The notes below the pieces were generated by a model. The model was not told the DNA's origin, searched no databases, and saw only the letters and a program-made list of their open reading frames with translations. The position numbers and the translations under genes are program-made. From positions 1 through 64,000 of the forward strand of contig NZ_FPAF01000002.1 of the NCBI RefSeq assembly GCF_900116295.1: DNA of 64,000 bases, written 5' to 3'. Positions 1 to 64,000 of this stretch are shown here, one piece after another. The stretch is from Bacillus sp. 103mf (GTDB lineage: Bacteria > Bacillota > Bacilli > Bacillales > Bacillaceae_G). Numbering within the stretch: position 1 is the first letter of the stretch; each line of letters starts with the position of its first letter.

Positions 1-95
1 AGCTGGATCATAAAGAAAAGCGGAAGCGGCTCGCTCAGAACAAGAGGAGACAGAGCTAGACAAAGAGATTGAAAAATTAAAATGGATATATATTT
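1..95. repeat. Family 1 intergenic repeat, right-end fragment with inserted module
   Basis: The segment ends in the conserved family 1 terminus (GAAAAATTAAAATG followed by AT-rich sequence), as also seen near 22585, 37690 and 50925. Before it lies an AAAGAAAAGCG...AGAGCTAGACAAAG module also found near 37560-37680 and, inverted, near 47865-47950. The left part of the element is outside the window. No coding potential is visible in positions 1-163. Confidence 0.6.
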
Positions 96-163
96 AACAA
101 TAAGATGATACTTCATCTTAAAATACTGAGCGGTATACATTCACTTATATGAAAACGAATAAA

Positions 164-196
164 AAACGAAGCGAACGGGACTTCTTCGCTTCGTTT
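164..196 (-). terminator. Rho-independent terminator after spoVIF
   Basis: A 12-bp perfect inverted repeat (AAACGAAGCGAA / TTCGCTTCGTTT) with a 9-nt loop is followed on the minus strand by a T-rich run. It lies about 80 bp beyond the stop codon of the spoVIF-like gene. Confidence 0.8.
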
Positions 197-277
197 GACC
201 AAATATTCCCACAAACAGCTCATATTCATTCCTTCATAGTATCGTATGCAATATATATTACAGTGGTTTCTCGTACT

Positions 278-529
278 TTATTTTTTAAACATTTTACTCA
301 ATGAACTAAAATCAGTTGGCATGTTATTATTAATAATCGCATTTATAATTTGATCTTCTTTTTCTTTTGATACATCTCTTCCTGCCATTGTTGCAACTTG
401 ATGAATTAACTGACGTAATACTTTCTCATCTCGTAAATTTGCATTTTGGACCGAAGAGGCTAATTTAAAAATATCATCTCTATTTACTTTCGCTTCCTTT
501 TCAATATTGTTGAATAAATTGTTATCCAC
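278..529 (-). CDS. spoVIF: Stage VI sporulation protein F-like (SpoVIF/YjcC)
   Basis: This encodes a small soluble protein of 83 residues, almost entirely helical and charged, with the central QNANLRDEKVLRQLIHQVA stretch typical of the SpoVIF/YjcC family, whose B. subtilis member is needed for late spore-coat assembly. I chose the GTG start at 529 because GAGAGG lies 9 nt upstream; a longer open frame to 598 has no ribosome site and would run into the upstream terminator. A sigma-K-like promoter lies just upstream and a terminator separates it from gpsA, so it is probably its own late mother-cell transcription unit. The name comes from remembered family resemblance. Confidence 0.75.
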   Translation of the reverse strand: MDNNLFNNIEKEAKVNRDDIFKLASSVQNANLRDEKVLRQLIHQVATMAGRDVSKEKEDQIINAIINNNMPTDFSSLSKMFKK

Positions 530-559
530 CTTGTTCACCCTCTCATGTAAGCTACACTT

Positions 560-586
560 CATCGTATGCAGAAAATAAAGAATGGT
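560..586 (-). promoter_or_regulatory. Sigma-K-like promoter for spoVIF
   Basis: On the minus strand CATACGATG (560-568, one mismatch to CATANNNTA) is preceded 16 nt upstream by AC (585-586), close to the sigma-K pattern AC-N17-CATANNNTA. It fits the expected late mother-cell expression, but the motif is short and the spacing one base off. Confidence 0.4.
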
Positions 587-601
587 GAAAAAACCCAAAA
601 G

Positions 602-643
602 AAAAAGCTGTACAAATGTTTTTTTACATTTGTACAGCTTTTT
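602..643. terminator. Terminator after gpsA
   Basis: An 18-bp perfect inverted repeat (AAAAAGCTGTACAAATGT and its complement) with a T-rich loop and flanking T runs on both strands abuts the gpsA stop codon. Confidence 0.9.
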
Positions 644-1666
644 TTACAGCAAGTCCGGAATCGCTTCTACTTCGTGTTTACGTACACGTCCCATCAACGT
701 TCCGACAGCATCTTTTACGTTTTTCTCATTAAATAATACATCATATAAAACAGTTGTAATTGGCATTTCTACATCCATTTTCTTAGCCATTTCATACGCT
801 GCTTTCGTTGTCCGTACGCCTTCAACAACCATTCCCATACTATCTAATACTTCTTCTAATGAGCAACCTTTACCAAGCATGTTACCAGCACGCCAATTTC
901 GGCTATGAACGCTCGTACACGTTACAATTAAGTCACCCATACCTGTCAGGCCAGCAAACGTTAATGGGTTCCCACCCATTTCACTTCCTAAACGAGCAAT
1001 TTCTGTTAATCCTCGCGTCATAAGTGCTGCCTTTGCATTATCACCTAAGCCAAGTCCATCAGTAATACCCGCCGCAAGGGCAATAATATTTTTTAACGCC
1101 CCGCCAAGTTCAACTCCAATAATATCTGGGTTTGTATATACACGGAAATAGCTATTCATAAATAAGTCCTGAACCTCTTCAGCTGCTTCCATACGCTTTG
1201 CAGCTGATGTAACTGTTGTAGCTTGACGCAATCCAACTTCTTCTGCATGACTCGGTCCTGATAAGACAACCACATCTCGAATGAGATGTGCCGGAATTTC
1301 TTCTTCAATCACTTCTGAAATACGCTTTGAAGTTCCTGGTTCAATCCCTTTACTCGCATGAATCCATGTAATTGGCTGCGAAACAATTTTTTTCATATTT
1401 TGCAATACTTCTCGATATGCCTTTGTAGGTACAACGAGAAGTACTGTATCTACTCCTACTAATGCCTCTTCTAAGGAAGAGTAAGCAACGATACTGGCTG
1501 GCAGTGTAACCCCCGGAAGATAACGACTATTTTCATGTTTTTCGTTCATTTCATCCATAAGTTCTGCCCGGTTTCCCCAAAGACGTACATCATGGCCGTT
1601 GTCAGCTAATACCATTGCTAACGCCGTTCCCCAGCTACCCGCTCCTACTACTGTGATTTTTTTCAT
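644..1666 (-). CDS. gpsA: Glycerol-3-phosphate dehydrogenase [NAD(P)+]
   Basis: GpsA reduces dihydroxyacetone phosphate to sn-glycerol-3-phosphate for phospholipid and teichoic acid synthesis in the cytosol. The 340-residue product has the family's usual length. It opens with a Rossmann dinucleotide motif VGAGSWGTA (residues 7-15), has SGPSHAEEV near 140, and GALKNIIALAAG around 190, which carries the catalytic lysine. The start has GGAGAGG upstream. It lies 18 bp downstream of der in the same direction, the conserved der-gpsA arrangement of Bacillus, and ends at a strong terminator. Confidence 0.98.
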   Translation of the reverse strand: MKKITVVGAGSWGTALAMVLADNGHDVRLWGNRAELMDEMNEKHENSRYLPGVTLPASIVAYSSLEEALVGVDTVLLVVPTKAYREVLQNMKKIVSQPITWIHASKGIEPGTSKRISEVIEEEIPAHLIRDVVVLSGPSHAEEVGLRQATTVTSAAKRMEAAEEVQDLFMNSYFRVYTNPDIIGVELGGALKNIIALAAGITDGLGLGDNAKAALMTRGLTEIARLGSEMGGNPLTFAGLTGMGDLIVTCTSVHSRNWRAGNMLGKGCSLEEVLDSMGMVVEGVRTTKAAYEMAKKMDVEMPITTVLYDVLFNEKNVKDAVGTLMGRVRKHEVEAIPDLL

Positions 1667-1684
1667 AAAATCACATCCTCTCCA

Positions 1685-2995
1685 TTAGTCTCGTGCTCTT
1701 GCAATAATTTTAATCGGCGTTCCTACGAAACCAAACGCATCGCGCAGACGATTTTTCAAGAAGCGCTCATATGAGAAGTGCAGTAACTCTGGATCATTTA
1801 CGAACACAACAAATGTCGGTGGCTTCACTGCGACTTGTGTTGCATAGAAAATTTTCAAACGTTGTCCATTATGCGTTGGTGTTGGATTCATTGCAACAGC
1901 ATCCATAATCACATCGTTTAATACATTTGTTTGTACACGAATACTATGACTTGCATTTACCTCATTAATAACAGGAAGCAGTGTGTGTGTACGTTTTCTC
2001 GTTTTTGCAGATAAAAATACGATTGGCGCGTATTCTAAAAATTGGAAATGAGCACGAATATTCTCTTCGAATTCCTTCATCGTTTTCTCATCTTTTTCAA
2101 CCGCGTCCCATTTATTCACAACAATAATAACAGCACGACCTGAATCATGGGCATATCCAGCAATTTTTTTATCTTGTTCAATGATTCCTTCTTCACCATC
2201 TAAAACCACTAAAACAACATCAGAGCGTTCAATTGCTCGAAGTGCACGAAGTACACTATATTTTTCTGTGCTTTCATATACTTTTCCTTTTTTGCGCATT
2301 CCTGCTGTATCAATGATAACGTAATCTTGTCCATCTTTACTGTACGGCGTATCAACCGCATCACGTGTAGTACCTGCTACATTACTAACGATTACACGTT
2401 CTTGCCCAAGCAACGCATTTACCATTGATGATTTTCCAACGTTCGGGCGACCAATTAAACAGAATTTAATCGTTTCATCATCGTATGGTTCTTCTTCAAT
2501 TTGTGGAAAATGTTTTGCTACTTCATCTAATAAGTCCCCTAAACCTAAGCCATGTGTTCCAGATATAGGAAACGGCTCCCCAAATCCTAACGCATAAAAA
2601 TCATAAATTTCGCTGCGCATCTCTGGATTATCTACTTTATTCACAGCTAATACAACTGGCTTTTTAGAACGATATAAAATCTTTGCAACTTCTTCATCCG
2701 CAGCTGTTACACCGTCGCGACCATTTGTCATAAAGATGATAACATCAGCCTCATCAATCGCAACTTCTGCTTGTTGACGAATTTGTGTCAAAAATGGCTC
2801 GTCTCCAATATCAATTCCACCCGTATCAATAATGTTAAACTCATGATTTAACCATTCTCCTGCACTATAAATACGATCCCTTGTTACACCAGGGATATCT
2901 TCAACAATCGACACTCTTTCTCCAACAATTCTATTGAAAATCGTAGATTTCCCCACATTTGGGCGCCCTACTATTGCCACTACCGGTTTTGGCAT
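1685..2995 (-). CDS. der: Ribosome biogenesis GTPase Der (EngA)
   Basis: Der is an essential GTPase that helps assemble the 50S ribosomal subunit. The 436-residue protein shows the family's defining tandem G domains: GRPNVGKST at residues 10-18 with DTGG and NKVD motifs, and a second GRPNVGKSS around 183 with DTAG and NKWD, followed by a C-terminal KH-like domain. Length and architecture are normal. AAAGGATG precedes the ATG. It follows the terminator of the yphA-seaA-ypzH unit and is probably transcribed with gpsA. Confidence 0.98.
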
Positions 2996-3032
2996 ATACT
3001 TTCATCCTTTCTATTTGCTTCTGTTATTATGT

Positions 3033-3060
3033 AAAAAACCCTTCTTTGTGCAAGAAGGGA
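3033..3060 (-). terminator. Terminator after the yphA-seaA-ypzH unit
   Basis: Minus strand reads CCCTTCTT-GCACA-AAGAAGGG-TTTTTT, a compact GC-closed hairpin with a U run, between ypzH and der. Confidence 0.8.
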
Positions 3061-3115
3061 TTTGCATTCCAGAATATTTCTCTTCATATCAAAACATCTC
3101 ATATTATAACACATT

Positions 3116-3304
3116 TCAAGAATGTTTCACAATAATATATAAATTCTCTTGCAAGCGGTGTGCAATTCCATCTAAAATCGCCTCTAAATTGCTAGCAACA
3201 AACTCCATTTCCTCTACTGTCTCACATACAAATAACGGCGCCCCGCCAGCAAACTTTTCCGGAATTGTTGTAATAACAGCAAGAATACATTTTTCTAATA
3301 TCAT
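3116..3304 (-). CDS. ypzH: YIEGIA-associated capping subunit (YpzH-like)
   Basis: This encodes a 62-residue soluble protein. Its start codon overlaps the stop of the preceding seaA gene by 4 bp (ATGA), so the two are translationally coupled. The position, between the YIEGIA membrane protein and der, and the sequence (AVITTIPEKFAGGAPLFVC) match the small protein annotated as the capping complex subunit for YIEGIA proteins. Its biochemical role is not established by anything visible here; a sporulation role is inferred from its partner. Confidence 0.75.
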   Translation of the reverse strand: MILEKCILAVITTIPEKFAGGAPLFVCETVEEMEFVASNLEAILDGIAHRLQENLYIIVKHS

Positions 3305-4194
3305 CCTTTATCTCCCCTTCCTTTTGGGGCCTCAGAAGACATATGAATCGCACTTTCTAATGTTGGAACATTTCCAATGACCTGAATAGCTTTATTTACA
3401 TCTTGATCTTGCGGCAAAACAAATATGCCTATTCTTCCATCATTTAAGTCACGTTTCGCAAGAGGTACAAGTGCTGGTGTTCCAGAATCTCGATATACAC
3501 CAAGCGCAACAGATATATCATGCAAAATCGCTTGTCTTTGACCAAGGTTTGCCAATGTAACCCTTGCATCAATTGATTTTGGTTTTAAAATAAATCCCAT
3601 ACCATATTTCATAATTTCTTTTTGCCTTGCCGGTAAACCAATATTCATAATATAAATATTATCAACATAAAGACCTGCTCCTTCAAAATGCAATGGAGCA
3701 TGCTCAACTTCAACAAGATCGCGCAGCCGTTTACCAGACATCAACTTTTTCGCGAAAAAGAAACTTATGATTCCAGCTAAAATACCGGCATACCATGATT
3801 TAAATCCTAAATAAGCAAAAGTAGCTACGAAAGATGTTAACATAGCTAAATAATTACGGCTCTCAAATACAATTGCAATTCCCTCAATATATGTGTTCCC
3901 TCTAGGGACAAGTTCATACCCGTCTAATTGCTGCAGTGTATTCCGCTCCATATTACGTACATCACGAAACTGTGATGCTGCTAATGTCAAAAATGTAATA
4001 GCAGAGAAATCCTTTTTCAAAATAGCTGGAATGGCAACCGCCCCAAGAGCAGCCGCAATAATTCCCATGGCAATATGAATAATCTTGCCATGTAAACGAG
4101 TTGGATACTGCCTTGTATCAGTTTGAAGCATTAAAATTCGTGTGACAGTTCCAACAGTTACTCCAAGCAACATAGCTGATGTATACGAGTTCAT
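3301..4194 (-). CDS. seaA: YIEGIA-family sporulation membrane protein (SeaA/YphB)
   Basis: This encodes a 297-residue integral membrane protein carrying the family signature YIEGIA at residues 102-107. Hydrophobic segments lie near residues 5-21, 36-58, 113-130 and 134-150; the C-terminal half is soluble and mixed alpha/beta. B. subtilis SeaA (YphB) is linked to spore envelope assembly. It lies between yphA (3 bp gap) and ypzH (4 bp overlap), a tight three-gene operon. The family call is firm from the signature; the exact function is taken from the B. subtilis homologue. Confidence 0.85.
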   Translation of the reverse strand: MNSYTSAMLLGVTVGTVTRILMLQTDTRQYPTRLHGKIIHIAMGIIAAALGAVAIPAILKKDFSAITFLTLAASQFRDVRNMERNTLQQLDGYELVPRGNTYIEGIAIVFESRNYLAMLTSFVATFAYLGFKSWYAGILAGIISFFFAKKLMSGKRLRDLVEVEHAPLHFEGAGLYVDNIYIMNIGLPARQKEIMKYGMGFILKPKSIDARVTLANLGQRQAILHDISVALGVYRDSGTPALVPLAKRDLNDGRIGIFVLPQDQDVNKAIQVIGNVPTLESAIHMSSEAPKGRGDKG

Positions 4195-4197
4195 AAA

Positions 4198-4797
4198 TTA
4201 ACCTTGCCCCTCCTTCACTTGCTTTTGCTTAAATTGCCCTGTATATGTAATTATTTTTCCAATTCCGTACAAAAGACTAAAGAACATTGTAGACACAGCA
4301 ATCATATTAAAAAATTGTAAACTCCCTAATTGATACGGAAAATTGAATGTCTTTAAAATAAAAGCTACAAACAACTCACCTTGCAACGCCCCTACATATA
4401 AGCCCCATATACGTAATAGACGGTCCCTATGTAATAAAACAGATGTATAAACGAGAATACTACTTAACATCAATGTACGATCTACTACAATCCAAATCGG
4501 ATCATATAATTCAATTAAGGAAAAACTTGCATATAACATCGCGATTATAAGTGCACATAGTAAAGTGTAGATCTTTTTCCATACTGAATATGCCGCAATC
4601 CCAATAAAAGAGATTCCACCTAACAAAAGGGCATTTACCGATATTGTAATAGAAGCAACTGAAATCACTGTTTGCGAACAAATAATCAATAATAAAATGA
4701 CCGCACTAAGTCTGAGTCTAACTGTATCTTTTCTCCAAAAAAACGTCGTAACAATCCAGCCCATCCACGCTAAAAAATAAAAATAACCACCTTCCAA
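4198..4797 (-). CDS. yphA: YphA-like multispanning membrane protein
   Basis: This encodes a very hydrophobic protein of 199 residues with about six membrane segments and a short charged C-terminus. I chose the TTG start at 4797 because AGGAGGTG sits 5 nt upstream; the upstream in-frame ATG at 4821 has no ribosome site. It is the first gene of the yphA-seaA-ypzH operon. Position and hydrophobicity match B. subtilis YphA, whose function is unknown. Confidence 0.75.
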   Translation of the reverse strand: MEGGYFYFLAWMGWIVTTFFWRKDTVRLRLSAVILLLIICSQTVISVASITISVNALLLGGISFIGIAAYSVWKKIYTLLCALIIAMLYASFSLIELYDPIWIVVDRTLMLSSILVYTSVLLHRDRLLRIWGLYVGALQGELFVAFILKTFNFPYQLGSLQFFNMIAVSTMFFSLLYGIGKIITYTGQFKQKQVKEGQG

Positions 4798-4913
4798 GTT
4801 AACACCTCCTATTATTTCCATTATGGGGATATTTCATGAAAAATAATCGTCTTCTATCGCTGCATATTTTTAAAAATAACAGCAACACTTTGTACTAAGG
4901 AGGTGGGAACACC

Positions 4914-5048
4914 ATGGGTAAAGATCGTCAAGAAAAGAAATTGAAACAATCGCGACGCGTAGAATCTGATCGCAGCCAATCATTACAATATCCAGGTGCA
5001 ACAGGACTCGATACACCGGAGCAAGCAAGAAGACAAAATCAACATTAA
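4914..5048 (+). CDS. ypzI: YpzI family small protein
   Basis: A 44-residue highly charged protein beginning MGKDRQEKKLKQSRRVESDR and containing a YPGAT motif, which I recognise as the YpzI family of Bacillus. The ribosome site is very strong (AAGGAGGTGGGAACACC before ATG), and a perfect terminator follows 1 bp after the stop, so the gene is a complete monocistronic unit despite its size. Its function is unknown. It diverges from the yphA operon. Confidence 0.85.
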   Translation: MGKDRQEKKLKQSRRVESDRSQSLQYPGATGLDTPEQARRQNQH

Positions 5049-5049
5049 A

Positions 5050-5088
5050 ACAAAGAAACAGCCAACATATCGTTGGCTGTTTCTTTGT
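5050..5088 (+). terminator. Terminator after ypzI
   Basis: A 17-bp perfect stem (ACAAAGAAACAGCCAAC and complement) with a 5-nt loop starts directly after the ypzI stop codon. Confidence 0.9.
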
Positions 5089-5090
5089 AT

Positions 5091-5290
5091 ATATAAATCC
5101 ATTTTGATTTTCCAACATGTAAATCGCTGTTATGCAGAACAAAAAGTGACCTACACTCGCTTTATCCCTTTGTTTTAAACCTTGCATGTGGCAGGAAAAG
5201 GCCTAGGCCGCTTCTATGCATGGCTAGATGCTCTCGTCCGCCTAAAAAGAAGGAGTTTGTGTTCGTTTTTTAATTTATATTCATACATAT
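5091..5290. repeat. Family 1 intergenic repeat (bcr-type), full length
   Basis: This ~200-bp element contains the family 1 blocks: CATTTTGATTTTYCAACATRTAA at the left, GCTGTTATGCAGAA, CTTTGTTTTAAACCTTGCATGTGGCAGGAAAAGG, CCGCTTCTATGCATGG, GCTCTCGTCCGCCTAAAA, and GTTTTTTAATTTATAT at the right. Its outer ends are imperfect inverted repeats. It fills the gap between ypzI and the 3' end of the LuxR-type regulator. Confidence 0.8.
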
Positions 5291-5296
5291 AAATAC

Positions 5297-7861
5297 TTAC
5301 TGTATAATCCCTTCTTCTGTGGCTTTCTTTATTGCTTCAACACGATTAGATACATGAAGCTTCGAATATATGTTAATAATGTGTGTCTTAACTGTCGAAA
5401 GAGATATGCACAATTGTTCACCAATCTTTTTATTTGATGCCCCAGTCGCAAGAACCTTCAATACTTCTAATTCTCTATTACTTAAAAGAACATTCTCTTT
5501 ATCATAATTTCCTAACTGTAATAACACATATAAAAATCCCCTCTCTCCCTCATTTAAATCTTGTAATCGTTCTTCTTTCAATAACATCAATAATACTTGC
5601 GTCTGTTTATCTAGCCTTTTATAAGGTAATAAAATATGATTTTCATAACTATAATGTATTGCTTCTCTTAATAAATTTAAAAGCTCTCGTTTATATTTTG
5701 GCAACTCATTTCCTAAAATAGTCACTTTTAATAACAGTGCTTCTATTAATAATATCTTCATTTTATATTTCCTTGTAAATTCCGCAATGTCATCAAGTAA
5801 TTGTAATGATTCTTGTATATGCCCTTTCCGCAATAAAATCTGAGCATATAACAATTTATCTTCAGTTCGTAATTTCTTTTTTTCGTTTTTTTGTTGATAT
5901 ATGGGAACAAATTGATCTAATTGCTGTACATACTCTTCATCAACATGTATTGCATACTTTAACAAAGAAGATAGAAATGCTTCATTTTGATATGTATCAA
6001 ATGTTTGTAATTTCTGAATCGTTTCTTTCGCTTGCTGTTTATCACCTTTCAGAAATTGAAGTTCCATTAAATTATATAAATAAGGTTTTCCTAATGCAGC
6101 TTCGTCATCTTGTACATGTTGTAATGATTTTTCAGCCTCATCCAATTGTAAACGTTTTAAATAAATACCCGTAATTCCAATATGACAAGTTACTTTGAGA
6201 GCTGATAAAAATGGATGTTGTTCAACCACCTCAAAAAGCTGATTATATAACCGCTCACACTCTTTTAAATCTCCTAAATCCTCTTTAATCTGGCATAAAG
6301 AACTTAAAATGCCCATTTTGACATATGGATTTTTCATTCTCTTCTCAAGCATAGACGCTTTATCAAGCACATATAGTGCATCCTTGATTCGCTCCTGAAA
6401 CCACAGAAAAAATGATAATTCTACATAAATAATTGCCTTGGTTACATCACTTATATCCATGTCTTCAATTTCATCTATAAACAAAACATCTAATTGTAAA
6501 TTTTCTTCCTCAATTAAAGCCTTGCAAAATGCGAATACCTTCCAAGGATGATGACCACTTTCCCCTTCGTACACGGTATTTAATATTTCTGTGCACTGCT
6601 CAAACTCCATATTACAATAATGGTAAAAAATGAGTTGAAATGCCATCTCTTTATTTTGCACAATACACGTTAACGGAATATGTCGCAAATAGCTCCAGCC
6701 TTGCGGGTTTTGCCCGTGTATTTCAATTTTTCTCAAAGCAGCCTCATAACATTGCATCTCTAATAATTGTTTTATACACTCCTCAAAATCACCGCATTGT
6801 TCGTATACTTCTGCCGCTCGTAAACGTAGCTTCTTTTGCGTCTCGATTTCTAGCCGCTCAAAAGAATGTTGTAAAAACTGTTGAAAAATAGCGTGATAAC
6901 GATATATTCCACGATCTTCATCAAGATTAATTATAAATAAATGTTTTTGAAATAGACGTGTAATCATCTCTTTTGTACCTTGTTTTTCCAATAACTTATT
7001 ACAAATTTCCTCATTAAAATAACTTAAGATAGATGTTTTTACGAGGAAATCTTTTTCTTCTTCTTCCAGGGCATCTAAAATCTCTTTCGATAAATAGGTA
7101 ATCATATATTTATTCAGCACTTTCATATGCTGCATACAATCATTTTTATGATAAGAACGTGCAAGCGCAATTAACTGAAGACCACCAATCCATCCTTCTG
7201 CCACCATGTTCATATCATGAATTACCCCATAATTTAGATCCATCTTCAATGTATCTTTAATAAATCGAAAACCTTCATCTGCTGATAACTTTAATTCTTC
7301 TTCTCCAATTTCTAATAATCTTCCTGAAATGAGAAAATCACCTACATAAAAAGCAGGTTCTTCTCTCGTTAATAAAACAATGCGAACATTTTCTGAGGAA
7401 TGCTTCAAGAAATATTCCATCGTCTTATTAACATCAACATCCGTTATATAGTGAAAATCATCAATAATAATCGTAATATCATCTTTTGTACTTAGTAGAT
7501 TAATCAAAGATACAATAATACGTTTTATATCATCTTTATGCATAATCATCTGAAATAAAGAAATAATGTCTTCTATTTCTTCAATATATACACGCATACT
7601 TTCTAACATATAGTACCAAAAAGAAAATACATTATTATTCTCTTTATCTAGAGTAATCCAGGTAATTGCAAATTCTGGGTTTTCTTTGACAAAAGAAGAG
7701 CATATAGTCGTTTTTCCACTACCGGCCGATCCTTTCACAACTACAAGCTTATAATCGCACAATGTTTCTAATTTTTTAAATAATTTTTCTCTACGTACAT
7801 AATTTTTCCTTGGCGTTGGAGTCATTAATTTTGTAGAAATGATTTGAAATTCTCTCTTCAT
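5297..7861 (-). CDS. Large ATP-binding LuxR (LAL/MalT-like) regulator
   Basis: This encodes an 854-residue signal-transduction ATPase and DNA-binding regulator. Residues 44-51 form a P-loop (GSAGSGKT), with IIIDDFHYI as Walker B near residue 130, a winged-helix/NACHT-like region to about 350, a long stretch of TPR-like helical repeats, and a C-terminal LuxR-type helix-turn-helix (LSNRELEVLKVLATG...STVKTHIINIYSKL, about 790-845). This is the MalT/LAL layout. The start has AAGGTGATGAA upstream. It lies 64 bp after an ABC-2 exporter operon in the same orientation, so it probably regulates the exporter and itself. The inducer is unknown. Confidence 0.9.
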   Translation of the reverse strand: MKREFQIISTKLMTPTPRKNYVRREKLFKKLETLCDYKLVVVKGSAGSGKTTICSSFVKENPEFAITWITLDKENNNVFSFWYYMLESMRVYIEEIEDIISLFQMIMHKDDIKRIIVSLINLLSTKDDITIIIDDFHYITDVDVNKTMEYFLKHSSENVRIVLLTREEPAFYVGDFLISGRLLEIGEEELKLSADEGFRFIKDTLKMDLNYGVIHDMNMVAEGWIGGLQLIALARSYHKNDCMQHMKVLNKYMITYLSKEILDALEEEEKDFLVKTSILSYFNEEICNKLLEKQGTKEMITRLFQKHLFIINLDEDRGIYRYHAIFQQFLQHSFERLEIETQKKLRLRAAEVYEQCGDFEECIKQLLEMQCYEAALRKIEIHGQNPQGWSYLRHIPLTCIVQNKEMAFQLIFYHYCNMEFEQCTEILNTVYEGESGHHPWKVFAFCKALIEEENLQLDVLFIDEIEDMDISDVTKAIIYVELSFFLWFQERIKDALYVLDKASMLEKRMKNPYVKMGILSSLCQIKEDLGDLKECERLYNQLFEVVEQHPFLSALKVTCHIGITGIYLKRLQLDEAEKSLQHVQDDEAALGKPYLYNLMELQFLKGDKQQAKETIQKLQTFDTYQNEAFLSSLLKYAIHVDEEYVQQLDQFVPIYQQKNEKKKLRTEDKLLYAQILLRKGHIQESLQLLDDIAEFTRKYKMKILLIEALLLKVTILGNELPKYKRELLNLLREAIHYSYENHILLPYKRLDKQTQVLLMLLKEERLQDLNEGERGFLYVLLQLGNYDKENVLLSNRELEVLKVLATGASNKKIGEQLCISLSTVKTHIINIYSKLHVSNRVEAIKKATEEGIIQ

Positions 7862-7925
7862 TTCATCACCTTATTATTTTCTTTATGCATTTTATTTCCA
7901 TTTTATATGGTTAACATAGCAAATA

Positions 7926-8912
7926 TCAATATCGACCTTCCTGTACTCTTTTTTTACAAATAATTATACTGAGCATAAAGAATAACAAGATAATAAAACT
8001 TATATACGTAATTGCGCCTCCATACCGTGCTATATTATAACCATTTTCAACACCATCAATAATCGAAAGATACTGCTTTTGCGGCAAAATTTGCACAAAC
8101 CAATCAACTATCCCGTCATTTTGCTTTAAAGCAAAGAAGGACCCTGACAGAATAGAAGTAAAAACAATAATGGAAGAAGACAACATCATTGTATTGTCAG
8201 TAGTTTCTATAATTGTACTCATAAATAACGAAAAAGATGTTGCGATCATAACAAGGATAGCCAATAAATAACTATATTCTAAATAACTGAACCCTATATT
8301 TACCTGAAACACTATCTTCTCGACGATTAAAATAAGCAATGTTGGAATATATACAATAAAGAATGTAAAAAGGAAATGTGCAAATAAATAATGATGAATA
8401 CGTATAGGAGAAGATACAATACGAGTAAAGGTACGATTTTCCTTATCTTCTGTAAAAAAACTCATAAACATGATACTCTCTAGTAATACAAACATACAGA
8501 GATAACCCAAAATATTCGTACCTACCTTTCTAACTTCATTTTGATGAAACGAACCAATACTTTTTTGTTGAAATGCCCTCTCGATTTTTTCCTTGAAATC
8601 ATGTTCTTTAATTGTCTTTACCTCTATTTGTCCGTTTTCTTTCGGAATAACTGCTGCATCGTATTTTTTTATTACAAATTCAGACATACTTGGAATTTTA
8701 TTTATGTTTTTAATATGAAACCCTTCTACATGTATATCATTCTTACCCTCTTGTGTTACATAAGCGATATTCCCTTTCATTTCAAATTTGGAAGTAAAGT
8801 AGATGGCAAGTGATATAGAAATAAACGTAAGGAGAATCGTTAACAGTATATAATTCTTTTTACTAATAGCTCGCCGGATATTATGACGAAAAACAATTAA
8901 AATCTCGTTCAT
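7926..8912 (-). CDS. ABC-2 type exporter permease, subunit 2
   Basis: This encodes a 328-residue membrane protein with one N-terminal transmembrane segment (about 20-40), an extracellular domain to about 160, and five further C-terminal segments, the arrangement of ABC-2 permeases. It overlaps the preceding permease gene by 4 bp (ATGA) and has AAGGTGGAG before its ATG. With the ATPase and the other permease it should form a heteromeric exporter. The substrate is unknown; ABC-2 systems of this size commonly export peptides or lipophilic compounds. Confidence 0.85.
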   Translation of the reverse strand: MNEILIVFRHNIRRAISKKNYILLTILLTFISISLAIYFTSKFEMKGNIAYVTQEGKNDIHVEGFHIKNINKIPSMSEFVIKKYDAAVIPKENGQIEVKTIKEHDFKEKIERAFQQKSIGSFHQNEVRKVGTNILGYLCMFVLLESIMFMSFFTEDKENRTFTRIVSSPIRIHHYLFAHFLFTFFIVYIPTLLILIVEKIVFQVNIGFSYLEYSYLLAILVMIATSFSLFMSTIIETTDNTMMLSSSIIVFTSILSGSFFALKQNDGIVDWFVQILPQKQYLSIIDGVENGYNIARYGGAITYISFIILLFFMLSIIICKKRVQEGRY

Positions 8913-9652
8913 ATATAATTCTCCACCTTAAATAGAAATTTACAACCAACTAACCCAAAACAAGTTAACAAAACTAACACACTGCCTGTTGTAAGGAAAA
9001 GGCTAAAATCTTGATCATATATGATCTTCATCACACAGTCTACAACCCACTTTACTGGTGAAATATATGATATTGTCCGAACAGTTTCCCCTAATCCATC
9101 AAGAGAAAAGAATACTCCTCCTAAAATTGCTAAAGCATTATTTAACAAACTTAATATTTTATTCGTTACCTCTTCACTTTTAAACATACAGCAAAACAAC
9201 ACACCAATAACCGCTGATAAAAAATTAAACAACAACATAATGATAATGATATAGCCAACATTCCTTCCTCCGAATGTTACATGCAGGCCTATATGAGCTA
9301 CATACATGACAAATAAATAACAAACAGATGTAAAAGTAAATGTAGCTAATATTTTCGACAAATACAGATAAGAAACACGAATTGGGCTATACATAACTCG
9401 TAAATTACTATTTTTCAACCTTTTCTCCATAAAACTATTAGAAGCTGTCATAGATACATTCAAAATGCCATATATCAAAATTGTAACGCCATAATAATCA
9501 TAGGAGGTAATCTCACTTTCTCCGTATCTACCATTGCTCAAATAACCAAAAATTAATATAAATAAAATTGGAGAAATTGTATTTGTTAGTAAAAGTACTG
9601 GATTCATAATAATATTAACTACATCACGTTTATATAACACAAAGAAATCCAT
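8909..9652 (-). CDS. ABC-2 type exporter permease, subunit 1
   Basis: This encodes a 247-residue permease with about six transmembrane segments and no large extracellular loop, of the ABC-2 type. The open frame extends to a TTG at 9667, but AAGGTG lies 6 nt from the ATG at 9652, which I prefer; the ATG at 9655 is also possible. It follows the ATPase gene by 11 bp and overlaps the next permease by 4 bp, so translation is probably coupled. Confidence 0.85.
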   Translation of the reverse strand: MDFFVLYKRDVVNIIMNPVLLLTNTISPILFILIFGYLSNGRYGESEITSYDYYGVTILIYGILNVSMTASNSFMEKRLKNSNLRVMYSPIRVSYLYLSKILATFTFTSVCYLFVMYVAHIGLHVTFGGRNVGYIIIIMLLFNFLSAVIGVLFCCMFKSEEVTNKILSLLNNALAILGGVFFSLDGLGETVRTISYISPVKWVVDCVMKIIYDQDFSLFLTTGSVLVLLTCFGLVGCKFLFKVENYI

Positions 9653-9663
9653 CATTTTCACCT

Positions 9664-10602
9664 TCAATCTCTTAATTTTCTTCCTGTTAACTGTAAAAAT
9701 ACTGTTTCTAAACTCGCACTTTCGCTCATAATATTTTTTACTTTCATTCCTTCATTTACAAGGAGTGTAATGATTTTATCTAAATTTTCCACACCTTTTA
9801 ATACGACAACTTCTATTACTCCGTCTTTTATTATTACTTCTTTCATCCCTTCAATTTTAAAAAAGCTTTCTTCTACACCTGCTGTTATATGTTCACACTC
9901 TATAAAATAACGTTTTTCATCCGCAATATGCTTCTTAAGTTCTTCTTTCGTTCCTTCTGTAATAATCTCACCATGATCCATGATGATAATCCTTGTTGAT
10001 ATTTCTTCCACCTCCTCCATATAATGAGTTGTATAAATAATCGTAGATCCTTGTTCTTGTAATTGTTGAATCGACTGTAAAATATGATTTCGAGATTGCG
10101 GATCAATCCCAACTGTCGGTTCATCCATAATAATAACTTTTGGTTTATGTGCAATCGCACATGCTATATTCAGCCTTCTTTTCATTCCGCCTGAAAAAGT
10201 TTTCGGTTTTTCACTTTTCTTATCAAGCAGTCCAACAAATTGCAACGCTTCTTTTACAGATTGCTGTAATTGCGCTCCTTTCAAACCGTAAAGAGCAGCA
10301 AAAAACGCTACATTTTTTTCCGCTGATACATCTTCATAAATTGCTAAATCCTGCGGCACAATACCGAGGTTACGCTTTACATATCGTGCATGTTTTTTTA
10401 CATCTTTTCCTTCAAATAAAATTTCTCCCCCGTCGTACTGTAAAATGGTTGACAAAATATGAATAGTCGTACTTTTCCCAGCACCATTTGGACCAAGAAA
10501 ACATAAAATTTCCCCTTCTCTCACGTCAAACGAAATGCCTTTTAACGCTTTATAATGGCCGTAACATTTTTCTAATGCTCTCACTTCAATTAGCTGTTTC
10601 AT
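9664..10602 (-). CDS. ABC exporter ATP-binding protein
   Basis: This encodes a 312-residue ATPase of an ABC-2 exporter. It has Walker A GPNGAGKST, a Q-loop (IVPQDLAIYEDV), the signature FSGGMKRRL, Walker B VIIMDEPTVGIDP, and an H-loop (TTHYMEE), then a C-terminal extension of about 90 residues as in the DrrA/NatA-like class. I chose the ATG at 10602 because GAAAGGAGAGGATGAT precedes it; the upstream frame to 10656 has no ribosome site. It is the first gene of the operon with two permeases and the LAL regulator. Confidence 0.95.
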   Translation of the reverse strand: MKQLIEVRALEKCYGHYKALKGISFDVREGEILCFLGPNGAGKSTTIHILSTILQYDGGEILFEGKDVKKHARYVKRNLGIVPQDLAIYEDVSAEKNVAFFAALYGLKGAQLQQSVKEALQFVGLLDKKSEKPKTFSGGMKRRLNIACAIAHKPKVIIMDEPTVGIDPQSRNHILQSIQQLQEQGSTIIYTTHYMEEVEEISTRIIIMDHGEIITEGTKEELKKHIADEKRYFIECEHITAGVEESFFKIEGMKEVIIKDGVIEVVVLKGVENLDKIITLLVNEGMKVKNIMSESASLETVFLQLTGRKLRD

Positions 10603-10644
10603 ATCATCCTCTCCTTTCTCCTTCATTGTATAGATTTTATAAAT

Positions 10645-10675
10645 AAAAAAAATCAACCGAATGGTTGATTTTTAT
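10645..10675 (-). terminator. Hairpin with T run upstream of the ABC exporter operon
   Basis: Minus strand reads AATCAACC-ATTC-GGTTGATT followed by eight T. It lies 43 bp upstream of the exporter's start codon, so it either terminates read-through from fni or acts as an attenuator in the leader. The sequence does not decide between these. Confidence 0.65.
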
Positions 10676-10990
10676 CTCGCTATTCATTTGCAGTAAGACC
10701 CCACTAATGGAAGTTTTACTATATCCTATCCTAAACAAATAATAAAGGATTGTAACCAGTGTGAAATAAAGTGAAACTTTAATCAGTGGGGGTTTTCTTC
10801 ATCCCCCATTAATTATTAGCCCTCACCAATCGGGCGCATGCCAGCAGTTTATCTCCCACCGAACATTCTAGCCACTGGAGCTGGACAATGCTTTCGCTGA
10901 ATTTTGAGGTGGGAGTATTACTGCCCAAAAATAGCGGGATAAAAAATGCAGCGTTTAGGATTCCCTTTACATTAACTCCACCAAAAGGGT
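10676..10990. repeat. Family 2 hairpin-rich repeats (fragment plus inverted full copy)
   Basis: A fragment (CAGTAAGACCCCACTAATGGAAG, 10690-10720) is followed by an inverted complete copy: its minus strand begins TTATCCCGC, has GGGCAGTAATACTCCCACCTC and GGTGGGAGATAAACTGC pairing arms, and ends CCCCCACTGATTAAAGTTTCAC. Nested inverted arms predict a branched RNA. An open frame here (10809-11003) is an artefact of the repeat. No gene is supported between the exporter operon and fni. Confidence 0.7.
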
Positions 10991-11008
10991 TCCTAAAATG
11001 CATTTTAT

Positions 11009-12067
<1,059 letters not shown>

Positions 12068-12070
12068 TCA

Positions 12071-13219
12071 TTATTTCTTTAAATTTTTTAGCTGTTCTCC
12101 AATAATATCACCTAATTGGAATGTTGCAGAATCAGAAGTTGGTTCATATTTACTATAATCTTCTGTTTCATTATTTTCTTCAAGTGTCTCTTTTATACTT
12201 AAAGAAATACGTTTTTCTTCTGAATGAACTTCTAATACTTTTACTTTCACATCTTGCCCGATATTTAATACTTCATTCGGATTTTTCACATGACGGTTTG
12301 CAATTTGTGAAACGTGAACAAGTCCTTCTACACCTGGAAAAATCTCAACGAACGCTCCAAAAGTAACAAGGCGTTTTACTTTTCCATCTAATATATCGCC
12401 TACTTTTACTTGATTTGATACATTCGACCATGGACCTGGCTGCACCGCTTTCATAGATAAAGAAATACGCTGCGTATCAGCATCAACAGATAACACTTTT
12501 ACTTTTACAGTTTGTCCCTCTGTTAATACATCAGATGGTTGTTCTACACGATCATGAGAAATTTGAGAAATATGAACTAAGCCATCCACACCGCCAACAT
12601 TTACAAATGCTCCGAAGTCAGTTAAACGTTGAACCGTTCCCTCTACAACATCGCCTGCTTGTAAAGAAGAAACCGCTTCTTTTTTCTTCTTGTCTAGCTC
12701 TTGCTCTACAACTGCCTTATGAGAAAGAATAACGCGATTTTTTTCACGGTCTAATTCTACAATTTTTACTGCCAATGTTTTTCCTTTATAATTAGTAAAA
12801 TCTTCTACATAATGCATCTCTACAAGCGAAGCCGGAATAAAGCCACGAACACCAAGGTCAACAACTAGACCTCCGTTAACGATATCTTTAATTGTTACAT
12901 CAAATACTTCACCTGATGTAAACTGCCCTTGCAATACTTCCCATGCTTTTTCTGCATCTACTGCACGCTTAGACAACACTAAATCATCATCTTCCAATTT
13001 AATTACTTTCAATTCAAGAGTTTGTTCTACTTCTACAACATCGCTTGCTTTTTCAATATGAACATTTGCCAATTCACTAATTGGAATGACACCGTCAGTT
13101 TTGTACCCAACATTTACAAATACTTGCTTTTCTTCAACTTTTGTTACTGTACCTGTAACAATATCACCTACTTGTAATACCTTTGTGTTTACAACTTCTT
13201 CATTCATTTTTTCTACCAT
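12071..13219 (-). CDS. ypfD: 30S ribosomal protein S1 homologue (four S1 domains)
   Basis: This encodes a 382-residue RNA-binding protein with four successive S1 (OB-fold) domains, at about residues 16-86, 103-170, 188-257 and 273-343. Each has a GDIV-/GTV- type start, and the third and fourth contain FGAFV...GVDGLVHISQIS and FGAFVEIFPGVEGLVHVSQIA. It is shorter than the six-domain proteobacterial S1, as usual for Bacillus YpfD. AGGGAGGT precedes the ATG. It lies between cmk and fni, a conserved arrangement. Confidence 0.95.
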   Translation of the reverse strand: MVEKMNEEVVNTKVLQVGDIVTGTVTKVEEKQVFVNVGYKTDGVIPISELANVHIEKASDVVEVEQTLELKVIKLEDDDLVLSKRAVDAEKAWEVLQGQFTSGEVFDVTIKDIVNGGLVVDLGVRGFIPASLVEMHYVEDFTNYKGKTLAVKIVELDREKNRVILSHKAVVEQELDKKKKEAVSSLQAGDVVEGTVQRLTDFGAFVNVGGVDGLVHISQISHDRVEQPSDVLTEGQTVKVKVLSVDADTQRISLSMKAVQPGPWSNVSNQVKVGDILDGKVKRLVTFGAFVEIFPGVEGLVHVSQIANRHVKNPNEVLNIGQDVKVKVLEVHSEEKRISLSIKETLEENNETEDYSKYEPTSDSATFQLGDIIGEQLKNLKK

Positions 13220-13390
13220 GGAAATACCTCCCTACTGAAATGGCAAAGCATCTTTATGTATATACGAAATGGAAACAATAGCTTCCATTTGCATGTATGT
13301 AAAATATTTAGAAAATACCCTCTTTTACTAACTTCTAACAAATTGATGAATTTGTCAAGGAAATTGTCTCCTTATTAACAAACAGAAACA

Positions 13391-13426
13391 AAAATAAAGG
13401 AAGAGGTTACCCCCTTCCTTTATTTT
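13391..13426 (-). terminator. Terminator overlapping the cmk stop codon
   Basis: AAAATAAAGGAAG / CTTCCTTTATTTT form a perfect 13-bp stem. Its upstream arm contains the last codon and stop of cmk (13420-13422), so the terminator begins inside the gene. Confidence 0.85.
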
Positions 13427-14097
13427 ACGAATGTTGCAGATACAATATCCATAATCTTTTGAACTACCTCTTCAATAGATAAAGACGTTGTATCTAATTC
13501 AATTGCATCCTCAGCTTTCTTTAATGGAGACACTTCACGTTCCGAATCTAATTTATCACGGCGCGCAATTTCTTCTTTTAGTTGTTCTAAGTTAGAAGGA
13601 AATCCTTTTTGTATGTTTTCTAAATGTCTTCTTTCCGCTCGTTCTTCAACGGAAGCTAGCATAAAAATTTTCACTTCCGCATTCGGCAATACATGCGTCC
13701 CAATATCACGACCATCCATAACAACGCCGCCTTTTTCCGCTAAAGCTTCCTGACGACGTACCATTTCTTCACGTACAAGGCGGTGTCTTGCCACAATTGA
13801 TACGCGATTTGTTACTTCTGGTGTACGAATCACTTCCGATACATCTTTTCCGTTTAAAAAGACAAGCTGCGCATTTTCTCCATGCTGAAATGAAATGTCT
13901 ATATCCCTAATTATTTTCATTAACTTTTCTTCATTTTCAATATCAATACCTTGCTCTAATGCCGCATATGTTACAGTACGATACATTGCACCCGTATCAA
14001 TATAAACATAAGATAATTTTTTAGCAATAATTTTAGCAACCGTACTTTTCCCTGCAGCTGCCGGGCCATCAATTGCAATTGAAATTCGTTTCTCCAT
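13420..14097 (-). CDS. cmk: Cytidylate kinase
   Basis: Cmk phosphorylates CMP and dCMP with ATP in pyrimidine salvage and nucleotide supply. The 225-residue protein has P-loop GPAAAGKS (residues 10-17), [22 protein letters not shown] and RAERR...[10 protein letters not shown] motifs typical of bacterial CMP kinases. Length is normal. It is followed by its own terminator, so the S1-like gene downstream has a separate promoter within 13220-13390. Confidence 0.97.
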
Positions 14098-14308
14098 TGT
14101 AACACCCCATTTTTCACTTATAAGAACAGAAGGAAAAGCAGGTATTCCCTGCTTCCCTCATCATTGTTTCATTTTACATTAACAGGAAGTAAAAATCCGA
14201 TTGATTCCATTAACGATTGAATTTTTACACTAATAACCGTTTCACTTTACCCCGTTTCAAGTCCTCAACTATTGTAGCACACTCTTTCTTAGAAGCAAAC
14301 GAAAAAAA

Positions 14309-14482
14309 CTATTGATTTACCTCTAAAATATTTGTTATAACCCCTTTTGTGACTCCTTCATAATAGACAACTTTTGATACATATTTCGCTATGTTCTCTT
14401 CTGTTAAAAGCAATTGAACAATAAACAAACAAAGGCATTGTCCAATAAGTAACCAAATTAAAATTTTCTCTATTGTTTTCAA
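14309..14482 (-). CDS. ypfB: YpfB-like small membrane protein
   Basis: This encodes a 57-residue protein: a short lysine-rich start, one transmembrane helix (about residues 8-26: ILIWLLIGQCLCLFIVQLLL), and a soluble tail ending near YYEGVTKGV. The TTG start at 14482 is preceded by AAAGGAGATG at good spacing. Its position immediately upstream of cmk, and the YYEGV tail, match the YpfB family of Bacillus. The function is unknown. The rest of 14098-14719 holds the ansA promoter region and no further gene. Confidence 0.75.
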   Translation of the reverse strand: MKTIEKILIWLLIGQCLCLFIVQLLLTEENIAKYVSKVVYYEGVTKGVITNILEVNQ

Positions 14483-14719
14483 AACCTACATCTCCTTTTA
14501 CTCATCATTTCGCTCTAGCAGGCGCTAAAACGTCCGCCTTTAAATTACAAAATGGATAACTGTTAACAGGCAGAATGAAGCTCTCTCTTCTGATGGAATT
14601 TTCACTTTATTTTCATTGTGATATTCGCTTATAAGTTTTATACTTTTTTCATTGTCGAATTCAATCAAATCATGTTATGTTTTTAATGTATTTTCATTGA
14701 TTGGAGAGGGGTAAAGGCA

Positions 14720-15691
14720 TTGAAAAAAATTCTTGTTTTACACACAGGTGGAACAATTGCGATGGAGGAAGATAAAGAAACTGGAGTTGTTCAACCAGGC
14801 GCACAAAATCCACTTTTAAAATTCATTCCAAATTTAGAAGAAGATATCGATTTAATTGTTGAAGATGTCTTTCATCTTCCATCTCCTCACATGACACCAA
14901 ATGAAATGTTGCAATTGCAAGTCATGATTAACGAGAAGGTTAAGAACGATAACATGCAAGGTGTTGTCATTACACATGGAACAGACACACTGGAAGAAAC
15001 AGCTTATTTTCTTGACTTAACTGTACAAGCTGATGTTCCAATTGTCGTTACAGGAGCAATGCGTTCAAGTAATGAGTTAGGGGCGGATGGTTTATATAAC
15101 TTTTTGTCAGCAGTAAAAGTTGCGAGTAGTGAAGAGGCAAAAGGAAAAGGCGTTCTTGTCGTATTAAACGATGAAATTCACTGTGCAACGAATGTGACAA
15201 AAACACATACAAGTAACGTAGCAACATTCCAAAGTCCACAATACGGACCAATTGGAATGGTAACAAAGCGCGGTGTTGTCTTCCATCACGCATTAGTACA
15301 TCATGAAAAATATGCTGTCACACAAATTACAAAAAATGTTGTCATATTAAAAGCGTATGCTGGTATGGATGAAACATTATTGGCGGCAATTGAACAATTG
15401 CCAATTGATGGAATCATTATCGAAGCACTCGGACAAGGAAACTTACCACCGCGTACACTTCCTGCTCTGCAACGTTTGATAGATAAAGATATTCCAGTTG
15501 TTCTTGTTTCTCGTTGTTTTAACGGAATTGTCCAAGATGTATATTCTTACGAGGGCGGCGGCAAACAATTGAAAAATATGGGCATTATCTTCACATATGG
15601 TTTAAATGCTCAAAAGGCTCGTATTAAGCTACTTGTTGCACTAGAAGGAACAAAAGAACAAACAGAAATTCAGGCTATGTTTAGACATTAA
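14720..15691 (+). CDS. ansA: L-asparaginase, type I
   Basis: This enzyme hydrolyses asparagine to aspartate and ammonia. The 323-residue product has both catalytic threonine motifs: HTGGTIA (residues 8-14) and THGTDT (85-90), with GAMR and GADGLYN segments following. There is no signal peptide, so it should be cytoplasmic. The start is TTG, with GGAGAGGGG upstream. It stands alone on the plus strand, diverging from cmk/ypfB, and ends at a shared bidirectional terminator. Confidence 0.95.
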   Translation: MKKILVLHTGGTIAMEEDKETGVVQPGAQNPLLKFIPNLEEDIDLIVEDVFHLPSPHMTPNEMLQLQVMINEKVKNDNMQGVVITHGTDTLEETAYFLDLTVQADVPIVVTGAMRSSNELGADGLYNFLSAVKVASSEEAKGKGVLVVLNDEIHCATNVTKTHTSNVATFQSPQYGPIGMVTKRGVVFHHALVHHEKYAVTQITKNVVILKAYAGMDETLLAAIEQLPIDGIIIEALGQGNLPPRTLPALQRLIDKDIPVVLVSRCFNGIVQDVYSYEGGGKQLKNMGIIFTYGLNAQKARIKLLVALEGTKEQTEIQAMFRH

Positions 15692-15705
15692 AATTTGATT
15701 GTAAC

Positions 15706-15757
15706 AAAAACACCTCCATCTAATTCTTAAACTTACGAATTAGACGGAGGTGTTTTT
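15706..15757. terminator. Bidirectional terminator between ansA and bdr
   Basis: A 21-bp imperfect stem (AAAAACACCTCC...CTAATTC and complement) with T runs on both strands lies between the convergent genes. Confidence 0.9.
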
Positions 15758-15774
15758 CATTTGTCACTATTCCA

Positions 15775-16764
15775 TTATTCATTTTTCTGTTCTCGAGCTG
15801 CAATAATTTTCGCAATTGCATCTCCATGGAATCGACCATTTTCTATAAAAATTTCATTTGCGTTATTACCAGCAGCAATTACACCTGCAATAAAAATCCC
15901 TTCCACATTCGTTTCCATCGTCTCTTCTTTATACAGCGGTCTTCCTGTTTCAGAGTCAATTTCTACACCCATTTTTGTTAAAAAACTATGATCTGGATGA
16001 TAACCTGTCATGGCAAAGACAAAATCATTTGAAACCGTATATTCTTCGTTTCCCACTGTATATGTGACTGTATGTTCTGTAATTTCTTTTACATGTGCAC
16101 CAAATTCCATTTTTATCGTTCCTTGCCGAACTAACGCTTCAAATTCTGGTAAAATCCACGGCTTAATACTTGGAGAATATACTTGACCACGATATAAAAC
16201 TGTCACACGTGCTCCGCATTTTACAAGCTCTAACGCCGCGTCTACACTTGAATTCTTTCCACCTATGACGATAACGTCCCGATTAAAATAGGGATGCCCT
16301 TCTTTAAAATAATGCGCTACTTTTTCTAACTCTTCTCCAGGAACATTCATATAATTAGGATTGTCATAATATCCAGTTGCGATAATAACATATTTTGCAT
16401 TGTACTTCTTTTGTTCTCCATCATCTTTTATTGTTTGAACAAGGAAGATATCTTCTTCTTTCCTTACTTCTTCTACTCGTTCAAACGCGTTCACACGTAC
16501 ATGTTTCCGTTTCACTACTTCCCGATAATATGCTAATGCTTGATTCCGAACAGGCTTACGGTTTTCTGTAATAAAGGCCACTCCACCAATTTCTAGTTTT
16601 TCACTAGATGAAAAAAACGTTTGGTGTGTTGGATAATTATAGATTGCATTAACAATATTCCCTTTTTCAATCACAAGTGGATTAATTCCAACATTTTGCA
16701 TCGCAATCGCTGCCGCTAATCCGCACGGCCCGCCTCCGATGATAATTGCTGTTTCCTTTTCCAT
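15775..16764 (-). CDS. bdr: Bacillithiol disulfide reductase (YpdA/Bdr)
   Basis: This encodes a 329-residue NADPH-dependent flavoenzyme of the YpdA family that reduces oxidised bacillithiol in the cytosol. The FAD-binding motif GGGPCG is at residues 10-15, and the NADPH-binding VIVIGGKNSSVD lies near 165. A C-terminal segment (GIFIAGVIAAGN) binds FAD. The CG pair in GGGPCG holds the conserved cysteine of YpdA. I chose the ATG at 16764, with AGGAG 11 nt upstream; the frame to 16809 has no better site. It lies near gudB, as ypdA does in B. subtilis. Confidence 0.92.
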   Translation of the reverse strand: MEKETAIIIGGGPCGLAAAIAMQNVGINPLVIEKGNIVNAIYNYPTHQTFFSSSEKLEIGGVAFITENRKPVRNQALAYYREVVKRKHVRVNAFERVEEVRKEEDIFLVQTIKDDGEQKKYNAKYVIIATGYYDNPNYMNVPGEELEKVAHYFKEGHPYFNRDVIVIGGKNSSVDAALELVKCGARVTVLYRGQVYSPSIKPWILPEFEALVRQGTIKMEFGAHVKEITEHTVTYTVGNEEYTVSNDFVFAMTGYHPDHSFLTKMGVEIDSETGRPLYKEETMETNVEGIFIAGVIAAGNNANEIFIENGRFHGDAIAKIIAAREQKNE

Positions 16765-16820
16765 GTAAGGCTCAACTCCTAGTCTTCTACTCTCTATCCA
16801 AATAAACAATTAAAAACAAG

Positions 16821-16844
16821 AAAAAACCTACTTTCAGCAGTAGG
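16821..16844 (-). terminator. Terminator after the amidase gene
   Basis: Minus strand reads CCTACTG-CTGAAA-GTAGG-TTTTTT, 37 bp downstream of the amidase stop. Confidence 0.8.
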
Positions 16845-16880
16845 CACCTATCTTTATTGTATTCATTTTTCATATATTTG

Positions 16881-17411
16881 TCATCTATACGATACGTACA
16901 TGCGATAGACGTCCGCTAAAAACTGTTTAAAAGGTATACCTTGATTATTTAATACGCGTTCTGGATCAATTTTACGAGCAGGATCAAGCTTTTTATGTGA
17001 AACAATATCCGACCTTGGATTCAACCCAAAATTATGACACAAATAGGCATGATACCAAGTAAAACGTGTATATGCATCCCAAAAATTCACATTCCCACCG
17101 TAGCAAAGTTCAACGCCAATCGCTGCGCTATTAGCATTGTAACCATACATATCATTATCTGTTGGAACGTTGTACCGAACATGGTAGGCTACCTCATTGA
17201 TTGGAATAATCTCGAGTATGGTTGTATCATCAATAAATGTATGAGCTGAGGCTTTCGGTTGCACTTCATTGAAATAGTCTCGATTTCCAATTGCATTACT
17301 ACCTGGATTCCCTGTGTCATGACTGACAATAAAACGAACTTTTGAAAGTGGAAGGCCAGACCTTGAGCTTCCATGTTTAATGTAATTTCGCTGTATAGGA
17401 AACTTCGCCAT
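16881..17411 (-). CDS. N-acetylmuramoyl-L-alanine amidase (Amidase_2)
   Basis: This encodes a 176-residue peptidoglycan amidase that cuts the bond between muramic acid and the stem peptide. The zinc site is visible as VSHDTG near the N-terminus and VSHKKLDPARKIDPE near the C-terminus, with IGVELCYGG between them. There is no signal peptide and no cell-wall-binding domain, unusual for a secreted autolysin; related single-domain enzymes act on spore or phage-type substrates. I prefer the ATG at 17411, 9 nt after GGAG; ATGs at 17417 and 17420 are too close. Confidence 0.85.
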   Translation of the reverse strand: MAKFPIQRNYIKHGSSRSGLPLSKVRFIVSHDTGNPGSNAIGNRDYFNEVQPKASAHTFIDDTTILEIIPINEVAYHVRYNVPTDNDMYGYNANSAAIGVELCYGGNVNFWDAYTRFTWYHAYLCHNFGLNPRSDIVSHKKLDPARKIDPERVLNNQGIPFKQFLADVYRMYVSYR

Positions 17412-17490
17412 TAACATCATCTCCGCTCTTATAGAATAATCTCTCTAATCTTATATGTATTCAGATGATGTGTCCCTATCGCAAACATTA

Positions 17491-17724
17491 TTATAAAAAC
17501 AGAAAATCCATCATATTCGAAACAAACACCATAAACAATAGTACACTTACCGCCACCGTATAAAAGCCATAAAACCAAATCTCATCTTGTTTCGTTTCTA
17601 AACCAAAAAAACGACTCACTGTACGCAGGAAGGAAGAACCTTTCACGTTCTTCTTACATAAAACTCCAACTCGCTCCATTACATGTGCTGGCATCATAAA
17701 ACGTTGTTCTGCGGTCGTTTTCAT
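17491..17724 (-). CDS. Small membrane protein of unknown function
   Basis: This encodes a 77-residue protein with a soluble basic N-terminal half and one or two hydrophobic segments at about 50-75, ending SNMMDFLFL. A strong ribosome site (AAAGGAGAGATTTTA) precedes ATG, supporting a real gene. I do not recognise the family. It lies between the amidase and another small membrane protein gene. Confidence 0.65.
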   Translation of the reverse strand: MKTTAEQRFMMPAHVMERVGVLCKKNVKGSSFLRTVSRFFGLETKQDEIWFYGFYTVAVSVLLFMVFVSNMMDFLFL

Positions 17725-17874
17725 TAAAATCTCTCCTTTATAATTAGCGAATGCTTTCCATCAATGAATGCCGACTAAACTCCTCACCATGGAAATTTCA
17801 CTTTATTTCTGTTTTTCTATCTAAGGAGAGTATAGCACAAACGTTCTACCGGAACAACTGTTCTTTTTTGCTTT

Positions 17875-18090
17875 TTATAAATTCATGTAACTCATAAGCA
17901 ATACAACTAATGCATATACACCTGTAATGAGTGGACCAATAATACATATTCCAAACAACAGAGAAGCAAATGCTTCTCCTAGCAACCGAATAGGTGGTAT
18001 TTTTCTCGGTTGTTTTTCCTCTAATTTCTTTTCTAAATTCATAATTCGTTGTTCTAATTCAACCACTCGTTTCATTAAATCTATTTGCAT
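17875..18090 (-). CDS. Small coiled-coil membrane protein of unknown function
   Basis: This encodes a 71-residue protein. Residues 2-30 form an amphipathic, coiled-coil-like helix rich in E, K, L and R; residues 35-68 are hydrophobic, enough for two short or one long membrane segment. I chose the ATG at 18090 (MQIDLMKRVVELEQ), which has GGCGGAGAAAC upstream, rather than the ATG at 18114. The family is not recognised. Confidence 0.6.
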   Translation of the reverse strand: MQIDLMKRVVELEQRIMNLEKKLEEKQPRKIPPIRLLGEAFASLLFGICIIGPLITGVYALVVLLMSYMNL

Positions 18091-18118
18091 GTTTCTCCGC
18101 CTTTCCTTCAGCACTTTT

Positions 18119-18325
18119 CTATATAAATCTGTTTTAATGTTTCGACATATAAGTCGCTGCTATGCAGAATACATCATGACCTGCACTTGCTTGCTCCCTT
18201 TGTTTGAAAATCTCGCATGTGGCAAGAAAAGGCACTGACCGCTCCTATGCACGGCCAGACGCTCTCGTCCTCCCATAAAAAAGAAAAGGTTTTATGTCAG
18301 TTTTTTAACTTACATACATATATTC
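18119..18325. repeat. Family 1 intergenic repeat, full length
   Basis: Same orientation and block order as the 5091-5290 copy: ACATATAAGTCGCTGCTATGCAGAATA, GCATGTGGCAAGAAAAGG, CTATGCACGGCCAGACGCTC and TTTTATGTCAGTTTTTTAA. It lies upstream of a small membrane protein gene and downstream of gudB; the rest of 18091-18392 shows nothing else. Confidence 0.8.
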
Positions 18326-18392
18326 CTTCAACTTACCATCAGTAGAAATACGAATGGAAACTCCACTTAATCTTTCAATCTAATTACGACAA

Positions 18393-18427
18393 AAAACCGC
18401 AACTTCCTTTAAGGAAATTGCGGTTTT
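18393..18427 (-). terminator. Terminator after gudB
   Basis: AAAACCGCAA...TTGCGGTTTT stem with an inner TTCCTTTAAGGAA loop helix, 18 bp beyond the gudB stop. Confidence 0.85.
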
Positions 18428-18444
18428 CATAATCAATAATCGGT

Positions 18445-19728
18445 TTATACCCAGCCTCTGAAGCGACTTGCTTCTGCCATTTTACGAACCCCAACCATAT
18501 AAGCTGCTAAACGCATATCCACTTTACGAATTTGCGATGTTTCGTAAATAGAATCAAACGAGCTTACCATTACTTTTTCTAAACGAGCTTCTACTTCTTC
18601 TTCTGTCCAATAGTAACCTTGGTTGTTTTGTACCCACTCAAAGTAAGAAACTGTTACGCCGCCAGCACTTGCTAATACGTCTGGAACAAGTAAAATGCCA
18701 CGTTCTGTTAAAATTTTCGTTGCTTCTAATGTTGTAGGACCGTTTGCTGCCTCTACAACAATTTTCGCTTTAATATTTGCTGCATTTTCTTCTGTAATTT
18801 GATTTTCAATGGCAGCTGGCACTAAAATATCACAATCTAGTTCTAATAATTCTTTATTTGAAATCGTATTATTGAACAATTTTGTTACTGTTCCGAAGCT
18901 ATCACGACGGTCTAATAAATAATCAATGTCTAAACCATTTGGATCATGAAGTGCACCGTAAGCATCCGAAATCGCAATTACCTTCGCTCCTGCATCGTGC
19001 ATAAACTTAGCTAAGAAGCTACCTGCATTTCCGAATCCTTGTACAACAACACGCGCACCTTTAATATCAATATTACGCTTTTTCGCTGCTTCACGAATAC
19101 AAATTGTTACACCTTTTGCAGTCGCTGTTTCACGACCATGAGATCCACCTAATACAAGAGGCTTCCCTGTAATAAATCCAGGTGAGTTAAATTCGTCAAT
19201 GCGGCTATATTCATCCATCATCCATGCCATAATTTGTGAATTTGTAAATACGTCTGGAGCTGGAATATCTTTTGTCGGCCCTACGATTTGGCTAATTGCT
19301 CTTACATAGCCACGACTTAATCTTTCTAACTCACGGAAAGACATTTCACGTGGGTCACAAACGATACCACCTTTACCTCCACCGTATGGTAAGTCAACAA
19401 TACCACATTTTAAGCTCATCCAAATCGAAAGTGCTTTCACTTCATTTTCCGTTACATTTGGATGGAAGCGAATACCACCCTTTGTTGGGCCAACAGCATC
19501 ATTATGCTGAGCACGATATCCTGTAAATATTTTAACAGTTCCATCATCCATACGAACTGGAATCTTTACTGTCATCATACGAATCGGTTCTTTAAGTAAT
19601 TCATATACTTCGTTTGGATAACCCAATTTTTCTAAGGCTTCTTTAATAACAATTTGCGTCGAATTCAACAGTTCAAAATGTTGTTCTCTTTGTTGTGTTT
19701 GTGTTTGAGCTCCCTTTTCGGCTACCAT
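18445..19728 (-). CDS. gudB: NAD-specific glutamate dehydrogenase
   Basis: This enzyme interconverts glutamate with 2-oxoglutarate and ammonia; in Bacillus it works catabolically. The 427-residue protein has GPTKGGIRFHP, LKCGIVDLPYGGGKGG with the catalytic lysine, and the dinucleotide motif VQGFGNAGS near 215. The length is normal and no duplication of the kind that inactivates laboratory B. subtilis GudB is seen. The closest name is GudB or RocG; the paralogue assignment is uncertain. A SigA promoter with two cre-like sites lies upstream. Confidence 0.95.
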   Translation of the reverse strand: MVAEKGAQTQTQQREQHFELLNSTQIVIKEALEKLGYPNEVYELLKEPIRMMTVKIPVRMDDGTVKIFTGYRAQHNDAVGPTKGGIRFHPNVTENEVKALSIWMSLKCGIVDLPYGGGKGGIVCDPREMSFRELERLSRGYVRAISQIVGPTKDIPAPDVFTNSQIMAWMMDEYSRIDEFNSPGFITGKPLVLGGSHGRETATAKGVTICIREAAKKRNIDIKGARVVVQGFGNAGSFLAKFMHDAGAKVIAISDAYGALHDPNGLDIDYLLDRRDSFGTVTKLFNNTISNKELLELDCDILVPAAIENQITEENAANIKAKIVVEAANGPTTLEATKILTERGILLVPDVLASAGGVTVSYFEWVQNNQGYYWTEEEVEARLEKVMVSSFDSIYETSQIRKVDMRLAAYMVGVRKMAEASRFRGWV

Positions 19729-19778
19729 AGTAAGTAAACCCCCTGTAATTTCACTTGTTTAGTAAACCTTCATTGCCT

Positions 19779-19806
19779 AGTATACACTCTTAAAATAGGA
19801 ATGCAA
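19779..19806 (-). promoter_or_regulatory. SigA promoter of gudB
   Basis: On the minus strand TTGCAT (19801-19806) and TATACT (19779-19784) are 16 bp apart, about 50 bp upstream of the start codon. Confidence 0.7.
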
Positions 19807-19807
19807 G

Positions 19808-19821
19808 AGAAAACGCTAACA
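19808..19821. promoter_or_regulatory. cre-like CcpA site 1 upstream of gudB
   Basis: AGAAAACGCTAACA matches the cre consensus TGWAANCGNTNWCA at all defined positions but the first. It ends 2 bp from the -35 hexamer, on the upstream side. Confidence 0.6.
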
Positions 19822-19846
19822 AATATATGCAAACCTTTTTTATTTT

Positions 19847-19860
19847 TGCAAACGTTTTCA
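19847..19860. promoter_or_regulatory. cre-like CcpA site 2 upstream of gudB
   Basis: TGCAAACGTTTTCA matches the cre consensus at all defined positions but the third. It is centred 39 bp upstream of site 1. Confidence 0.6.
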
Positions 19861-19953
19861 ACATTATTATAGTCTTTTTGTTGTTTTTAGAAAAGCAAAA
19901 TGATTAAAAAGTTAACGTTTTTTATATAATATAATGTTTAAATGCTTTATATA

Positions 19954-19994
19954 AAGAAAAACCTCAACTATATCACTTAGCTGAGGTTTTCTTT
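19954..19994 (-). terminator. Terminator overlapping the mecB stop codon
   Basis: AAGAAAAACCTCA...TGAGGTTTTCTT stem; its first arm on the minus strand includes the end of the mecB gene. Confidence 0.8.
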
Positions 19995-20582
19995 TGCGAT
20001 AAAGTAATTGTAGATTTGTTTAATTGCGTCATTTGCCATCAGTTCTTTTCCATATTCCATCATTCGATAAATTGTAATTGTGGAAGAGTTACCAAATTCC
20101 GCCAAAATAGCAATCATATCTTCTTTCAATAACGTAGTCGTTTCCTCTTCTAACCATAAATAAAAACGATCTTGCCATCCATAAAGCTTTCCACCTGTTA
20201 TTCCTAGGCCATATAAACGACCAGCTAATGCAATTATATCGTCTAATGAAGTAAATTCGTATAATATATGCTCACTCTCGTCAAGAGTAACTTGCATTTC
20301 AATAAATTCATCTTGAAATTCTTCTTCCGTATCTAACTCTTGATTTTCTTTTGTAACAATAACAACCATACCTTGTGCTTGCAATGAAAACACTTCTACT
20401 GCAATTGGGCCATCAGCTTCAAAGCCGAGCTCTTTATTTGCTTCTTGCATCATATCTCGAAATAGTTGTTGTACTTTAGGAGCATTTTTCCATAAATCTT
20501 CCTTCGTAAGTCCACGTTCTGACAAATCATCGAACGTTAGAAAGATTTTTATTTTATTATAATTTAAACGTTCCAGCCTCAT
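19977..20582 (-). CDS. mecB: MecA-family adaptor protein MecB (YpbH)
   Basis: This encodes a 201-residue homologue of MecA, an adaptor that delivers proteins to the ClpC-ClpP protease. The conserved N-terminal MRLERLNYNKIKIFLTFDDL is a substrate-recruiting segment, an acidic linker spans about residues 80-105, and the C-terminal domain (about 110-195) binds ClpC. Position next to gudB and ypbG matches B. subtilis YpbH/MecB rather than MecA. TAAGGAGG precedes the ATG. Confidence 0.92.
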   Translation of the reverse strand: MRLERLNYNKIKIFLTFDDLSERGLTKEDLWKNAPKVQQLFRDMMQEANKELGFEADGPIAVEVFSLQAQGMVVIVTKENQELDTEEEFQDEFIEMQVTLDESEHILYEFTSLDDIIALAGRLYGLGITGGKLYGWQDRFYLWLEEETTTLLKEDMIAILAEFGNSSTITIYRMMEYGKELMANDAIKQIYNYFIAKENLS

Positions 20583-20659
20583 CCCGTAACCTCCTTACGC
20601 AACCGTTGTATCTAATTTTTATTATATGAAACAGAAAATAGATGGTTCTTTCCGAACAA

Positions 20660-21559
20660 CTATTCTGACATTTTTAACCATTCATCCCACTCTTCTCTCG
20701 TATCGCCAACAAACAAGTTATGAATCTCTTCTTTTTCTTCATTAGAAGCAAATCTAAAAGCAACACCAGAAAGTCCGATAGTAAGATTCTTATATTGCTC
20801 ACGTAATCTCTTTGCAAGCTGAACACTTGCCATTATATTTTCTTGCATTGTGCAAGAAATAAACAAAATTTTAGGATTTACTCGTGTGATTATATCATGA
20901 ATGCTGTCCTCTTCTATGCCTGTCCCAATGTAGATTGTTGGATAACCTTTTCGTCGTAAATATGTTGTAAAAATAAATAATTCGAGTTCATGTAATTCTC
21001 CTGGAACACATACTGAAAGCACCTTTGATGTTCTTGTATTGGTGGGTATACTATAGTAAATCGCTCCCATACGTGATCGTAAAAAGGACATTGCATATTG
21101 TTCCTCTGCGCTTGTTATTTTTTCATTCAAGCGTTTCTCTCTTAACTTGACCAACAATTTTATGAATACATCTGCAATTACTTTATCTATAGAAAAAATA
21201 CTAAACGCTTCATCCAATAATTCAAGAGCTTGTATTTCATCAAATTTTAACAAAGAATACAAGATATCGTCTACTAAAAGTTCTACTTTATTATATTCTT
21301 TTTCTAATAAATTGTGATTTCGTAATTGATTATTTTCTAATAAACTAACTGCTTGTCCAATGGTAAATCCTTGGTTCAGTTTGTTAATAAGCCATTTAAA
21401 GATTTGAACATGTTCTTCCGTATATAAACGATGTCCAGCATCATTACGTTTCGGTGTAATGATTTGATATCGTCTTTCCCAAGCTCGCAATGTTCCCGGA
21501 TGTATACCGAGCATTTTTGAAATTGCTTTAATATTATATTTACCTGTTGATCTTGGCAT
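20660..21559 (-). CDS. MerR regulator with C-terminal B12-binding domain
   Basis: This encodes a 299-residue regulator. Residues 8-75 form a MerR winged helix (YNIKAISKMLGIHPGTLRAWERRY), residues 85-175 a helical bundle, and the rest a cobalamin-binding Rossmann-like domain with PGELHELEL, YIGTGI and GLSGVAF. The histidine in GELHE matches the lower cobalt ligand of CarH-type proteins. The CarH Wx9EH motif is not conserved: the aligned residues are Arg and EQ. The ATG at 21559 has AAGGTGGG upstream; GTG at 21571 is less likely. It may sense cobalamin or have lost it. Confidence 0.85.
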   Translation of the reverse strand: MPRSTGKYNIKAISKMLGIHPGTLRAWERRYQIITPKRNDAGHRLYTEEHVQIFKWLINKLNQGFTIGQAVSLLENNQLRNHNLLEKEYNKVELLVDDILYSLLKFDEIQALELLDEAFSIFSIDKVIADVFIKLLVKLREKRLNEKITSAEEQYAMSFLRSRMGAIYYSIPTNTRTSKVLSVCVPGELHELELFIFTTYLRRKGYPTIYIGTGIEEDSIHDIITRVNPKILFISCTMQENIMASVQLAKRLREQYKNLTIGLSGVAFRFASNEEKEEIHNLFVGDTREEWDEWLKMSE

Positions 21560-21586
21560 ATATCTTCCCACCTTAAAAAAACAACG

Positions 21587-22363
21587 TCAATCTTTTCTTC
21601 GAAATGTAATCAAATGCGTTTGTGCAGGCGCACGAAAACGCAATGGTACAAATGTTGTTCCATAACCATTACTTACAAACAAAGTCGTATGTGGATATTC
21701 ATAAATTCCACCTTTCAAAAAACGTGTAGCATGAAACAATCGAATTTGTCCACCATGCGTATGACCACTTAATATACAGGAGATGCGCTCGGTTCCATTT
21801 AATTTATATAAAATATCAGGATTATGGCTCACAAGGATGCGAAAACCCTCTTCTTTACAATCTGCTAATGCTAAATCTAATCGATCACGCTTCAAACCTA
21901 CATCGTCAACACCTAGTAACCATATTTTTTCACCAAGCTCCGATTCAAATAAAGTCGCCGTATTATCCAAAATTTTCACACCATTTTGAAGAAGTAACGC
22001 GTCTAATTCGTGAAAATCAATTTCATAATCATTATTTCCCCAAACAAAATATACTTGCCCAATTTCATTTAACCGTTTAATATTATCAGCTACTCGTGAT
22101 AGAGGTACTCCTTGTTCCGCTAGATCCCCACCTATAATAACAAGATCTACTTTACCTTTCACTTGCTGTATTAAAGATTGAGAGACCGTTCTTCTGTGAA
22201 TATCTGAAATAAAAAAAATTCGAACTTCTCCAAAACTAATTGGAAAATTCGCAAATGATATGGTGTGCTCTAACAATGTATCATGCATCGCTTCTCTATA
22301 CATCATAATAAAACAAACAATTACAATACATAAAATAAAACAGCCTAAAACTCCCCATGACAT
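21587..22363 (-). CDS. ypbG: Membrane-anchored metallophosphoesterase (YpbG)
   Basis: This encodes a 258-residue calcineurin-like phosphoesterase with an N-terminal transmembrane anchor (about 4-22). All metal-binding motifs are present: FISDIHRR, IIGGDLAEQG, VWGNNDYE, LVSHNPD and LSGHTHGG. The position between mecB/MerR and ypbE matches B. subtilis ypbG. The substrate is not known. The ribosome site is weak (GGGAAAAGTGT). Confidence 0.88.
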   Translation of the reverse strand: MSWGVLGCFILCIVIVCFIMMYREAMHDTLLEHTISFANFPISFGEVRIFFISDIHRRTVSQSLIQQVKGKVDLVIIGGDLAEQGVPLSRVADNIKRLNEIGQVYFVWGNNDYEIDFHELDALLLQNGVKILDNTATLFESELGEKIWLLGVDDVGLKRDRLDLALADCKEEGFRILVSHNPDILYKLNGTERISCILSGHTHGGQIRLFHATRFLKGGIYEYPHTTLFVSNGYGTTFVPLRFRAPAQTHLITFRRKD

Positions 22364-22394
22364 ACACTTTTCCCAACTTTCTTCTTAACAGAAT

Positions 22395-22600
22395 CTATCT
22401 ATATATACAAGTTAAAAAACGACATAAAAACCCCTTTCTTTTTAGGAGAGGACAAGAGCATCTGGCTGTGCATAGAAGCGGTCAGGGCCCTTTCCTGCCA
22501 CATACGAGGTTTAAAACAAAGGGAGCAAGCAAGTACAGGTCATGTTGTATTCTGCGTAGCAGCAACTTATATGTCGAAAAATTAAAATGAATTTATATAA
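22395..22600. repeat. Family 1 intergenic repeat, inverted orientation
   Basis: This is the reverse of the 5091 copy: it starts ACAAGTTAAAAAACGACATAAAA, has AAGCGGTCAGGGCCCTTTCCTGCCACAT, and ends GCAGCAACTTATATGTCGAAAAATTAAAATG. The sequence between the repeat and ypbE contains a terminator and a family 2 copy, nothing else. Confidence 0.8.
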
Positions 22601-22620
22601 TCACATCATAACACATCTTG

Positions 22621-22656
22621 AAGAAAAACCTTCTACAATCAGTAGAAGGTTTTTCT
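22621..22656 (-). terminator. Terminator for the recQ-ypbD-ypbE unit
   Basis: AAGAAAAACCTTCTAC / GTAGAAGGTTTTTCTT, a perfect 16-bp stem with a 4-nt loop. Confidence 0.8.
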
Positions 22657-22669
22657 TCATCAAGTTATT

Positions 22670-22835
22670 TGCGTGTAGTAAGACCTACATCAAATTTATA
22701 AAGAGAGAGGAATTACTCTCTGTAAAAATAAGATTGATGTGAGCCAGCAGTTATTTCCCACCTACCTTCTTCAAATTCCTCACAATCTTAAGATAGGGGG
22801 CTTACCGTCAGCGAATTGGAGAATAAAAATTTCTC
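22670..22835. repeat. Family 2 repeat, diverged copy
   Basis: GTAGTAAGACCTACATC, GCCAGCAGTTATTTCCCACCTAC and AAGATAGGGGGCTTACCGTCAG preserve the family 2 order, with mutated stem arms. Confidence 0.55.
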
Positions 22836-22841
22836 TTTACT

Positions 22842-23336
22842 TTATTTTTTCGTTTCTGATCCTGTCTTCTTCGGAATTTTCAATACCTGTCCTGGTTCTA
22901 ATACTTCTGCTACCTCATTATATTTCTTTATAATCGCTATTCCATCTTCGTCCGGAAAATAATTCTTTGCAATCTCTCCCAAAGTTTCTCCTTCTTTCAC
23001 TGTATGAAACTGAAATGTCTTTGATGAGGATGATTTTGATTCATGATTTGTTTTCTTTTTTGAATTAAAAAAAATAACTTCAAATGCACTTTGTTCAGAA
23101 TCGGCAGCAGATTTCTTGTTTTTTTCCACAATGTAATGCTCAGTATACCATAAAACCCCAACAGGAAGAAGGATAAATAATACTGTTAAAATTCGAACAA
23201 AAAAGTGCTTTATTTTAAATTTTGATTTTTTATTTTTTTTGTCTTTATGAACTTCACTACGTGGCGGTAAACCCTCTTCTGTTTGCGTTGACTCTTCCAT
23301 ATTCTCTTCAAACTCTGTTGTCTGCCTCGTCGTCAT
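22842..23336 (-). CDS. ypbE: LysM-domain membrane protein (YpbE)
   Basis: This encodes a 164-residue protein with an acidic N-terminal cytoplasmic tail, one transmembrane helix (about 45-65), a polar linker, and a C-terminal LysM domain (FHTVKEGETLGEIAKNYF...) predicted to bind peptidoglycan outside the cell. I chose the ATG at 23336, with GGTGGTG 6 nt upstream; ATG at 23351 is possible. It overlaps the end of ypbD by 29 bp. Synteny supports the name; the function is unknown. Confidence 0.85.
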   Translation of the reverse strand: MTTRQTTEFEENMEESTQTEEGLPPRSEVHKDKKNKKSKFKIKHFFVRILTVLFILLPVGVLWYTEHYIVEKNKKSAADSEQSAFEVIFFNSKKKTNHESKSSSSKTFQFHTVKEGETLGEIAKNYFPDEDGIAIIKKYNEVAEVLEPGQVLKIPKKTGSETKK

Positions 23337-23925
23337 CTCGGTCACCACCATCTTTCATTTGATTTCTTAATTGTAATCCCATTATGAAATCGACTAAAAA
23401 ATGCGCAAAAATTGTAATTAATAAATTCCCTGTATATTGAAACACATAACCAAATACAATACTAATCAGCAATACAAAACAAAATAAAAACGGCTTAGTA
23501 ATATAGCGAATATGTAAAACCGCAAATACCACACTCGCAAAAATTAGACCAAAATACGTTTGTATCACACCACGAAATAGAAATTCTTCTGCTGTTCCTA
23601 TTAAAAGAGTAACAACCAACACATGAATAACAGACATGCCTTGAAACATACGATTATTTATCCCACCATCATCAAACCATGATTCAGGAAAGAGATGCAT
23701 CGCAATATAATCCAATAGAACAATAATACAAGCTACTCCGCCACCTATAAAAAAAATAGATGAAAAATCCCAGTTCCACAAAGATAGAAATGTATCCATG
23801 CTTGGAAAGAATATATACGCTAATAGTATTCCCATACATATAACGATTACTTGTGTAATATATAAATTCAGTCGGATTTCTTTTGGGTTCATGTCTTCAA
23901 TACTTTTCTTGCGTATATCCATCAT
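23308..23925 (-). CDS. ypbD: CPBP-family intramembrane protease-like protein (YpbD)
   Basis: This encodes a 205-residue membrane protein with about six helices and the CPBP/Abi signature EEFLFRG, followed by VFAVLH and AHFLVDF, whose Glu and His residues form the predicted membrane active site. The start overlaps the recQ stop by 4 bp. The family includes CAAX prenyl proteases and bacteriocin-immunity proteins; the substrate here is unknown. Confidence 0.85.
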   Translation of the reverse strand: MMDIRKKSIEDMNPKEIRLNLYITQVIVICMGILLAYIFFPSMDTFLSLWNWDFSSIFFIGGGVACIIVLLDYIAMHLFPESWFDDGGINNRMFQGMSVIHVLVVTLLIGTAEEFLFRGVIQTYFGLIFASVVFAVLHIRYITKPFLFCFVLLISIVFGYVFQYTGNLLITIFAHFLVDFIMGLQLRNQMKDGGDRDDDEADNRV

Positions 23926-25448
23926 TCCTTCCCTCTAAATCCGAAGAGCAATTGTAACTCTGTTTCCCAATTATAGTCGAAAACAGATTGTCTCGCTTTC
24001 TTTTTTTTATAATCTTCCATATGAATCCCACAATAAGTACAACAATTTTCCGGTTGCATTTCCTTTGTATATCCAAATTCAGAAAGAATTGCTTCTCTTT
24101 TACAATCTGTTCGCCATATCCATTCTTTCATCGTTTCTAGTTGACCGTATTTATTACAAAGCCGCGTTCTTACTTCTGTAATTAATTTCTGCTCCGCTTC
24201 ATCTGACAAGGATTCAATTATCAACTTCCTACGTTGTATGATTTTCATCTTTTCGAAATGATATCGAATAAATCTCCAGTATTGTTCATTCAATCCCGCT
24301 GCATTATAGCAAATTTCTTCTACATCTTCTAACGATAACACTTTGTTTTGTAACGTTGTTTCTCGTAATAAGGAAAATAAAAAACGAATTTGTTGTTCAT
24401 TTGGTAATTCTTCTTCAATAATGGAGAGCGGCAAATCATGATCAAGCGGGCTACATAACAAAATAGCAATGCTTGGCTCTCCATCACGGCCCGCTCGTCC
24501 AATCTCTTGTAAATAAGATTCTATATTTATTGGATAATGAAAATGAATAATATAGCGTGTATTTTGCTTATTTACTCCCATACCAAATGCACTTGTACAC
24601 ACAACAAGTTGAAGTTGATCGTTCATAAATTGTTGCTGAATTAACATCCGCTCTTCATGTTCCATTCCCCCGTGATAATGTGCAACATCGTCAATACCTT
24701 CATCCCTTAAATACGCTGCAAGACGTTCAGTCCAAGCCCTGCTTGAACAATAAATGATCCCAGGACCTTGTAAATATTTCACATGAGATAACAATACTTC
24801 TTTTTTCTCTTGAATAGTTTGAACAAACTCGATTTTCATAGCAATATTAGGACGATCAATCGAATGTAGATGCTGCTTCACATCTTTCAAATGTAAGCTT
24901 TCAATAATATCTTGTAATACTTCTTTCGTAGCAGTAGCTGTTAAAGCAAGAACCGGTGGGTAACCCATCGATGCGATAACTTGATCTAGCTTTTTATAAT
25001 CTGTTCGAAAATCATATCCCCATTGAGAAATACAATGTGCTTCGTCCACAACAAATAAAGAAATATGAATTTTTCGTAATTCTTTTAACAACATATCTGA
25101 TTGCAACATTTCGGGAGATACAAATACAAATTTATAGGAATGCAGCCGCCGCATAGCTTCTTTTTTTTCTATCATTGTCCGAAAGCTATTAAGAGCAATA
25201 ACTTGATTTTTCACTATATATTTTAATTGTGTAACTTGATCTTCCATTAATGACAATAACGGTGAAACAATCAGTACCGTTCCATCTTGTACAAGACCTG
25301 GTAGCTGATAACAAAGCGATTTCCCGCCGCCGGTTGGCAACATCGCTACAACAGAATTTCCCTTTAATAAATCTTCAATAACTTCCTTTTGCCCTGATCG
25401 AAATGTTCGGTATCCAAACCACTGATATAAACTATTTTCAAGCTTCAT
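23922..25448 (-). CDS. recQ: RecQ-family ATP-dependent DNA helicase
   Basis: This encodes a 508-residue 3'-5' DNA helicase used in recombinational repair. Visible motifs are FRSGQKEVIEDLLKG, Walker A PTGGGKS, DEAHCISQWG, TATAT, GMGVNKQNTRYIIH and QEIGRAGRDG. The zinc-binding region is present (CKREAIL...CCTYC). No HRDC domain is present, so it is the short form resembling B. subtilis RecS/YpbC. It overlaps ypbB by 11 bp and ypbD by 4 bp; GGAGG precedes ATG. Confidence 0.95.
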   Translation of the reverse strand: MKLENSLYQWFGYRTFRSGQKEVIEDLLKGNSVVAMLPTGGGKSLCYQLPGLVQDGTVLIVSPLLSLMEDQVTQLKYIVKNQVIALNSFRTMIEKKEAMRRLHSYKFVFVSPEMLQSDMLLKELRKIHISLFVVDEAHCISQWGYDFRTDYKKLDQVIASMGYPPVLALTATATKEVLQDIIESLHLKDVKQHLHSIDRPNIAMKIEFVQTIQEKKEVLLSHVKYLQGPGIIYCSSRAWTERLAAYLRDEGIDDVAHYHGGMEHEERMLIQQQFMNDQLQLVVCTSAFGMGVNKQNTRYIIHFHYPINIESYLQEIGRAGRDGEPSIAILLCSPLDHDLPLSIIEEELPNEQQIRFLFSLLRETTLQNKVLSLEDVEEICYNAAGLNEQYWRFIRYHFEKMKIIQRRKLIIESLSDEAEQKLITEVRTRLCNKYGQLETMKEWIWRTDCKREAILSEFGYTKEMQPENCCTYCGIHMEDYKKKKARQSVFDYNWETELQLLFGFRGKE

Positions 25449-26499
25449 GTAATCCTCCTACTCGCGCTAATACAAGACGAATCTCAAAATAGGAAACATG
25501 CTCTCCAGCAGCTTGTTTTAATATTCGCAGCTTCCGCGTTTGCAACTTCTCAATCATGTTCTGTATTTGCTTCATTTTTTCTTTTTCTATAAATTGCTCT
25601 ACTTCAAATTCTTTCTCACGTAATGCAATTTCTACAATATGATCCTCAATTGTTGCAACCTTTAGTTTCCTGATTCTCGCAATTTCTTCCATAGTTCTTC
25701 CTTGTTTCCATAATTGATACGTTTTTTGTGTGGATATACTAAATAAATCTGCTTTTTCATTTGGATACGCAATGATTTGTGTTAACAACGGAAACTGTTG
25801 CTTATGATGTTGCACATGTTGAATGATGAAATGAATTGTTCCCCAAAATAAAAGATATACGCGAAACGCATCTTGTTTCATCATATCTCCAAGCTGATCT
25901 GTTGTATAACCAATACGATGATATCCCGTTAGACGGTACACAAAAATAGTTGCTTCTATAGAAGTCACATTCATTAATATGAAATTTATTTCTTTATATA
26001 ACTGCTTTGCTAAATGTCCTCTTGAAACAGAAGAGCTCATAATAAATCGTTTTACCCATATCGTAATTTCTGTATCTTGTTGAATCGGAAGAAATTTCAC
26101 ACATTGCTGCTGCAAATTAGATACAGTTTGTATAATTAAAGATAATCTTTTCCAAAAACTCTCTCCAAGTTCGCCGTATTGCAGGCCATGTAAATGTTTC
26201 GGAAAATAAAATATTTTCTCCCATTCATTTATTTGTTTCTCTCCCGCTTCAGTTAAAATGTAAGTATTTTCATGCACACACGTAATAAGTTGTGCGTTTA
26301 ATAATGTTTCAATCTGTTTATCATAATTATGACGTCTTAGAGATTTATATACACCAAATAAAAAGGAAAGGTGAAACATATTCCCATCTTGTAATGTTTG
26401 TGAAGAACGCTTTCCTTTTAAAAGGTAATAAATAGAAGAAACTGTTCGTTCACCTTCTAATTGTTTTAAACAGTATAGTACGGTATATTGTAGCTGCAA
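25438..26499 (-). CDS. ypbB: YpbB-like helix-turn-helix protein
   Basis: This encodes a 353-residue soluble protein. Most is helical and of unknown fold; residues from about 255 form a helix-turn-helix (LWKQGRTMEEIARIRKLKVATIEDHI) like that at the C-terminus of some helicases. I prefer the TTG at 26499, 8 nt after AAGGGTGG; the GTG at 26511 directly abuts that site. It overlaps recQ, suggesting that the two work together on DNA; this is inference from coupling. Confidence 0.85.
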   Translation of the reverse strand: MQLQYTVLYCLKQLEGERTVSSIYYLLKGKRSSQTLQDGNMFHLSFLFGVYKSLRRHNYDKQIETLLNAQLITCVHENTYILTEAGEKQINEWEKIFYFPKHLHGLQYGELGESFWKRLSLIIQTVSNLQQQCVKFLPIQQDTEITIWVKRFIMSSSVSRGHLAKQLYKEINFILMNVTSIEATIFVYRLTGYHRIGYTTDQLGDMMKQDAFRVYLLFWGTIHFIIQHVQHHKQQFPLLTQIIAYPNEKADLFSISTQKTYQLWKQGRTMEEIARIRKLKVATIEDHIVEIALREKEFEVEQFIEKEKMKQIQNMIEKLQTRKLRILKQAAGEHVSYFEIRLVLARVGGLHEA

Positions 26500-26603
26500 T
26501 GCCGCTTCCACCCTTTCAGTCTACTTCTACTTCTACTTCCATTGTAACAAAATGCATCTTATTTAGATATTTTAAAAACATCATGGATAACTAAAGAAAT
26601 TAG

Positions 26604-26980
<377 letters not shown>

Positions 26981-27000
26981 TCTCCATCGGTGACTTCAAA

Positions 27001-27032
27001 AAATAACCCTCATTATTTGAGGGTTATTTTTT
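27001..27032 (+). terminator. Terminator after fer
   Basis: AAATAACCCTC-ATTATTT-GAGGGTTATTTTTTA, 20 bp after the fer stop. Confidence 0.85.
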
Positions 27033-27114
27033 ATTCTATAAAAATGAATTTCCATCATTGTTATTTTCCTTCCAAATGAATGGAAACCTCTCGGCAATCA
27101 GACTTTTACAGGAT

Positions 27115-27148
27115 AAAAAAGCATCAGCAGAAAAATTTCCACTGATGC
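27115..27148 (-). terminator. Terminator downstream of ribU
   Basis: Minus strand reads GCATCAG...CTGATGC-TTTTTT. It lies about 160 bp past ribU, beyond a family 2 repeat. Confidence 0.65.
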
Positions 27149-27154
27149 AAAATC

Positions 27155-27312
27155 TTCTATTTATCCCGCATTAACGGGCAGTAAGACCCCTACCTCAAGA
27201 TTGAGAGGGAAGCAAAGAAGATAGGTGGGGATAACTGCCCGTAAAAGCCCGATTGGGCGGGCTTTCCATCAGTGGGGATGAAGACCCCCCCCACTGATGG
27301 AAGTTTCACTTT
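27155..27312. repeat. Family 2 repeat, best-preserved copy
   Basis: This runs from TTTATCCCGC to GAAGTTTCACTTTAT. Nested complementary arms are seen: CGGGCAGT/ACTGCCCG enclosing ACCCCTACCT/AGGTGGGG, then GCCCGATTGGGCGGGC, then CCATCAGTGGGG/CCCCACTGATGG (27266-27300). These predict a multi-arm RNA in either orientation. The last hairpin directly follows ribU and may end its transcript. Confidence 0.75.
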
Positions 27313-27889
27313 ATGCATTTTGCATTTTCGCAAACACCCATACTTTTAATCGAGAAAATAAAGGAACAAAAACAATTGTTACTATAATTCCTTTAATTAA
27401 ATTAAAAGGTAAAATCGCCGCCACAATTGTTTGACGCATTGCACCACTAGACATAGCAGGTTGACCTAAGAACCAAGTGTAAGCTGGTAAAATGATGAAA
27501 TAATTTAGCACACTCATAATAAGAGTCATACAAATTACTCCTAACATCAATCCAGTTGTTAAACTTTTAACTGTGCGATGTTTACGAAACAAAATAGATG
27601 CCGGAAGAATAAAGAGACATCCAGCAATAAAATTCGCCATTTCCCCTACCGGCACTCCCGTCAAACTTCCTTGGATGCCATAATACAGAACGTTTTTTAT
27701 CGCCTCTACAATCACCCCTGAAAGCGGTCCAAAAATAATAGCTACAATTAACGCTGGGACATCACTAAAATCAATTTTCAAAAACGGCGGTAATCCTGGA
27801 AATGGAAAATCCAGCATCATTAGTAAATACGCAATGCTACCTAGCATCGCAACGCTCATCATTTTTACTACACTCTTCTGTTGTTTCAT
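27311..27889 (-). CDS. ribU: Riboflavin transporter RibU (ECF S component)
   Basis: RibU is the substrate-specific membrane subunit of an energy-coupling factor transporter for riboflavin. The 192-residue protein has about six transmembrane helices and the family motifs KIDFSDVPALI and GPLSGVIVEAIKNVL near residues 38-70. I chose the ATG at 27889, with GGAGAGAG upstream. An FMN riboswitch with its own terminator precedes it, which fixes the substrate. The shared ATPases and T component are not in this window. Confidence 0.94.
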   Translation of the reverse strand: MKQQKSVVKMMSVAMLGSIAYLLMMLDFPFPGLPPFLKIDFSDVPALIVAIIFGPLSGVIVEAIKNVLYYGIQGSLTGVPVGEMANFIAGCLFILPASILFRKHRTVKSLTTGLMLGVICMTLIMSVLNYFIILPAYTWFLGQPAMSSGAMRQTIVAAILPFNLIKGIIVTIVFVPLFSRLKVWVFAKMQNA

Positions 27890-27963
27890 ATTTCTCTCTC
27901 CTTTTCCATCGATCATCTCATGGAAAGTGGAAAGGTTCTGCTATGCCCTAATATTTTAGCATG

Positions 27964-27994
27964 AAAAAACCCTTTGCATCCGAAACGCAAAGGG
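27964..27994 (-). terminator. Riboswitch expression-platform terminator
   Basis: Minus strand reads CCCTTTGC-GTTTCGGAT-GCAAAGGG-TTTTTT, located between the FMN aptamer and ribU, where binding would stop transcription. Confidence 0.8.
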
Positions 27995-28053
27995 AGAAAT
28001 TTTAGGCACATCAAATAGACGTTCAAATACTTATCTTTTTTGAACGCTTGAAC

Positions 28054-28190
28054 CTCCATCTTCTCCCATCCAGACTGTACTGTCGGCTTTGGAATCGCAC
28101 CAAATCCTGCCTTAACGGCTCGCGGGCTTAGAACAAATACATGTGTTCATCACCGCCGGTCGGGATTTTCACCCTGCCCCGAAGATAGAC
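28054..28190 (-). ncRNA. FMN riboswitch (RFN element)
   Basis: The minus strand carries the conserved aptamer core: ATCTTCGGGGCAGGGTGAAA, TCCCGACCGGCGGTGATGA, AGCCCGCGAGCC and ACAGTCTGGATGGGAGAAG. It lies directly upstream of the ribU terminator, so FMN should repress RibU synthesis by premature termination. Confidence 0.95.
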
Positions 28191-28267
28191 CGATATTCTA
28201 TTTTCCCCATCATTATACAACAACTTTAAAACAATGTGAATGAAAATGCTTCTTTTTCATTCACATT

Positions 28268-28432
28268 GTGCAGCACCTTCCCTTGCATGTGGCAGAAAAA
28301 GGCCCTGATCGCTTCTATGCATGGTCAAATACTCTATTCTATCTAAAAGTACGAGGGTTTTAAATTTTTATTTATCCCGCTATTTGCGGGCAGTAAGACC
28401 CCCCACTGACGGAAGTTTCACTTTATATAATT
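28268..28432. repeat. Truncated family 1 element joined to a family 2 fragment
   Basis: Family 1 sequence begins abruptly at CTTGCATGTGGCAGAAAAAGG, lacking its left half, and runs to about 28365. It passes via TTTATTTATCCCGC into family 2 (GCGGGCAGTAAGACCCCCCACTGACGGAAGTTTCAC). The junction at TTTAT resembles an insertion point. The remainder of 28433-28624 holds only the upstream region of the next gene. Confidence 0.65.
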
Positions 28433-28624
28433 CTTATTAAACTTTATATAGTCAAACCTTCTTAATTGCATGACATTCTAGCAATCAGTAAATAATATGA
28501 CAAAAAAGAACATTTTTTTGTGTTTGTTCCTTTTTATTTACAATTCTCTAGCCATTCGTACACGAAAGTGATAAGATATGATATTGTTAAGAAAACAGCA
28601 TTTTCTTACAGTGGAGGAAATGTC

Positions 28625-29311
28625 ATGAGTAAAGAAAAAAAACAGCCTATTCAAGAAGTTATGAAAAAAAATCTTCGCAAAGAATACTTTTATTTAAAAA
28701 AGGAATTACTGTTCTATTGTCCTGTTGACTTAGGAAAATTCTCAAGGGATACATATTATGCTGCCTTTGATGAACATGGAATTAGCATATACCAATATGA
28801 TAAAGATTCAGACAGTAAACTAAAGCTTTGCGAACGACACCCATGGAAAAGCTGGAGAAAAGTCAAAATCGATCATTATTTAACAAAAACCCAGTTCGTC
28901 TTTCAAGGAAAACGGAATTGGATTCTTTCTCTGTTTCACCAGGGAAAGAAGGCAGAAAAAATCATTGAAACTTACACATCTTTAGAAATAGAAATTGTTT
29001 CTAGACCATTTTTCAAAAAACTGCCCGGTTATCGCTCTAATACAACATTAAATATGTATATTGGAACAATTTTCTATACTGCACTCATTGCGTTTGTATT
29101 AAAAGTTATCGTTCCATTTCAAGTCGTCCAAGTCGCTTTGTATTCACTGTCCCTCGGATGTATGTTGCTCGGTCTACTTTGTTTTGTTATCGGCCTTATT
29201 GAACCTACTATTGTCCTTTTTAAAACAGAAGAAAAAACAAGAGAAAAAGTATTTTATTATTATAGCTATTTAGCAATTACTGGATTTATTTGCCTCTTTA
29301 TTTTTTGGTAA
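28625..29311 (+). CDS. Membrane protein of unknown function
   Basis: This encodes a 228-residue protein. Residues 1-135 are soluble, basic and PH-domain-like in length (with a WKSWRKVKIDHYLTKT stretch); residues about 140-228 hold three or four transmembrane helices, ending FICLFIFW. I chose the ATG at 28625, 7 nt after GGAGG; the frame extends to 28520 without a ribosome site. I do not recognise the family. It is monocistronic with a terminator directly after it. Confidence 0.75.
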   Translation: MSKEKKQPIQEVMKKNLRKEYFYLKKELLFYCPVDLGKFSRDTYYAAFDEHGISIYQYDKDSDSKLKLCERHPWKSWRKVKIDHYLTKTQFVFQGKRNWILSLFHQGKKAEKIIETYTSLEIEIVSRPFFKKLPGYRSNTTLNMYIGTIFYTALIAFVLKVIVPFQVVQVALYSLSLGCMLLGLLCFVIGLIEPTIVLFKTEEKTREKVFYYYSYLAITGFICLFIFW

Positions 29312-29315
29312 CAAC

Positions 29316-29344
29316 AAAAGAGCTAGGCTTCCTAGCTCTTTTTT
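29316..29344. terminator. Bidirectional terminator
   Basis: AAAAGAGCTAGG-CTT-CCTAGCTCTTTT between convergent genes; one arm touches the stop codon of the M23 gene. Confidence 0.88.
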
Positions 29345-29958
29345 CAATTAATATGTAATTTTTGCGACGGATAAATGATATCTTTTTGCAGTTGATTTTT
29401 TACTCTCAATTCTCCAACAGTTGTGCCAAACTTCCTAGCAATACTCACTAATGTATCTCCCTTTTGTACAACATATACAGAAGCAGATACTACTGTATTT
29501 TGTTTTTCTCCAAGAATTTGCAGCGGATTAACCGCATGTGTTTTCGCTATCGTCCAAGACCCTTTATGAATTTCTAAATGTAAATGCGCACCATTAGATT
29601 GTCCAGTATTCCCTACTTGTCCAATTATTTGCCCTTGCAAAATCTCTTCTCCCTCTCTCACAAGTCGTTTATTCATATGTGCATATACAGCTTCATAATC
29701 TCTATGTTTAATAAATACAACATGACCATAACTATCAGAAAAATAAGATCTTGTTACAATGCCATCTTGCATAGCTGCAATTGAAGTGCCTATTGGTGCA
29801 GCAATATCAATGCCAAAATGCTTTCCATTTCTCGTTCCAAAATAATCGCTAATTCGTCCCTCTACCGGCCACGTCCACTGTTTTTCCTCAGCAACTCCTT
29901 CTGTTTGTCCTATAAAAAAGATACAAAAGAAAAACAATATCACCTTTAAAGCTTTCAT
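29344..29958 (-). CDS. Secreted M23 peptidase with C-terminal LysM domain
   Basis: This encodes a 204-residue exported cell-wall endopeptidase. A signal peptide covers about residues 1-23. The M23 (LytM) zinc motifs are complete: GKHFGIDIAAP (HxxxD) and GAHLHLEIH (HxH). A LysM domain (YVVQKGDTLVSIARKFG) ends the protein; the order peptidase then LysM is the reverse of many family members. It is monocistronic. The cleavage site in peptidoglycan is not predictable from sequence. Confidence 0.92.
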   Translation of the reverse strand: MKALKVILFFFCIFFIGQTEGVAEEKQWTWPVEGRISDYFGTRNGKHFGIDIAAPIGTSIAAMQDGIVTRSYFSDSYGHVVFIKHRDYEAVYAHMNKRLVREGEEILQGQIIGQVGNTGQSNGAHLHLEIHKGSWTIAKTHAVNPLQILGEKQNTVVSASVYVVQKGDTLVSIARKFGTTVGELRVKNQLQKDIIYPSQKLHIN

Positions 29959-30028
29959 TGTAAATCCTCCGTTTTCTAAATAACCATCACACTTTCTCTA
30001 TTGTGGTTAATTATAGAAAAAAGTATAC

Positions 30029-30060
30029 AAAAAAAGAAAGAGTCTATTTCTCTTTCTTTT
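30029..30060 (-). terminator. Terminator overlapping the end of the adenosyltransferase gene
   Basis: Minus strand AAAGAAAGAG-AAATAGA-CTCTTTCTTTTTTT, starting within the last codons of the gene. Confidence 0.75.
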
Positions 30061-30625
30061 CTTGCTCATCCCGAAATACAATTGCGCTTCTTTCATATTC
30101 TACATCTTTTACATTCAAACGATTATTCACAACTCTTGCAACTGCAAATAAATAATCCGATAACCGATTTACATATTGCAAAACATGTTCATTTATCTCA
30201 TCTTGTTTCTTTAAAGAAACGATACACCGTTCTGCTCTTCTTGTAACAGTACGAGCGATATGAATAATCGCTGCTCCTTCACTTCCACCTGGTAAAATAA
30301 AACGCTCCAGTGGCGGTGCTTCTTTCATATATACATCAATCCTTTTCTCTAGAAAAGTAATGATATCCTCTGTTACTTTATACGGATTTTTTTTCTTCAC
30401 AATCGCTAAATCCCCGCCACAATCAAACAACTCATGCTGAATCTTTTCAAGTTCCAGGTAAATATCTTGAAACAATTTACCTTGCAGTAGTGTCATTGCA
30501 TGCCCAATAAACGAATTCGCCTCATCAAGTGTTCCGTATGCTTCCACACGCAAATCATCTTTATCTACGCGCCCTCCAATAAGACTTGTTCGGCCTTTAT
30601 CTCCTGTTTTTGTATAGAGCTTCAT
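30044..30625 (-). CDS. PduO-type cob(I)alamin adenosyltransferase
   Basis: This enzyme attaches the 5'-deoxyadenosyl group of ATP to cob(I)alamin, making adenosylcobalamin. The 193-residue product has the PduO N-terminal ATP-binding motif TKTGDKGRTSLIGG (residues 4-17), VEAYGTLDEANSFIG, and the helical RTVTRRAERCIV segment. I chose the ATG at 30625, with GGGAGAAAAG upstream. No other cobalamin gene is next to it, but a B12-domain regulator lies 9 kb away. Confidence 0.93.
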   Translation of the reverse strand: MKLYTKTGDKGRTSLIGGRVDKDDLRVEAYGTLDEANSFIGHAMTLLQGKLFQDIYLELEKIQHELFDCGGDLAIVKKKNPYKVTEDIITFLEKRIDVYMKEAPPLERFILPGGSEGAAIIHIARTVTRRAERCIVSLKKQDEINEHVLQYVNRLSDYLFAVARVVNNRLNVKDVEYERSAIVFRDEQEKKEK

Positions 30626-30657
30626 ACTTTTCTCCCTTCTCTTATATACTCTTTTAC

Positions 30658-30855
30658 TATATGCATCCATTTTGATTTTTCAACATATAGATTGCTGCTA
30701 TTCAGAAAAAAAGAGCTTCCACTCGCTTTCTCCCTTTGTTTAAACTTCGCATGTGGCAGGAAAAGGCCCTGACCGCTTCTATGCATGGCCAGATGCTCTC
30801 GCCCACCTAAAAAAAGATGGTTTTATGTCGTTTTTTAATTTGGATTTATATAGAC
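30658..30855. repeat. Family 1 intergenic repeat, full length
   Basis: Same orientation as the 5091 copy: CATTTTGATTTTTCAACATATAG, GCATGTGGCAGGAAAAGGCCCTGACCGC, CTATGCATGGCCAGATGCTCTCGCCCACC, and TTATGTCGTTTTTTAATTT. Confidence 0.85.
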
Positions 30856-30932
30856 TAGAGATACTTACCCATAAAAATTCAATTGGTACTCATTAGAGAA
30901 TTCAGCCCCTACTACTCATTGTTTCACGCTAT

Positions 30933-30962
30933 AAAAAAAGCTTATCAAAAAGATAAGCTTTT
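30933..30962 (-). terminator. Terminator after resE
   Basis: Minus strand AAAAGCTTATC-TTTTT-GATAAGCTTTTTTT, 2 bp after the resE stop. Confidence 0.88.
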
Positions 30963-30964
30963 CA

Positions 30965-32737
30965 TCATACTTCTGACGGCAAATATACAGAGAATGTTGT
31001 ACCCTCACCTACTACACTCGACACTGTTAATTTACCCTCATGTCCTCGCACAATGTTTTTGGCAATCGCAAGCCCTAAGCCTGTACCACCTGTTTTTCCG
31101 CGTGTACGAGCTTTATCTGCTTTATAAAAACGCTCAAATAAGAACGGAATGTCCTCTTCTGGAATACCAACCCCAGAATCTACAACTTCAAATACAATTC
31201 CGTTATTTTTCTCATCAATAATAAGCGATACTCTACCGCCGGTATTTGTATGTCTCAACGCATTATCAATTAAATTTGTTAACACTTGTTCCATTCGATC
31301 AGGATCAAAAGAATGCTGCTTTATGGAAGTTCGAAAATCAACTAACAATTGTACTTCTTTTTCCTTTGCTATCCCTTGGAATTTCCGGGCAATCTTTTCA
31401 ACAAACGGAACGACATCTACCTCTGATATATGTAATTCTACATGACCGCTCTCCATTCGAGCTAAATCTAATAATTCATTCACAAGACGCCCTAATCGTA
31501 CAGATTCATCATAAATGATTTGCACAAATTCATGTACTTCTTCTTTCGTTTGAACAATGTCATCTAAAATTGCTTCGCTATATCCTTGAAGCATAACCAT
31601 CGGTGTACGTAATTCATGCGATACGTTTGCAATAAAATCTTTCCGCATTTTCTCAAGACGACGTTCTTCCGTCATATCACGAAGAACTGCAACAGCCCCT
31701 CGAATCTTTGTCTGATTGTATAGCGGCGTCATCAATACAACATAATTACCTTTTTCTAAATTAATTTCCACAACTTGCTCTTGTTCACTTTCTACAACTA
31801 AATGGAACAGTTCAACAAGCTCAGATGGCAAACTTGCACTTAACTCTATCTCTTTTTCTTCATGCCATACTTGTAAGAAACGCTCTGCTGGCGGATTAAT
31901 TACAACAACTTCTCCTTCTTGGTTTAACGTAATAACACCATCGGCCATACTACTTAAAATGCTAAAAAGCTGTTCTTTTTCTTGCTGCAGGGCATTCATA
32001 TTAAACTTCAATTGTTTCCCCATTTGATTTAAAGCTGTTGCCAATTCACCTATTTCATCTTGTGAAACCGCTGGTACCTTTGCATCAAATTTCCCGCGCG
32101 CTACTTCAAAAGCTACTTCACGCATTTTACGAAGTGGTGCTGTAATCCGGGTTGATAAGAAAAACGCAAAGAATGTTGTTAAAATAATTGCAATCCCCGC
32201 AGATAAAAAGATAAAATCTGTCGATTTTTCTATTCCCTGTTTTGGGACTTGTAACGATTGATATACAAAAACTGCACCATCTTTTGATGACTTTAACGGA
32301 ACACCGACAACCATAATATCATTTTCATGATTTTTCTTGTTTTTTTCATCTGGGACGCTTTTTATTTTTTGTACCTTTTTACGTTCTGTAAATACCGCTT
32401 GTAACTCTTTGTCATTTTTTAAATCATCTAGTGTTAATGTTACCAATCCTCGTTGAGCCGGAGAAGCAGATACTTTATCACCCTCTTTAACAACAATAAT
32501 CCGCGAAAGAGGATCAACGAATTTATATGCGATATGTTCTATCGTCTTCTCATCTGCTCCCTCTTCTATTAATTCAGAAACGCTCGTTGCAACATTCGTC
32601 AGCCTTGTTTCTCCCATCGTCACATAATAATTGTCGAAAAACTGAGAAAGTAAAATAGCAACAAAGCCCAGGACGAAGGAAACGAGGAGTAAAATGGTCA
32701 TCCATAATTTCCCAACAACACTTTTCCAAAGCATCAA
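30965..32737 (-). CDS. resE: Sensor histidine kinase ResE
   Basis: ResE is the membrane kinase partner of ResD and signals low oxygen or nitric oxide, controlling respiration genes. The 590-residue protein has transmembrane helices at about 10-32 and 170-192 flanking an extracytoplasmic domain, then HAMP, a PAS domain (ILSSMADGVITLN), HisKA (VSHELRTPM) and a HATPase with DNALRHT, DSGVGIP and GTGLGLAI. The gene overlaps resD by 4 bp. Identity follows from the ResD partner and adjacency to resABC. Confidence 0.95.
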   Translation of the reverse strand: MMLWKSVVGKLWMTILLLVSFVLGFVAILLSQFFDNYYVTMGETRLTNVATSVSELIEEGADEKTIEHIAYKFVDPLSRIIVVKEGDKVSASPAQRGLVTLTLDDLKNDKELQAVFTERKKVQKIKSVPDEKNKKNHENDIMVVGVPLKSSKDGAVFVYQSLQVPKQGIEKSTDFIFLSAGIAIILTTFFAFFLSTRITAPLRKMREVAFEVARGKFDAKVPAVSQDEIGELATALNQMGKQLKFNMNALQQEKEQLFSILSSMADGVITLNQEGEVVVINPPAERFLQVWHEEKEIELSASLPSELVELFHLVVESEQEQVVEINLEKGNYVVLMTPLYNQTKIRGAVAVLRDMTEERRLEKMRKDFIANVSHELRTPMVMLQGYSEAILDDIVQTKEEVHEFVQIIYDESVRLGRLVNELLDLARMESGHVELHISEVDVVPFVEKIARKFQGIAKEKEVQLLVDFRTSIKQHSFDPDRMEQVLTNLIDNALRHTNTGGRVSLIIDEKNNGIVFEVVDSGVGIPEEDIPFLFERFYKADKARTRGKTGGTGLGLAIAKNIVRGHEGKLTVSSVVGEGTTFSVYLPSEV

Positions 32738-33450
32738 TCGTTCACAACCTCAAACTTGTAACCAACACCCCATACTGTTACAATCATTTTCGCTGCATTT
32801 GCTGATTTTTTACTTAATTTCTCACGCAAACGCTTTACATGCGTATCAACCGTACGTAAATCACCGAAAAATTCATACTGCCATACTTCTTTTAATAATT
32901 GTTCTCGGTCAAATACTTTATCAGGTGCCTTCGCTAAAAATAGTAATAATTCATATTCTTTTGGTGTTAAATTCACTTCTTCTCCATCTGCTGTAACACG
33001 ATGTGCATCATTATCAATTGTTAAGTGCGGGAATACAGTAACATCTTTTGTTGTTGTATCTTGTGTAAAGAATGTTGTTGTAACTGAACGACGTAGCACA
33101 GCTTTTACACGCAACACAACTTCACGCGGACTAAACGGTTTTACGATATAATCATCTGTGCCAACTTCAAATCCTTGCACTCGATTTATTTCTTCTCCTT
33201 TTGCCGTTAGCATAATAATTGGCGTTGCCTTTTTCTCACGAATACCTTTACAAACTTCAATACCATCTTTTCCAGGCATCATAATATCTAAAAGGATAAG
33301 ATCATAGTCAGTTTGCAATGCTTTTTCTAAAGCCGTTTCTCCGTTGTCAGCTTCATCAATGATGTACTGCTCTCTCTCTAAATACATTTTTAACAAACGA
33401 CGGATACGATCTTCGTCATCTACAATTAAAATCTTTAGTTCATTTTCCAT
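32734..33450 (-). CDS. resD: Response regulator ResD
   Basis: This encodes a 238-residue OmpR-family regulator. The receiver domain has acidic DDED near residues 11-14, the phosphorylated aspartate in LILLDIMMPGKDG (about 55), and the switch lysine in VKPF. The C-terminal winged helix contains LTPKEYELLLFLA and RTVDTHVKRLREKL. In B. subtilis it activates respiratory and nitrate genes including resA and ctaA. Location beside resE and resABC fixes the identity. Confidence 0.96.
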   Translation of the reverse strand: MENELKILIVDDEDRIRRLLKMYLEREQYIIDEADNGETALEKALQTDYDLILLDIMMPGKDGIEVCKGIREKKATPIIMLTAKGEEINRVQGFEVGTDDYIVKPFSPREVVLRVKAVLRRSVTTTFFTQDTTTKDVTVFPHLTIDNDAHRVTADGEEVNLTPKEYELLLFLAKAPDKVFDREQLLKEVWQYEFFGDLRTVDTHVKRLREKLSKKSANAAKMIVTVWGVGYKFEVVND

Positions 33451-33865
33451 GGCTATCCGCTGTACACATACATGTCACAGCGGTTCACACCTACCTTTCT
33501 TCAATAAAGTGAAACTTCCCTTATCAGAATTAGTTAAATCAATAGGACACATGCTAGTAGTAATTTCTCATTAGAGTGAAATAACTTTTCACAGACAAAC
33601 CTCGTCACGATTAGAAAGTTCACTTTTGCATTATGTTTCACATAAATAATAAAATATGTTCATATTTTTTCCAAAAATATGTATTTTCCCTGAACTATAC
33701 CATTTGTCCTCGACATTATTTTACAAAATCACTCTATACTTTGTCATGTTTTTCTCAAAAAAGAAAAGAAATTAACAAAATTAAAATAGGAAAGTGACAG
33801 TCACTTTCCTATTTTATACCGCAATAATGAACTGCACAATAGAATTCGTTGAACTTCAATTTTTG
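33451..33865. other. Intergenic region between resC and resD
   Basis: This 415-bp stretch contains the upstream region of resD, a possible decayed family 2 fragment near 33500-33590 (AAAGTGAAACTTCC, GGACACATGCTAGTAG), and the terminator listed separately. No open frame with a ribosome site was found. Confidence 0.5.
33783..33815. terminator. Terminator between resABC and resDE
   Basis: AAAATAGGAAAGTGA / TCACTTTCCTATTTT is a perfect 15-bp palindrome with a 3-nt loop, 50 bp past resC. It implies that resDE is transcribed mainly from its own promoter. Confidence 0.8.
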
Positions 33866-35023
33866 TTATGCATACGAATGCAAACCTGCAATCACTAAGT
33901 TTACTACTACAAAGTTAAACATAATAATTGCAAAGCCAATTACTGCAAGCCACGCTGATTTTTCACCGTGCCACCCTTTCGATAAGCGTAAATGTAAAAA
34001 CGCTGCATAAAAGAGCCAAGTAATTAGTGCCCAAACCTCTTTCGGATCCCAGCCCCAAAAACGCGTCCATGCAATTTGTGCCCAAATCATCGCAAAGATT
34101 AATGCACCTAACGTAAAGACTGGGAATCCAATTGCGACAGAGCGATAGCCGATTTCATCAAGCAAATCACTATCAACTTTCTGCAGTGCAGGTTGAATCG
34201 CTGCTGCTACTCGTTTTCTCAAAATCAATCTTAAGAGAATATATAGACCCGTCCCTATAAGTATCGACCAAATCACTGTGTTTAATTTTTTCGCATTGAT
34301 AATAGCCGGCGTTTCCATTACAGGTTCAAATTTTTCAGCTGTAACTAACTTGCCTTCATGGGGACCGACTAAAGCAGGTAAATTATATACCATTTCTGCT
34401 TGCTGCTCATTTTTATTAATCCATTGGAACTTCGCTTCATACTTCACACTTGAAAAAGCAGTTGTCGCTGCTATAAATCCAATTACACAAACAAGCGAAA
34501 AAATAACTGCTTCCAGCCAAAATGTTTGCTTGCTTTTTTTGGACTGGTCCACATTTTTCAGTAAATATATAACCCCCGTAATAAAACTAATCGATAAAAT
34601 AGCTTGTCCAGCCGCTGCTGTTGTTACATGAATATGTAGCCAGTTACTTTTTAACGATGGAATAAGTGGTGTAATTTCTCTTGGAAACATGCTTGCATAG
34701 GCAATTAATAAAATAGCAACTGGGAGCGCAAATAAGCCAAGTATACTTGTCCGATACATAAAATAAATAAGAATAAACGCACCAACCATCATCATACCGA
34801 AAAATGTCCCGAACTCAAAAAAATTACTAACCGGTGCATGCCCTGATGCAATCCATCTCGTAACAAAATATACTGACTGAGCAGCAAAACCTAAAATCGT
34901 AATACTTATCCCTATGTTTGCCCACTTTCGCCCTTTTTCTTTAATCGCTCCCCCAAAAAACAGTGTTGCAACTAAATATAATACGAAAGCAGTAAATAAG
35001 AAATTACTACTTATTTCTACCAT
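33866..35023 (-). CDS. resC: Cytochrome c biogenesis protein ResC (CcsA/CcsB family)
   Basis: ResC with ResB forms the system II complex that carries heme across the membrane and attaches it to apocytochrome c. The 385-residue protein has about eight membrane helices and the tryptophan-rich heme-handling motif [15 protein letters not shown] near residue 325. Conserved histidines occur in [12 protein letters not shown] and FLHLRLS. It lies 14 bp downstream of resB. Confidence 0.95.
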
Positions 35024-35037
35024 ACTCTCTCCCCACC

Positions 35038-36669
35038 TTAACTAATTTTTTTCTCATTTACTCTATCATTTGGCTGCGGAATATTTGTCCCTTCTAACAC
35101 TTTTTCGATCTCTTTTCGCAAACCATACCAATTTTTATTTGTATGACCAGCAATCCACCATTCATTATCAACACGCTGTATCCAAATGCGACGATGATTC
35201 CAATACATCCCTTGGATAACACCGACCATGAAAATAAAACCTCCTAAAGCTATAACCCAAAGTGTTAAATCTTTCCGAACAGTAAGTGCTGTAACATTGC
35301 GCATTTCTACACCTGCAAAAGACATTTTGTATAAGTTGTTTCCTTCGGGCTCTATATTTTGTCGAATTCCGACAAAGCTTACTTCTCCATTCGGCGTTTC
35401 AGGCGTAAACATTTTAAAGACAAAAGCAGGATTGTTAGGAAGCTTCGTTTTTGTATTCGGCTTTCCGCTTTCATCAAAGTAAAAATCGGGAAAATAACTT
35501 AACAAATGCAAAGAATATCCATTTCCTAAATCGTATGTTTCTTTTGGATTTGTTAGGTCAACTGTAATCGGATCCCATTTTTGTCCACCATCTTTCTTTT
35601 GTAAAGAGAAAGACATTTTACTAAATTCGCCTTCTTTAAAATCAACTTGGTACAGAGCATAATCATCAAATTTAAGAGGTTCATTTACCCGAATGTTATA
35701 CTCTTTCACTTTCTCAAGTTTCGGATGCTCGCCAGCAACATTTTTCCCGACCACTTTATACAACACAGCATTTGTTTGATAATTTTTTGCAATCATTTTA
35801 TTTCCAACTCGATCAATCGCCTCATTAAATACTTCATTTTCTTTACTTTTATCATAAACTTCTTTAATAAACTTTTCATTTTTCAAATAGTACTTTCCGT
35901 CTGTTCCAGGAATTTCTTTCGTTTCACCTTCACGAAGCCAAAGCGATGCATCTACATACATACCAGGGACAAAACGCAGCATCGTTCCAAATAAGAAAAT
36001 AATAAGACCAATATGATTTACATATGGACCCCAGCGTGAAAAACGGCCTTTTTCTGCTAGAATGTTATCATCTTCCACTTGAATGTTGTATTTTTTCTTT
36101 TTCAAGTTCTCGTTCACACGTGCAATCTCTTCTTTTGTCGCAAACGCTACTCCGTATAATCGCTGTCTTTTTAAAAAACTTGGATGTCTTGTTACCCTTT
36201 GTTTTTTCAGCGCTTTATATAAAGGAACAACACGATCTAAACTACATATAACAAGAGAAATCCCAATAGATGCTATTAAAATCATATACCACCAGGAACT
36301 ATATAGATTATTAAATCCTAATTGATAATATAATTTTCCAAGGAAACCATATTGCTGTTCATAATATTCTCCCGGCGTGATGGTTGGTGGAATATACATT
36401 TCTTGCGGAAAAATCGTTCCAATCCCAGACGCGATAAGTGTAATTACAATAAGCCATATTCCAACTTTTACGGAAGAAAAAAAGCTCCAAATTTTATCTA
36501 TTACTGTTTTGGTATGTGTAAGAGAGCGCCGTGCACTTCCCTCATATCGCATATCTAGTAAATTTGTATCCTGTTCATCTTCAAAAGGCTTCCCGCAAGC
36601 TTCACAAAAAATTGTACCAATTGGGTTTACGTGACCACAAACACATTTTATTTGTTCCAAATTTCTCAC
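35038..36669 (-). CDS. resB: Cytochrome c biogenesis protein ResB with N-terminal zinc ribbon
   Basis: This encodes the 543-residue ResB (Ccs1) subunit of the heme attachment complex. It has transmembrane segments near 70-90, 130-150, 210-230 and 470-490 and a large extracytoplasmic domain between the last two. The N-terminal 50 residues form a zinc ribbon with cysteines at 9, 11, 22 and 25 (CVCG...CEACG), a cytoplasmic extension. It follows resA by 140 bp and precedes resC by 14 bp. Confidence 0.95.
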
Positions 36670-36809
36670 CGCCTTTTTCTTATTCCTATGTATCTATGTT
36701 TCTGAGGGAATTAACGAAATACTCAGAAATCTCATGATAGGTACTGAAAATCCATGTGCAGCACCTCGATTACTGAAGAGCACGAATAGATTTTCTATAC
36801 TCTTCTCAC

Positions 36810-37331
36810 TTATGGAGTAATTTTCTTTAAATATTCTTCCATTTGTTCTTTTGATTGTGTACCTGTAATTTTTTCGATAACCTTGCCATCCTTATCGATT
36901 AAAAACGTTGTCGGTAGTGGCCCTACACCATATGTATTTAAAATTTCTTGCCCTTTATCAATGGCTACAGGAAATTTCAGCCCGTATCCACTCACAAAAT
37001 TTTTCACCGCAAGTTCCGTTTCATCTGCATCTAACGCCACTATTTCAACACCTTTTTCCTTATATTTCGGGTACAGTTCATTCATATATGGCATTTCTTT
37101 CTCACAAGGCTTACACCATGTCCCCCAGAAATTTAAGAAAACCCCTTTTCCTTTCAATTCTTTTAGCGTAATCTTTTTACCTTCTAAATCAGTGGCAACG
37201 AAGTTTGGTGCTTCTTTTCCTACTTGTACTTTCTCTTTATCAACAAAAAAGTTTTGATATAACGTAAATCCTAATGCCCCTCCTAATATGAGCAATATAA
37301 TTACACGAAATAACAGTCTATTTTTCTTCAC
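36810..37331 (-). CDS. resA: Thiol-disulfide oxidoreductase ResA
   Basis: ResA reduces the CXXCH cysteines of apocytochrome c outside the membrane so that heme can attach. The 173-residue protein has an N-terminal membrane anchor (about 7-26) and a thioredoxin-fold domain with active site [12 protein letters not shown] near residue 75 and a cis-proline segment [11 protein letters not shown]. Length is normal. It begins the resABC operon. Confidence 0.96.
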
Positions 37332-37384
37332 AGTGTCTCTCCTTCCTTAACAAAATAAAGAAGTTTAGCACATACTAAACTTTT

Positions 37385-37708
37385 CTATAAAAATACCAAT
37401 TGAAAAACCGACATAAAACCTTCTTTTTAGGTAGGCAAGAGGGTCTGGCCATGCATAGAAGCGGTCAGGTCCTTTTCCTGCCACATGCAAGGTTTAAAAC
37501 AAAGGGAGAAAGCAAGTAGCAGTCATGTATTTTTCTGCATAACAGCGACTTATAAAGAAAAGCGACGCCGACTGTTTAGGCCTATTGGCTAAGGTTCTTT
37601 CACACAGAAGGTGTTTTTTACCTTCTCGTGTGGAAGGTTCTTAGACACGAGGGCCTAGGAGGCAGAGTTAGACAAAGATGTCAAAAAATTAAAATGAATT
37701 TATATATG
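37385..37708. repeat. Family 1 repeat, inverted, with inserted hairpin module
   Basis: Family 1 blocks run from AATTGAAAAACCGACATAAAACC to TAACAGCGACTTAT (about 37555). There the usual ATGTCGAAAAATT is replaced by a ~130-bp module: AAAGAAAAGCGACGCCGACTG, a CACACAGAAGGT...ACCTTCTCGTGTGG hairpin, and GAGTTAGACAAAGATGTC, rejoining AAAAATTAAAATG. The module also occurs near 1-80 and 47865-47950. Confidence 0.8.
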
Positions 37709-37712
37709 TATT

Positions 37713-37748
37713 CACTTCTATCAGCAAAAATTTCTTTACTGATAGAAG
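37713..37748 (-). terminator. Possible terminator after rluB
   Basis: CTTCTATCAG...CTGATAGAAG inverted repeat, 16 bp downstream of rluB, with no clear T run on the minus strand. Confidence 0.4.
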
Positions 37749-37763
37749 CTTTTATATTCTGTA

Positions 37764-38492
37764 CTATCTCGGTTTCGTTGAAGCGAGAGCACGAAGTTGT
37801 TTTACTTCATGAGGAGATAATTCTCTTGCATCCCCTGGGCGTAAATTACCTAACTCTAAAAAGGCATAACGTTCACGCTTTAATTTCATAACTTTACATC
37901 CAACTGCTTCAAACATTCTACGCACTTGGCGATTTCTTCCTTCATGAATTGTCAATTGTACAATTGCAATCTCTTTACGTTTATCCCAAGAAAGAATTTT
38001 CACACGGGCAGGCGCTGTCTTTCCTTCTTCTAGCATAACGCCTTTTTCTAACATGCGGATTTTTTCACCAGTTAGCTGACCTTTTACCTTTGCCACGTAT
38101 GTTTTGTCAACCTTATACTTTGGATGCATTAAAATGTTCGCAAACTCTCCGTCATTTGTCATCAATATTAAACCAGACGTATCATAGTCTAATCGTCCAA
38201 TTGGAAAAAGACGTTGTGGAATTTCCGCAAAGAAATCTGTCACCACTTTTCTTCCTTTATCATCTGTTACACTCGAAATAACACCGGTTGGTTTATATAA
38301 TAAAAAGTAAGCAGGTGTTTCTTTTTCGAGAGGAATATTGTTTACCTCAACTTTATCTTGTGCACTCACTTTCGTTCCTAGTTCGGTCACGACTTTTCCG
38401 TTAACCTTAACTTTCCCTTGTTGAATGAGTTCTTCTGCTTTTCTTCTCGATGCAATACCTGCTTGCGCTATTACCTTTTGTAGTCGTTCCAT
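37764..38492 (-). CDS. rluB: 23S rRNA pseudouridine synthase RluB
   Basis: This enzyme converts a uridine of 23S rRNA helix 89 to pseudouridine. The 242-residue protein has an N-terminal S4 RNA-binding domain (MERLQKVIAQAGIASRRKAEELI), then the catalytic motif GRLDYDTSGLILMTNDG with the essential aspartate near 103, and EGRNRQVRRMF. Length and motifs are normal. It lies downstream of the spmB terminator. Confidence 0.95.
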   Translation of the reverse strand: MERLQKVIAQAGIASRRKAEELIQQGKVKVNGKVVTELGTKVSAQDKVEVNNIPLEKETPAYFLLYKPTGVISSVTDDKGRKVVTDFFAEIPQRLFPIGRLDYDTSGLILMTNDGEFANILMHPKYKVDKTYVAKVKGQLTGEKIRMLEKGVMLEEGKTAPARVKILSWDKRKEIAIVQLTIHEGRNRQVRRMFEAVGCKVMKLKRERYAFLELGNLRPGDARELSPHEVKQLRALASTKPR

Positions 38493-38702
38493 TTCGTTTC
38501 TTCACCTCAAATTCATCTTACCTTCATTAGAAGGACTTGGCAACTGTCTAGCCTTAATGACAATTCCCCTTACTTACCATAAACAACATCGCCAACTTTA
38601 TAAGCTAATAAAGGAATAAAATACATTTCTCTTCTTTATTATGATTTACTCCCTTCTTTTTGCTTACAACAAATGTTCACGGTTTTGTCAAAAATAATCC
38701 AT

Positions 38703-38737
38703 AAAAAAACCACTATTAAGCACATTCTTAATAGTGG
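38703..38737 (-). terminator. Terminator of the dacB-spmA-spmB operon
   Basis: Minus strand CCACTATTAAG-AATGTG-CTTAATAGTGG-TTTTTTTA. Confidence 0.9.
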
Positions 38738-38782
38738 CTGTATCCGTATTATAGTCTAATTTAAATTAAAAATGAACCATTA

Positions 38783-39313
38783 TTACTGAAACATAAGTGA
38801 AACAAATACAATTGAGCACACAATACCAATTAAATCAGCAAATAATCCCACCTTTAAAGCATCGCCCATTTTCCGAATCCCAACCGCTCCAAAATAAACT
38901 GTTAAAATATAAAAGGTTGTATCTGTACTTCCTTGCATCGTAGACGCAAGCCTCCCAATAAACGAATCTGGTCCATATGTGGCAATTAAATCCGTTGTAA
39001 TACTTAGCCCTGCTGATCCAGAAATAGGACGAATAAGTGCAAGAGGAACAATTTCTGCTGGCACATGGATAGCATCTAACATTGGTTTCATGACATGTAT
39101 CATTGCATCTAGCGCGCCTGAAGCCCGGAATATTGAAATAGAAACGAGCATACCAACCATGAACGGTAAAATAGATACAGCAATTTGAATTCCTTCTTTC
39201 CCGCCTTCTACAAATGATTCATACGTCGGTACTTTTTTTGCCGTCCCATATAATAGAATAAATCCAATTACACATGGAATAACCCATAAAGAAATCGTAT
39301 TAACGACGCTCAT
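38783..39313 (-). CDS. spmB: Spore maturation protein B
   Basis: SpmB is a membrane protein needed with SpmA for full dehydration of the spore core. The 176-residue product has about five membrane helices of the nucleoside-recognition/Gate domain type, with MVGMLVSISIFRASGALD and RPISGSAGLS segments. Its start overlaps spmA by 4 bp. The mechanism of the family is not known. Confidence 0.93.
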   Translation of the reverse strand: MSVVNTISLWVIPCVIGFILLYGTAKKVPTYESFVEGGKEGIQIAVSILPFMVGMLVSISIFRASGALDAMIHVMKPMLDAIHVPAEIVPLALIRPISGSAGLSITTDLIATYGPDSFIGRLASTMQGSTDTTFYILTVYFGAVGIRKMGDALKVGLFADLIGIVCSIVFVSLMFQ

Positions 39314-39906
39314 TTTTTCTTCCCCTTTCTATTTCTTCTTCGGTAAAAATAACGGTCAATCCAAATAGCTCCAATCATAGATAAAACTTGGGCGATAAAC
39401 GTTGCGCCTACAATTTCAGTTGGATTTGCAGAATGATATGTCATCCGAATCGAAATAACCGTAGTGGGAATAAGTGTAATAGCTGATGTATTTAAAGCAA
39501 GAAAGGTTATCATAGAGCGGCTCGCAAAGTCTCTTCCTCCATTTAACTCTTTTAAATGTTCCATTGCTTTAATCCCAAGCGGTGTGGCTGCATTTCCTAA
39601 TCCAAAAAAGTTTGCCATCATATTAGATAAGATAAAACCTAGTGCTGGATGATTCTTCGGTACTTCTGGAAAGAGTTTTTTTACAAGAGGCATAAACAAT
39701 GCAACAAGTTTCTTTAGCAGACCAGCTTCCTCGGCAATCTTCATTAAACCAAGCCAAAAAACAAGAACACTAATCAATCCGATACAAATGGTTACGGCAT
39801 TTTTTGAACCTTCGAAAACTGCTTTATTCACTTCATCCATCGTTCCATTAAACATTGCATATACAATACCAATTACCGCCATCGCAACCCATATAATATT
39901 AACCAT
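39310..39906 (-). CDS. spmA: Spore maturation protein A
   Basis: This encodes a 198-residue membrane protein with about five helices and the Gate-domain stretch MANFFGLGNAATPLGIKAME. I chose the ATG at 39906, 9 nt after AGGTG; this overlaps the dacB end by 8 bp. The longer frame to a GTG at 39918 is less likely. It acts with SpmB in spore core dehydration. Confidence 0.93.
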   Translation of the reverse strand: MVNIIWVAMAVIGIVYAMFNGTMDEVNKAVFEGSKNAVTICIGLISVLVFWLGLMKIAEEAGLLKKLVALFMPLVKKLFPEVPKNHPALGFILSNMMANFFGLGNAATPLGIKAMEHLKELNGGRDFASRSMITFLALNTSAITLIPTTVISIRMTYHSANPTEIVGATFIAQVLSMIGAIWIDRYFYRRRNRKGKKK

Positions 39907-41020
39907 CTGTTTCCACACCTAACATGTGAGAAAATACTTCTTTAAAATCTTTCCAAAACAAACCTGTAGTCACAATAAGTTTCCGTTTACTATAAAAAAG
40001 GTTACGCTCTCCAACTTCTTCATCATTTAAATAGGCAACGGCACGCCCTATTTTTTCTCCATCTATCAGCTTGGCCGATTTATCAAATTCAATTTTCAAT
40101 GTAACCTTTTTAGCTTCGTCTTCCGTTAGTGGCACTAATAAATCATTTTTCGTATATATATGATTTGTATACTTTTTGTCTTGCAGTTCAGAAAGGGGGC
40201 CCTTCGCTACTACTGTAGTTGCTGTATATTGTTTAAATCCTTCATTAAATAAGTACATATGATCGTCCCAATCACTCGAAGCTTGCAATGTTACAACAAT
40301 CAAATCTAGCCCATCCTTTGATGCAGTTGTTACAAGTGTGCGCCCTGCCTTTTTCGTAAATCCAGTTTTCCCTCCTGTTGCATACTCGTACATAGAAGTA
40401 ACAAGCTTATGTTTATTTTTCCATGGATAGTCCCATACTTCAGACTGATACGTTTTCGTTCCAAAAATTTTACGAAATGCCTCATTTTCCATAGCATACC
40501 TTGTTAACAGTGCCATATCATATGCTGAAGAATAATGTGTTCCATCTCCGTCTAAACCATGTGGATTAGAAAAATGTGTATCCTTCATTCCAATTTGTGC
40601 TGCTTTTTCATTCATTAAATAAACGAATCCATCTATACTTCCGCCAACATATTCTGCAATTGCCTGAGCTGCATCATTTCCTGAGCGCAACATTAAGCCA
40701 TATACTAAATCTTCTAACGGTACTTTCTGTCCTGGTTTTAAGTAAATCGCTGACCCTTCCACCCGAACTGCTGTATTACTAATGGATACCTTTTCTTTCA
40801 TTTTCCCTGATTCGGCTGCTAAAAGTGCGGTCATAATTTTTGTAATACTTGCGATTTTTTCAGATTCATGCTCTAACTTTCCATATAATACACGCCCCGA
40901 ATGTTGCTCCATCAACACCGCATTACGTGCACTAACATTATTCATTTGCGCATATGTATCATTTGGTAGCATACTTGCACATATTATAATAAGTGCAATC
41001 ACGATTCCTCTTCCTCTCAT
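39899..41020 (-). CDS. dacB: Spore D-alanyl-D-alanine carboxypeptidase (PBP5*)
   Basis: DacB trims stem peptides and so controls cross-linking of spore cortex peptidoglycan. The 373-residue protein has a signal peptide (about 1-24, ending TYA) and the three penicillin-binding motifs SITK (near 57), SGN (near 115) and KTG (near 217), then a C-terminal beta domain and an amphipathic anchor. It leads the dacB-spmA-spmB operon behind a sigma-E promoter. Confidence 0.95.
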   Translation of the reverse strand: MRGRGIVIALIIICASMLPNDTYAQMNNVSARNAVLMEQHSGRVLYGKLEHESEKIASITKIMTALLAAESGKMKEKVSISNTAVRVEGSAIYLKPGQKVPLEDLVYGLMLRSGNDAAQAIAEYVGGSIDGFVYLMNEKAAQIGMKDTHFSNPHGLDGDGTHYSSAYDMALLTRYAMENEAFRKIFGTKTYQSEVWDYPWKNKHKLVTSMYEYATGGKTGFTKKAGRTLVTTASKDGLDLIVVTLQASSDWDDHMYLFNEGFKQYTATTVVAKGPLSELQDKKYTNHIYTKNDLLVPLTEDEAKKVTLKIEFDKSAKLIDGEKIGRAVAYLNDEEVGERNLFYSKRKLIVTTGLFWKDFKEVFSHMLGVETDG

Positions 41021-41052
41021 GCATTCACGTCCTTTTTAGCACTTTTTGTACA

Positions 41053-41080
41053 AGTGTATGCTTGGACCTTTAAAATATGA
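41053..41080 (-). promoter_or_regulatory. Sigma-E promoter of dacB-spmA-spmB
   Basis: Minus strand TCATATT (41074-41080), 13 bp spacer, CATACACT (41053-41060). This matches the sigma-E pattern ATATT-N13/15-CATACANT exactly and agrees with known sigma-E control of B. subtilis dacB. Confidence 0.8.
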
Positions 41081-41127
41081 ATGGAAGTTGAGATGCAAGA
41101 CTAACTCCATAAGAATAGAAAGACAAT

Positions 41128-41160
41128 TAAAAAAGACGCATCGCGATGTATGATGCGTCT
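41128..41160 (-). terminator. Terminator overlapping the superoxide dismutase stop
   Basis: AGACGCATC / GATGCGTCT with a 9-nt loop and a minus-strand T run; one arm includes the stop codon. Confidence 0.85.
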
Positions 41161-42073
41161 AATATGGTATCCACTGAAGTTCTTTTACACTTTGAAATCT
41201 TTTTTCTACATCACCCCAGTTGACAATATTCCACCAATTCTTAATATATTCTTCCTTTCGGTTTTGATACTGCAAATAATATGCATGCTCCCATACATCA
41301 AGTACTAGTAAAGGGATTGTATCCCACTGCGTAAATAATTGATGAAGTGTACTTTGTAAAATTTCTAATCGTCCGGAACGAGGTGCCCAAACGAGAATTG
41401 CCCACCCGGAACCTTCCACCTTCGCTGCCGCTTCTGTAAAGTGTTTTTGAAAACGTAAAAAGCTCCCAAAACCTTTTTCAATTTCCCTCGATAAGTCTCC
41501 GTGCGGACTGCCACCACCATCTTTTTTCATATTGTTCCAAAAAATAGTGTGTAAATAATGTCCAGAACCATGGAAAGCAGCTTCTCTCTCCCAATGCTTT
41601 ATTAAATCAAATTGATTTGTTTTTCGTGCTTCTGCCATCATCTTCTCTGCCTTATTCAATCCCTCTACATAACTACGATGATGCTTATCGTGGTGAAGCA
41701 TCATAATTTCCCTTGAGATATAAGGCTCTAGCGCATTATACGGATACGGAAGCGGCGGCAAGGTATGTCCGCCAATTGGTACAGAAGCTCTTGCATAATT
41801 TCTTTCATATAATGCATATTGTTCTGAATCAGACATTAACGCTTCTTGTAAGTAGTGTTGAATATGCTCGACATCATCACTAATTTCATAGACAAACTCT
41901 GCATCGTAATCATACTCATTTTCTTTAATCCGATCTAATAGCATTTGAATTTTATATGCAAGCATATGAACATCATACACTTCTGTTGCCCGGCTATCTA
42001 ATACGTGGAGAACACTTTCGCACCAACTTTCAACTTCATGAAAGTAATCAGTGAACACTTCTTGCTGGCTCAT
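41159..42073 (-). CDS. Superoxide dismutase (Mn/Fe) with N-terminal extension
   Basis: This encodes a 304-residue superoxide dismutase, about 100 residues longer than the usual 200. The extension (1-100) is acidic and helical. The catalytic domain follows (LPPLPYPYNALEPYISREIM), with metal ligands in LHHDKHHRSYVEGLN, GSGHYLHTIFW and VLDVWEHAYYLQYQ. B. subtilis SodF has a similar extension, and from memory it corresponds by position to B. anthracis Sod15. A sigma-E-like promoter upstream and neighbouring dacB suggest a spore protein. Mn or Fe use is not settled by sequence. Confidence 0.92.
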   Translation of the reverse strand: MSQQEVFTDYFHEVESWCESVLHVLDSRATEVYDVHMLAYKIQMLLDRIKENEYDYDAEFVYEISDDVEHIQHYLQEALMSDSEQYALYERNYARASVPIGGHTLPPLPYPYNALEPYISREIMMLHHDKHHRSYVEGLNKAEKMMAEARKTNQFDLIKHWEREAAFHGSGHYLHTIFWNNMKKDGGGSPHGDLSREIEKGFGSFLRFQKHFTEAAAKVEGSGWAILVWAPRSGRLEILQSTLHQLFTQWDTIPLLVLDVWEHAYYLQYQNRKEEYIKNWWNIVNWGDVEKRFQSVKELQWIPY

Positions 42074-42102
42074 ATGACACCCCCATCAATATATCCTTTT
42101 TA

Positions 42103-42131
42103 AATGTATTCAAAATTACGGTCGTATATGA
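42103..42131 (-). promoter_or_regulatory. Sigma-E-like promoter of the extended superoxide dismutase
   Basis: Minus strand TCATATA (42125-42131), 14 bp spacer, AATACATT (42103-42110; seven of eight positions match CATACANT). It lies 30 bp upstream of the start codon. Confidence 0.55.
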
Positions 42132-42142
42132 CGGTTCAAAAA

Positions 42143-42173
42143 GCAAAAGAAGCTAGGAATTACCTAACTTCTT
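42143..42173 (-). terminator. Weak terminator after ypuI
   Basis: Minus strand AAGAAGTTAGG-TAATT-CCTAGCTTCTTTTGC, imperfect stem with a short U run. Confidence 0.55.
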
Positions 42174-42180
42174 ACAGTAG

Positions 42181-42675
42181 TTAATATTTTTGTATCATTT
42201 TCGTTTGATAGTCTGTCTCATAATATTCTAACTCTTCACGCAACATTTGGAATTTTCCTTCTAACTCTTTCATCATTTGTTCAATGGAAAAAGGAGGTTG
42301 CTTTTGAAACGCAATTGAATTCTTTCCTGTATAAGCTGATCGACTATTTTCATACCAATGATCATTTTTGGGTGAAAAAAACTCTGCAATCACTTGATGA
42401 TAAATTTTATATAGCGTTCTCTCCGCTGCATTTTTCCGAAACGGTTTATTATTCAGTAATACACAGCAAGCATCTAAGCCTTCTTCACAAAATACAAGTA
42501 AGCGTCGGATGGAAGCTAACAATCCAGCAAAATACTGTTCATCGCCTTCTGGTGTTTCTTCTAATAATAAAGGTAACGTATGATTGTTCACATATTTTGT
42601 AATTACTTCAACTACTTCTCCAAAAAAAACAGTTACTTGCTGCGTTTGGTTTTCAACCATTAAATTGGACATGCT
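42181..42675 (-). CDS. ypuI: YpuI family protein (DUF3907)
   Basis: This encodes a 164-residue soluble, helical protein of unknown function, recognised as YpuI/DUF3907 by its sequence (SIRRLLVFCEEGLDACCVLL) and its place beside dacB. I chose the ATG at 42675 (MSNLMVENQ), preceded by GGGGGGAG; the ATG at 42693 has no ribosome site. Confidence 0.85.
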   Translation of the reverse strand, partial: SMSNLMVENQTQQVTVFFGEVVEVITKYVNNHTLPLLLEETPEGDEQYFAGLLASIRRLLVFCEEGLDACCVLLNNKPFRKNAAERTLYKIYHQVIAEFFSPKNDHWYENSRSAYTGKNSIAFQKQPPFSIEQMMKELEGKFQMLREELEYYETDYQTKMIQKY

Positions 42676-43290
42676 AGTTTCTCCCCCCACCATTTGAACT
42701 GATTTTGAAAGTTGATTTTTCTGTTATGTATTTATTCTGGATCAGCTTCTTTACAAAATGTCTTCCCCCAATTGTATCTTCATCAAAATATACGCAAAAG
42801 TCTTTTAGCGTATTAATATAAAAATCCTCTCACACTATCTCTATTTTTACCACATAACTACAGAACAACATCACGCAAATATATGTTTTGATTTTCGATT
42901 TTAAAAACCAATTTCCTTCAAAAGAAGTAAATTCTTTCAAAAAAACTTCAAAATAAAGTGGGATTTCTCAGATTTTTGAGTTTAGAGCCTTACCGACCAT
43001 TAATAGCGGCACAAAACATGCAGTGCCTTTTCTATTCTAGCTTACATATTAGTGGTGAAATGTAAAAAGTTTGATGATGTGGTTGAATACATTTTTTTGT
43101 TTATAGCCATTGTAGCTTGTAAACCTCATTTGCTCTCCATTGCATCGAATTTAGCAATTTATGAGTAGAGAATGTTTACACATATAAAGATTACAACTAA
43201 ATTTTCAAAGAATTTTTCTTTTTATTTTTATTGAAGTTTGTCATAATAAAAATATTGCCTCAGTTTTCTTATACAAGGAGAGTTGTCTTT
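42676..43290. other. Divergent intergenic region ypuI-mprF
   Basis: This ~600-bp AT-rich region must hold the promoters of ypuI and mprF. A degenerate family 2 relic is visible near 42955-43025 (AAAGTGGGATTT, CCTTACCGACC, TAGCGGCAC). The open frame extending mprF to 43231 has no ribosome site. I found no convincing gene or strong promoter. Confidence 0.5.
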
Positions 43291-45864
43291 ATGTCGTTTT
43301 CATGGAAACGTATATTACAAATCGGAAAATTTATTTTTCCCTTTGCTGTATTAACAATTGTGTTTTTTCAAGCACGCAAAGAACTATCTGGTATTTCATT
43401 TCGAGAAGCAGTTGAAACGATTAAACACATTCCACCCGGTGGATTTTTCTTAGCTGTTATACTCGGCGCATTTGCTGTTGCTACAATGTTCTTTTATGAT
43501 TTTGTTATGCTGCGGCATTTGCAAGCAGATATTCCAGTTAAAAAGATTTTCCGCATTTCTTGGACTGCTAATACATTCAATGGATTTATAGGATTTGGTG
43601 GTCTTGTTGGGGCAGGTATACGTACAATGTTATATCGTCCTTATGTACAAGAAAATGGTAAACTTATTCGAAGTATCGCCTGGATGACAACGGCTTTTAT
43701 TAACGGACTAGCATTATTATCTTTTCTCGGCCTTATTGGTGTACTAGATACAAGATTTATTTTACATGAAAAACCTTGGCTATGGCCTGTTTTCATCTTT
43801 TTTGCTCTTTTTGTTCCATTATACATAGGTATTTCCAAAATAAAAAATCGCAAACAAAGAAAAGAAGAAGAGCAAGTAGAAAAAAATCCAACTGTCCTCT
43901 ACTCACTTGTTTCATTGGTAGAGTGGGTATCAGCAGGCATAGTAATGTATGTCATCTTACTTCTATTTGGAATTGAGATAGACTTCCCTAAGTTTCTTGG
44001 TGTATACGTCATTGCAGCTTTGGCTGGCGTTGTGAGTCTTGTACCAGGAGGCCTTGGTTCCTTCGATCTTGTTTTCTTAACAGGGATTGGACAATATGGA
44101 GTAGATACAGGTGTATTGCTCCCTGCTATGTTATTATACCGCCTTGTATATTATATTTTACCCTTTGGGCTCGGTTTAATTTTTGCAGCATTTGAAATGA
44201 CAGGAGCTGCTTTAAAAAAATTTGAAGATAAACCGTTCATTGCACCTGCCCTTGAAACAACCGGAGTCATTTGGACATTACAACGTGATTTTCTAGGAAA
44301 ACTAGGTTCCTGGGCATCTGCTGCATTAACAATTTTCTCAGGACTCATGGTGATTTTTTCCACCATTTTCCCAACAAGTATTGGACGCGCTCATGCACTG
44401 CATATTTTAGTTCCTAAACACCTTGTACAAATTTCCTTTAGTTTATCGCTAACATTTGGTATTTTACTTGTTATTTTATCACGCGGCATTTATCACGGCA
44501 CGAAACGCTCCTATTATATGACGATTGTATCTCTAATCGGAGCAGCGATTTTCAATACACTAAAAGGAATTGATTTAGAAGAAACCTTTATCTTACTCAT
44601 TGTACTCACTGTACTATATATGATTCGCAAACGATTTGTTCGAGAACAAATCGCGGTTTCATTCTCAGATGCAGTAAAAGTTTGTCTCTTTTTACTTATT
44701 ACATTGTATCTTTACAAAAAACTTGGGGTACAATTTGCGGAAGCCAAAGAAGTATTTAAACCTGATTTTGTTGTTCGTAATATTAAACAAGTACAACGCA
44801 GTGCAATTGCAGCAGCTTTTTTTGTACCAAGCTTTCTACTAATTGGTTCTATTATCGCCAATCGTTATCGAAATAAATTTCCCGGGCAACCAGCCAATAT
44901 GACACGACTACAGCACTTTTTAGATGAACACGGTGGAAACGTGTTAAGTCACCTTGGTTTTTTAGGAGATAAGCAATTCTTTTTCAGTAGCGACGGAAAA
45001 GCAATGATTCAGTTTGCGCCTGCAGGTAAACGTCTTATTGTACTCGGTGATCCAATCGGACAACCTTCTTCTTTTCGTAAAGTTTTAGAAGAATTTCTAA
45101 CAGAGGCGGATCGTTTCGGCTATATTTGTGTATTTTATCAAGTTGAAAGTAAATGGATGAGTTTATATCATGATTTTGGTTATAACTTCTTCAAGCTTGG
45201 TGAAGAAGCAGTTGTCGATTTGAATGATTTCACAATTTCAGGAAAAAAACGAGCTGGATTGCGTGCCACTTTCAACCGTTTCGAGCGAGAAGGTTACACT
45301 TTTGCGATTCACGAGCCGCCATTTACAGATGAATTGTATGATGAACTAAAAAAAGTATCAGATGCATGGCTTGGGGGGAAAAAAGAGAAAAGCTTCTCTC
45401 TTGGTTATTTTGATCGTGATTATATAAACCGTGCGCCCATTGCAACACTTTCTGATGCTGATGGTAAAATTATTGCCTTTACAACATTTATGCCTGTATA
45501 CCAAGATGGTGAATTATCTGTTGATTTGATGCGTTATTATCCTAATGCACCAGGCGGAATTATGGATGCTATGTTCATTCATTTATTCCAATGGACAAAA
45601 GAAAATGGCTATCACTGCTTTAATATTGGAATGGCTCCACTTTCTAATGTTGGATTATCAGCGCAATCCTTTTGGTCAGAGCGCGTTGCAGCAGCCATTT
45701 TTAATAACGTTCGTTATACATATAGCTTTAGCGGCCTGCGACATTTCAAAGAAAAATATAAACCAACATGGAGCGGGAAGTATTTAGCATTTCGTAAAAA
45801 TCATTCCTTACCAATTACGATGCTCGCTGTAACAAAATTAATCGGAAAACGAAAAGACAGCTAA
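43291..45864 (+). CDS. mprF: Lysylphosphatidylglycerol synthetase/flippase MprF
   Basis: MprF transfers lysine from Lys-tRNA to phosphatidylglycerol and flips the product outward, lowering the negative surface charge and giving resistance to cationic peptides. The 857-residue protein has an N-terminal flippase domain (about 1-320), further helices to about 525, and a C-terminal GNAT-like synthase domain (about 540-850) with RAGLRATFNRFEREG, FSLGYFD and FNIGMAPLSNVG. I chose the ATG at 43291, with GGAG 10 nt upstream. It is monocistronic. Confidence 0.95.
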   Translation: MSFSWKRILQIGKFIFPFAVLTIVFFQARKELSGISFREAVETIKHIPPGGFFLAVILGAFAVATMFFYDFVMLRHLQADIPVKKIFRISWTANTFNGFIGFGGLVGAGIRTMLYRPYVQENGKLIRSIAWMTTAFINGLALLSFLGLIGVLDTRFILHEKPWLWPVFIFFALFVPLYIGISKIKNRKQRKEEEQVEKNPTVLYSLVSLVEWVSAGIVMYVILLLFGIEIDFPKFLGVYVIAALAGVVSLVPGGLGSFDLVFLTGIGQYGVDTGVLLPAMLLYRLVYYILPFGLGLIFAAFEMTGAALKKFEDKPFIAPALETTGVIWTLQRDFLGKLGSWASAALTIFSGLMVIFSTIFPTSIGRAHALHILVPKHLVQISFSLSLTFGILLVILSRGIYHGTKRSYYMTIVSLIGAAIFNTLKGIDLEETFILLIVLTVLYMIRKRFVREQIAVSFSDAVKVCLFLLITLYLYKKLGVQFAEAKEVFKPDFVVRNIKQVQRSAIAAAFFVPSFLLIGSIIANRYRNKFPGQPANMTRLQHFLDEHGGNVLSHLGFLGDKQFFFSSDGKAMIQFAPAGKRLIVLGDPIGQPSSFRKVLEEFLTEADRFGYICVFYQVESKWMSLYHDFGYNFFKLGEEAVVDLNDFTISGKKRAGLRATFNRFEREGYTFAIHEPPFTDELYDELKKVSDAWLGGKKEKSFSLGYFDRDYINRAPIATLSDADGKIIAFTTFMPVYQDGELSVDLMRYYPNAPGGIMDAMFIHLFQWTKENGYHCFNIGMAPLSNVGLSAQSFWSERVAAAIFNNVRYTYSFSGLRHFKEKYKPTWSGKYLAFRKNHSLPITMLAVTKLIGKRKDS

Positions 45865-45887
45865 AACTTAGCTGTCTTTTCGTTTTT
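45846..45887. terminator. Bidirectional terminator after mprF
   Basis: AAAACGAAAAGACAGCTAA / TTAGCTGTCTTTTCGTTTT, nearly perfect, overlapping the ends of both convergent genes. Confidence 0.88.
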
Positions 45888-46641
45888 GAACTTGTAATGT
45901 AAACTGTTCTTCATATTTCTTTCCGTTTATATAAAAAGTACCCCATATTTTATAAATCCCTTCACTCGGAAACATAACGCGAAATTGTAATTGTTCCTCA
46001 TCATTATTAGGAACAACATATAGAAAATGCTGTCGCCCTTCATCCACTATACGCAATTCAGCACGTTCTCCCGTATTGGAGCGAAACTTTAGCTTTTGCC
46101 CTTTCCCTATTTGAAATTGAAATGTTAATGTTTCTTCTTCATGCGGATATAACGTACGAAATAAAAGCGATGTTCTGTAAGGACCAATATTTTTCGTTAA
46201 TACCGTATCCGCAGTAATTGGATTTTGTTTTTTTTCTACCACTTTATTTCCTACTGTTATGTTTTTTTCAGCGAACTGTTTTGTTGTATCTCCTGTTTCT
46301 TCATATAGAAAAATTGTATATTCTCCTTCTTTTTTAAACTGATGAGTAGCTTTGTAAGAACCATTCCCCACAAAAGTTGGGCTCATCTGATATGATTGTG
46401 TTAACCGCTTGTCCACAATAAACATTCGAATATGGTCGTTTACACCGCGAATTTCAGTTCCTTTTTTATTTTGTAATTCAAATGTAATATTCACGATTTC
46501 ATTTACATCCATATCATGCAATTGCCACTTTACTTGTTGTATCTGTCCTGTTGTTTCTTCACTATTTTTATATTTTTTCATATAAAATCCACCAAGAACA
46601 ATAAGAAGCAAAGCAATAACTCCTATAATAACATTTTTCAT
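45868..46641 (-). CDS. Membrane-anchored protein with two beta-sandwich domains
   Basis: This encodes a 257-residue protein with an N-terminal membrane anchor (about 3-21) and the rest exported. Two beta-rich domains are suggested: residues 35-135 (TITFEL-, KKEGEYTIFLYEETGD) and 145-252 (MFPSEGIYKIWGTFYINGKKYEEQF). The EGEYTIFLY/EGIYKIWGTF patterns resemble YtkA/FixH-like domains, but the match is by eye. No lipobox is present. Function is unknown; it converges on mprF. Confidence 0.7.
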   Translation of the reverse strand: MKNVIIGVIALLLIVLGGFYMKKYKNSEETTGQIQQVKWQLHDMDVNEIVNITFELQNKKGTEIRGVNDHIRMFIVDKRLTQSYQMSPTFVGNGSYKATHQFKKEGEYTIFLYEETGDTTKQFAEKNITVGNKVVEKKQNPITADTVLTKNIGPYRTSLLFRTLYPHEEETLTFQFQIGKGQKLKFRSNTGERAELRIVDEGRQHFLYVVPNNDEEQLQFRVMFPSEGIYKIWGTFYINGKKYEEQFTLQVQKRKDS

Positions 46642-46794
46642 GAAATCACCTATCTATTTTTAAATAAATTGTAACACAATTCAGATTATTTTTGCGTAAA
46701 AAAACATCTATTAGAGCACAATTCATTCTGTCTGAAGCAGATAATAAACACTCTCTATGAATAGCAGTTTTACTATATTTGCAAGAAAATATAT

Positions 46795-46985
46795 AAATAC
46801 AAATTGAAAAAATGACATATAAACCACTTTCTTTTTAAATGGACAAGAGTATCTGGCCTGGCAAGCGGTCTGGACTTTTTCCTATCCTATGAAAGGGTAA
46901 TACAGTGAAACTTCCATCAGAAGTGTTGCTTCTCCCTGAATCTTGAGGTGGCATCTTATTGACCGAATAGTTAGATAAATAGAAA
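46795..46985. repeat. Truncated family 1 (inverted) joined to a family 2 derivative
   Basis: Family 1 right end (TACAAATTGAAAAAATGACATATAAACC, GGCAAGCGGTCTGGACTTTTTCCTATCC) stops near 46900. Then an inverted, internally deleted family 2 follows (GTGAAACTTCCATCAGAAG, CTCCCTGAATCTTGAGGTGG, ATTGACC, AGATAAATAG). The other bases between 46642 and 47076 hold the deoD promoter region only. Confidence 0.6.
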
Positions 46986-47076
46986 TATGCTATTGTAAAC
47001 GCTCTACTTCGTGTATACTACAAAGTGAAGTAGATATTTAGTAATATCAATTGCTACATAACAAGGAGGATTTTAT

Positions 47077-47784
47077 ATGAGCGTACACATTGGAGCAAAA
47101 GAAGGCGAAATTGCAGAATCTATTTTATTACCTGGAGATCCTTTACGTGCAAAGTATATTGCAGAAAATTTTTTAGAAGATGTAACATGCTACAACAATG
47201 TGCGTGGTATGCTAGGATTTACAGGAACATATAAAGGAAAACGCGTCTCTGTTCAAGGTACAGGCATGGGAGTTCCTTCTATTTCTATTTACGTAAACGA
47301 ACTAATTCAAAGCTATGGGGTAAAGAATTTAATTCGTGTTGGAACATGCGGTGCAATTCAAAAAGACGTAAAAGTACGTGATGTTATTATTGCAATGACT
47401 ACATGTACAGACTCTAACATTAATCGTTTAACATTCCCTGGATTTGATTTTGCGCCTTGTGCAAACTTTGATTTATTGAAGAAAGCATACGATGCTGGTA
47501 TAGAAAAAGGGTTACACATCCGCGTTGGTAACGTACTAACAGCCGATGTATTTTACCGTGAAAGCATGGATATGGTTAAAAAACTTGGCGACTACGGTGT
47601 ATTAGCTGTTGAAATGGAAACAACTGCACTATATACATTAGCTGCAAAATACGGTGTAAATGCATTGTCTGTCTTAACAGTAAGTGACCATATCTTTACT
47701 GGTGAAGAAACAACTGCTGAAGAACGTCAAACAACATTTAACGAAATGATTGAAATTGCATTAGATGCAGCAATTCAATCATAA
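47077..47784 (+). CDS. deoD: Purine nucleoside phosphorylase DeoD type
   Basis: DeoD splits purine nucleosides with phosphate in salvage. The 235-residue hexameric-type enzyme has [45 protein letters not shown] and the catalytic aspartate in VLTVSDHI. Its length is typical. AAGGAGG precedes the ATG. It is alone in its transcription unit with a terminator 8 bp after the stop. Confidence 0.97.
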
Positions 47785-47792
47785 ATCCGATA

Positions 47793-47827
47793 AGAACTTG
47801 TCATACGTCTGGCAAGTTCTTTTTTTA
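47793..47827 (+). terminator. Terminator after deoD
   Basis: AGAACTTG...CAAGTTCTTTTTTT hairpin with an internal mismatch. Confidence 0.85.
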
Positions 47828-47831
47828 TCCC

Positions 47832-48048
47832 TCTACTACATACATCCGTTTTAATTTTTTGACATCTTTGTCTAGCTCTGGCTCCTAAGCCCTCATGTCT
47901 AAGAACCTTAGCCAACGGGCCTAAACAGTCGGCTCCGCTTTTCTTTATAAGTCGCTGCTATGCAAAATAGAATATGACCGCTACTCCCTTTCTCTCTAGA
48001 AAGAAAGGAGTTTTTATATCGGTTTTTCAACCTGTATATATACTTACT
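47832..48048. repeat. Family 1 repeat with inserted module, shortened right part
   Basis: CATCCGTTTTAATTTTTTGACATC begins the copy; the module TTTGTCTAGCTCTGGCTCC...CAGTCGGCTCCGCTTTTCTTTATAAG replaces the normal GACATATAAG segment, after which GTCGCTGCTATGCAAAATA resumes. The internal GCATGTGGCAGG...ATGCATGGCC blocks are deleted. The rest of 48049-48167 is the kinase upstream region. Confidence 0.75.
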
Positions 48049-48167
48049 TTATATGACTTTTTGAAATAAACTATCTCAGCATGCGACAGATTTTCTCTCC
48101 TACTATGTTTATTCGTTTGCTATAATAAAATGACGATTATGGAATTTACAGCTTATGAGGTGAAAAA

Positions 48168-49985
48168 GTGAAAAAACGAAGTATTGTGTTTAAGCTTTTC
48201 TTATTAACATCAGCGTTATTTACTGCTACATTTTTACTCTTTTTCGTTGGACAATCACTGTTTTTAGAGAAATTTTATATTAATAAGAAAGTTCATACGG
48301 TCCAGACGAATTTCGAAAAATTTGTAAACAAATATGAAAAAAGCAATGGAACCTTCGAAGAGCTTTCAAAGTTAAAACAAGAGTTTTATGAAAAAACAAA
48401 CGCTGAACTCGTCCTATTAGACCGCAATGGTATTATTAAAGATGATAAAAATTATCACATTGAAATTGTTGATAAATTTAATAATACACTTTTTATTCCA
48501 TTGAATAATACTTTCACAATTCCTGAATATTCTTCGTTTATCAATTTAGGATTAAAAATATCTGACCCAATCAGTGTACAAGGTATTTTAAAAAACAATA
48601 TGATTATTCCTGTTGCAATTACTACTGCTGATAATAAAACATGGCAAAATGATAATATCATTTCAGATTTAAAGCTATTTGGCATTCAACTTACAGACGT
48701 CAAAAGAAACTTATATACAAAAGATTTTAGTAATAGCGTTAACAAATTTGATGGTACTATATCAAAATTGCATATTCCTTCTCCAAACGATATTCGTCTT
48801 GCAAATAAAGATACATTAATGCAAGGCATCCAGCATTGGGAACTTTCTGTCGCATTAGGGAAAACGAATGCGAGTGAAATGACAACATATACACTCGGCG
48901 GAGAAAACGAAATTAAAAGTCAGATTTTTGTTAAACCCGTTATCACAAATGGAGAAATAAAAGAATTTGCATTTGCAATGACATCATTGCAGCCTGTTAA
49001 TGAGGCTATGCTTGTTTTGAAAGATTATTATGTCTATGCGTTAATTATCGTCTTTATTGTCATTATTTTATTATCGTTCTATTACTCAAAAATCATTGCA
49101 AACCCGCTTATTAAAATGAATCGTGTTACAAAAAAAATGGCAAACTTTGATTTCTCTGAAAAACTCCCTATATCAACAGAGGATGAAATAGGAAGTCTAT
49201 CAAGTAGCATTAACTCTCTTTCTGTAAATTTAAAGGACCGAATTGATAAATTACATGTAGCAAATACAAAGCTACAACAAGATATTGAAAAAGAACGACA
49301 ACTAGAAAAAACAAGAAAAGAATTTATCTCTGGCGTATCACATGAATTAAAAACACCATTAAGTGTAATCCGAAGTTTCGCTGAAGGCATTAAAGATGGC
49401 GTAAGTAAAGACACTACGTATTATACTGACGTTATTTTAGAAGAAACTGATAACATGAACCGCCTTATTGTCGAAATGCTAGAACTTGCAAAACTTGAGT
49501 CTGGCACATATAAATTAGAATTGGAAAAGTTTTCGGTAGGAGAGTTGATTCAACAAGTATATACTAAGCTATTATTTAGCATCGAAGAAAAAAACTTACA
49601 GGTAGAGCTTGTATTTGATTCCACTATTTATGTACAAGCAAACCGAAATCGTATTGAACAAGTTGTCGTCAATTTATTAAGCAATGCGATTCGTTATACA
49701 CCAGCTGGAGAACAAGTAAAAGTATCTGTCAGTGAGTATGAAGAAACCGTAAAAGTTGAAATTGAAAATAACGGTACACCGATTCCCGAAGAAAGTTTAG
49801 ATAAAATATGGGATCGCTTCTATCGAATAGATGCATCACGTAGCCGTCATACAGGCGGAACTGGTCTTGGACTATCTATCGTAAAAAATATCTTAGAATT
49901 GCATCATGCTAATTATGGTGTTTATAATAAAGAAAATGGCGTTGTCTTTTACTTTCATTTGCCAAAAGTGAAAGTAATCAAATAA
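48168..49985 (+). CDS. Sensor histidine kinase without adjacent regulator
   Basis: This encodes a 605-residue membrane kinase: transmembrane helices at about 10-30 and 285-306 flank a ~255-residue extracytoplasmic sensor domain; then HAMP, HisKA (VSHELKTPLSVIRSF, with the phosphorylated histidine near 386), and HATPase motifs (NLLSNAIRYTP, TGGTGLGLSI). The start is GTG, with GAGGTG upstream. Neighbours are deoD and a recombinase-like gene, so no response regulator is paired with it. It could feed the sporulation phosphorelay or cross-talk elsewhere; that is inference. Confidence 0.93.
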   Translation: MKKRSIVFKLFLLTSALFTATFLLFFVGQSLFLEKFYINKKVHTVQTNFEKFVNKYEKSNGTFEELSKLKQEFYEKTNAELVLLDRNGIIKDDKNYHIEIVDKFNNTLFIPLNNTFTIPEYSSFINLGLKISDPISVQGILKNNMIIPVAITTADNKTWQNDNIISDLKLFGIQLTDVKRNLYTKDFSNSVNKFDGTISKLHIPSPNDIRLANKDTLMQGIQHWELSVALGKTNASEMTTYTLGGENEIKSQIFVKPVITNGEIKEFAFAMTSLQPVNEAMLVLKDYYVYALIIVFIVIILLSFYYSKIIANPLIKMNRVTKKMANFDFSEKLPISTEDEIGSLSSSINSLSVNLKDRIDKLHVANTKLQQDIEKERQLEKTRKEFISGVSHELKTPLSVIRSFAEGIKDGVSKDTTYYTDVILEETDNMNRLIVEMLELAKLESGTYKLELEKFSVGELIQQVYTKLLFSIEEKNLQVELVFDSTIYVQANRNRIEQVVVNLLSNAIRYTPAGEQVKVSVSEYEETVKVEIENNGTPIPEESLDKIWDRFYRIDASRSRHTGGTGLGLSIVKNILELHHANYGVYNKENGVVFYFHLPKVKVIK

Positions 49986-50091
49986 ATTGTCCTAATTTCA
50001 CGAAAAGTTCACATGAAATTCACACACTTCCTTTACAGTAATAACTAGTTAATCCTTTCCTTTACACATATAAAAGAGGAGAGTGCGTGAA

Positions 50092-50622
50092 ATGAAACAA
50101 GTAGGACAACCAATTCAAAACGAAAAACAATTAGAAAAAATCAAAGATATACTAATACAATCATCAAAGCGTGATGCTTTATTATTCGTATTAGCTGTGA
50201 ATTCCGGATTAAAAGTAAGTGAAATATTACAGTTAAAAGTTGGCGATGTTATCGATGAAAATGAGCATGTTCGTCATTCTATTTTGTTCTACAATGACAA
50301 AATGAAAAAGCATAAATGGTTCGCTGTAAATGAAGAATTGCAACATACAATTGAACAATATATGAAAGAACGAAAAGTATGGAAGCGAAATGAACCATTA
50401 TTAAAATCTCAAAAAGGAACAAAATCTATTACGAGACAACATGCTTGGTACATTTTAAACAAAGCGGCAAAAGAAGTTGGTTTAGAAGGGATTAGCTCAC
50501 ATACACTTCGCAAAACGTGGGGATATTGTGCTTATAAATCTGGCGTAGATATTGCATTTTTACAACACTTTTTTGATCATAGTACCCCATCCAAAACTTT
50601 AAAATACATCGGTATCGCTTAA
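50092..50622 (+). CDS. Minimal tyrosine recombinase-like protein
   Basis: This encodes a 176-residue protein consisting only of the catalytic domain of phage-integrase-type recombinases, without an N-terminal core-binding domain. Box II is intact: HTLRKT with His and Arg, FDHSTPSKTLKYI with His and the Tyr nucleophile. At box I the sequence is SGLKVSEILQLKVGDV, with lysine where the first catalytic arginine is expected. The ATG at 50092 follows GGAG by 10 nt; a GTG lies at 50083. No attachment site or mobile element is visible nearby. Confidence 0.8.
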   Translation: MKQVGQPIQNEKQLEKIKDILIQSSKRDALLFVLAVNSGLKVSEILQLKVGDVIDENEHVRHSILFYNDKMKKHKWFAVNEELQHTIEQYMKERKVWKRNEPLLKSQKGTKSITRQHAWYILNKAAKEVGLEGISSHTLRKTWGYCAYKSGVDIAFLQHFFDHSTPSKTLKYIGIA

Positions 50623-50645
50623 CTATACTTACTGTAAAGATCGTA

Positions 50646-50685
50646 AAAGAAGGTAGCTATTTTGAAAATAGTTACCTTCTTTTTA
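50646..50685 (+). terminator. Terminator after the recombinase-like gene
   Basis: AAGAAGGTAGCTATTTT / GAAAATAGTTACCTTCTTTTTA, long stem with one mismatch. Confidence 0.85.
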
Positions 50686-50689
50686 TATG

Positions 50690-50942
50690 CATATAGATTA
50701 AAACAACCATTTCTTTTTGGTGAGCAAGAACAGCTGACCATGCATGGAAGTGGTCAGGCCCTTTCCTATCACATGCAAAGTTTAAAACAAAATGAAAAAG
50801 CGAGTGCAGATTATGTTTTATCCCACATCCACGGACAGTAGGACTCCCACCTCAAGATTCAAAGAAAAACAAAGAAGATAGATGGAAGTTTCTCCTGCAC
50901 AGCAATGACTTATATGTTGAAAAATTAAAATGTATTTATATA
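50690..50942. repeat. Family 1 repeat (inverted) interrupted by a family 2 element
   Basis: Family 1 runs AACAGCTGACCATGCATGG...CAGATTATGTTTTA (about 50820). A family 2 derivative (TCCCACATCCACGGACAGTAGGACTCCCACCTC...GATGGAAGTTTC) lies within it. Family 1 resumes at about 50895 with TGCACAGCAATGACTTATATG and its AAAAATTAAAATG terminus. The host sequence is continuous across the insert. Confidence 0.75.
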
Positions 50943-51024
50943 TTTTCTGTAACACCTTATATATCTTTCTCTTTTCTTGTTTCTCTCCTCTTCTAGTGAT
51001 ACTCTAATAGTAGGGGGGAGAAAT

Positions 51025-51216
51025 ATGAACACATTAACAATTGAATTACCAAAAGAAACATTGGAAAAACTAAGTTTATTACAACAAGCTCACAAAAAGA
51101 AAACAGGTGCTGTCGTTACCGAAAGTACACTTATTCAATCTCTTATTTCAAGAGAATTTATTCAAGAAGTTACACCATTTGATTTACAGCAATACGTACA
51201 ACAAAAAGAACAGTGA
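51025..51216 (+). CDS. Small ribbon-helix-helix-like protein
   Basis: This encodes a 63-residue protein with the layout of ribbon-helix-helix DNA-binding or antitoxin proteins: a short beta strand (NTLTIELP, residues 2-9), helix A (about 10-28) and helix B (TESTLIQSLISREFI), then a short tail. No toxin-like gene is adjacent, so an antitoxin role is not supported. GGGGGGAG precedes the ATG. The frame extends to 50977 without a ribosome site. Confidence 0.7.
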   Translation: MNTLTIELPKETLEKLSLLQQAHKKKTGAVVTESTLIQSLISREFIQEVTPFDLQQYVQQKEQ

Positions 51217-51226
51217 TAAGTTTCTA

Positions 51227-51272
51227 AAAGACAAAAAACCCTTATCTTTAAGATAAGAGTTTTTGTCTTTTA
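51227..51272. terminator. Bidirectional terminator
   Basis: AAAAGACAAAAAACCCTTATC / GATAAGAGTTTTTGTCTTTT, between the convergent ribbon-helix-helix-like and cytochrome genes. Confidence 0.88.
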
Positions 51273-51296
51273 AGGCAAGATAACCACGGCTTCTTC

Positions 51297-53258
51297 CTAT
51301 TGAATTGATTTTACATATTCTGCGATTGCATGAACTTCCTGTTTTGATAGCTGCGGCTTTTCTTCATATTGATGCTTTTCTACTGCTTCTTCAACGTTTT
51401 TCGCACTACCATCATGTAAGTATGGGGCTGTTGCCCATGCACCGCGAAGTGTTGGAGGATCAAAATATCCTTTTGGTCTTTTATTTTGGAATCCCCCACG
51501 CGCATCACCATCATAATTTGTATCTGTTTCATTAGCAGTTCCAATGTTATAAAGGAAGTTTGTATTGTTCGTCGTTAATGTACCATTTTCATCAACAGCT
51601 TTTGTGCTATTTGTGAAATTATCCCCGCCATGACATGTTAAACAATTTGCCTTACCTTTAAACAACTGCTCTCCATCCTTCGCAGTAGGTGTTAATTCTC
51701 CATTTCCTTGACGATATGGACTTTTGGGGACAGGAAACGAATTCGGATCATCCAAAAAGGCTTGCAACGCATCATACATGTGCTGAACATCTTTTGGAAG
51801 TTCTTTTCCTGGATCAATTTCCATCATACCGCCCATTTCACCTTGTACGGTATGAATATAATCTGTAAACTCATCACGTGCGCCGTCCCACATAAACAAA
51901 CCTGTTTTTGTCGTTAAGACGTTGCTTGGTACATTTCGCTTCCCTCTTGGTGTCAGTAATGATAAACCATTAATTTCTCCATCACTATGACACGTTGCAC
52001 AGCTCATCCAGTTGTTTCCTGTAATCGCTGTTGCATATTTATCGCTATTTGCACTGTAGAAAATTTCTTTTCCTTCACGAACAAGTTTTGATAAGGAATC
52101 TTTTTCAATTAATTTAACTGTCTTCTTATCAGCTTTCACTTTTGCATATGAATCATCTCCCCCTGTTTCTAGAAAAGCAAGATCATGACTCATCGCATTA
52201 TGAACTACTAATGTGTTTTCTTTTGGAAGAAACGTAATACCGCGTGGATTACTTCCTGGAATGCGCCTTACAATTTGCGTTGCATTTCCTCCACGTGTTA
52301 AATCAAACATCATGAGATCTTCACTACCAGACATAACTACAAATGCCTTTGTGCCTTTTTCATTAAAAGCTACGTCATATGGATTTGATACAATCATCGT
52401 TTCATTTTTTGTATTTTTCACATTCATCGCTTCGAATAATTGTTTCCGCTGATTTGTAATTTCCTCATCTTTTTCTAAATCAATAATCGACACAGCTGGA
52501 AAAACTGTTTCTTCAAACTGAATGGGTGTATCCACATTTGTAAGCAGATGTGGAACCCAAGCCGTTTTCCCATCTGGTGCAATAACAAATTGCTCTAATG
52601 TATTTGGAATTCCTTGACTCTTTTTATGGTCTTCTTTATCCGGTGAAGATGCAAGTGTAATCACTTTCTTCACTTTATTACTCTCTGTATCTACAACACT
52701 AATTTTCCCCTCCAAATAGTGCGGTACATACAATTTCTTTCCGTCTTTTGTCATCGCAAGCGTACGTGGGCGATCGCCAATCTTAATCTTTTGTACCGTT
52801 TTCTTCTTCTCAATATCAATAACCGATACATTACCAGAACGAAAATTCGATACATATAACTTCGTTCCATTTGGATTTGTAACAACACCAAATGGCTCAA
52901 TTTCAGTCGAAATTCGATCAATGACTTTCTTCTTTTCAAGTGAAACAACATCTACTTTATTATCGTACATACAAGAAACATATAATTTCGTTTCATCAGG
53001 GCTCATTGTTAATTGTCTCGGTTCTTTTCCAACTGGAATCTCTGATACTACTTTTCTACTTTTTGCATCCATAATTGTTACTGTATTAATATCAATATTT
53101 GCTGTATAAATCCACTCTCCATTAGCACTCGTTACAATGTTATTACTATGAATAGCGGCGCTACGCTTCTCTTCTTTTCCTGATGTTTTCATCCCACAAC
53201 TCGCAAAAATCCCGATACATAGGAGTAATGTAATCGCCATAAACAATCGCTTCATCAT
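51297..53258 (-). CDS. Lipoprotein with YVTN beta-propeller and diheme cytochrome c peroxidase/MauG-like domain
   Basis: This encodes a 653-residue surface lipoprotein: signal peptide with lipidated cysteine near residue 21 (FASC), a seven-bladed-type propeller of YVTN repeats at about 40-380 (KLYVSNFRSGNVSVID, KLYVPHYLEGKISVVD), then a peroxidase-like domain with heme motifs CATCH (420-424) and CLTCH (539-543) and the family segment TLRGAWATAPYLHDGSA (about 603-619). That segment is typical of bacterial diheme peroxidases and MauG. It follows a Fur-controlled lipoprotein gene by 150 bp. The substrate is unknown: peroxide detoxification or oxidation of a partner protein are both possible. Confidence 0.9.
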   Translation of the reverse strand: MMKRLFMAITLLLCIGIFASCGMKTSGKEEKRSAAIHSNNIVTSANGEWIYTANIDINTVTIMDAKSRKVVSEIPVGKEPRQLTMSPDETKLYVSCMYDNKVDVVSLEKKKVIDRISTEIEPFGVVTNPNGTKLYVSNFRSGNVSVIDIEKKKTVQKIKIGDRPRTLAMTKDGKKLYVPHYLEGKISVVDTESNKVKKVITLASSPDKEDHKKSQGIPNTLEQFVIAPDGKTAWVPHLLTNVDTPIQFEETVFPAVSIIDLEKDEEITNQRKQLFEAMNVKNTKNETMIVSNPYDVAFNEKGTKAFVVMSGSEDLMMFDLTRGGNATQIVRRIPGSNPRGITFLPKENTLVVHNAMSHDLAFLETGGDDSYAKVKADKKTVKLIEKDSLSKLVREGKEIFYSANSDKYATAITGNNWMSCATCHSDGEINGLSLLTPRGKRNVPSNVLTTKTGLFMWDGARDEFTDYIHTVQGEMGGMMEIDPGKELPKDVQHMYDALQAFLDDPNSFPVPKSPYRQGNGELTPTAKDGEQLFKGKANCLTCHGGDNFTNSTKAVDENGTLTTNNTNFLYNIGTANETDTNYDGDARGGFQNKRPKGYFDPPTLRGAWATAPYLHDGSAKNVEEAVEKHQYEEKPQLSKQEVHAIAEYVKSIQ

Positions 53259-53408
53259 TTAGCCCTTCTCTCTTTATCTCACTCTACCGTACAGTCTCTC
53301 CTATCTATACAATGAAGATAGAAGAGAAGTAACCACCCTTCTTAGCCATCAATAAAAAACACATCATCTTCTGATAGAAATTTCACTTTGTTACACTCTT
53401 TCATAAAT
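53259..53408. other. Gap between the two Fur-region lipoprotein genes
   Basis: This 150-bp gap has no strong terminator. A family 2 tail-like segment (CTTCTGATAGAAATTTCACTTTG, 53366-53390) is visible, which could weaken read-through or act as a processing site. No independent promoter was recognised. Confidence 0.4.
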
Positions 53409-55469
53409 TTATTTTCCCTTTTTCACTTCAACATTGACAAGAACTGGAGCAATACCATACTTACCATGACCTGCTTGAATTTGCGGTACATTGTCCTTAT
53501 CTGTATTTCCAAGCTTCCCTTTTATATAAACATCGCCAGTATCCCAAAACTCACTTGTTTGCATTCCTTCTTTTAATGAAGGCCCATTGATTACTTGATC
53601 ATAAAAATCAACATAACGAGAAGTAATTGTTTTTTGTTCTAATGAATCGTATTTCGTTTTATCTGCATCTGTATTACTTAAATTTTGCAATGCAACACGC
53701 AAGACTGCTGATGCACTTCCAGCTGTATAAGGAGTATACTTCATTTCACCTTTTTTCGTTTCATATGCATGTGCTTCTTTATTCCACATTTTACGATCTA
53801 CTAAGTCATAAAGTTTACGTGCTTCTTCACGATACGTTTCATCTTTTGTTGCTAAAAAGGCTGCAGTCAACCCTCGAATTGCTCCTAGCTGCGCTTCTAA
53901 TGTAACCGGATCAGTATCTTGTCCTTTTCCAATTGTATAACTATTTGCCATAAATCCATCTTTTGTCTTCATATTTTTTAATAAGAAGTCTGCTTGCGTC
54001 TTCATCATTTGAAGAGCACGTTTACCTTCTTCTGTTTGTAAGCCTTGTGCCTCTGCTCCGCTCGCATATCCAACTGGCATACCATCAATAGCACGTTGGA
54101 ATATACGAAGCGCTTCTACCATATAACTTGCATCAAACGTATCAATACGTTTGCCTTGTTCTGTTCCGCTGTGCTCTGTAACAAACGCTCCTGTTTCTTT
54201 ATTATAGTGCATCGCTTCAATATTTTTAAAGACTTGTAACATGACATCACGATTTAATGAATAAGGATCATCTGCCTTTGCATCGTTAGCCGTTTCCCCA
54301 TCTATATTTTCTGTTGCCGCTTTTGCAAACGGTGCCCCATCAAATGCTGCTTGGAACGCTGGATTTACATTTTTATTACCTGGACGCTGGTCTACCATTC
54401 CGAAAAATTCAGCAGTTGGCCACAACATCATCCATTGATCCCGAAGCACACTGCGCGCGTCTTTCACTTCTAATTGACTAGCTTTAGCAATACCATTCTT
54501 GTTCTCTTCCGTTACTTTAATCTCATGAGGTAAGTAAACGAGACCGCTCGCAGGACTATATTTACTTCCTGCCCCGTTTGTTAATTGTTTTGTATTTGCA
54601 TCATAAAATAGCCCATCGCGAATATATGAAAGTTTATTCCAAATTTCCTCTGTTAAAATCACACCTTGCATACCATCAGCACTACTTTTCCCAAGACGAA
54701 TATTCGAATCTTGATCTTGCGTGTTTGATGTAGCTTCTAATTCTTCATCCTTATCTACTGTATGAAAACCACCTAAAAAATCCCCTGCCCATAATGCTTG
54801 TTTTAAAAATGCAGAACCGTATGCTGCTGGTGTTAATGTTTTATTCATTTTTGAACGATCCCAGCGTAGTGTTTTAAAATCCATCTGGAAAGATGGTACA
54901 TATGTCTTATCATCATTTTCTGCATATACAGACGTATCTACTTTTTGTATATAATGCGGATCACCACCAGCATACTCCATAAATGTTGGATACATATTTG
55001 CAAAGATTTCTTTACGCGGATATCCTACACTATCTGCTAATGTATAAAATCTCTCTTCTAGCCAAGATGGTACTTCTTTATTTTCTTCTTTTGTCATCTT
55101 TTGTACAATTGGTGCATGAAGTAAATGGAAACCAAGTCCTGATTTTTCTACTACCTCATACATGCCTTCTTCTGAGTACTCATAAGACTCGATACCAGCC
55201 ATATAATCAAATTTTGTTGGTTTATTTCGTTTTTTTGCATCTAAAATATCTAAATCTAAACCTAAACCTTCTGCTAAAGGTTCACCGGCTAATTCAAATT
55301 CTGCATATGCAAACATGTTTGCTGCTGTATCAAATGTATAATCCGTTACCGGTACACCATATGTATTTTTTTCTTTTGCCGTCTCTTCTTTTTTATTAGA
55401 ACACCCTACTGAAAGTAATAATGAGGAAACAACAGCAACTGTCGTCATCACTTTCCATGGCTTTTTCAT
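53409..55469 (-). CDS. Fur-controlled lipoprotein of unknown family
   Basis: This encodes a 686-residue lipoprotein: signal peptide, lipidated cysteine at 23 (SVGC), a short KE-rich linker, and a large soluble domain. The C-terminal half is helical and reminiscent of alpha/alpha toroid proteins (DTFDASYMVEALRIF, VTLEAQLGAIRGLTAAF, YTAGSASAVLRVAL), and it contains many Trp, Tyr and Met residues. I do not recognise the family. A SigA promoter with a perfect Fur box lies upstream, and the diheme-cytochrome lipoprotein gene is downstream. It may bind or deliver iron, or be the oxidation target of that cytochrome; neither is shown. Confidence 0.85.
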   Translation of the reverse strand: MKKPWKVMTTVAVVSSLLLSVGCSNKKEETAKEKNTYGVPVTDYTFDTAANMFAYAEFELAGEPLAEGLGLDLDILDAKKRNKPTKFDYMAGIESYEYSEEGMYEVVEKSGLGFHLLHAPIVQKMTKEENKEVPSWLEERFYTLADSVGYPRKEIFANMYPTFMEYAGGDPHYIQKVDTSVYAENDDKTYVPSFQMDFKTLRWDRSKMNKTLTPAAYGSAFLKQALWAGDFLGGFHTVDKDEELEATSNTQDQDSNIRLGKSSADGMQGVILTEEIWNKLSYIRDGLFYDANTKQLTNGAGSKYSPASGLVYLPHEIKVTEENKNGIAKASQLEVKDARSVLRDQWMMLWPTAEFFGMVDQRPGNKNVNPAFQAAFDGAPFAKAATENIDGETANDAKADDPYSLNRDVMLQVFKNIEAMHYNKETGAFVTEHSGTEQGKRIDTFDASYMVEALRIFQRAIDGMPVGYASGAEAQGLQTEEGKRALQMMKTQADFLLKNMKTKDGFMANSYTIGKGQDTDPVTLEAQLGAIRGLTAAFLATKDETYREEARKLYDLVDRKMWNKEAHAYETKKGEMKYTPYTAGSASAVLRVALQNLSNTDADKTKYDSLEQKTITSRYVDFYDQVINGPSLKEGMQTSEFWDTGDVYIKGKLGNTDKDNVPQIQAGHGKYGIAPVLVNVEVKKGK

Positions 55470-55494
55470 CTATTCCCGCCCCTTTAAATGAAAT

Positions 55495-55509
55495 TGATAA
55501 TTATTATCA
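55495..55509. promoter_or_regulatory. Fur operator 1
   Basis: TGATAATTATTATCA matches the Bacillus Fur 7-1-7 box TGATAATNATTATCA at every position. It lies at about +7 to +21 relative to the predicted start of transcription, a normal repressing position. Confidence 0.88.
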
Positions 55510-55522
55510 CATAAACTATATT

Positions 55523-55551
55523 ATTATATGATTAAATTAATTTTTTGTAAA
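55523..55551 (-). promoter_or_regulatory. SigA promoter of the lipoprotein-cytochrome unit
   Basis: Minus strand TTTACA (55546-55551), 17 bp spacer, TATAAT (55523-55528), about 55 bp upstream of the start codon. Confidence 0.75.
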
Positions 55552-55595
55552 CTTTAAATTTTTTAAGATAAAAGCTAGAGAAAACCATTGACAAT

Positions 55596-55614
55596 GATAA
55601 TGATAACCATTATC
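55596..55614. promoter_or_regulatory. Fur operator 2
   Basis: GATAATGATAACCATTATC matches the classical 19-bp Fur box GATAATGATAATCATTATC at 18 of 19 positions. It lies about 45 bp upstream of the promoter's -35 element. Confidence 0.8.
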
Positions 55615-55683
55615 ATTGGTTACGAAGCCAACAATTGATGAATCAACCAAACGCTCAGTAACATTGTTACCCCTCTTTTTTCA

Positions 55684-55732
55684 TAAAGAAAAACACCGTA
55701 CATTCCCCCTGTTTGTACAGTGTTTTTCTTTT
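55684..55732. terminator. Terminator after the DUF72 gene
   Basis: AAAGAAAAACACCGTACA / TGTACAGTGTTTTTCTTT, 18-bp stem with one mismatch. Confidence 0.85.
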
Positions 55733-55767
55733 TATTTTAATTATTCATCAATAAATGACCTTTCACT

Positions 55768-56613
55768 TCAGTCAAATAAATTTAGTTGTTCAGGTTTAGG
55801 TTCCCCATACGTAACGCCAAACATCTCCATTAGCTGTTTCGCATTATCTGCTGCGTCTCCGCCAGAGTTATTATTAAATAGAAGATAAACTTCCTTTGTT
55901 TTTGTTTTCAATTCTTCTATCCTTTCTACCCATTCTTCTAACTCTTGTTTGTTATAACGATATAAACAGCGAACTGCCCGCCAATTCTCTCCCGTGTTCA
56001 GCCAGCCATGTACATTGCGTCCATGAAATCGAACTAAGGTCATTTGTTCATGCGTGGCTTCTAGCACAATTGGAATAGAGCCAATTCCTGCTTGCGGTTC
56101 ATCACAAATCGTATGAATCCAACCTTCTTGTTTCATAAATTGTAATGTTCGATTACGAAATTGTGGATCAAACCAAGTTTGATTCCGAAATTCTAATGAA
56201 CATGGGATACCTTTCATTTTTTCTTTCGTATAACGTAATAAGTCCACATTTTTCTTTTGACAATCAAACCAAGGTGGATACTGGAATAAAACCATTTTTA
56301 ACTTATTGGCTTTTTGAAGAGGAGCAATTGACTCTTTAAATACGTGAAACATATCGTCAATGTTTGCAAAAGGAATTTCTCCGCGCATATGGCCTGTCAT
56401 TCCTTGATAAGCCTTCACAATAAACGAAAAATTTGATGGTGTTTCTAAAGCCCATTTCTCATAATTTCTTACAGGCTGCATAGCATAAAAAGAACTATCT
56501 ACTTCTACAATTGGAAAATATTCACTATATGTTTGCAGTTTATGCTTCATTTCATATGCATCCTTATATAAAGAGTCGTGATCCCCCCATCCTGTTAACC
56601 CAATAGAAATCAT
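55768..56613 (-). CDS. DUF72 family protein (YunF-like)
   Basis: This encodes a 281-residue TIM-barrel protein of the DUF72 family: ISIGLTGWGDH at the start, VEVDSSFYAMQP, SLEFRNQTWFD, and LVRFHGRN. The family's activity is not established. It is monocistronic, and its terminator isolates it from the Fur-regulated unit downstream. There is no signal peptide. Confidence 0.88.
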   Translation of the reverse strand: MISIGLTGWGDHDSLYKDAYEMKHKLQTYSEYFPIVEVDSSFYAMQPVRNYEKWALETPSNFSFIVKAYQGMTGHMRGEIPFANIDDMFHVFKESIAPLQKANKLKMVLFQYPPWFDCQKKNVDLLRYTKEKMKGIPCSLEFRNQTWFDPQFRNRTLQFMKQEGWIHTICDEPQAGIGSIPIVLEATHEQMTLVRFHGRNVHGWLNTGENWRAVRCLYRYNKQELEEWVERIEELKTKTKEVYLLFNNNSGGDAADNAKQLMEMFGVTYGEPKPEQLNLFD

Positions 56614-56784
56614 CTGAACACCATCCCCTATCTACCTCTAAATCTTAAAAACATATTATAATATATCGAAAAAAATGAAAGCGTTATTTCATTAATGAAC
56701 AACTCATAACGCATTTACACTCTTTACAAGGTCATTCATATCCTATAGCTTCTTACTTAACTATAACAAATCTAAGACATTTTT

Positions 56785-56995
56785 CTATATACATCCATTT
56801 TGATTTTCAATATATAAGTCACTGCTCTATGGAATAAAACATAACCTATACTCGCTTGCTCCCTTTGTTTTAAACCTCGCATGTGGCAGAAAAAAGCCCT
56901 GACCGCTTCTATGCGCGGCCAGATGCTCTCGTCCCACCTAAAAGGAAAGTGGTTTTTATGTATTTTTTTAATTTATATATATATTCATTTTATTA
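56785..56995. repeat. Family 1 intergenic repeat, full length
   Basis: Same orientation as the 5091 copy: CATTTTGATTTTCAATATATAAGTCAC, CCTCGCATGTGGCAGAAAAAAGCCCTGACCGC, CTATGCGCGGCCAGATGCTCTCGTCCCACC, and TTTATGTATTTTTTTAATTTATATAT. Outside it, 56614-57130 shows only the upstream regions of the two flanking genes. Confidence 0.82.
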
Positions 56996-57130
56996 TTTTG
57001 TTTTTTAATTTGTAATTATATATACGAAATGTTCATCTTTACTTTTCTTTACCACAGCTTAACGTTAATTTAATGCTCATTTTGTATAATTCATAATGAA
57101 AGAATTTATAGGAAACGAGGGTGAATGCTA

Positions 57131-57580
57131 ATGAAAGTATTATCATCTATCCGCTTTTGGATTATTCTCATGTCATGTATAACATTATGTTTTGCACTCT
57201 TTTTAATTGGAGAATACAATAAACCAAAAGCAGCCTCAAATGACGATGCCATTCCTTATCACATTCTATATATAAGCCAAAACCATGTGCCATTACCGCA
57301 TACCGGACAAAAAGAAAAAGTTGTTTTAAAGGGGATGGTGATTACTGATGCCACTTCCTATAAACAATTAGAAACAATTGCAAAACATATAAAGGAAAAA
57401 TATGCACATGCAAACCTCGACTCTATTGAACTAACAGTCCATAATAAAAATAACGGCCAATATGAAGACCTTGCTTATGAACCAATTGCTAAAGGAAATA
57501 TTGTCATCTCTTATACAACATTAGCCAAAGCTGAGCATAGTATGTATACAAATATAAATATTCAACTCAACAAGCACTCT
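57131..57580 (+). CDS. Membrane-anchored exported protein of unknown function
   Basis: This encodes a protein of about 149-152 residues with one N-terminal transmembrane segment (about 8-28) and an extracytoplasmic remainder. Family unknown. The stop is at 57581-57583. The ATG at 57131 is 6 nt after GAGGGTGA; the ATG at 57125 is also possible. A terminator directly after the gene marks a single-gene unit. Confidence 0.7.
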
Positions 57581-57605
57581 TAATCTAAAAGAGTGCTTGT
57601 TTTTA
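57570..57605 (+). terminator. Terminator after the small exported-protein gene
   Basis: ACAAGCACTCTT / AAGAGTGCTTGTTTTT; the stem starts in the last codons. Confidence 0.88.
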
Positions 57606-57724
57606 TGCATATGCACATTTTTTATAAATTAGTCAAGTATCCTAGGTCTTGTCCTGTAAAGATGAATATCATATAACGACAAATGATTTAAAGAGAAAGA
57701 ATTTCCATTAAGGGGGAACTATGT

Positions 57725-58384
57725 ATGATGTATCCATATAATCATTCGTATTATTTTGCTCGAAATATATCGAAAAATTTAAAAGATTTAATCGGTACAA
57801 ACGTACGTATTAATTTAGGAGGGCCCGAAAAAGGAGAGGGGACCTTATTAAAAATTCAAAGCGACTTTTGTGTCTTACAGTCTGACGATGGTGTTGTTTA
57901 CTATCCATTACATCATATTAACGGATTTGCCGAACAATCTTCAGATGAGTCAGAAGAATCTGACGAAAACGAACAAAATGATAATCAAAATAAAGAAAAT
58001 GAAGAACCTATCATTGTAGGGGGTAACTATTTTGGAAGTGTTATTGACCGTTTAAAAGGAGAAACAATTCAATTAAATCGCGGCCCGAAAAAAGTAGAAG
58101 GAATTGTTGCAGGCCGTACTAGAGGTCATATTCTCCTTGATATTGATGGTCAAATTACGTATGTACCAATGTTCCATGTTCAAAGCATGTGCTGGAATTA
58201 TAATAATAGTAATGATAGTAATGACAGTAATGACAGTAATGACAGTAATGACAAGAACAAGAACAAAAATAATAATAAAAACAACGCTAATAACAATGAT
58301 GATAATGAATCACGTAACCAAAAGCGTGATAAAGATAAATGTAAAACAAAAAGATGTAAACGTTGTGGTAAACGTCGTTACTAA
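57725..58384 (+). CDS. CotB-like spore coat protein with two repeated domains
   Basis: This encodes a 219-residue protein. Two copies of a ~55-residue beta-rich domain occur (residues about 15-68, LIGTNVRINLGGPEKGEGTLLKI, and 100-155, LKGETIQLNRGPKKVEGIVAG). An acidic linker separates them. The tail has five SND repeats, then an Asn/Lys-rich and Arg/Cys-rich end (CKTKRCKRCGKRRY). This matches the layout of CotB-type outer coat proteins of Bacillus. The neighbouring genes do not confirm it. GGGGGA precedes the ATG; a second ATG lies at 57728. Confidence 0.8.
   Translation: MMYPYNHSYYFARNISKNLKDLIGTNVRINLGGPEKGEGTLLKIQSDFCVLQSDDGVVYYPLHHINGFAEQSSDESEESDENEQNDNQNKENEEPIIVGGNYFGSVIDRLKGETIQLNRGPKKVEGIVAGRTRGHILLDIDGQITYVPMFHVQSMCWNYNNSNDSNDSNDSNDSNDKNKNKNNNKNNANNNDDNESRNQKRDKDKCKTKRCKRCGKRRY
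58208..58252 (+). repeat. 9-bp tandem repeat inside the coat protein gene
   Basis: Five head-to-tail 9-bp units (AGTAATGAY) encode Ser-Asn-Asp five times. Unit number can change without shifting the reading frame. Confidence 0.95.
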
Positions 58385-58423
58385 AATAATAACGTTTCCC
58401 GTGCTAACAGTCTAAAATACATG

Positions 58424-58456
58424 TAGATCCCAGATTATTTTATAATCTGGGATCTA
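58424..58456. terminator. Bidirectional terminator
   Basis: TAGATCCCAGATTA / TAATCTGGGATCTA, perfect 14-bp stem between the convergent coat and PBP genes. Confidence 0.88.
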
Positions 58457-58460
58457 CTTC

Positions 58461-60494
58461 TTAAAAGGATGAAAACCATTCTTTTATTTTATCCATCAAG
58501 CTCCCTTTTTGTTCGTTTCCTTGTTTTTCTTCTTGTCTTTTTTTCTCTTCTTTTCGCTTCATTTCTTCTTCAATTGTTTGTAGCTGTTTTGTATACTCTG
58601 CTTCTGGTATAAGAGACAAATCAAAGTTTTTTTGAATTGGCTTTCCAATTGCTTTATTCATAATATCGCGAAACATCGTTGTCGTTATTTGACTACCAGC
58701 AGGAATAAAATGTTCATTATCTGTTTTATCGTAACCAACCCAAATAGATGCAAGTAATTCTGGTGTATAGCCAACAAACCATGAATCTTTTGCGCCATTA
58801 TTTGATTCATCTGCTAGTTGTGTTGTACCTGTTTTTCCAGCAATCTCTACATCATTAAGTTTCGCTTTTTTACCAGTTCCTTTCTCTACAACTCCTTTTA
58901 ATAGATATGTCATTTTTTGAGCCGTTTTTTCATCTGTAACACGAATTTCTTTTTTATACCATTTTCCTACTGTATTCCGTTCCCCATCTTGAATTTCCCG
59001 AATCGCATGTGCTTCCATTTGAACACCATCATTTGCAAATGTTGCGTACGCTTGTGCCATAACAAGGGGAGATGTGCCTTCACTCATCCCTCCTAGTGCT
59101 AACGCATACGATTGGTCATTTTCTTGCAGTGGAATACCAAAACGTTCTAAAGACTTCAATCCTTTTTCTAAACCAATTTGTTTTAATAGCCAAACTGCTG
59201 GTACATTATAAGAATTAGCAATTGCCTCATACATCGTCACATTACCATGATATACATTCCCACTATTTTTCGGTTTATAATCATTAATTTCAAGCGGTTC
59301 ATCTTTTAATACATCATAAACCTCATATCCTTGTTCTAATGCCGGTGTATACACCGCTAATGGTTTTAATGTAGAACCTGGCTGCCGTTTTAATTGCACC
59401 GCATGATTAAACTGTAAGAATTGATACGGTCCTCTCCCGCCTACAAGGGCTGGAATACCACCTGTTTTGGGATTCATAAGCACAACACCTGTTTGCATAA
59501 TCTGATCAGAAGTAGTCTTTGGAAAATAATGATCATTATTCACAGCATCTTCTGCAACTTCTTGCATTTTTGGATTTAATTCCGTGTAAATATGATAACC
59601 GCCTGATAAAATTTCATTTTGTGTCAATTTATATTTATTCATTGCCTCTCGAACAATATAATCAACATATTGAGAGTACTTTCCTTTATATTTATCTTCA
59701 ATACCTCTGCGGAGTGAAAGCCCTTCATCTTTTGCTTTTTGATATTGCTTCTCTGTAATATAACCTTGTTCCTTCATTAATGAGAGAACAACATTTCTTC
59801 TTTCAATCGACTTATTAAAGTCTTTAAAAGGTGAGTACGTAGAAGGTGCTTTAATTAATCCAGCTAAAGTAGCAGCTTCGGGAATCGTCAATTCCTTTAC
59901 TTCTTTGTCAAAATATGTTTTTGCCGCCTTTTTAATCCCCCAAGCTCCTTCTCCAAAATAAATTTGATTCAAATACATTTCTATAATTTCATCTTTTGTA
60001 TATGTTCGTTCAATTTTCTTTGCAATAAAATACTCTTTGAATTTTCGGGAAAATGTCCGATCCTGTGTTAAAAATACGTTTTTAGCTAGCTGCTGTGTAA
60101 TTGTACTTCCTCCAGCAACAACTTCTCCTGCTGTTATATTTTTAACAAGCGCATGAAAAATTCCGCTATAATAAACGCCGCGGTGCTCATAAAATTTTTT
60201 ATCTTCTACTGCAACAACAGCTTCGATCATAACATTTGGAATGTCTTTCCGTTTAATTCCCTCCGTTTTCGAAGAAGACAATGTTGCCGCTACTTCCTTG
60301 TTTGCATCATAAATAACTGTTGGCTGAGGTACTGCTTGTTTTAATGCCGAAATATCTTGGACTGTGATCATAATATTCACAAAGATAAACAAGAATAAGA
60401 AAAAAAAGCCTATCGTTAACAATGCGATTCGCAATTTTTTTCTTCTTTTGAACCACTCCCGTATCTTTTGTAAATGAGTGCTGCTGAACTTCAT
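58461..60494 (-). CDS. Class A penicillin-binding protein (transglycosylase/transpeptidase)
   Basis: This encodes a 677-residue bifunctional peptidoglycan synthase: a basic cytoplasmic start, one transmembrane helix (about 23-45), a GT51 glycosyltransferase domain (about 60-230: EDKKFYEHRGV, GGSTITQQLAKN, RTYTKDEIIEMYLNQIYFG) and a transpeptidase domain with SxxK in PGSTLKPL, SYN, and KTG in AGKTGTTQ. The tail is K/E/Q-rich. Length suggests the PbpF/PbpG group, often expressed in spores, but I cannot assign the paralogue. Confidence 0.93.
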   Translation of the reverse strand: MKFSSTHLQKIREWFKRRKKLRIALLTIGFFFLFLFIFVNIMITVQDISALKQAVPQPTVIYDANKEVAATLSSSKTEGIKRKDIPNVMIEAVVAVEDKKFYEHRGVYYSGIFHALVKNITAGEVVAGGSTITQQLAKNVFLTQDRTFSRKFKEYFIAKKIERTYTKDEIIEMYLNQIYFGEGAWGIKKAAKTYFDKEVKELTIPEAATLAGLIKAPSTYSPFKDFNKSIERRNVVLSLMKEQGYITEKQYQKAKDEGLSLRRGIEDKYKGKYSQYVDYIVREAMNKYKLTQNEILSGGYHIYTELNPKMQEVAEDAVNNDHYFPKTTSDQIMQTGVVLMNPKTGGIPALVGGRGPYQFLQFNHAVQLKRQPGSTLKPLAVYTPALEQGYEVYDVLKDEPLEINDYKPKNSGNVYHGNVTMYEAIANSYNVPAVWLLKQIGLEKGLKSLERFGIPLQENDQSYALALGGMSEGTSPLVMAQAYATFANDGVQMEAHAIREIQDGERNTVGKWYKKEIRVTDEKTAQKMTYLLKGVVEKGTGKKAKLNDVEIAGKTGTTQLADESNNGAKDSWFVGYTPELLASIWVGYDKTDNEHFIPAGSQITTTMFRDIMNKAIGKPIQKNFDLSLIPEAEYTKQLQTIEEEMKRKEEKKRQEEKQGNEQKGSLMDKIKEWFSSF

Positions 60495-60799
60495 TCATTC
60501 ACTTCCTCTATCTTGCTTTCAAATGTATATATGTACCGTTATACCTTTACAAATTTTCCATGATACCGCTATAATTCGTCAAGTGTAAGCTCTCTTTATT
60601 AGTCATACTTTTTATAAGAAAAGGGCATTCTATACATGAGAGCATCACTATTTTTTGTTAATATTGCTAATTTTTCAATATGTCTAATGTTAAGTTTTTG
60701 TAAACTTTTCGATAAAATGTTTTAAAAAACGACAGCTTTTTGATAGAATGAACTAGCCAATATGCTTTACATAACTATTTTTTTGGTGGGGGTAACAAT
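60495..60799. other. Divergent intergenic region PBP-phosphate transport
   Basis: This 305-bp AT-rich stretch contains the promoters for both flanking units. A GATAGAATG sequence near 60742 is a weak -10 candidate for the plus-strand unit. No repeat or gene was seen. Confidence 0.4.
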
Positions 60800-61420
60800 A
60801 TGGTTTTTAAATCTAAAAAAGATAAATTTTCAGAAATGTTAACGAGTATTTCCGAAAATTTAAAAGAAGGCGCTCAATTTTTTGTGGAGTACAAGCTTAA
60901 AAACGCAAGTGATTTAAAAGAATTCTCCATGCGCATGAAAGAATATGAGTCAAAAGGCGACTCATTTATTCATGAAATTATTATGGAATTAAACAAAGCG
61001 TTTATTACTCCAATTGAACGTGAAGACATTTTGCAACTTGCAATGAGTATGGATGATGTATTGGACGGGTTAGATCATAGTGCTGGTCTATTTGAGATGT
61101 ATTCTATTACAGAAGCAGATGAGTACATGATTAAGTTCGTTGATGCAATTAACCAATGTGCAATTGAAATTGCAGCATCTATTGAATTGATGTCTAATAA
61201 AAAGTTGCTTGATATTCGTACAAACGCAATTAAAATTAAAGATTACGAATCAAGATGTGATGATATTCGTAGACATGCGATTAAACATTTGTTCTCTCGT
61301 GAAAAAGATCCAATTAAGATTATTCAATACAAAGAAATTTACGAAGAACTAGAAGAAGTTGCTGACAGCTGCCAAAGCGTAGCAAATGTTTTAGAAACAA
61401 TTATTATGAAGAACGCATAA
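60800..61420 (+). CDS. DUF47 (PhoU-like) accessory protein of Pit transporter
   Basis: This encodes a 206-residue all-helical protein of the DUF47/PhoU-like family. Members sit beside Pit phosphate transporters and modulate them. Charged helix segments include FSMRMKEYESKGDSFIHEI and DYESRCDDIRRHAIKHLF, with the family's acidic metal-binding ExxxD repeats. It is 11 bp upstream of pit with GGTGGGGG as ribosome site. Confidence 0.92.
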   Translation: MVFKSKKDKFSEMLTSISENLKEGAQFFVEYKLKNASDLKEFSMRMKEYESKGDSFIHEIIMELNKAFITPIEREDILQLAMSMDDVLDGLDHSAGLFEMYSITEADEYMIKFVDAINQCAIEIAASIELMSNKKLLDIRTNAIKIKDYESRCDDIRRHAIKHLFSREKDPIKIIQYKEIYEELEEVADSCQSVANVLETIIMKNA

Positions 61421-61431
61421 GGAGTTTGATC

Positions 61432-62430
61432 ATGGATACACTCTTGATTTTAACCGTTTTAGTTGTCATTTGTGCTTTAGCTTTCGACTTTATTAACGGA
61501 TTCCATGATACAGCAAATGCAATCGCAACAGCTGTTTCAACAAAGGCTTTAAAGCCAAGGCAAGCTATTCTTATGGCATCTATTATGAACTTTTTAGGTG
61601 CAATGACATTTACGGGTGTAGCAAAGACGATTACAAAGGATATTGTTGATCCATTTACATTACCAAATGGTAGTCTCGTTATTTTAGCAGCGCTACTTGC
61701 TGCCATCGCATGGAACTTAATTACTTGGTACTATGGAATTCCAAGTAGTTCATCTCATGCAATTATCGGTGCTATTGCTGGGGCAGCTATCGCTGCTGCT
61801 GGTATACATTCATTAAACTATAAAGGTTTCATTAAAATTATTGAAGCCTTAATTACTTCACCAATTATCGCTTTCGTCATTGGTTACATCGTATATAGTA
61901 TTTTTAAAGTCGTCTTTAAGAACTTTAACCTAACGAAAACAAACAAAAATTTCCGTTTATTCCAGGTGTTCACAGCTGCAATGCAAGCTTACACACATGG
62001 CACAAACGATGCTCAAAAAGCGATGGGTATTATTACAATGGCACTTATTGCAAATAATTATCACACTTCAACAGATATCCCTTTTTGGGTCCAACTCGCG
62101 TGTGCAACCGCAATGGGGCTAGGTACTTCTGTTGGTGGGTGGAAAATTATTAAGACCGTTGGTGGGCAGATTATGAAAATTCGCCCTGTAAATGGCGTAG
62201 CTGCTGATTTATCATCATCACTTGTTATTTTCGGCGCAACTTTCATTCATTTACCAGTAAGTACAACCCACGTTATTTCATCTTCTATTTTAGGTGTAGG
62301 TGCTTCACATCGCGTAAAAGGTGTAAAATGGGGAACAGCAAAACGCATGTTAATTACATGGGTTATCACACTTCCTATTTCAGCTTCATTAGCTGCTTTA
62401 TGCTATTACGTATTAAATCTTATTTTCTAA
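61432..62430 (+). CDS. pit: Low-affinity inorganic phosphate transporter Pit
   Basis: This encodes a 332-residue membrane protein with about ten helices that takes up phosphate with protons or cations. It carries the family's two signature repeats: GFHDTANAIATAVSTKAL (about 23-40) and THGTNDAQKAMGIITMAL (about 188-205), plus PSSSSHAIIGAIAGAA and PVSTTHVISSSI. I chose the ATG at 61432, 7 nt after GGAG; TTG at 61426 is unlikely. Confidence 0.95.
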   Translation: MDTLLILTVLVVICALAFDFINGFHDTANAIATAVSTKALKPRQAILMASIMNFLGAMTFTGVAKTITKDIVDPFTLPNGSLVILAALLAAIAWNLITWYYGIPSSSSHAIIGAIAGAAIAAAGIHSLNYKGFIKIIEALITSPIIAFVIGYIVYSIFKVVFKNFNLTKTNKNFRLFQVFTAAMQAYTHGTNDAQKAMGIITMALIANNYHTSTDIPFWVQLACATAMGLGTSVGGWKIIKTVGGQIMKIRPVNGVAADLSSSLVIFGATFIHLPVSTTHVISSSILGVGASHRVKGVKWGTAKRMLITWVITLPISASLAALCYYVLNLIF

Positions 62431-62466
62431 AAAAAGTCGTCTTCTACATAAGAAGACGACTTTTTT
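62429..62466 (+). terminator. Terminator after pit
   Basis: AAAAAAGTCGTCTTC / GAAGACGACTTTTTT, perfect 15-bp stem starting at the stop codon. Confidence 0.92.
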
Positions 62467-62541
62467 GTGAATACACATCATTCTCATTCAAAACGTTGTA
62501 TAATGAATGATGTATTTGCTACAAAAGAGGAGATGTTACAG

Positions 62542-63342
62542 TTGGAATATATTATGCTACTACTTGTTGGATTATTAGCAGGTACGATTGGAAGTCTAGT
62601 TGGTCTTGGTGGCGGAATCATTATTGTTCCATTACTAATTGGATTACATAGCCTTTCCCCACAATTAGCCGTCGGTACTTCAATTGTTACTGTCGTATTT
62701 ACAGGTTTGGCTTCTACCCTTACTTATATGAGGCATAAACGAGTGGATTACAAAAGTGGTCTTATTTTATTTATTGGGAGTGGCCCTGGAGGAATCATCG
62801 GATCATGGGCAAATAAATTTTTAAATCAAGAATCTTTTTCTTTATATTTTGGAGTCTTTCTTATTTTCGTATCTATTTTACTAATGCTACGGCATAAACT
62901 GAAACCCATCTCTCTTTCAAGTAGTTCTGTTGTGAAACGTTCCTTTACAAATTCAGAAGGAGAAATCATAACCTACCAGTTTCCACCTTTTCTTGCTATC
63001 ATTATTTCATTTGGTGTAGGTTTTATTTCTGGGTTATTCGGGATTGGTGGAGGTGCCTTATTAGTTCCAGCAATGATGCTTCTTTTTGCTTTTCCGGCAC
63101 AAATCGCCGTTGCGACATCTATGTTTATTGTTCTTTTATCTGCAATTGTAAATTCAGCAACTCATATCTCCCTTGGGAATGTTAGTTGGGTCTATGCCCT
63201 TGTTTTAATCCCTGGGGCATGGATTGGCGGAAAATTGGGAGCTTATATTAATACAAAATTAAGCGGTAATGTCATTATCAATTTATTACGCATTACCTTA
63301 ATTATTCTCGGCACACGCTTAATTATTAGTTCCATTTTATAA
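62542..63342 (+). CDS. TauE/SafE-family membrane exporter
   Basis: This encodes a 266-residue protein with about eight transmembrane helices and the duplicated family motif: GSLVGLGGGIIIVPLL (about 15-30) and GLFGIGGGALLVPAM (about 175-190). Relatives export sulfite, sulfoacetate or related anions; the substrate here cannot be told. I chose the TTG at 62542, 9 nt after AGGAG; the longer frame to 62467 begins inside the pit terminator. Confidence 0.88.
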   Translation: MEYIMLLLVGLLAGTIGSLVGLGGGIIIVPLLIGLHSLSPQLAVGTSIVTVVFTGLASTLTYMRHKRVDYKSGLILFIGSGPGGIIGSWANKFLNQESFSLYFGVFLIFVSILLMLRHKLKPISLSSSSVVKRSFTNSEGEIITYQFPPFLAIIISFGVGFISGLFGIGGGALLVPAMMLLFAFPAQIAVATSMFIVLLSAIVNSATHISLGNVSWVYALVLIPGAWIGGKLGAYINTKLSGNVIINLLRITLIILGTRLIISSIL

Positions 63343-63373
63343 CGCATTCTTTTTTTAGAATGCGTTTCTTTAT
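63341..63373 (+). terminator. Terminator after the TauE-family gene
   Basis: AACGCATTCT / AGAATGCGTT with T-rich loop and trailing T run. Confidence 0.85.
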
Positions 63374-63462
63374 ATACATGTATAAAAAAACACTCCTAAA
63401 ATAATACATAATACTGAGCAGGCACATAATAAAATAAAGTTAGAAATATGTAAATTCTCCAA
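63370..63462 (-). CDS. Possible 30-residue membrane peptide
   Basis: This encodes a very short hydrophobic peptide (MENLHISNFILLCACSVLCI at the N-terminus) with a single membrane segment. The TTG start at 63462 has AGGAG 8 nt upstream. The longer open frame to 63558 crosses a family 2 fragment and is less likely. The peptide is unsupported by any family and could be chance. Confidence 0.35.
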   Translation of the reverse strand: MENLHISNFILLCACSVLCIILGVFFYTCI

Positions 63463-63499
63463 AATAATCACTCCTATGTTTGTTGCATCTTTTTCACTT

Positions 63500-63560
63500 G
63501 ATCCCGCTCTAACGTACAGTAAGACTCCTACCGATATAGGTAAAAATGAATCTTCCATAA
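63500..63560. repeat. Family 2 repeat fragment
   Basis: CCCGCTCTAACGTACAGTAAGACTCCTACC...CTTCCATAA keeps the start and end of the family, with the middle deleted. Confidence 0.55.
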
Positions 63561-63721
63561 GAGCTTCATTGGTTCAACTAATGAAAAATCCCTATTTACT
63601 TTATCATACCGAAAAAACATAACATATACATTTACAATGCCCTAACAATATAGAAATAAGTGTTACAAATCCTATGTAATTATTACATTATATATACAAT
63701 CTCATTGTTTTTATATTTATA

Positions 63722-63918
63722 AATATATTCAATTTAATTTTTCAACATATAAGTAGCGGCTATGTAAAATACAACATGGCCGCTACTTGCTTTTTCCTTT
63801 TGTTTTAATCTTTGCATGTGCTAGGAAAAGGCCCTGACCGTTTTCTATGCGTGGCCAGTTGCTCTCGCCCACCTAAAAAGAGAGGAGGCTTTATGTCGTT
63901 TTTTAACTTGTAAATATA
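63722..63918. repeat. Family 1 intergenic repeat, full length
   Basis: Same orientation as the 5091 copy: CAATTTAATTTTTCAACATATAAG, TTTGCATGTGCTAGGAAAAGGCCCTGACCG, CTATGCGTGGCCAGTTGCTCTCGCCCACC, and TTATGTCGTTTTTTAACTTG. The rest of 63560-64000 has no other gene besides the edge fragment listed. Confidence 0.85.
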
Positions 63919-63920
63919 AA

Positions 63921-63973
63921 ACAATCCAATAAATGCTTCTCTCATAAATGAAAAGCAGCATTTATTGGATTGT
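63921..63973 (-). terminator. Terminator near the right edge
   Basis: ACAATCCAATAAATGCT / AGCATTTATTGGATTGT, perfect 17-bp stem. The minus strand continues with TTTTATATTT, so it would end a minus-strand gene lying beyond 64000. Confidence 0.7.
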
Positions 63974-64000
63974 TAAAAATTCCATTAGTGTACAAGCGAC
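63962..64000 (-). CDS. Possible C-terminal end of a gene beyond the window
   Basis: A minus-strand frame is open from the window edge for 12 codons (...LMEFLTIQ) and stops at 63962-63964 inside the terminator stem, the same arrangement as at the ends of cmk and the superoxide dismutase gene. Too short to identify. Confidence 0.35.
   Translation of the reverse strand, partial: VACTLMEFLTIQ

What the first reader, a model, noticed from the sequence alone, without database searches (positions are those of the whole stretch)
51297..55469. Iron-regulated lipoprotein plus propeller-diheme peroxidase pair
Two adjacent lipoprotein genes follow a promoter with a perfect Fur box. One is an unrecognised 686-residue protein. 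The other fuses a YVTN beta-propeller with a diheme peroxidase/MauG-like domain (CATCH at 420, CLTCH at 539, APYLHDGSA). Making a two-heme enzyme under iron starvation is costly, so it probably serves iron acquisition. Diheme enzymes of the MauG and MbnH type oxidise residues of a partner protein; the upstream lipoprotein, rich in Trp and Tyr, could be such a partner or an iron-binding protein. This reading is inference.
Basis: partly seen in the sequence, partly recalled or inferred. Interest (0 to 1): 0.8.

Follow-up and report, generated by a model that had tools for sequence, protein, structure and literature searches.

The report
Iron-uptake helper pair with two-heme enzyme
Two neighbouring genes for surface-anchored proteins, one of an unnamed family and one a two-heme enzyme, look like an optional redox helper of an iron-import permease, because the pair occurs almost only in bacteria that carry that permease and sits behind iron-control DNA sites.

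Summary
A (686-aa lipoprotein, no known family) and B (653-aa lipoprotein, beta-propeller plus two CxxCH hemes) are adjacent on the minus strand behind Fur-box DNA.
In an even draw of 348 genomes of one order, A and B occur in the same 29, adjacent in all 29. Fur-like sites precede A in 23 of 23 and 26 of 29 relatives. All 29 genomes also carry an FTR1 iron permease and its Fur-boxed neighbour, an unnamed secreted protein called YSY here; without A-B, 53 of 319 have YSY. In Brevibacillales, A and YSY repeat this (4 of 4 against 1 of 35). The pair is scattered over the permease tree. In Aeromonas caviae a B relative, FTR1 and YSY lie in one gene row.
Best reading: A-B is the redox and handover module of a non-EfeUOB FTR1 iron importer. 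B has the domain order of hydrazine-synthase beta-gamma and falls far short of the MauG and MbnH models. The idea that B oxidises A's side chains gained no support.

The parts
53409..55469 (-). Gene A: 686-aa lipoprotein of an unnamed family
   Evidence: ORF; no family; relatives 54-74% identical in 23 Bacillota loci and 43% in Aeromonas
55401..55403 (-). Cys23 of A, lipid-attachment cysteine of the LSVGC lipobox
   Evidence: sequence; Cys in 19 of 22 aligned rows; the other three, as I cut them, start after it
51297..53258 (-). Gene B: 653-aa lipoprotein, beta-propeller plus diheme cytochrome c
   Evidence: ORF; Pfam and NCBIfam matches
52149..53147 (-). Propeller part of B (about residues 38-370; limits approximate)
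   Evidence: YVTN/lactonase repeats; homology to the Aeromonas protein runs through it
51987..52001 (-). First heme site CATCH (residues 420-424), motif NNWMSCxxCH
   Evidence: also present in the Aeromonas relative
51888..51890 (-). Trp457 of the WDG motif, aligned with the Trp of the FWDGR motif of the diheme peroxidase 1nml
   Evidence: 20 of 20 rows; PDB alignment
51837..51839 (-). Glu474 of QxEMGG, aligned with the Glu of an EM motif of the diheme peroxidase 1nml (distal Glu, role recalled)
   Evidence: 20 of 20 rows; PDB alignment
51630..51644 (-). Second heme site CLTCH (residues 539-543)
51402..51428 (-). APYLHDGSA motif (residues 611-619)
   Evidence: sequence
51372..51374 (-). His629, candidate sixth ligand of the second heme
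   Evidence: His in 15 of 20 rows; the other 5 carry a His in a 4-residue insertion; ligation is inference
55596..55614 (.). Fur box, 1 mismatch to the 19-base consensus
55490..55508 (.). second Fur-like site, 3 mismatches, just downstream of A's promoter-like site
55523..55551 (-). promoter-like site TTTACA-17-TATAAT for A-B
   Evidence: promoter-like matches as a class are not above shuffles
51234..51264 (-). terminator-like hairpin after B
   Evidence: terminator-like matches as a class are not above shuffles

Best explanation
A and B form a Fur-controlled, surface-anchored redox and handover module that serves an FTR1-family iron permease. Shown by computation: A and B travel together in Bacillota; Fur-like sites precede them; of 46 distinct genomes with A that were searched for it, 44 carry FTR1 next to, or near, a secreted protein of no named family (called YSY here); in Aeromonas caviae the B relative, FTR1 and YSY lie in one gene row. 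Inferred: B changes the redox state of iron outside the membrane at its first heme, most likely as a peroxide- or oxygen-using ferroxidase, with the second heme and perhaps the propeller passing electrons or docking partners; A binds iron or an iron chelate on the outer face and hands it to YSY and FTR1. This would make A-B the counterpart of the peroxidase and carrier of EfeUOB, or of the multicopper oxidase of yeast Fet3-Ftr1, built from other parts.
For: Co-occurrence: A in 29 of 348 genomes and B (E 1e-60 or better) in the same 29, same contig and strand, matched ends at most about 130 nt apart by my comparison of listed coordinates. FTR1 in all 29 against 113 of 319 without A-B (Fisher 8e-13). 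YSY in all 29 against 53 of 319 (7e-21). Brevibacillales: A in 4 of 39, YSY in 5 of 39, the 4 included (p 6e-5); B was seen beside A in 3 of these 4, the fourth was not searched for B. A-B is scattered on an FTR1+YSY tree of 49 genomes (29 with A-B, 20 of the 53 without): 15 changes, at least 11 forced by well-supported branches, 229 of 500 label shuffles as low. Fur-like sites: before A in 23 of 23 loci at 5 mismatches or fewer (19 at 4 or fewer) and in 26 of 29 (25 at 4 or fewer), against 1 of 188 other ORFs at 5 or fewer; before YSY in 49 of 49 at 3 or fewer. Aeromonas caviae: 149-aa membrane protein, B relative (30% over 537 columns, E 2e-72), FTR1, flavoprotein, YSY relative (E 1.9e-27), all on one strand; an A relative (43%) one gene away from entC- and entE-type genes. 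YSY-FTR1 is not EfeUOB: no efeO or efeB relative in the roughly 10-kb stretches around FTR1 in 49 loci and no DyP peroxidase anywhere in those 49 genomes, with E. coli and B. subtilis among the positive controls.
Against: Only 29 of 82 genomes with YSY carry A-B, so the permease manages without it. Two of 22 genomes found through A have A but neither FTR1 nor YSY: G002, where B is read in two pieces, and G407, a MAG with both genes open. A-B and YSY-FTR1 are separate loci in Bacillota; in four genomes they lie about 203-220 kb apart by the listed coordinates (G427, G505, G559, G699), which hints at some shared inheritance. 3 of 29 loci show no convincing Fur site. The Aeromonas row fits a Fur box only weakly (6 mismatches at best), and the plasmid copy of the A relative has none (8). 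The Aeromonas B relative lacks the Trp/Glu of the peroxidase site, so peroxidase chemistry is not the shared core. Three more distant B relatives on other plasmids sit in unrelated contexts. The genomes drawn are related, and the tree is of the permease, not of the species. No structure, expression or biochemistry; the window's own FTR1 could not be checked.
Confidence: 0.62

Rival explanations
1. B is a MauG/MbnH-like enzyme that oxidises Trp or Tyr side chains of A to build an iron-binding or redox site.
For: Adjacent lipoproteins; B's diheme half matches the MbnH model at E 1.4e-18 and the di-heme enzyme structure 6e1c at 1e-16 (that 6e1c is MbnH is recalled); W203, W227, W346 and W350 of A are invariant in 22 of 22 rows.
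Against: MbnH and MauG cut-offs widely missed; no partner domain found in A; the same four Trp are kept in the Aeromonas A relative although the B relative there lacks the aligned Trp/Glu pocket; candidate second-heme ligand is His, not the Tyr recalled for MauG.
Confidence: 0.12
2. B is a reductase: it receives electrons from the membrane and reduces Fe(III) or ferric chelates so that iron can be released from a carrier (A) and imported.
For: Aeromonas couples the B relative to a multiheme region and a 149-aa protein with a weak DUF4405 match (E 0.014); the second heme looks bis-His, as reported for hydrazine synthase gamma-II (passages of PMC12758564).
Against: The best-known FTR1 systems include an oxidase (Fet3) or a peroxidase (EfeB) (passages of PMC9174327), though not every FTR1 partner is one (P19); no membrane electron donor gene lies next to A-B in the window as far as the ORFs show; the peroxidase-site residues Trp457 and Glu474 are invariant in B.
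Confidence: 0.18
3. B only removes hydrogen peroxide during iron stress and A is an unrelated passenger lipoprotein.
For: Match to diheme peroxidases with conserved Trp and Glu.
Against: A and B do not part in 29 of 29 drawn genomes and 23 of 23 Bacillota loci, and a general peroxidase need not be tied to FTR1-YSY genomes.
Confidence: 0.06
4. A is a carbohydrate-active protein with an (alpha/alpha)-toroid fold, and the pair processes a sugar or siderophore-like ligand.
For: Most of A's faint matches are to families that I recall as such folds: PF22422 in 5 of 22 members, C5-epim_C in 3, GH127 in 1 (best E 0.016-0.051); cellobiose epimerase and GH88-type structures at E 0.04-0.18, the latter over residues 482-579.
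Against: None is significant; other faint matches are to unrelated proteins (SPO22, YvyC, CdiI); hhalign to a GlcNAc-2-epimerase-family protein gives probability 4.9%; it does not explain the FTR1 link.
Confidence: 0.08

Closest known systems
EfeUOB / EfeUOB-M iron transporter
   Same: FTR1-family permease served by extracytoplasmic heme-containing and carrier proteins (passages of PMC9174327), often in iron-regulated operons (abstract of PMC3577903 in a listing)
   Different: no DyP peroxidase in 49 of 49 YSY-FTR1 genomes, no EfeO or EfeB beside that permease in 49 of 49 loci; the helper pair is a c-type diheme propeller protein and an unnamed lipoprotein, encoded at another locus
Hydrazine synthase beta-gamma and its relatives (PMC12758564)
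   Same: same domain order, propeller then diheme half; gamma is the best PDB match of the diheme half and beta the second of the propeller; the paper says beta-gamma homologs occur in species affiliated with Bacillus (section 7 read)
   Different: far below the model cut-offs (92.9 of 1250 bits for the fusion); the neighbouring gene is A, with no family match, and the context is iron
YVTN/PQQ-associated propellers (propeller part only)
   Same: best NCBIfam matches of the propeller, TIGR03866 and TIGR02276; best PDB match is a surface layer protein, 1l0q
   Different: no diheme half; TIGR03866 cut-off not met (112.6 of 287.3 bits)
MbnH, MauG and bacterial diheme cytochrome c peroxidases
   Same: two CxxCH, WDG Trp, aligned Glu, APYxHDGS motif; MbnH is the best NCBIfam match of the diheme half
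   Different: fused N-terminal propeller, His rather than Met or Tyr as candidate second-heme ligand, MbnH and MauG cut-offs not met
Imelysin clusters with diheme DUF1111 proteins
   Same: proteins implicated in iron uptake encoded with a diheme peroxidase family (passages of PMC3143127)
   Different: A is not imelysin-like by profile (hhalign probability 0.2%)

Membership tests
EfeUOB | FTR1/EfeU permease in the same genome | tested here: met
   in relatives: 29 of 29 genomes and 20 of 22; the window's own genome is not held
EfeUOB | EfeO beside the permease | tested here: not met
   0 of 49 loci with E. coli EfeO as query; a very distant EfeO could be missed
EfeUOB | DyP-type peroxidase EfeB | tested here: not met
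   0 of 49 genomes, controls positive; the base rate of DyP in the order was not measured
MauG/MbnH | two c-type hemes and the Trp of the WDG motif | tested here: met
   420, 539 and W457
MauG/MbnH | passes the family model cut-off | tested here: not met
   67.1 of 362.85 bits and 37.6 of 443.85 bits
MauG/MbnH | recognised substrate protein next door (MbnP or TTQ subunit, recalled) | tested here: not met
   A has no significant Pfam or NCBIfam match
MauG/MbnH | oxidised Trp or Tyr in the partner | not testable with these tools
   needs mass spectrometry
Bacterial diheme cytochrome c peroxidase | distal Glu in the first-heme pocket | tested here: met
   E474 aligned with the Glu of 1nml, 20 of 20 rows; role recalled
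Bacterial diheme cytochrome c peroxidase | Met as sixth ligand of the second heme (recalled) | tested here: not met
   His629 at that column in 15 of 20 rows, a nearby inserted His in 5; ligation itself untested
Hydrazine synthase | propeller plus gamma-type diheme half | tested here: met
Hydrazine synthase | model cut-off and alpha-subunit gene next door | tested here: not met
   92.9 of 1250 bits; neighbour A matches nothing; no alpha-subunit search was made elsewhere
Imelysin/EfeO (A) | imelysin domain | tested here: not met
   no Pfam match; hhalign probability 0.2% against E. coli EfeO
(alpha/alpha)-toroid sugar enzymes (A) | fold | tested here: inconclusive
   faint matches only; structure prediction switched off

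The most novel reading that the evidence does not exclude
A third way to run an FTR1 iron importer, beside multicopper oxidases and EfeB/EfeO: a relative of hydrazine synthase beta-gamma (propeller plus diheme) works as a heme-based ferroxidase, hands iron through a new lipoprotein family (A) and a new membrane-anchored protein (YSY) to FTR1, and comes and goes between genomes as an optional two-gene cassette; Aeromonas has a wired version with a multiheme tail.
Probability: 0.35. Interest if true: 0.82.

Novelty: new variant of a known kind. Interest (0 to 1): 0.72.

Why it matters
FTR1 permeases are found in yeast and many bacteria, and their best-known partners set the redox state of iron. 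This work points to a new partner set (A, B, YSY), two of them without a family name, ties a hydrazine-synthase-like protein to iron rather than nitrogen, and turns an uncharacterised gene pair behind Fur-like sites into a testable four-gene system.

Tried and rejected
Imelysin idea for A: rejected by hhalign. A related to YSY: no (probability 0.6%). YSY related to EfeO: no (0.9%). These alignments are shallow, so distant kinship could be missed. A-B and EfeB as alternatives in YSY-FTR1 genomes: not supported, since no DyP peroxidase occurs in the 20 controls either. Relatives of A in viral contigs: none of 11 candidates confirmed. Relatives of the Aeromonas genes in E. coli by DNA: none. Plasmid records: A in 5 of 72,556, Aeromonas 4 and Anoxybacillus 1. 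A general iron link for the whole propeller-diheme family: not supported, since three distant relatives sit in other contexts. (alpha/alpha)-toroid fold of A: left open. FTR1 near A-B on the chromosome: about 11 kb in Aneurinibacillus; in the 29 drawn genomes on other contigs or 200 kb and more apart, by the listed coordinates. Literature: ten searches; in the rows listed, often a capped part of the hits, I saw no paper on the A-B pair or its FTR1 link; the library holds open-licence papers only. Read: section 7 and passages of PMC12758564; passages of PMC9174327 and PMC3143127; all other papers as listings with the start of the abstract only.


Full report
What is there. Two lipoprotein genes lie on the minus strand: A, 53409-55469 (686 aa), then B, 51297-53258 (653 aa). 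The nearest gene upstream, a DUF72 protein (55768-56613), is on the same strand with about 300 nt between. That gap holds a Fur box with one mismatch (55596-55614), a second Fur-like site with three (55490-55508) and the best promoter-like site for A (55551-55523). A terminator-like hairpin follows B (51264-51234). Promoter-like and terminator-like matches as classes are no more frequent than in shuffles, so these two rest on position only.

What the proteins are. A has one Pfam match, at E 0.024 and below cut-off, no NCBIfam match and no PDB sequence match. The 22 aligned members and their profile give only faint matches; most are to families that I recall as (alpha/alpha)-toroid sugar enzymes, some are to unrelated proteins. 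B joins a YVTN/lactonase-type propeller to a diheme half. The propeller's best matches are the PQQ-associated and YVTN repeat models and a surface layer protein, then hydrazine synthase beta. The diheme half is closest to MbnH and then hydrazine synthase gamma among NCBIfam models, and to gamma, then 6e1c, then diheme peroxidases among structures. The MbnH, MauG and hydrazine synthase models are missed by far. Both CxxCH sites, the WDG Trp457 and Glu474 are invariant in 20 of 20 rows; Trp457 and Glu474 align with the Trp and Glu of the peroxidase 1nml. His629 stands where 1nml has Met, in 15 of 20; the other 5 carry a His in a four-residue insertion. I read this as a bis-His second heme, as reported for hydrazine synthase gamma-II (passages of PMC12758564). 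The roles of the peroxidase residues are recalled.

The pair travels together. Of 24 loci in hand, 23 from Bacillota hold A followed by B; the 24th is an Aeromonas plasmid with A alone. In an even draw of 348 genomes from the order of Ectobacillus, 29 have A and the same 29 have B at E 1e-60 or better, on the same contig and strand, with matched ends at most about 130 nt apart by my comparison of listed coordinates. In a phylum-wide draw of 398 genomes 2 have A, one of them the genome the draw was centred on.

Fur control. The best Fur-like site before A has 5 or fewer mismatches in 23 of 23 Bacillota loci (19 at 4 or fewer; 320-nt stretches) and in 26 of the 29 drawn genomes (25 at 4 or fewer; 290-nt stretches); the other 3 have 6, 7 and 9. 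Six genomes are in both sets, and for a few rows the start codon I used lies inside the gene. Among 188 other ORFs in the same loci, 1 reaches 5 mismatches or fewer.

The link to FTR1. In Aeromonas caviae a B relative (989 aa; 30% identity over 537 columns, E 2e-72) shares the propeller and the first heme, but its second half is a multiheme region and the Trp/Glu pocket is gone. It is followed at once by an EfeU/FTR1 permease, then a flavoprotein and a 186-aa secreted protein; a 149-aa membrane protein precedes it. An A relative (666 aa, 43%) lies elsewhere in the same record, one gene away from entC- and entE-type siderophore genes. In Bacillales the FTR1 gene likewise has a secreted neighbour, called YSY here, in 49 of 49 fetched loci. 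The 186-aa Aeromonas protein is its relative (E 1.9e-27), and a Fur-like site with 3 or fewer mismatches precedes YSY in 49 of 49. One YSY row was scanned against Pfam and matches nothing.

The test. In the 348 genomes FTR1 occurs in 142 and YSY in 82. All 29 A-B genomes have both, by my comparison of the handle lists; without A-B the rates are 113 and 53 of 319 (Fisher 8e-13; 7e-21). In the 39 genomes held of the order of Brevibacillus thermoruber, A occurs in 4 and YSY in 5, the 4 included (p 6e-5); B was seen in 3 of the 4 and not searched for in the fourth. Related genomes are not independent, so I asked how often A-B came or went on a tree of FTR1 plus YSY for 49 genomes: the 29 with A-B, and 20 of the 53 without it, picked from genomes with a strong FTR1 hit before YSY was known. 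The tree needs 15 changes, at least 11 forced by well-supported branches, and 229 of 500 label shuffles need as few. So A-B is scattered, and one shared ancestor does not explain the nesting; this is a gene tree, not a species tree. Against the rule: of 22 genomes found through A, two have neither FTR1 nor YSY. One is a MAG (G407); the other (G002) has B read in two pieces. Over all sets 44 of 46 distinct genomes with A have YSY (29 drawn, 22 found, 6 in both, 1 further Brevibacillales). Also, 53 of 82 YSY genomes lack A-B, so the pair is optional; and in four genomes the two loci lie about 203-220 kb apart, a hint that some of the inheritance is shared.

Not EfeUOB. E. coli EfeO and EfeB find nothing in the roughly 10-kb stretches around FTR1 in 49 of 49 loci, and no DyP peroxidase occurs anywhere in those 49 genomes, while the E. 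coli, B. subtilis and C. glutamicum controls ring. EfeB is therefore not the hidden partner, and A-B does not alternate with it.

How it probably works. The best-known FTR1 systems include an oxidase (Fet3) or a peroxidase (EfeB) outside the membrane (passages of PMC9174327). I infer that B is the redox protein of this system, with the chemistry at its first heme, the part shared with Aeromonas, and that A binds iron or a chelate and passes it on. Whether B oxidises Fe(II) or reduces Fe(III) is open: the conserved peroxidase pocket favours oxidation, the bis-His second heme and the Aeromonas wiring would also fit reduction.

What is known. PMC12758564 (section 7 read) states that homologs of hydrazine synthase beta-gamma occur in species affiliated with Bacillus; in the section and passages I saw, they are treated only as relatives of the anammox enzyme. 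In the rows listed by ten literature searches I saw nothing on the pair, on A, or on an FTR1 link.

Limits. No structure prediction was possible. The Aeromonas record is chromosome-sized, filed as a plasmid and almost without annotation there. Its Fur sites are weak except at the siderophore promoter. Outside Bacillota only plasmid records, viral contigs and E. coli genomes gave searches aimed at other phyla, besides the one scan of species genomes with A, whose 22 confirmed loci are all Bacillota; so the spread of the system in other phyla is little known.

Noticed in passing
L078-L126; L035:13723-14283: YSY: an unnamed secreted protein encoded beside FTR1 in 49 of 49 fetched loci, with a C-terminal membrane-anchor-like end in the two rows printed in full; a candidate new subunit of FTR1 systems in its own right. 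L127, L128, L132 and L134 have a further, longer secreted protein beside YSY; in L127 and L134 it matches the YSY profile.
   Followed up: partly
window 26619-26637: Another Fur-like site (3 mismatches) elsewhere in the window.
   Followed up: no
L002 (plasmid pMCR5_045096), 7935-11268: The Aeromonas A relative sits on a mobilizable plasmid between insertion sequences, 99% identical to the A. caviae copy and with a glgC gene next to it as there, so a chromosomal piece seems to have moved onto the plasmid.
   Followed up: no
L001, 7884-11982: The A-B pair is carried by a 258-kb plasmid of Anoxybacillus amylolyticus, near menaquinone genes; fits its scattered distribution.
   Followed up: no
L006, about 10060-12116: B of Parageobacillus thermantarcticus is read in two pieces, and this genome also gave no FTR1 or YSY match.
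   Followed up: partly
window 50083-50622: Short stand-alone tyrosine recombinase (about 178 aa, Phage_integrase match over most of it) just downstream of a histidine kinase gene.
   Followed up: no
L001 and L006-L010, upstream of A: In L001 A is preceded by a DUF2325 protein and a 170-aa protein; ORFs of similar length and spacing stand there in L006-L010, kinship not tested.
   Followed up: no
NZ_AP026896.1: A 4.9-Mb record filed as plasmid pKAM479_3 with 18 listed features; looks like a whole chromosome.
   Followed up: no
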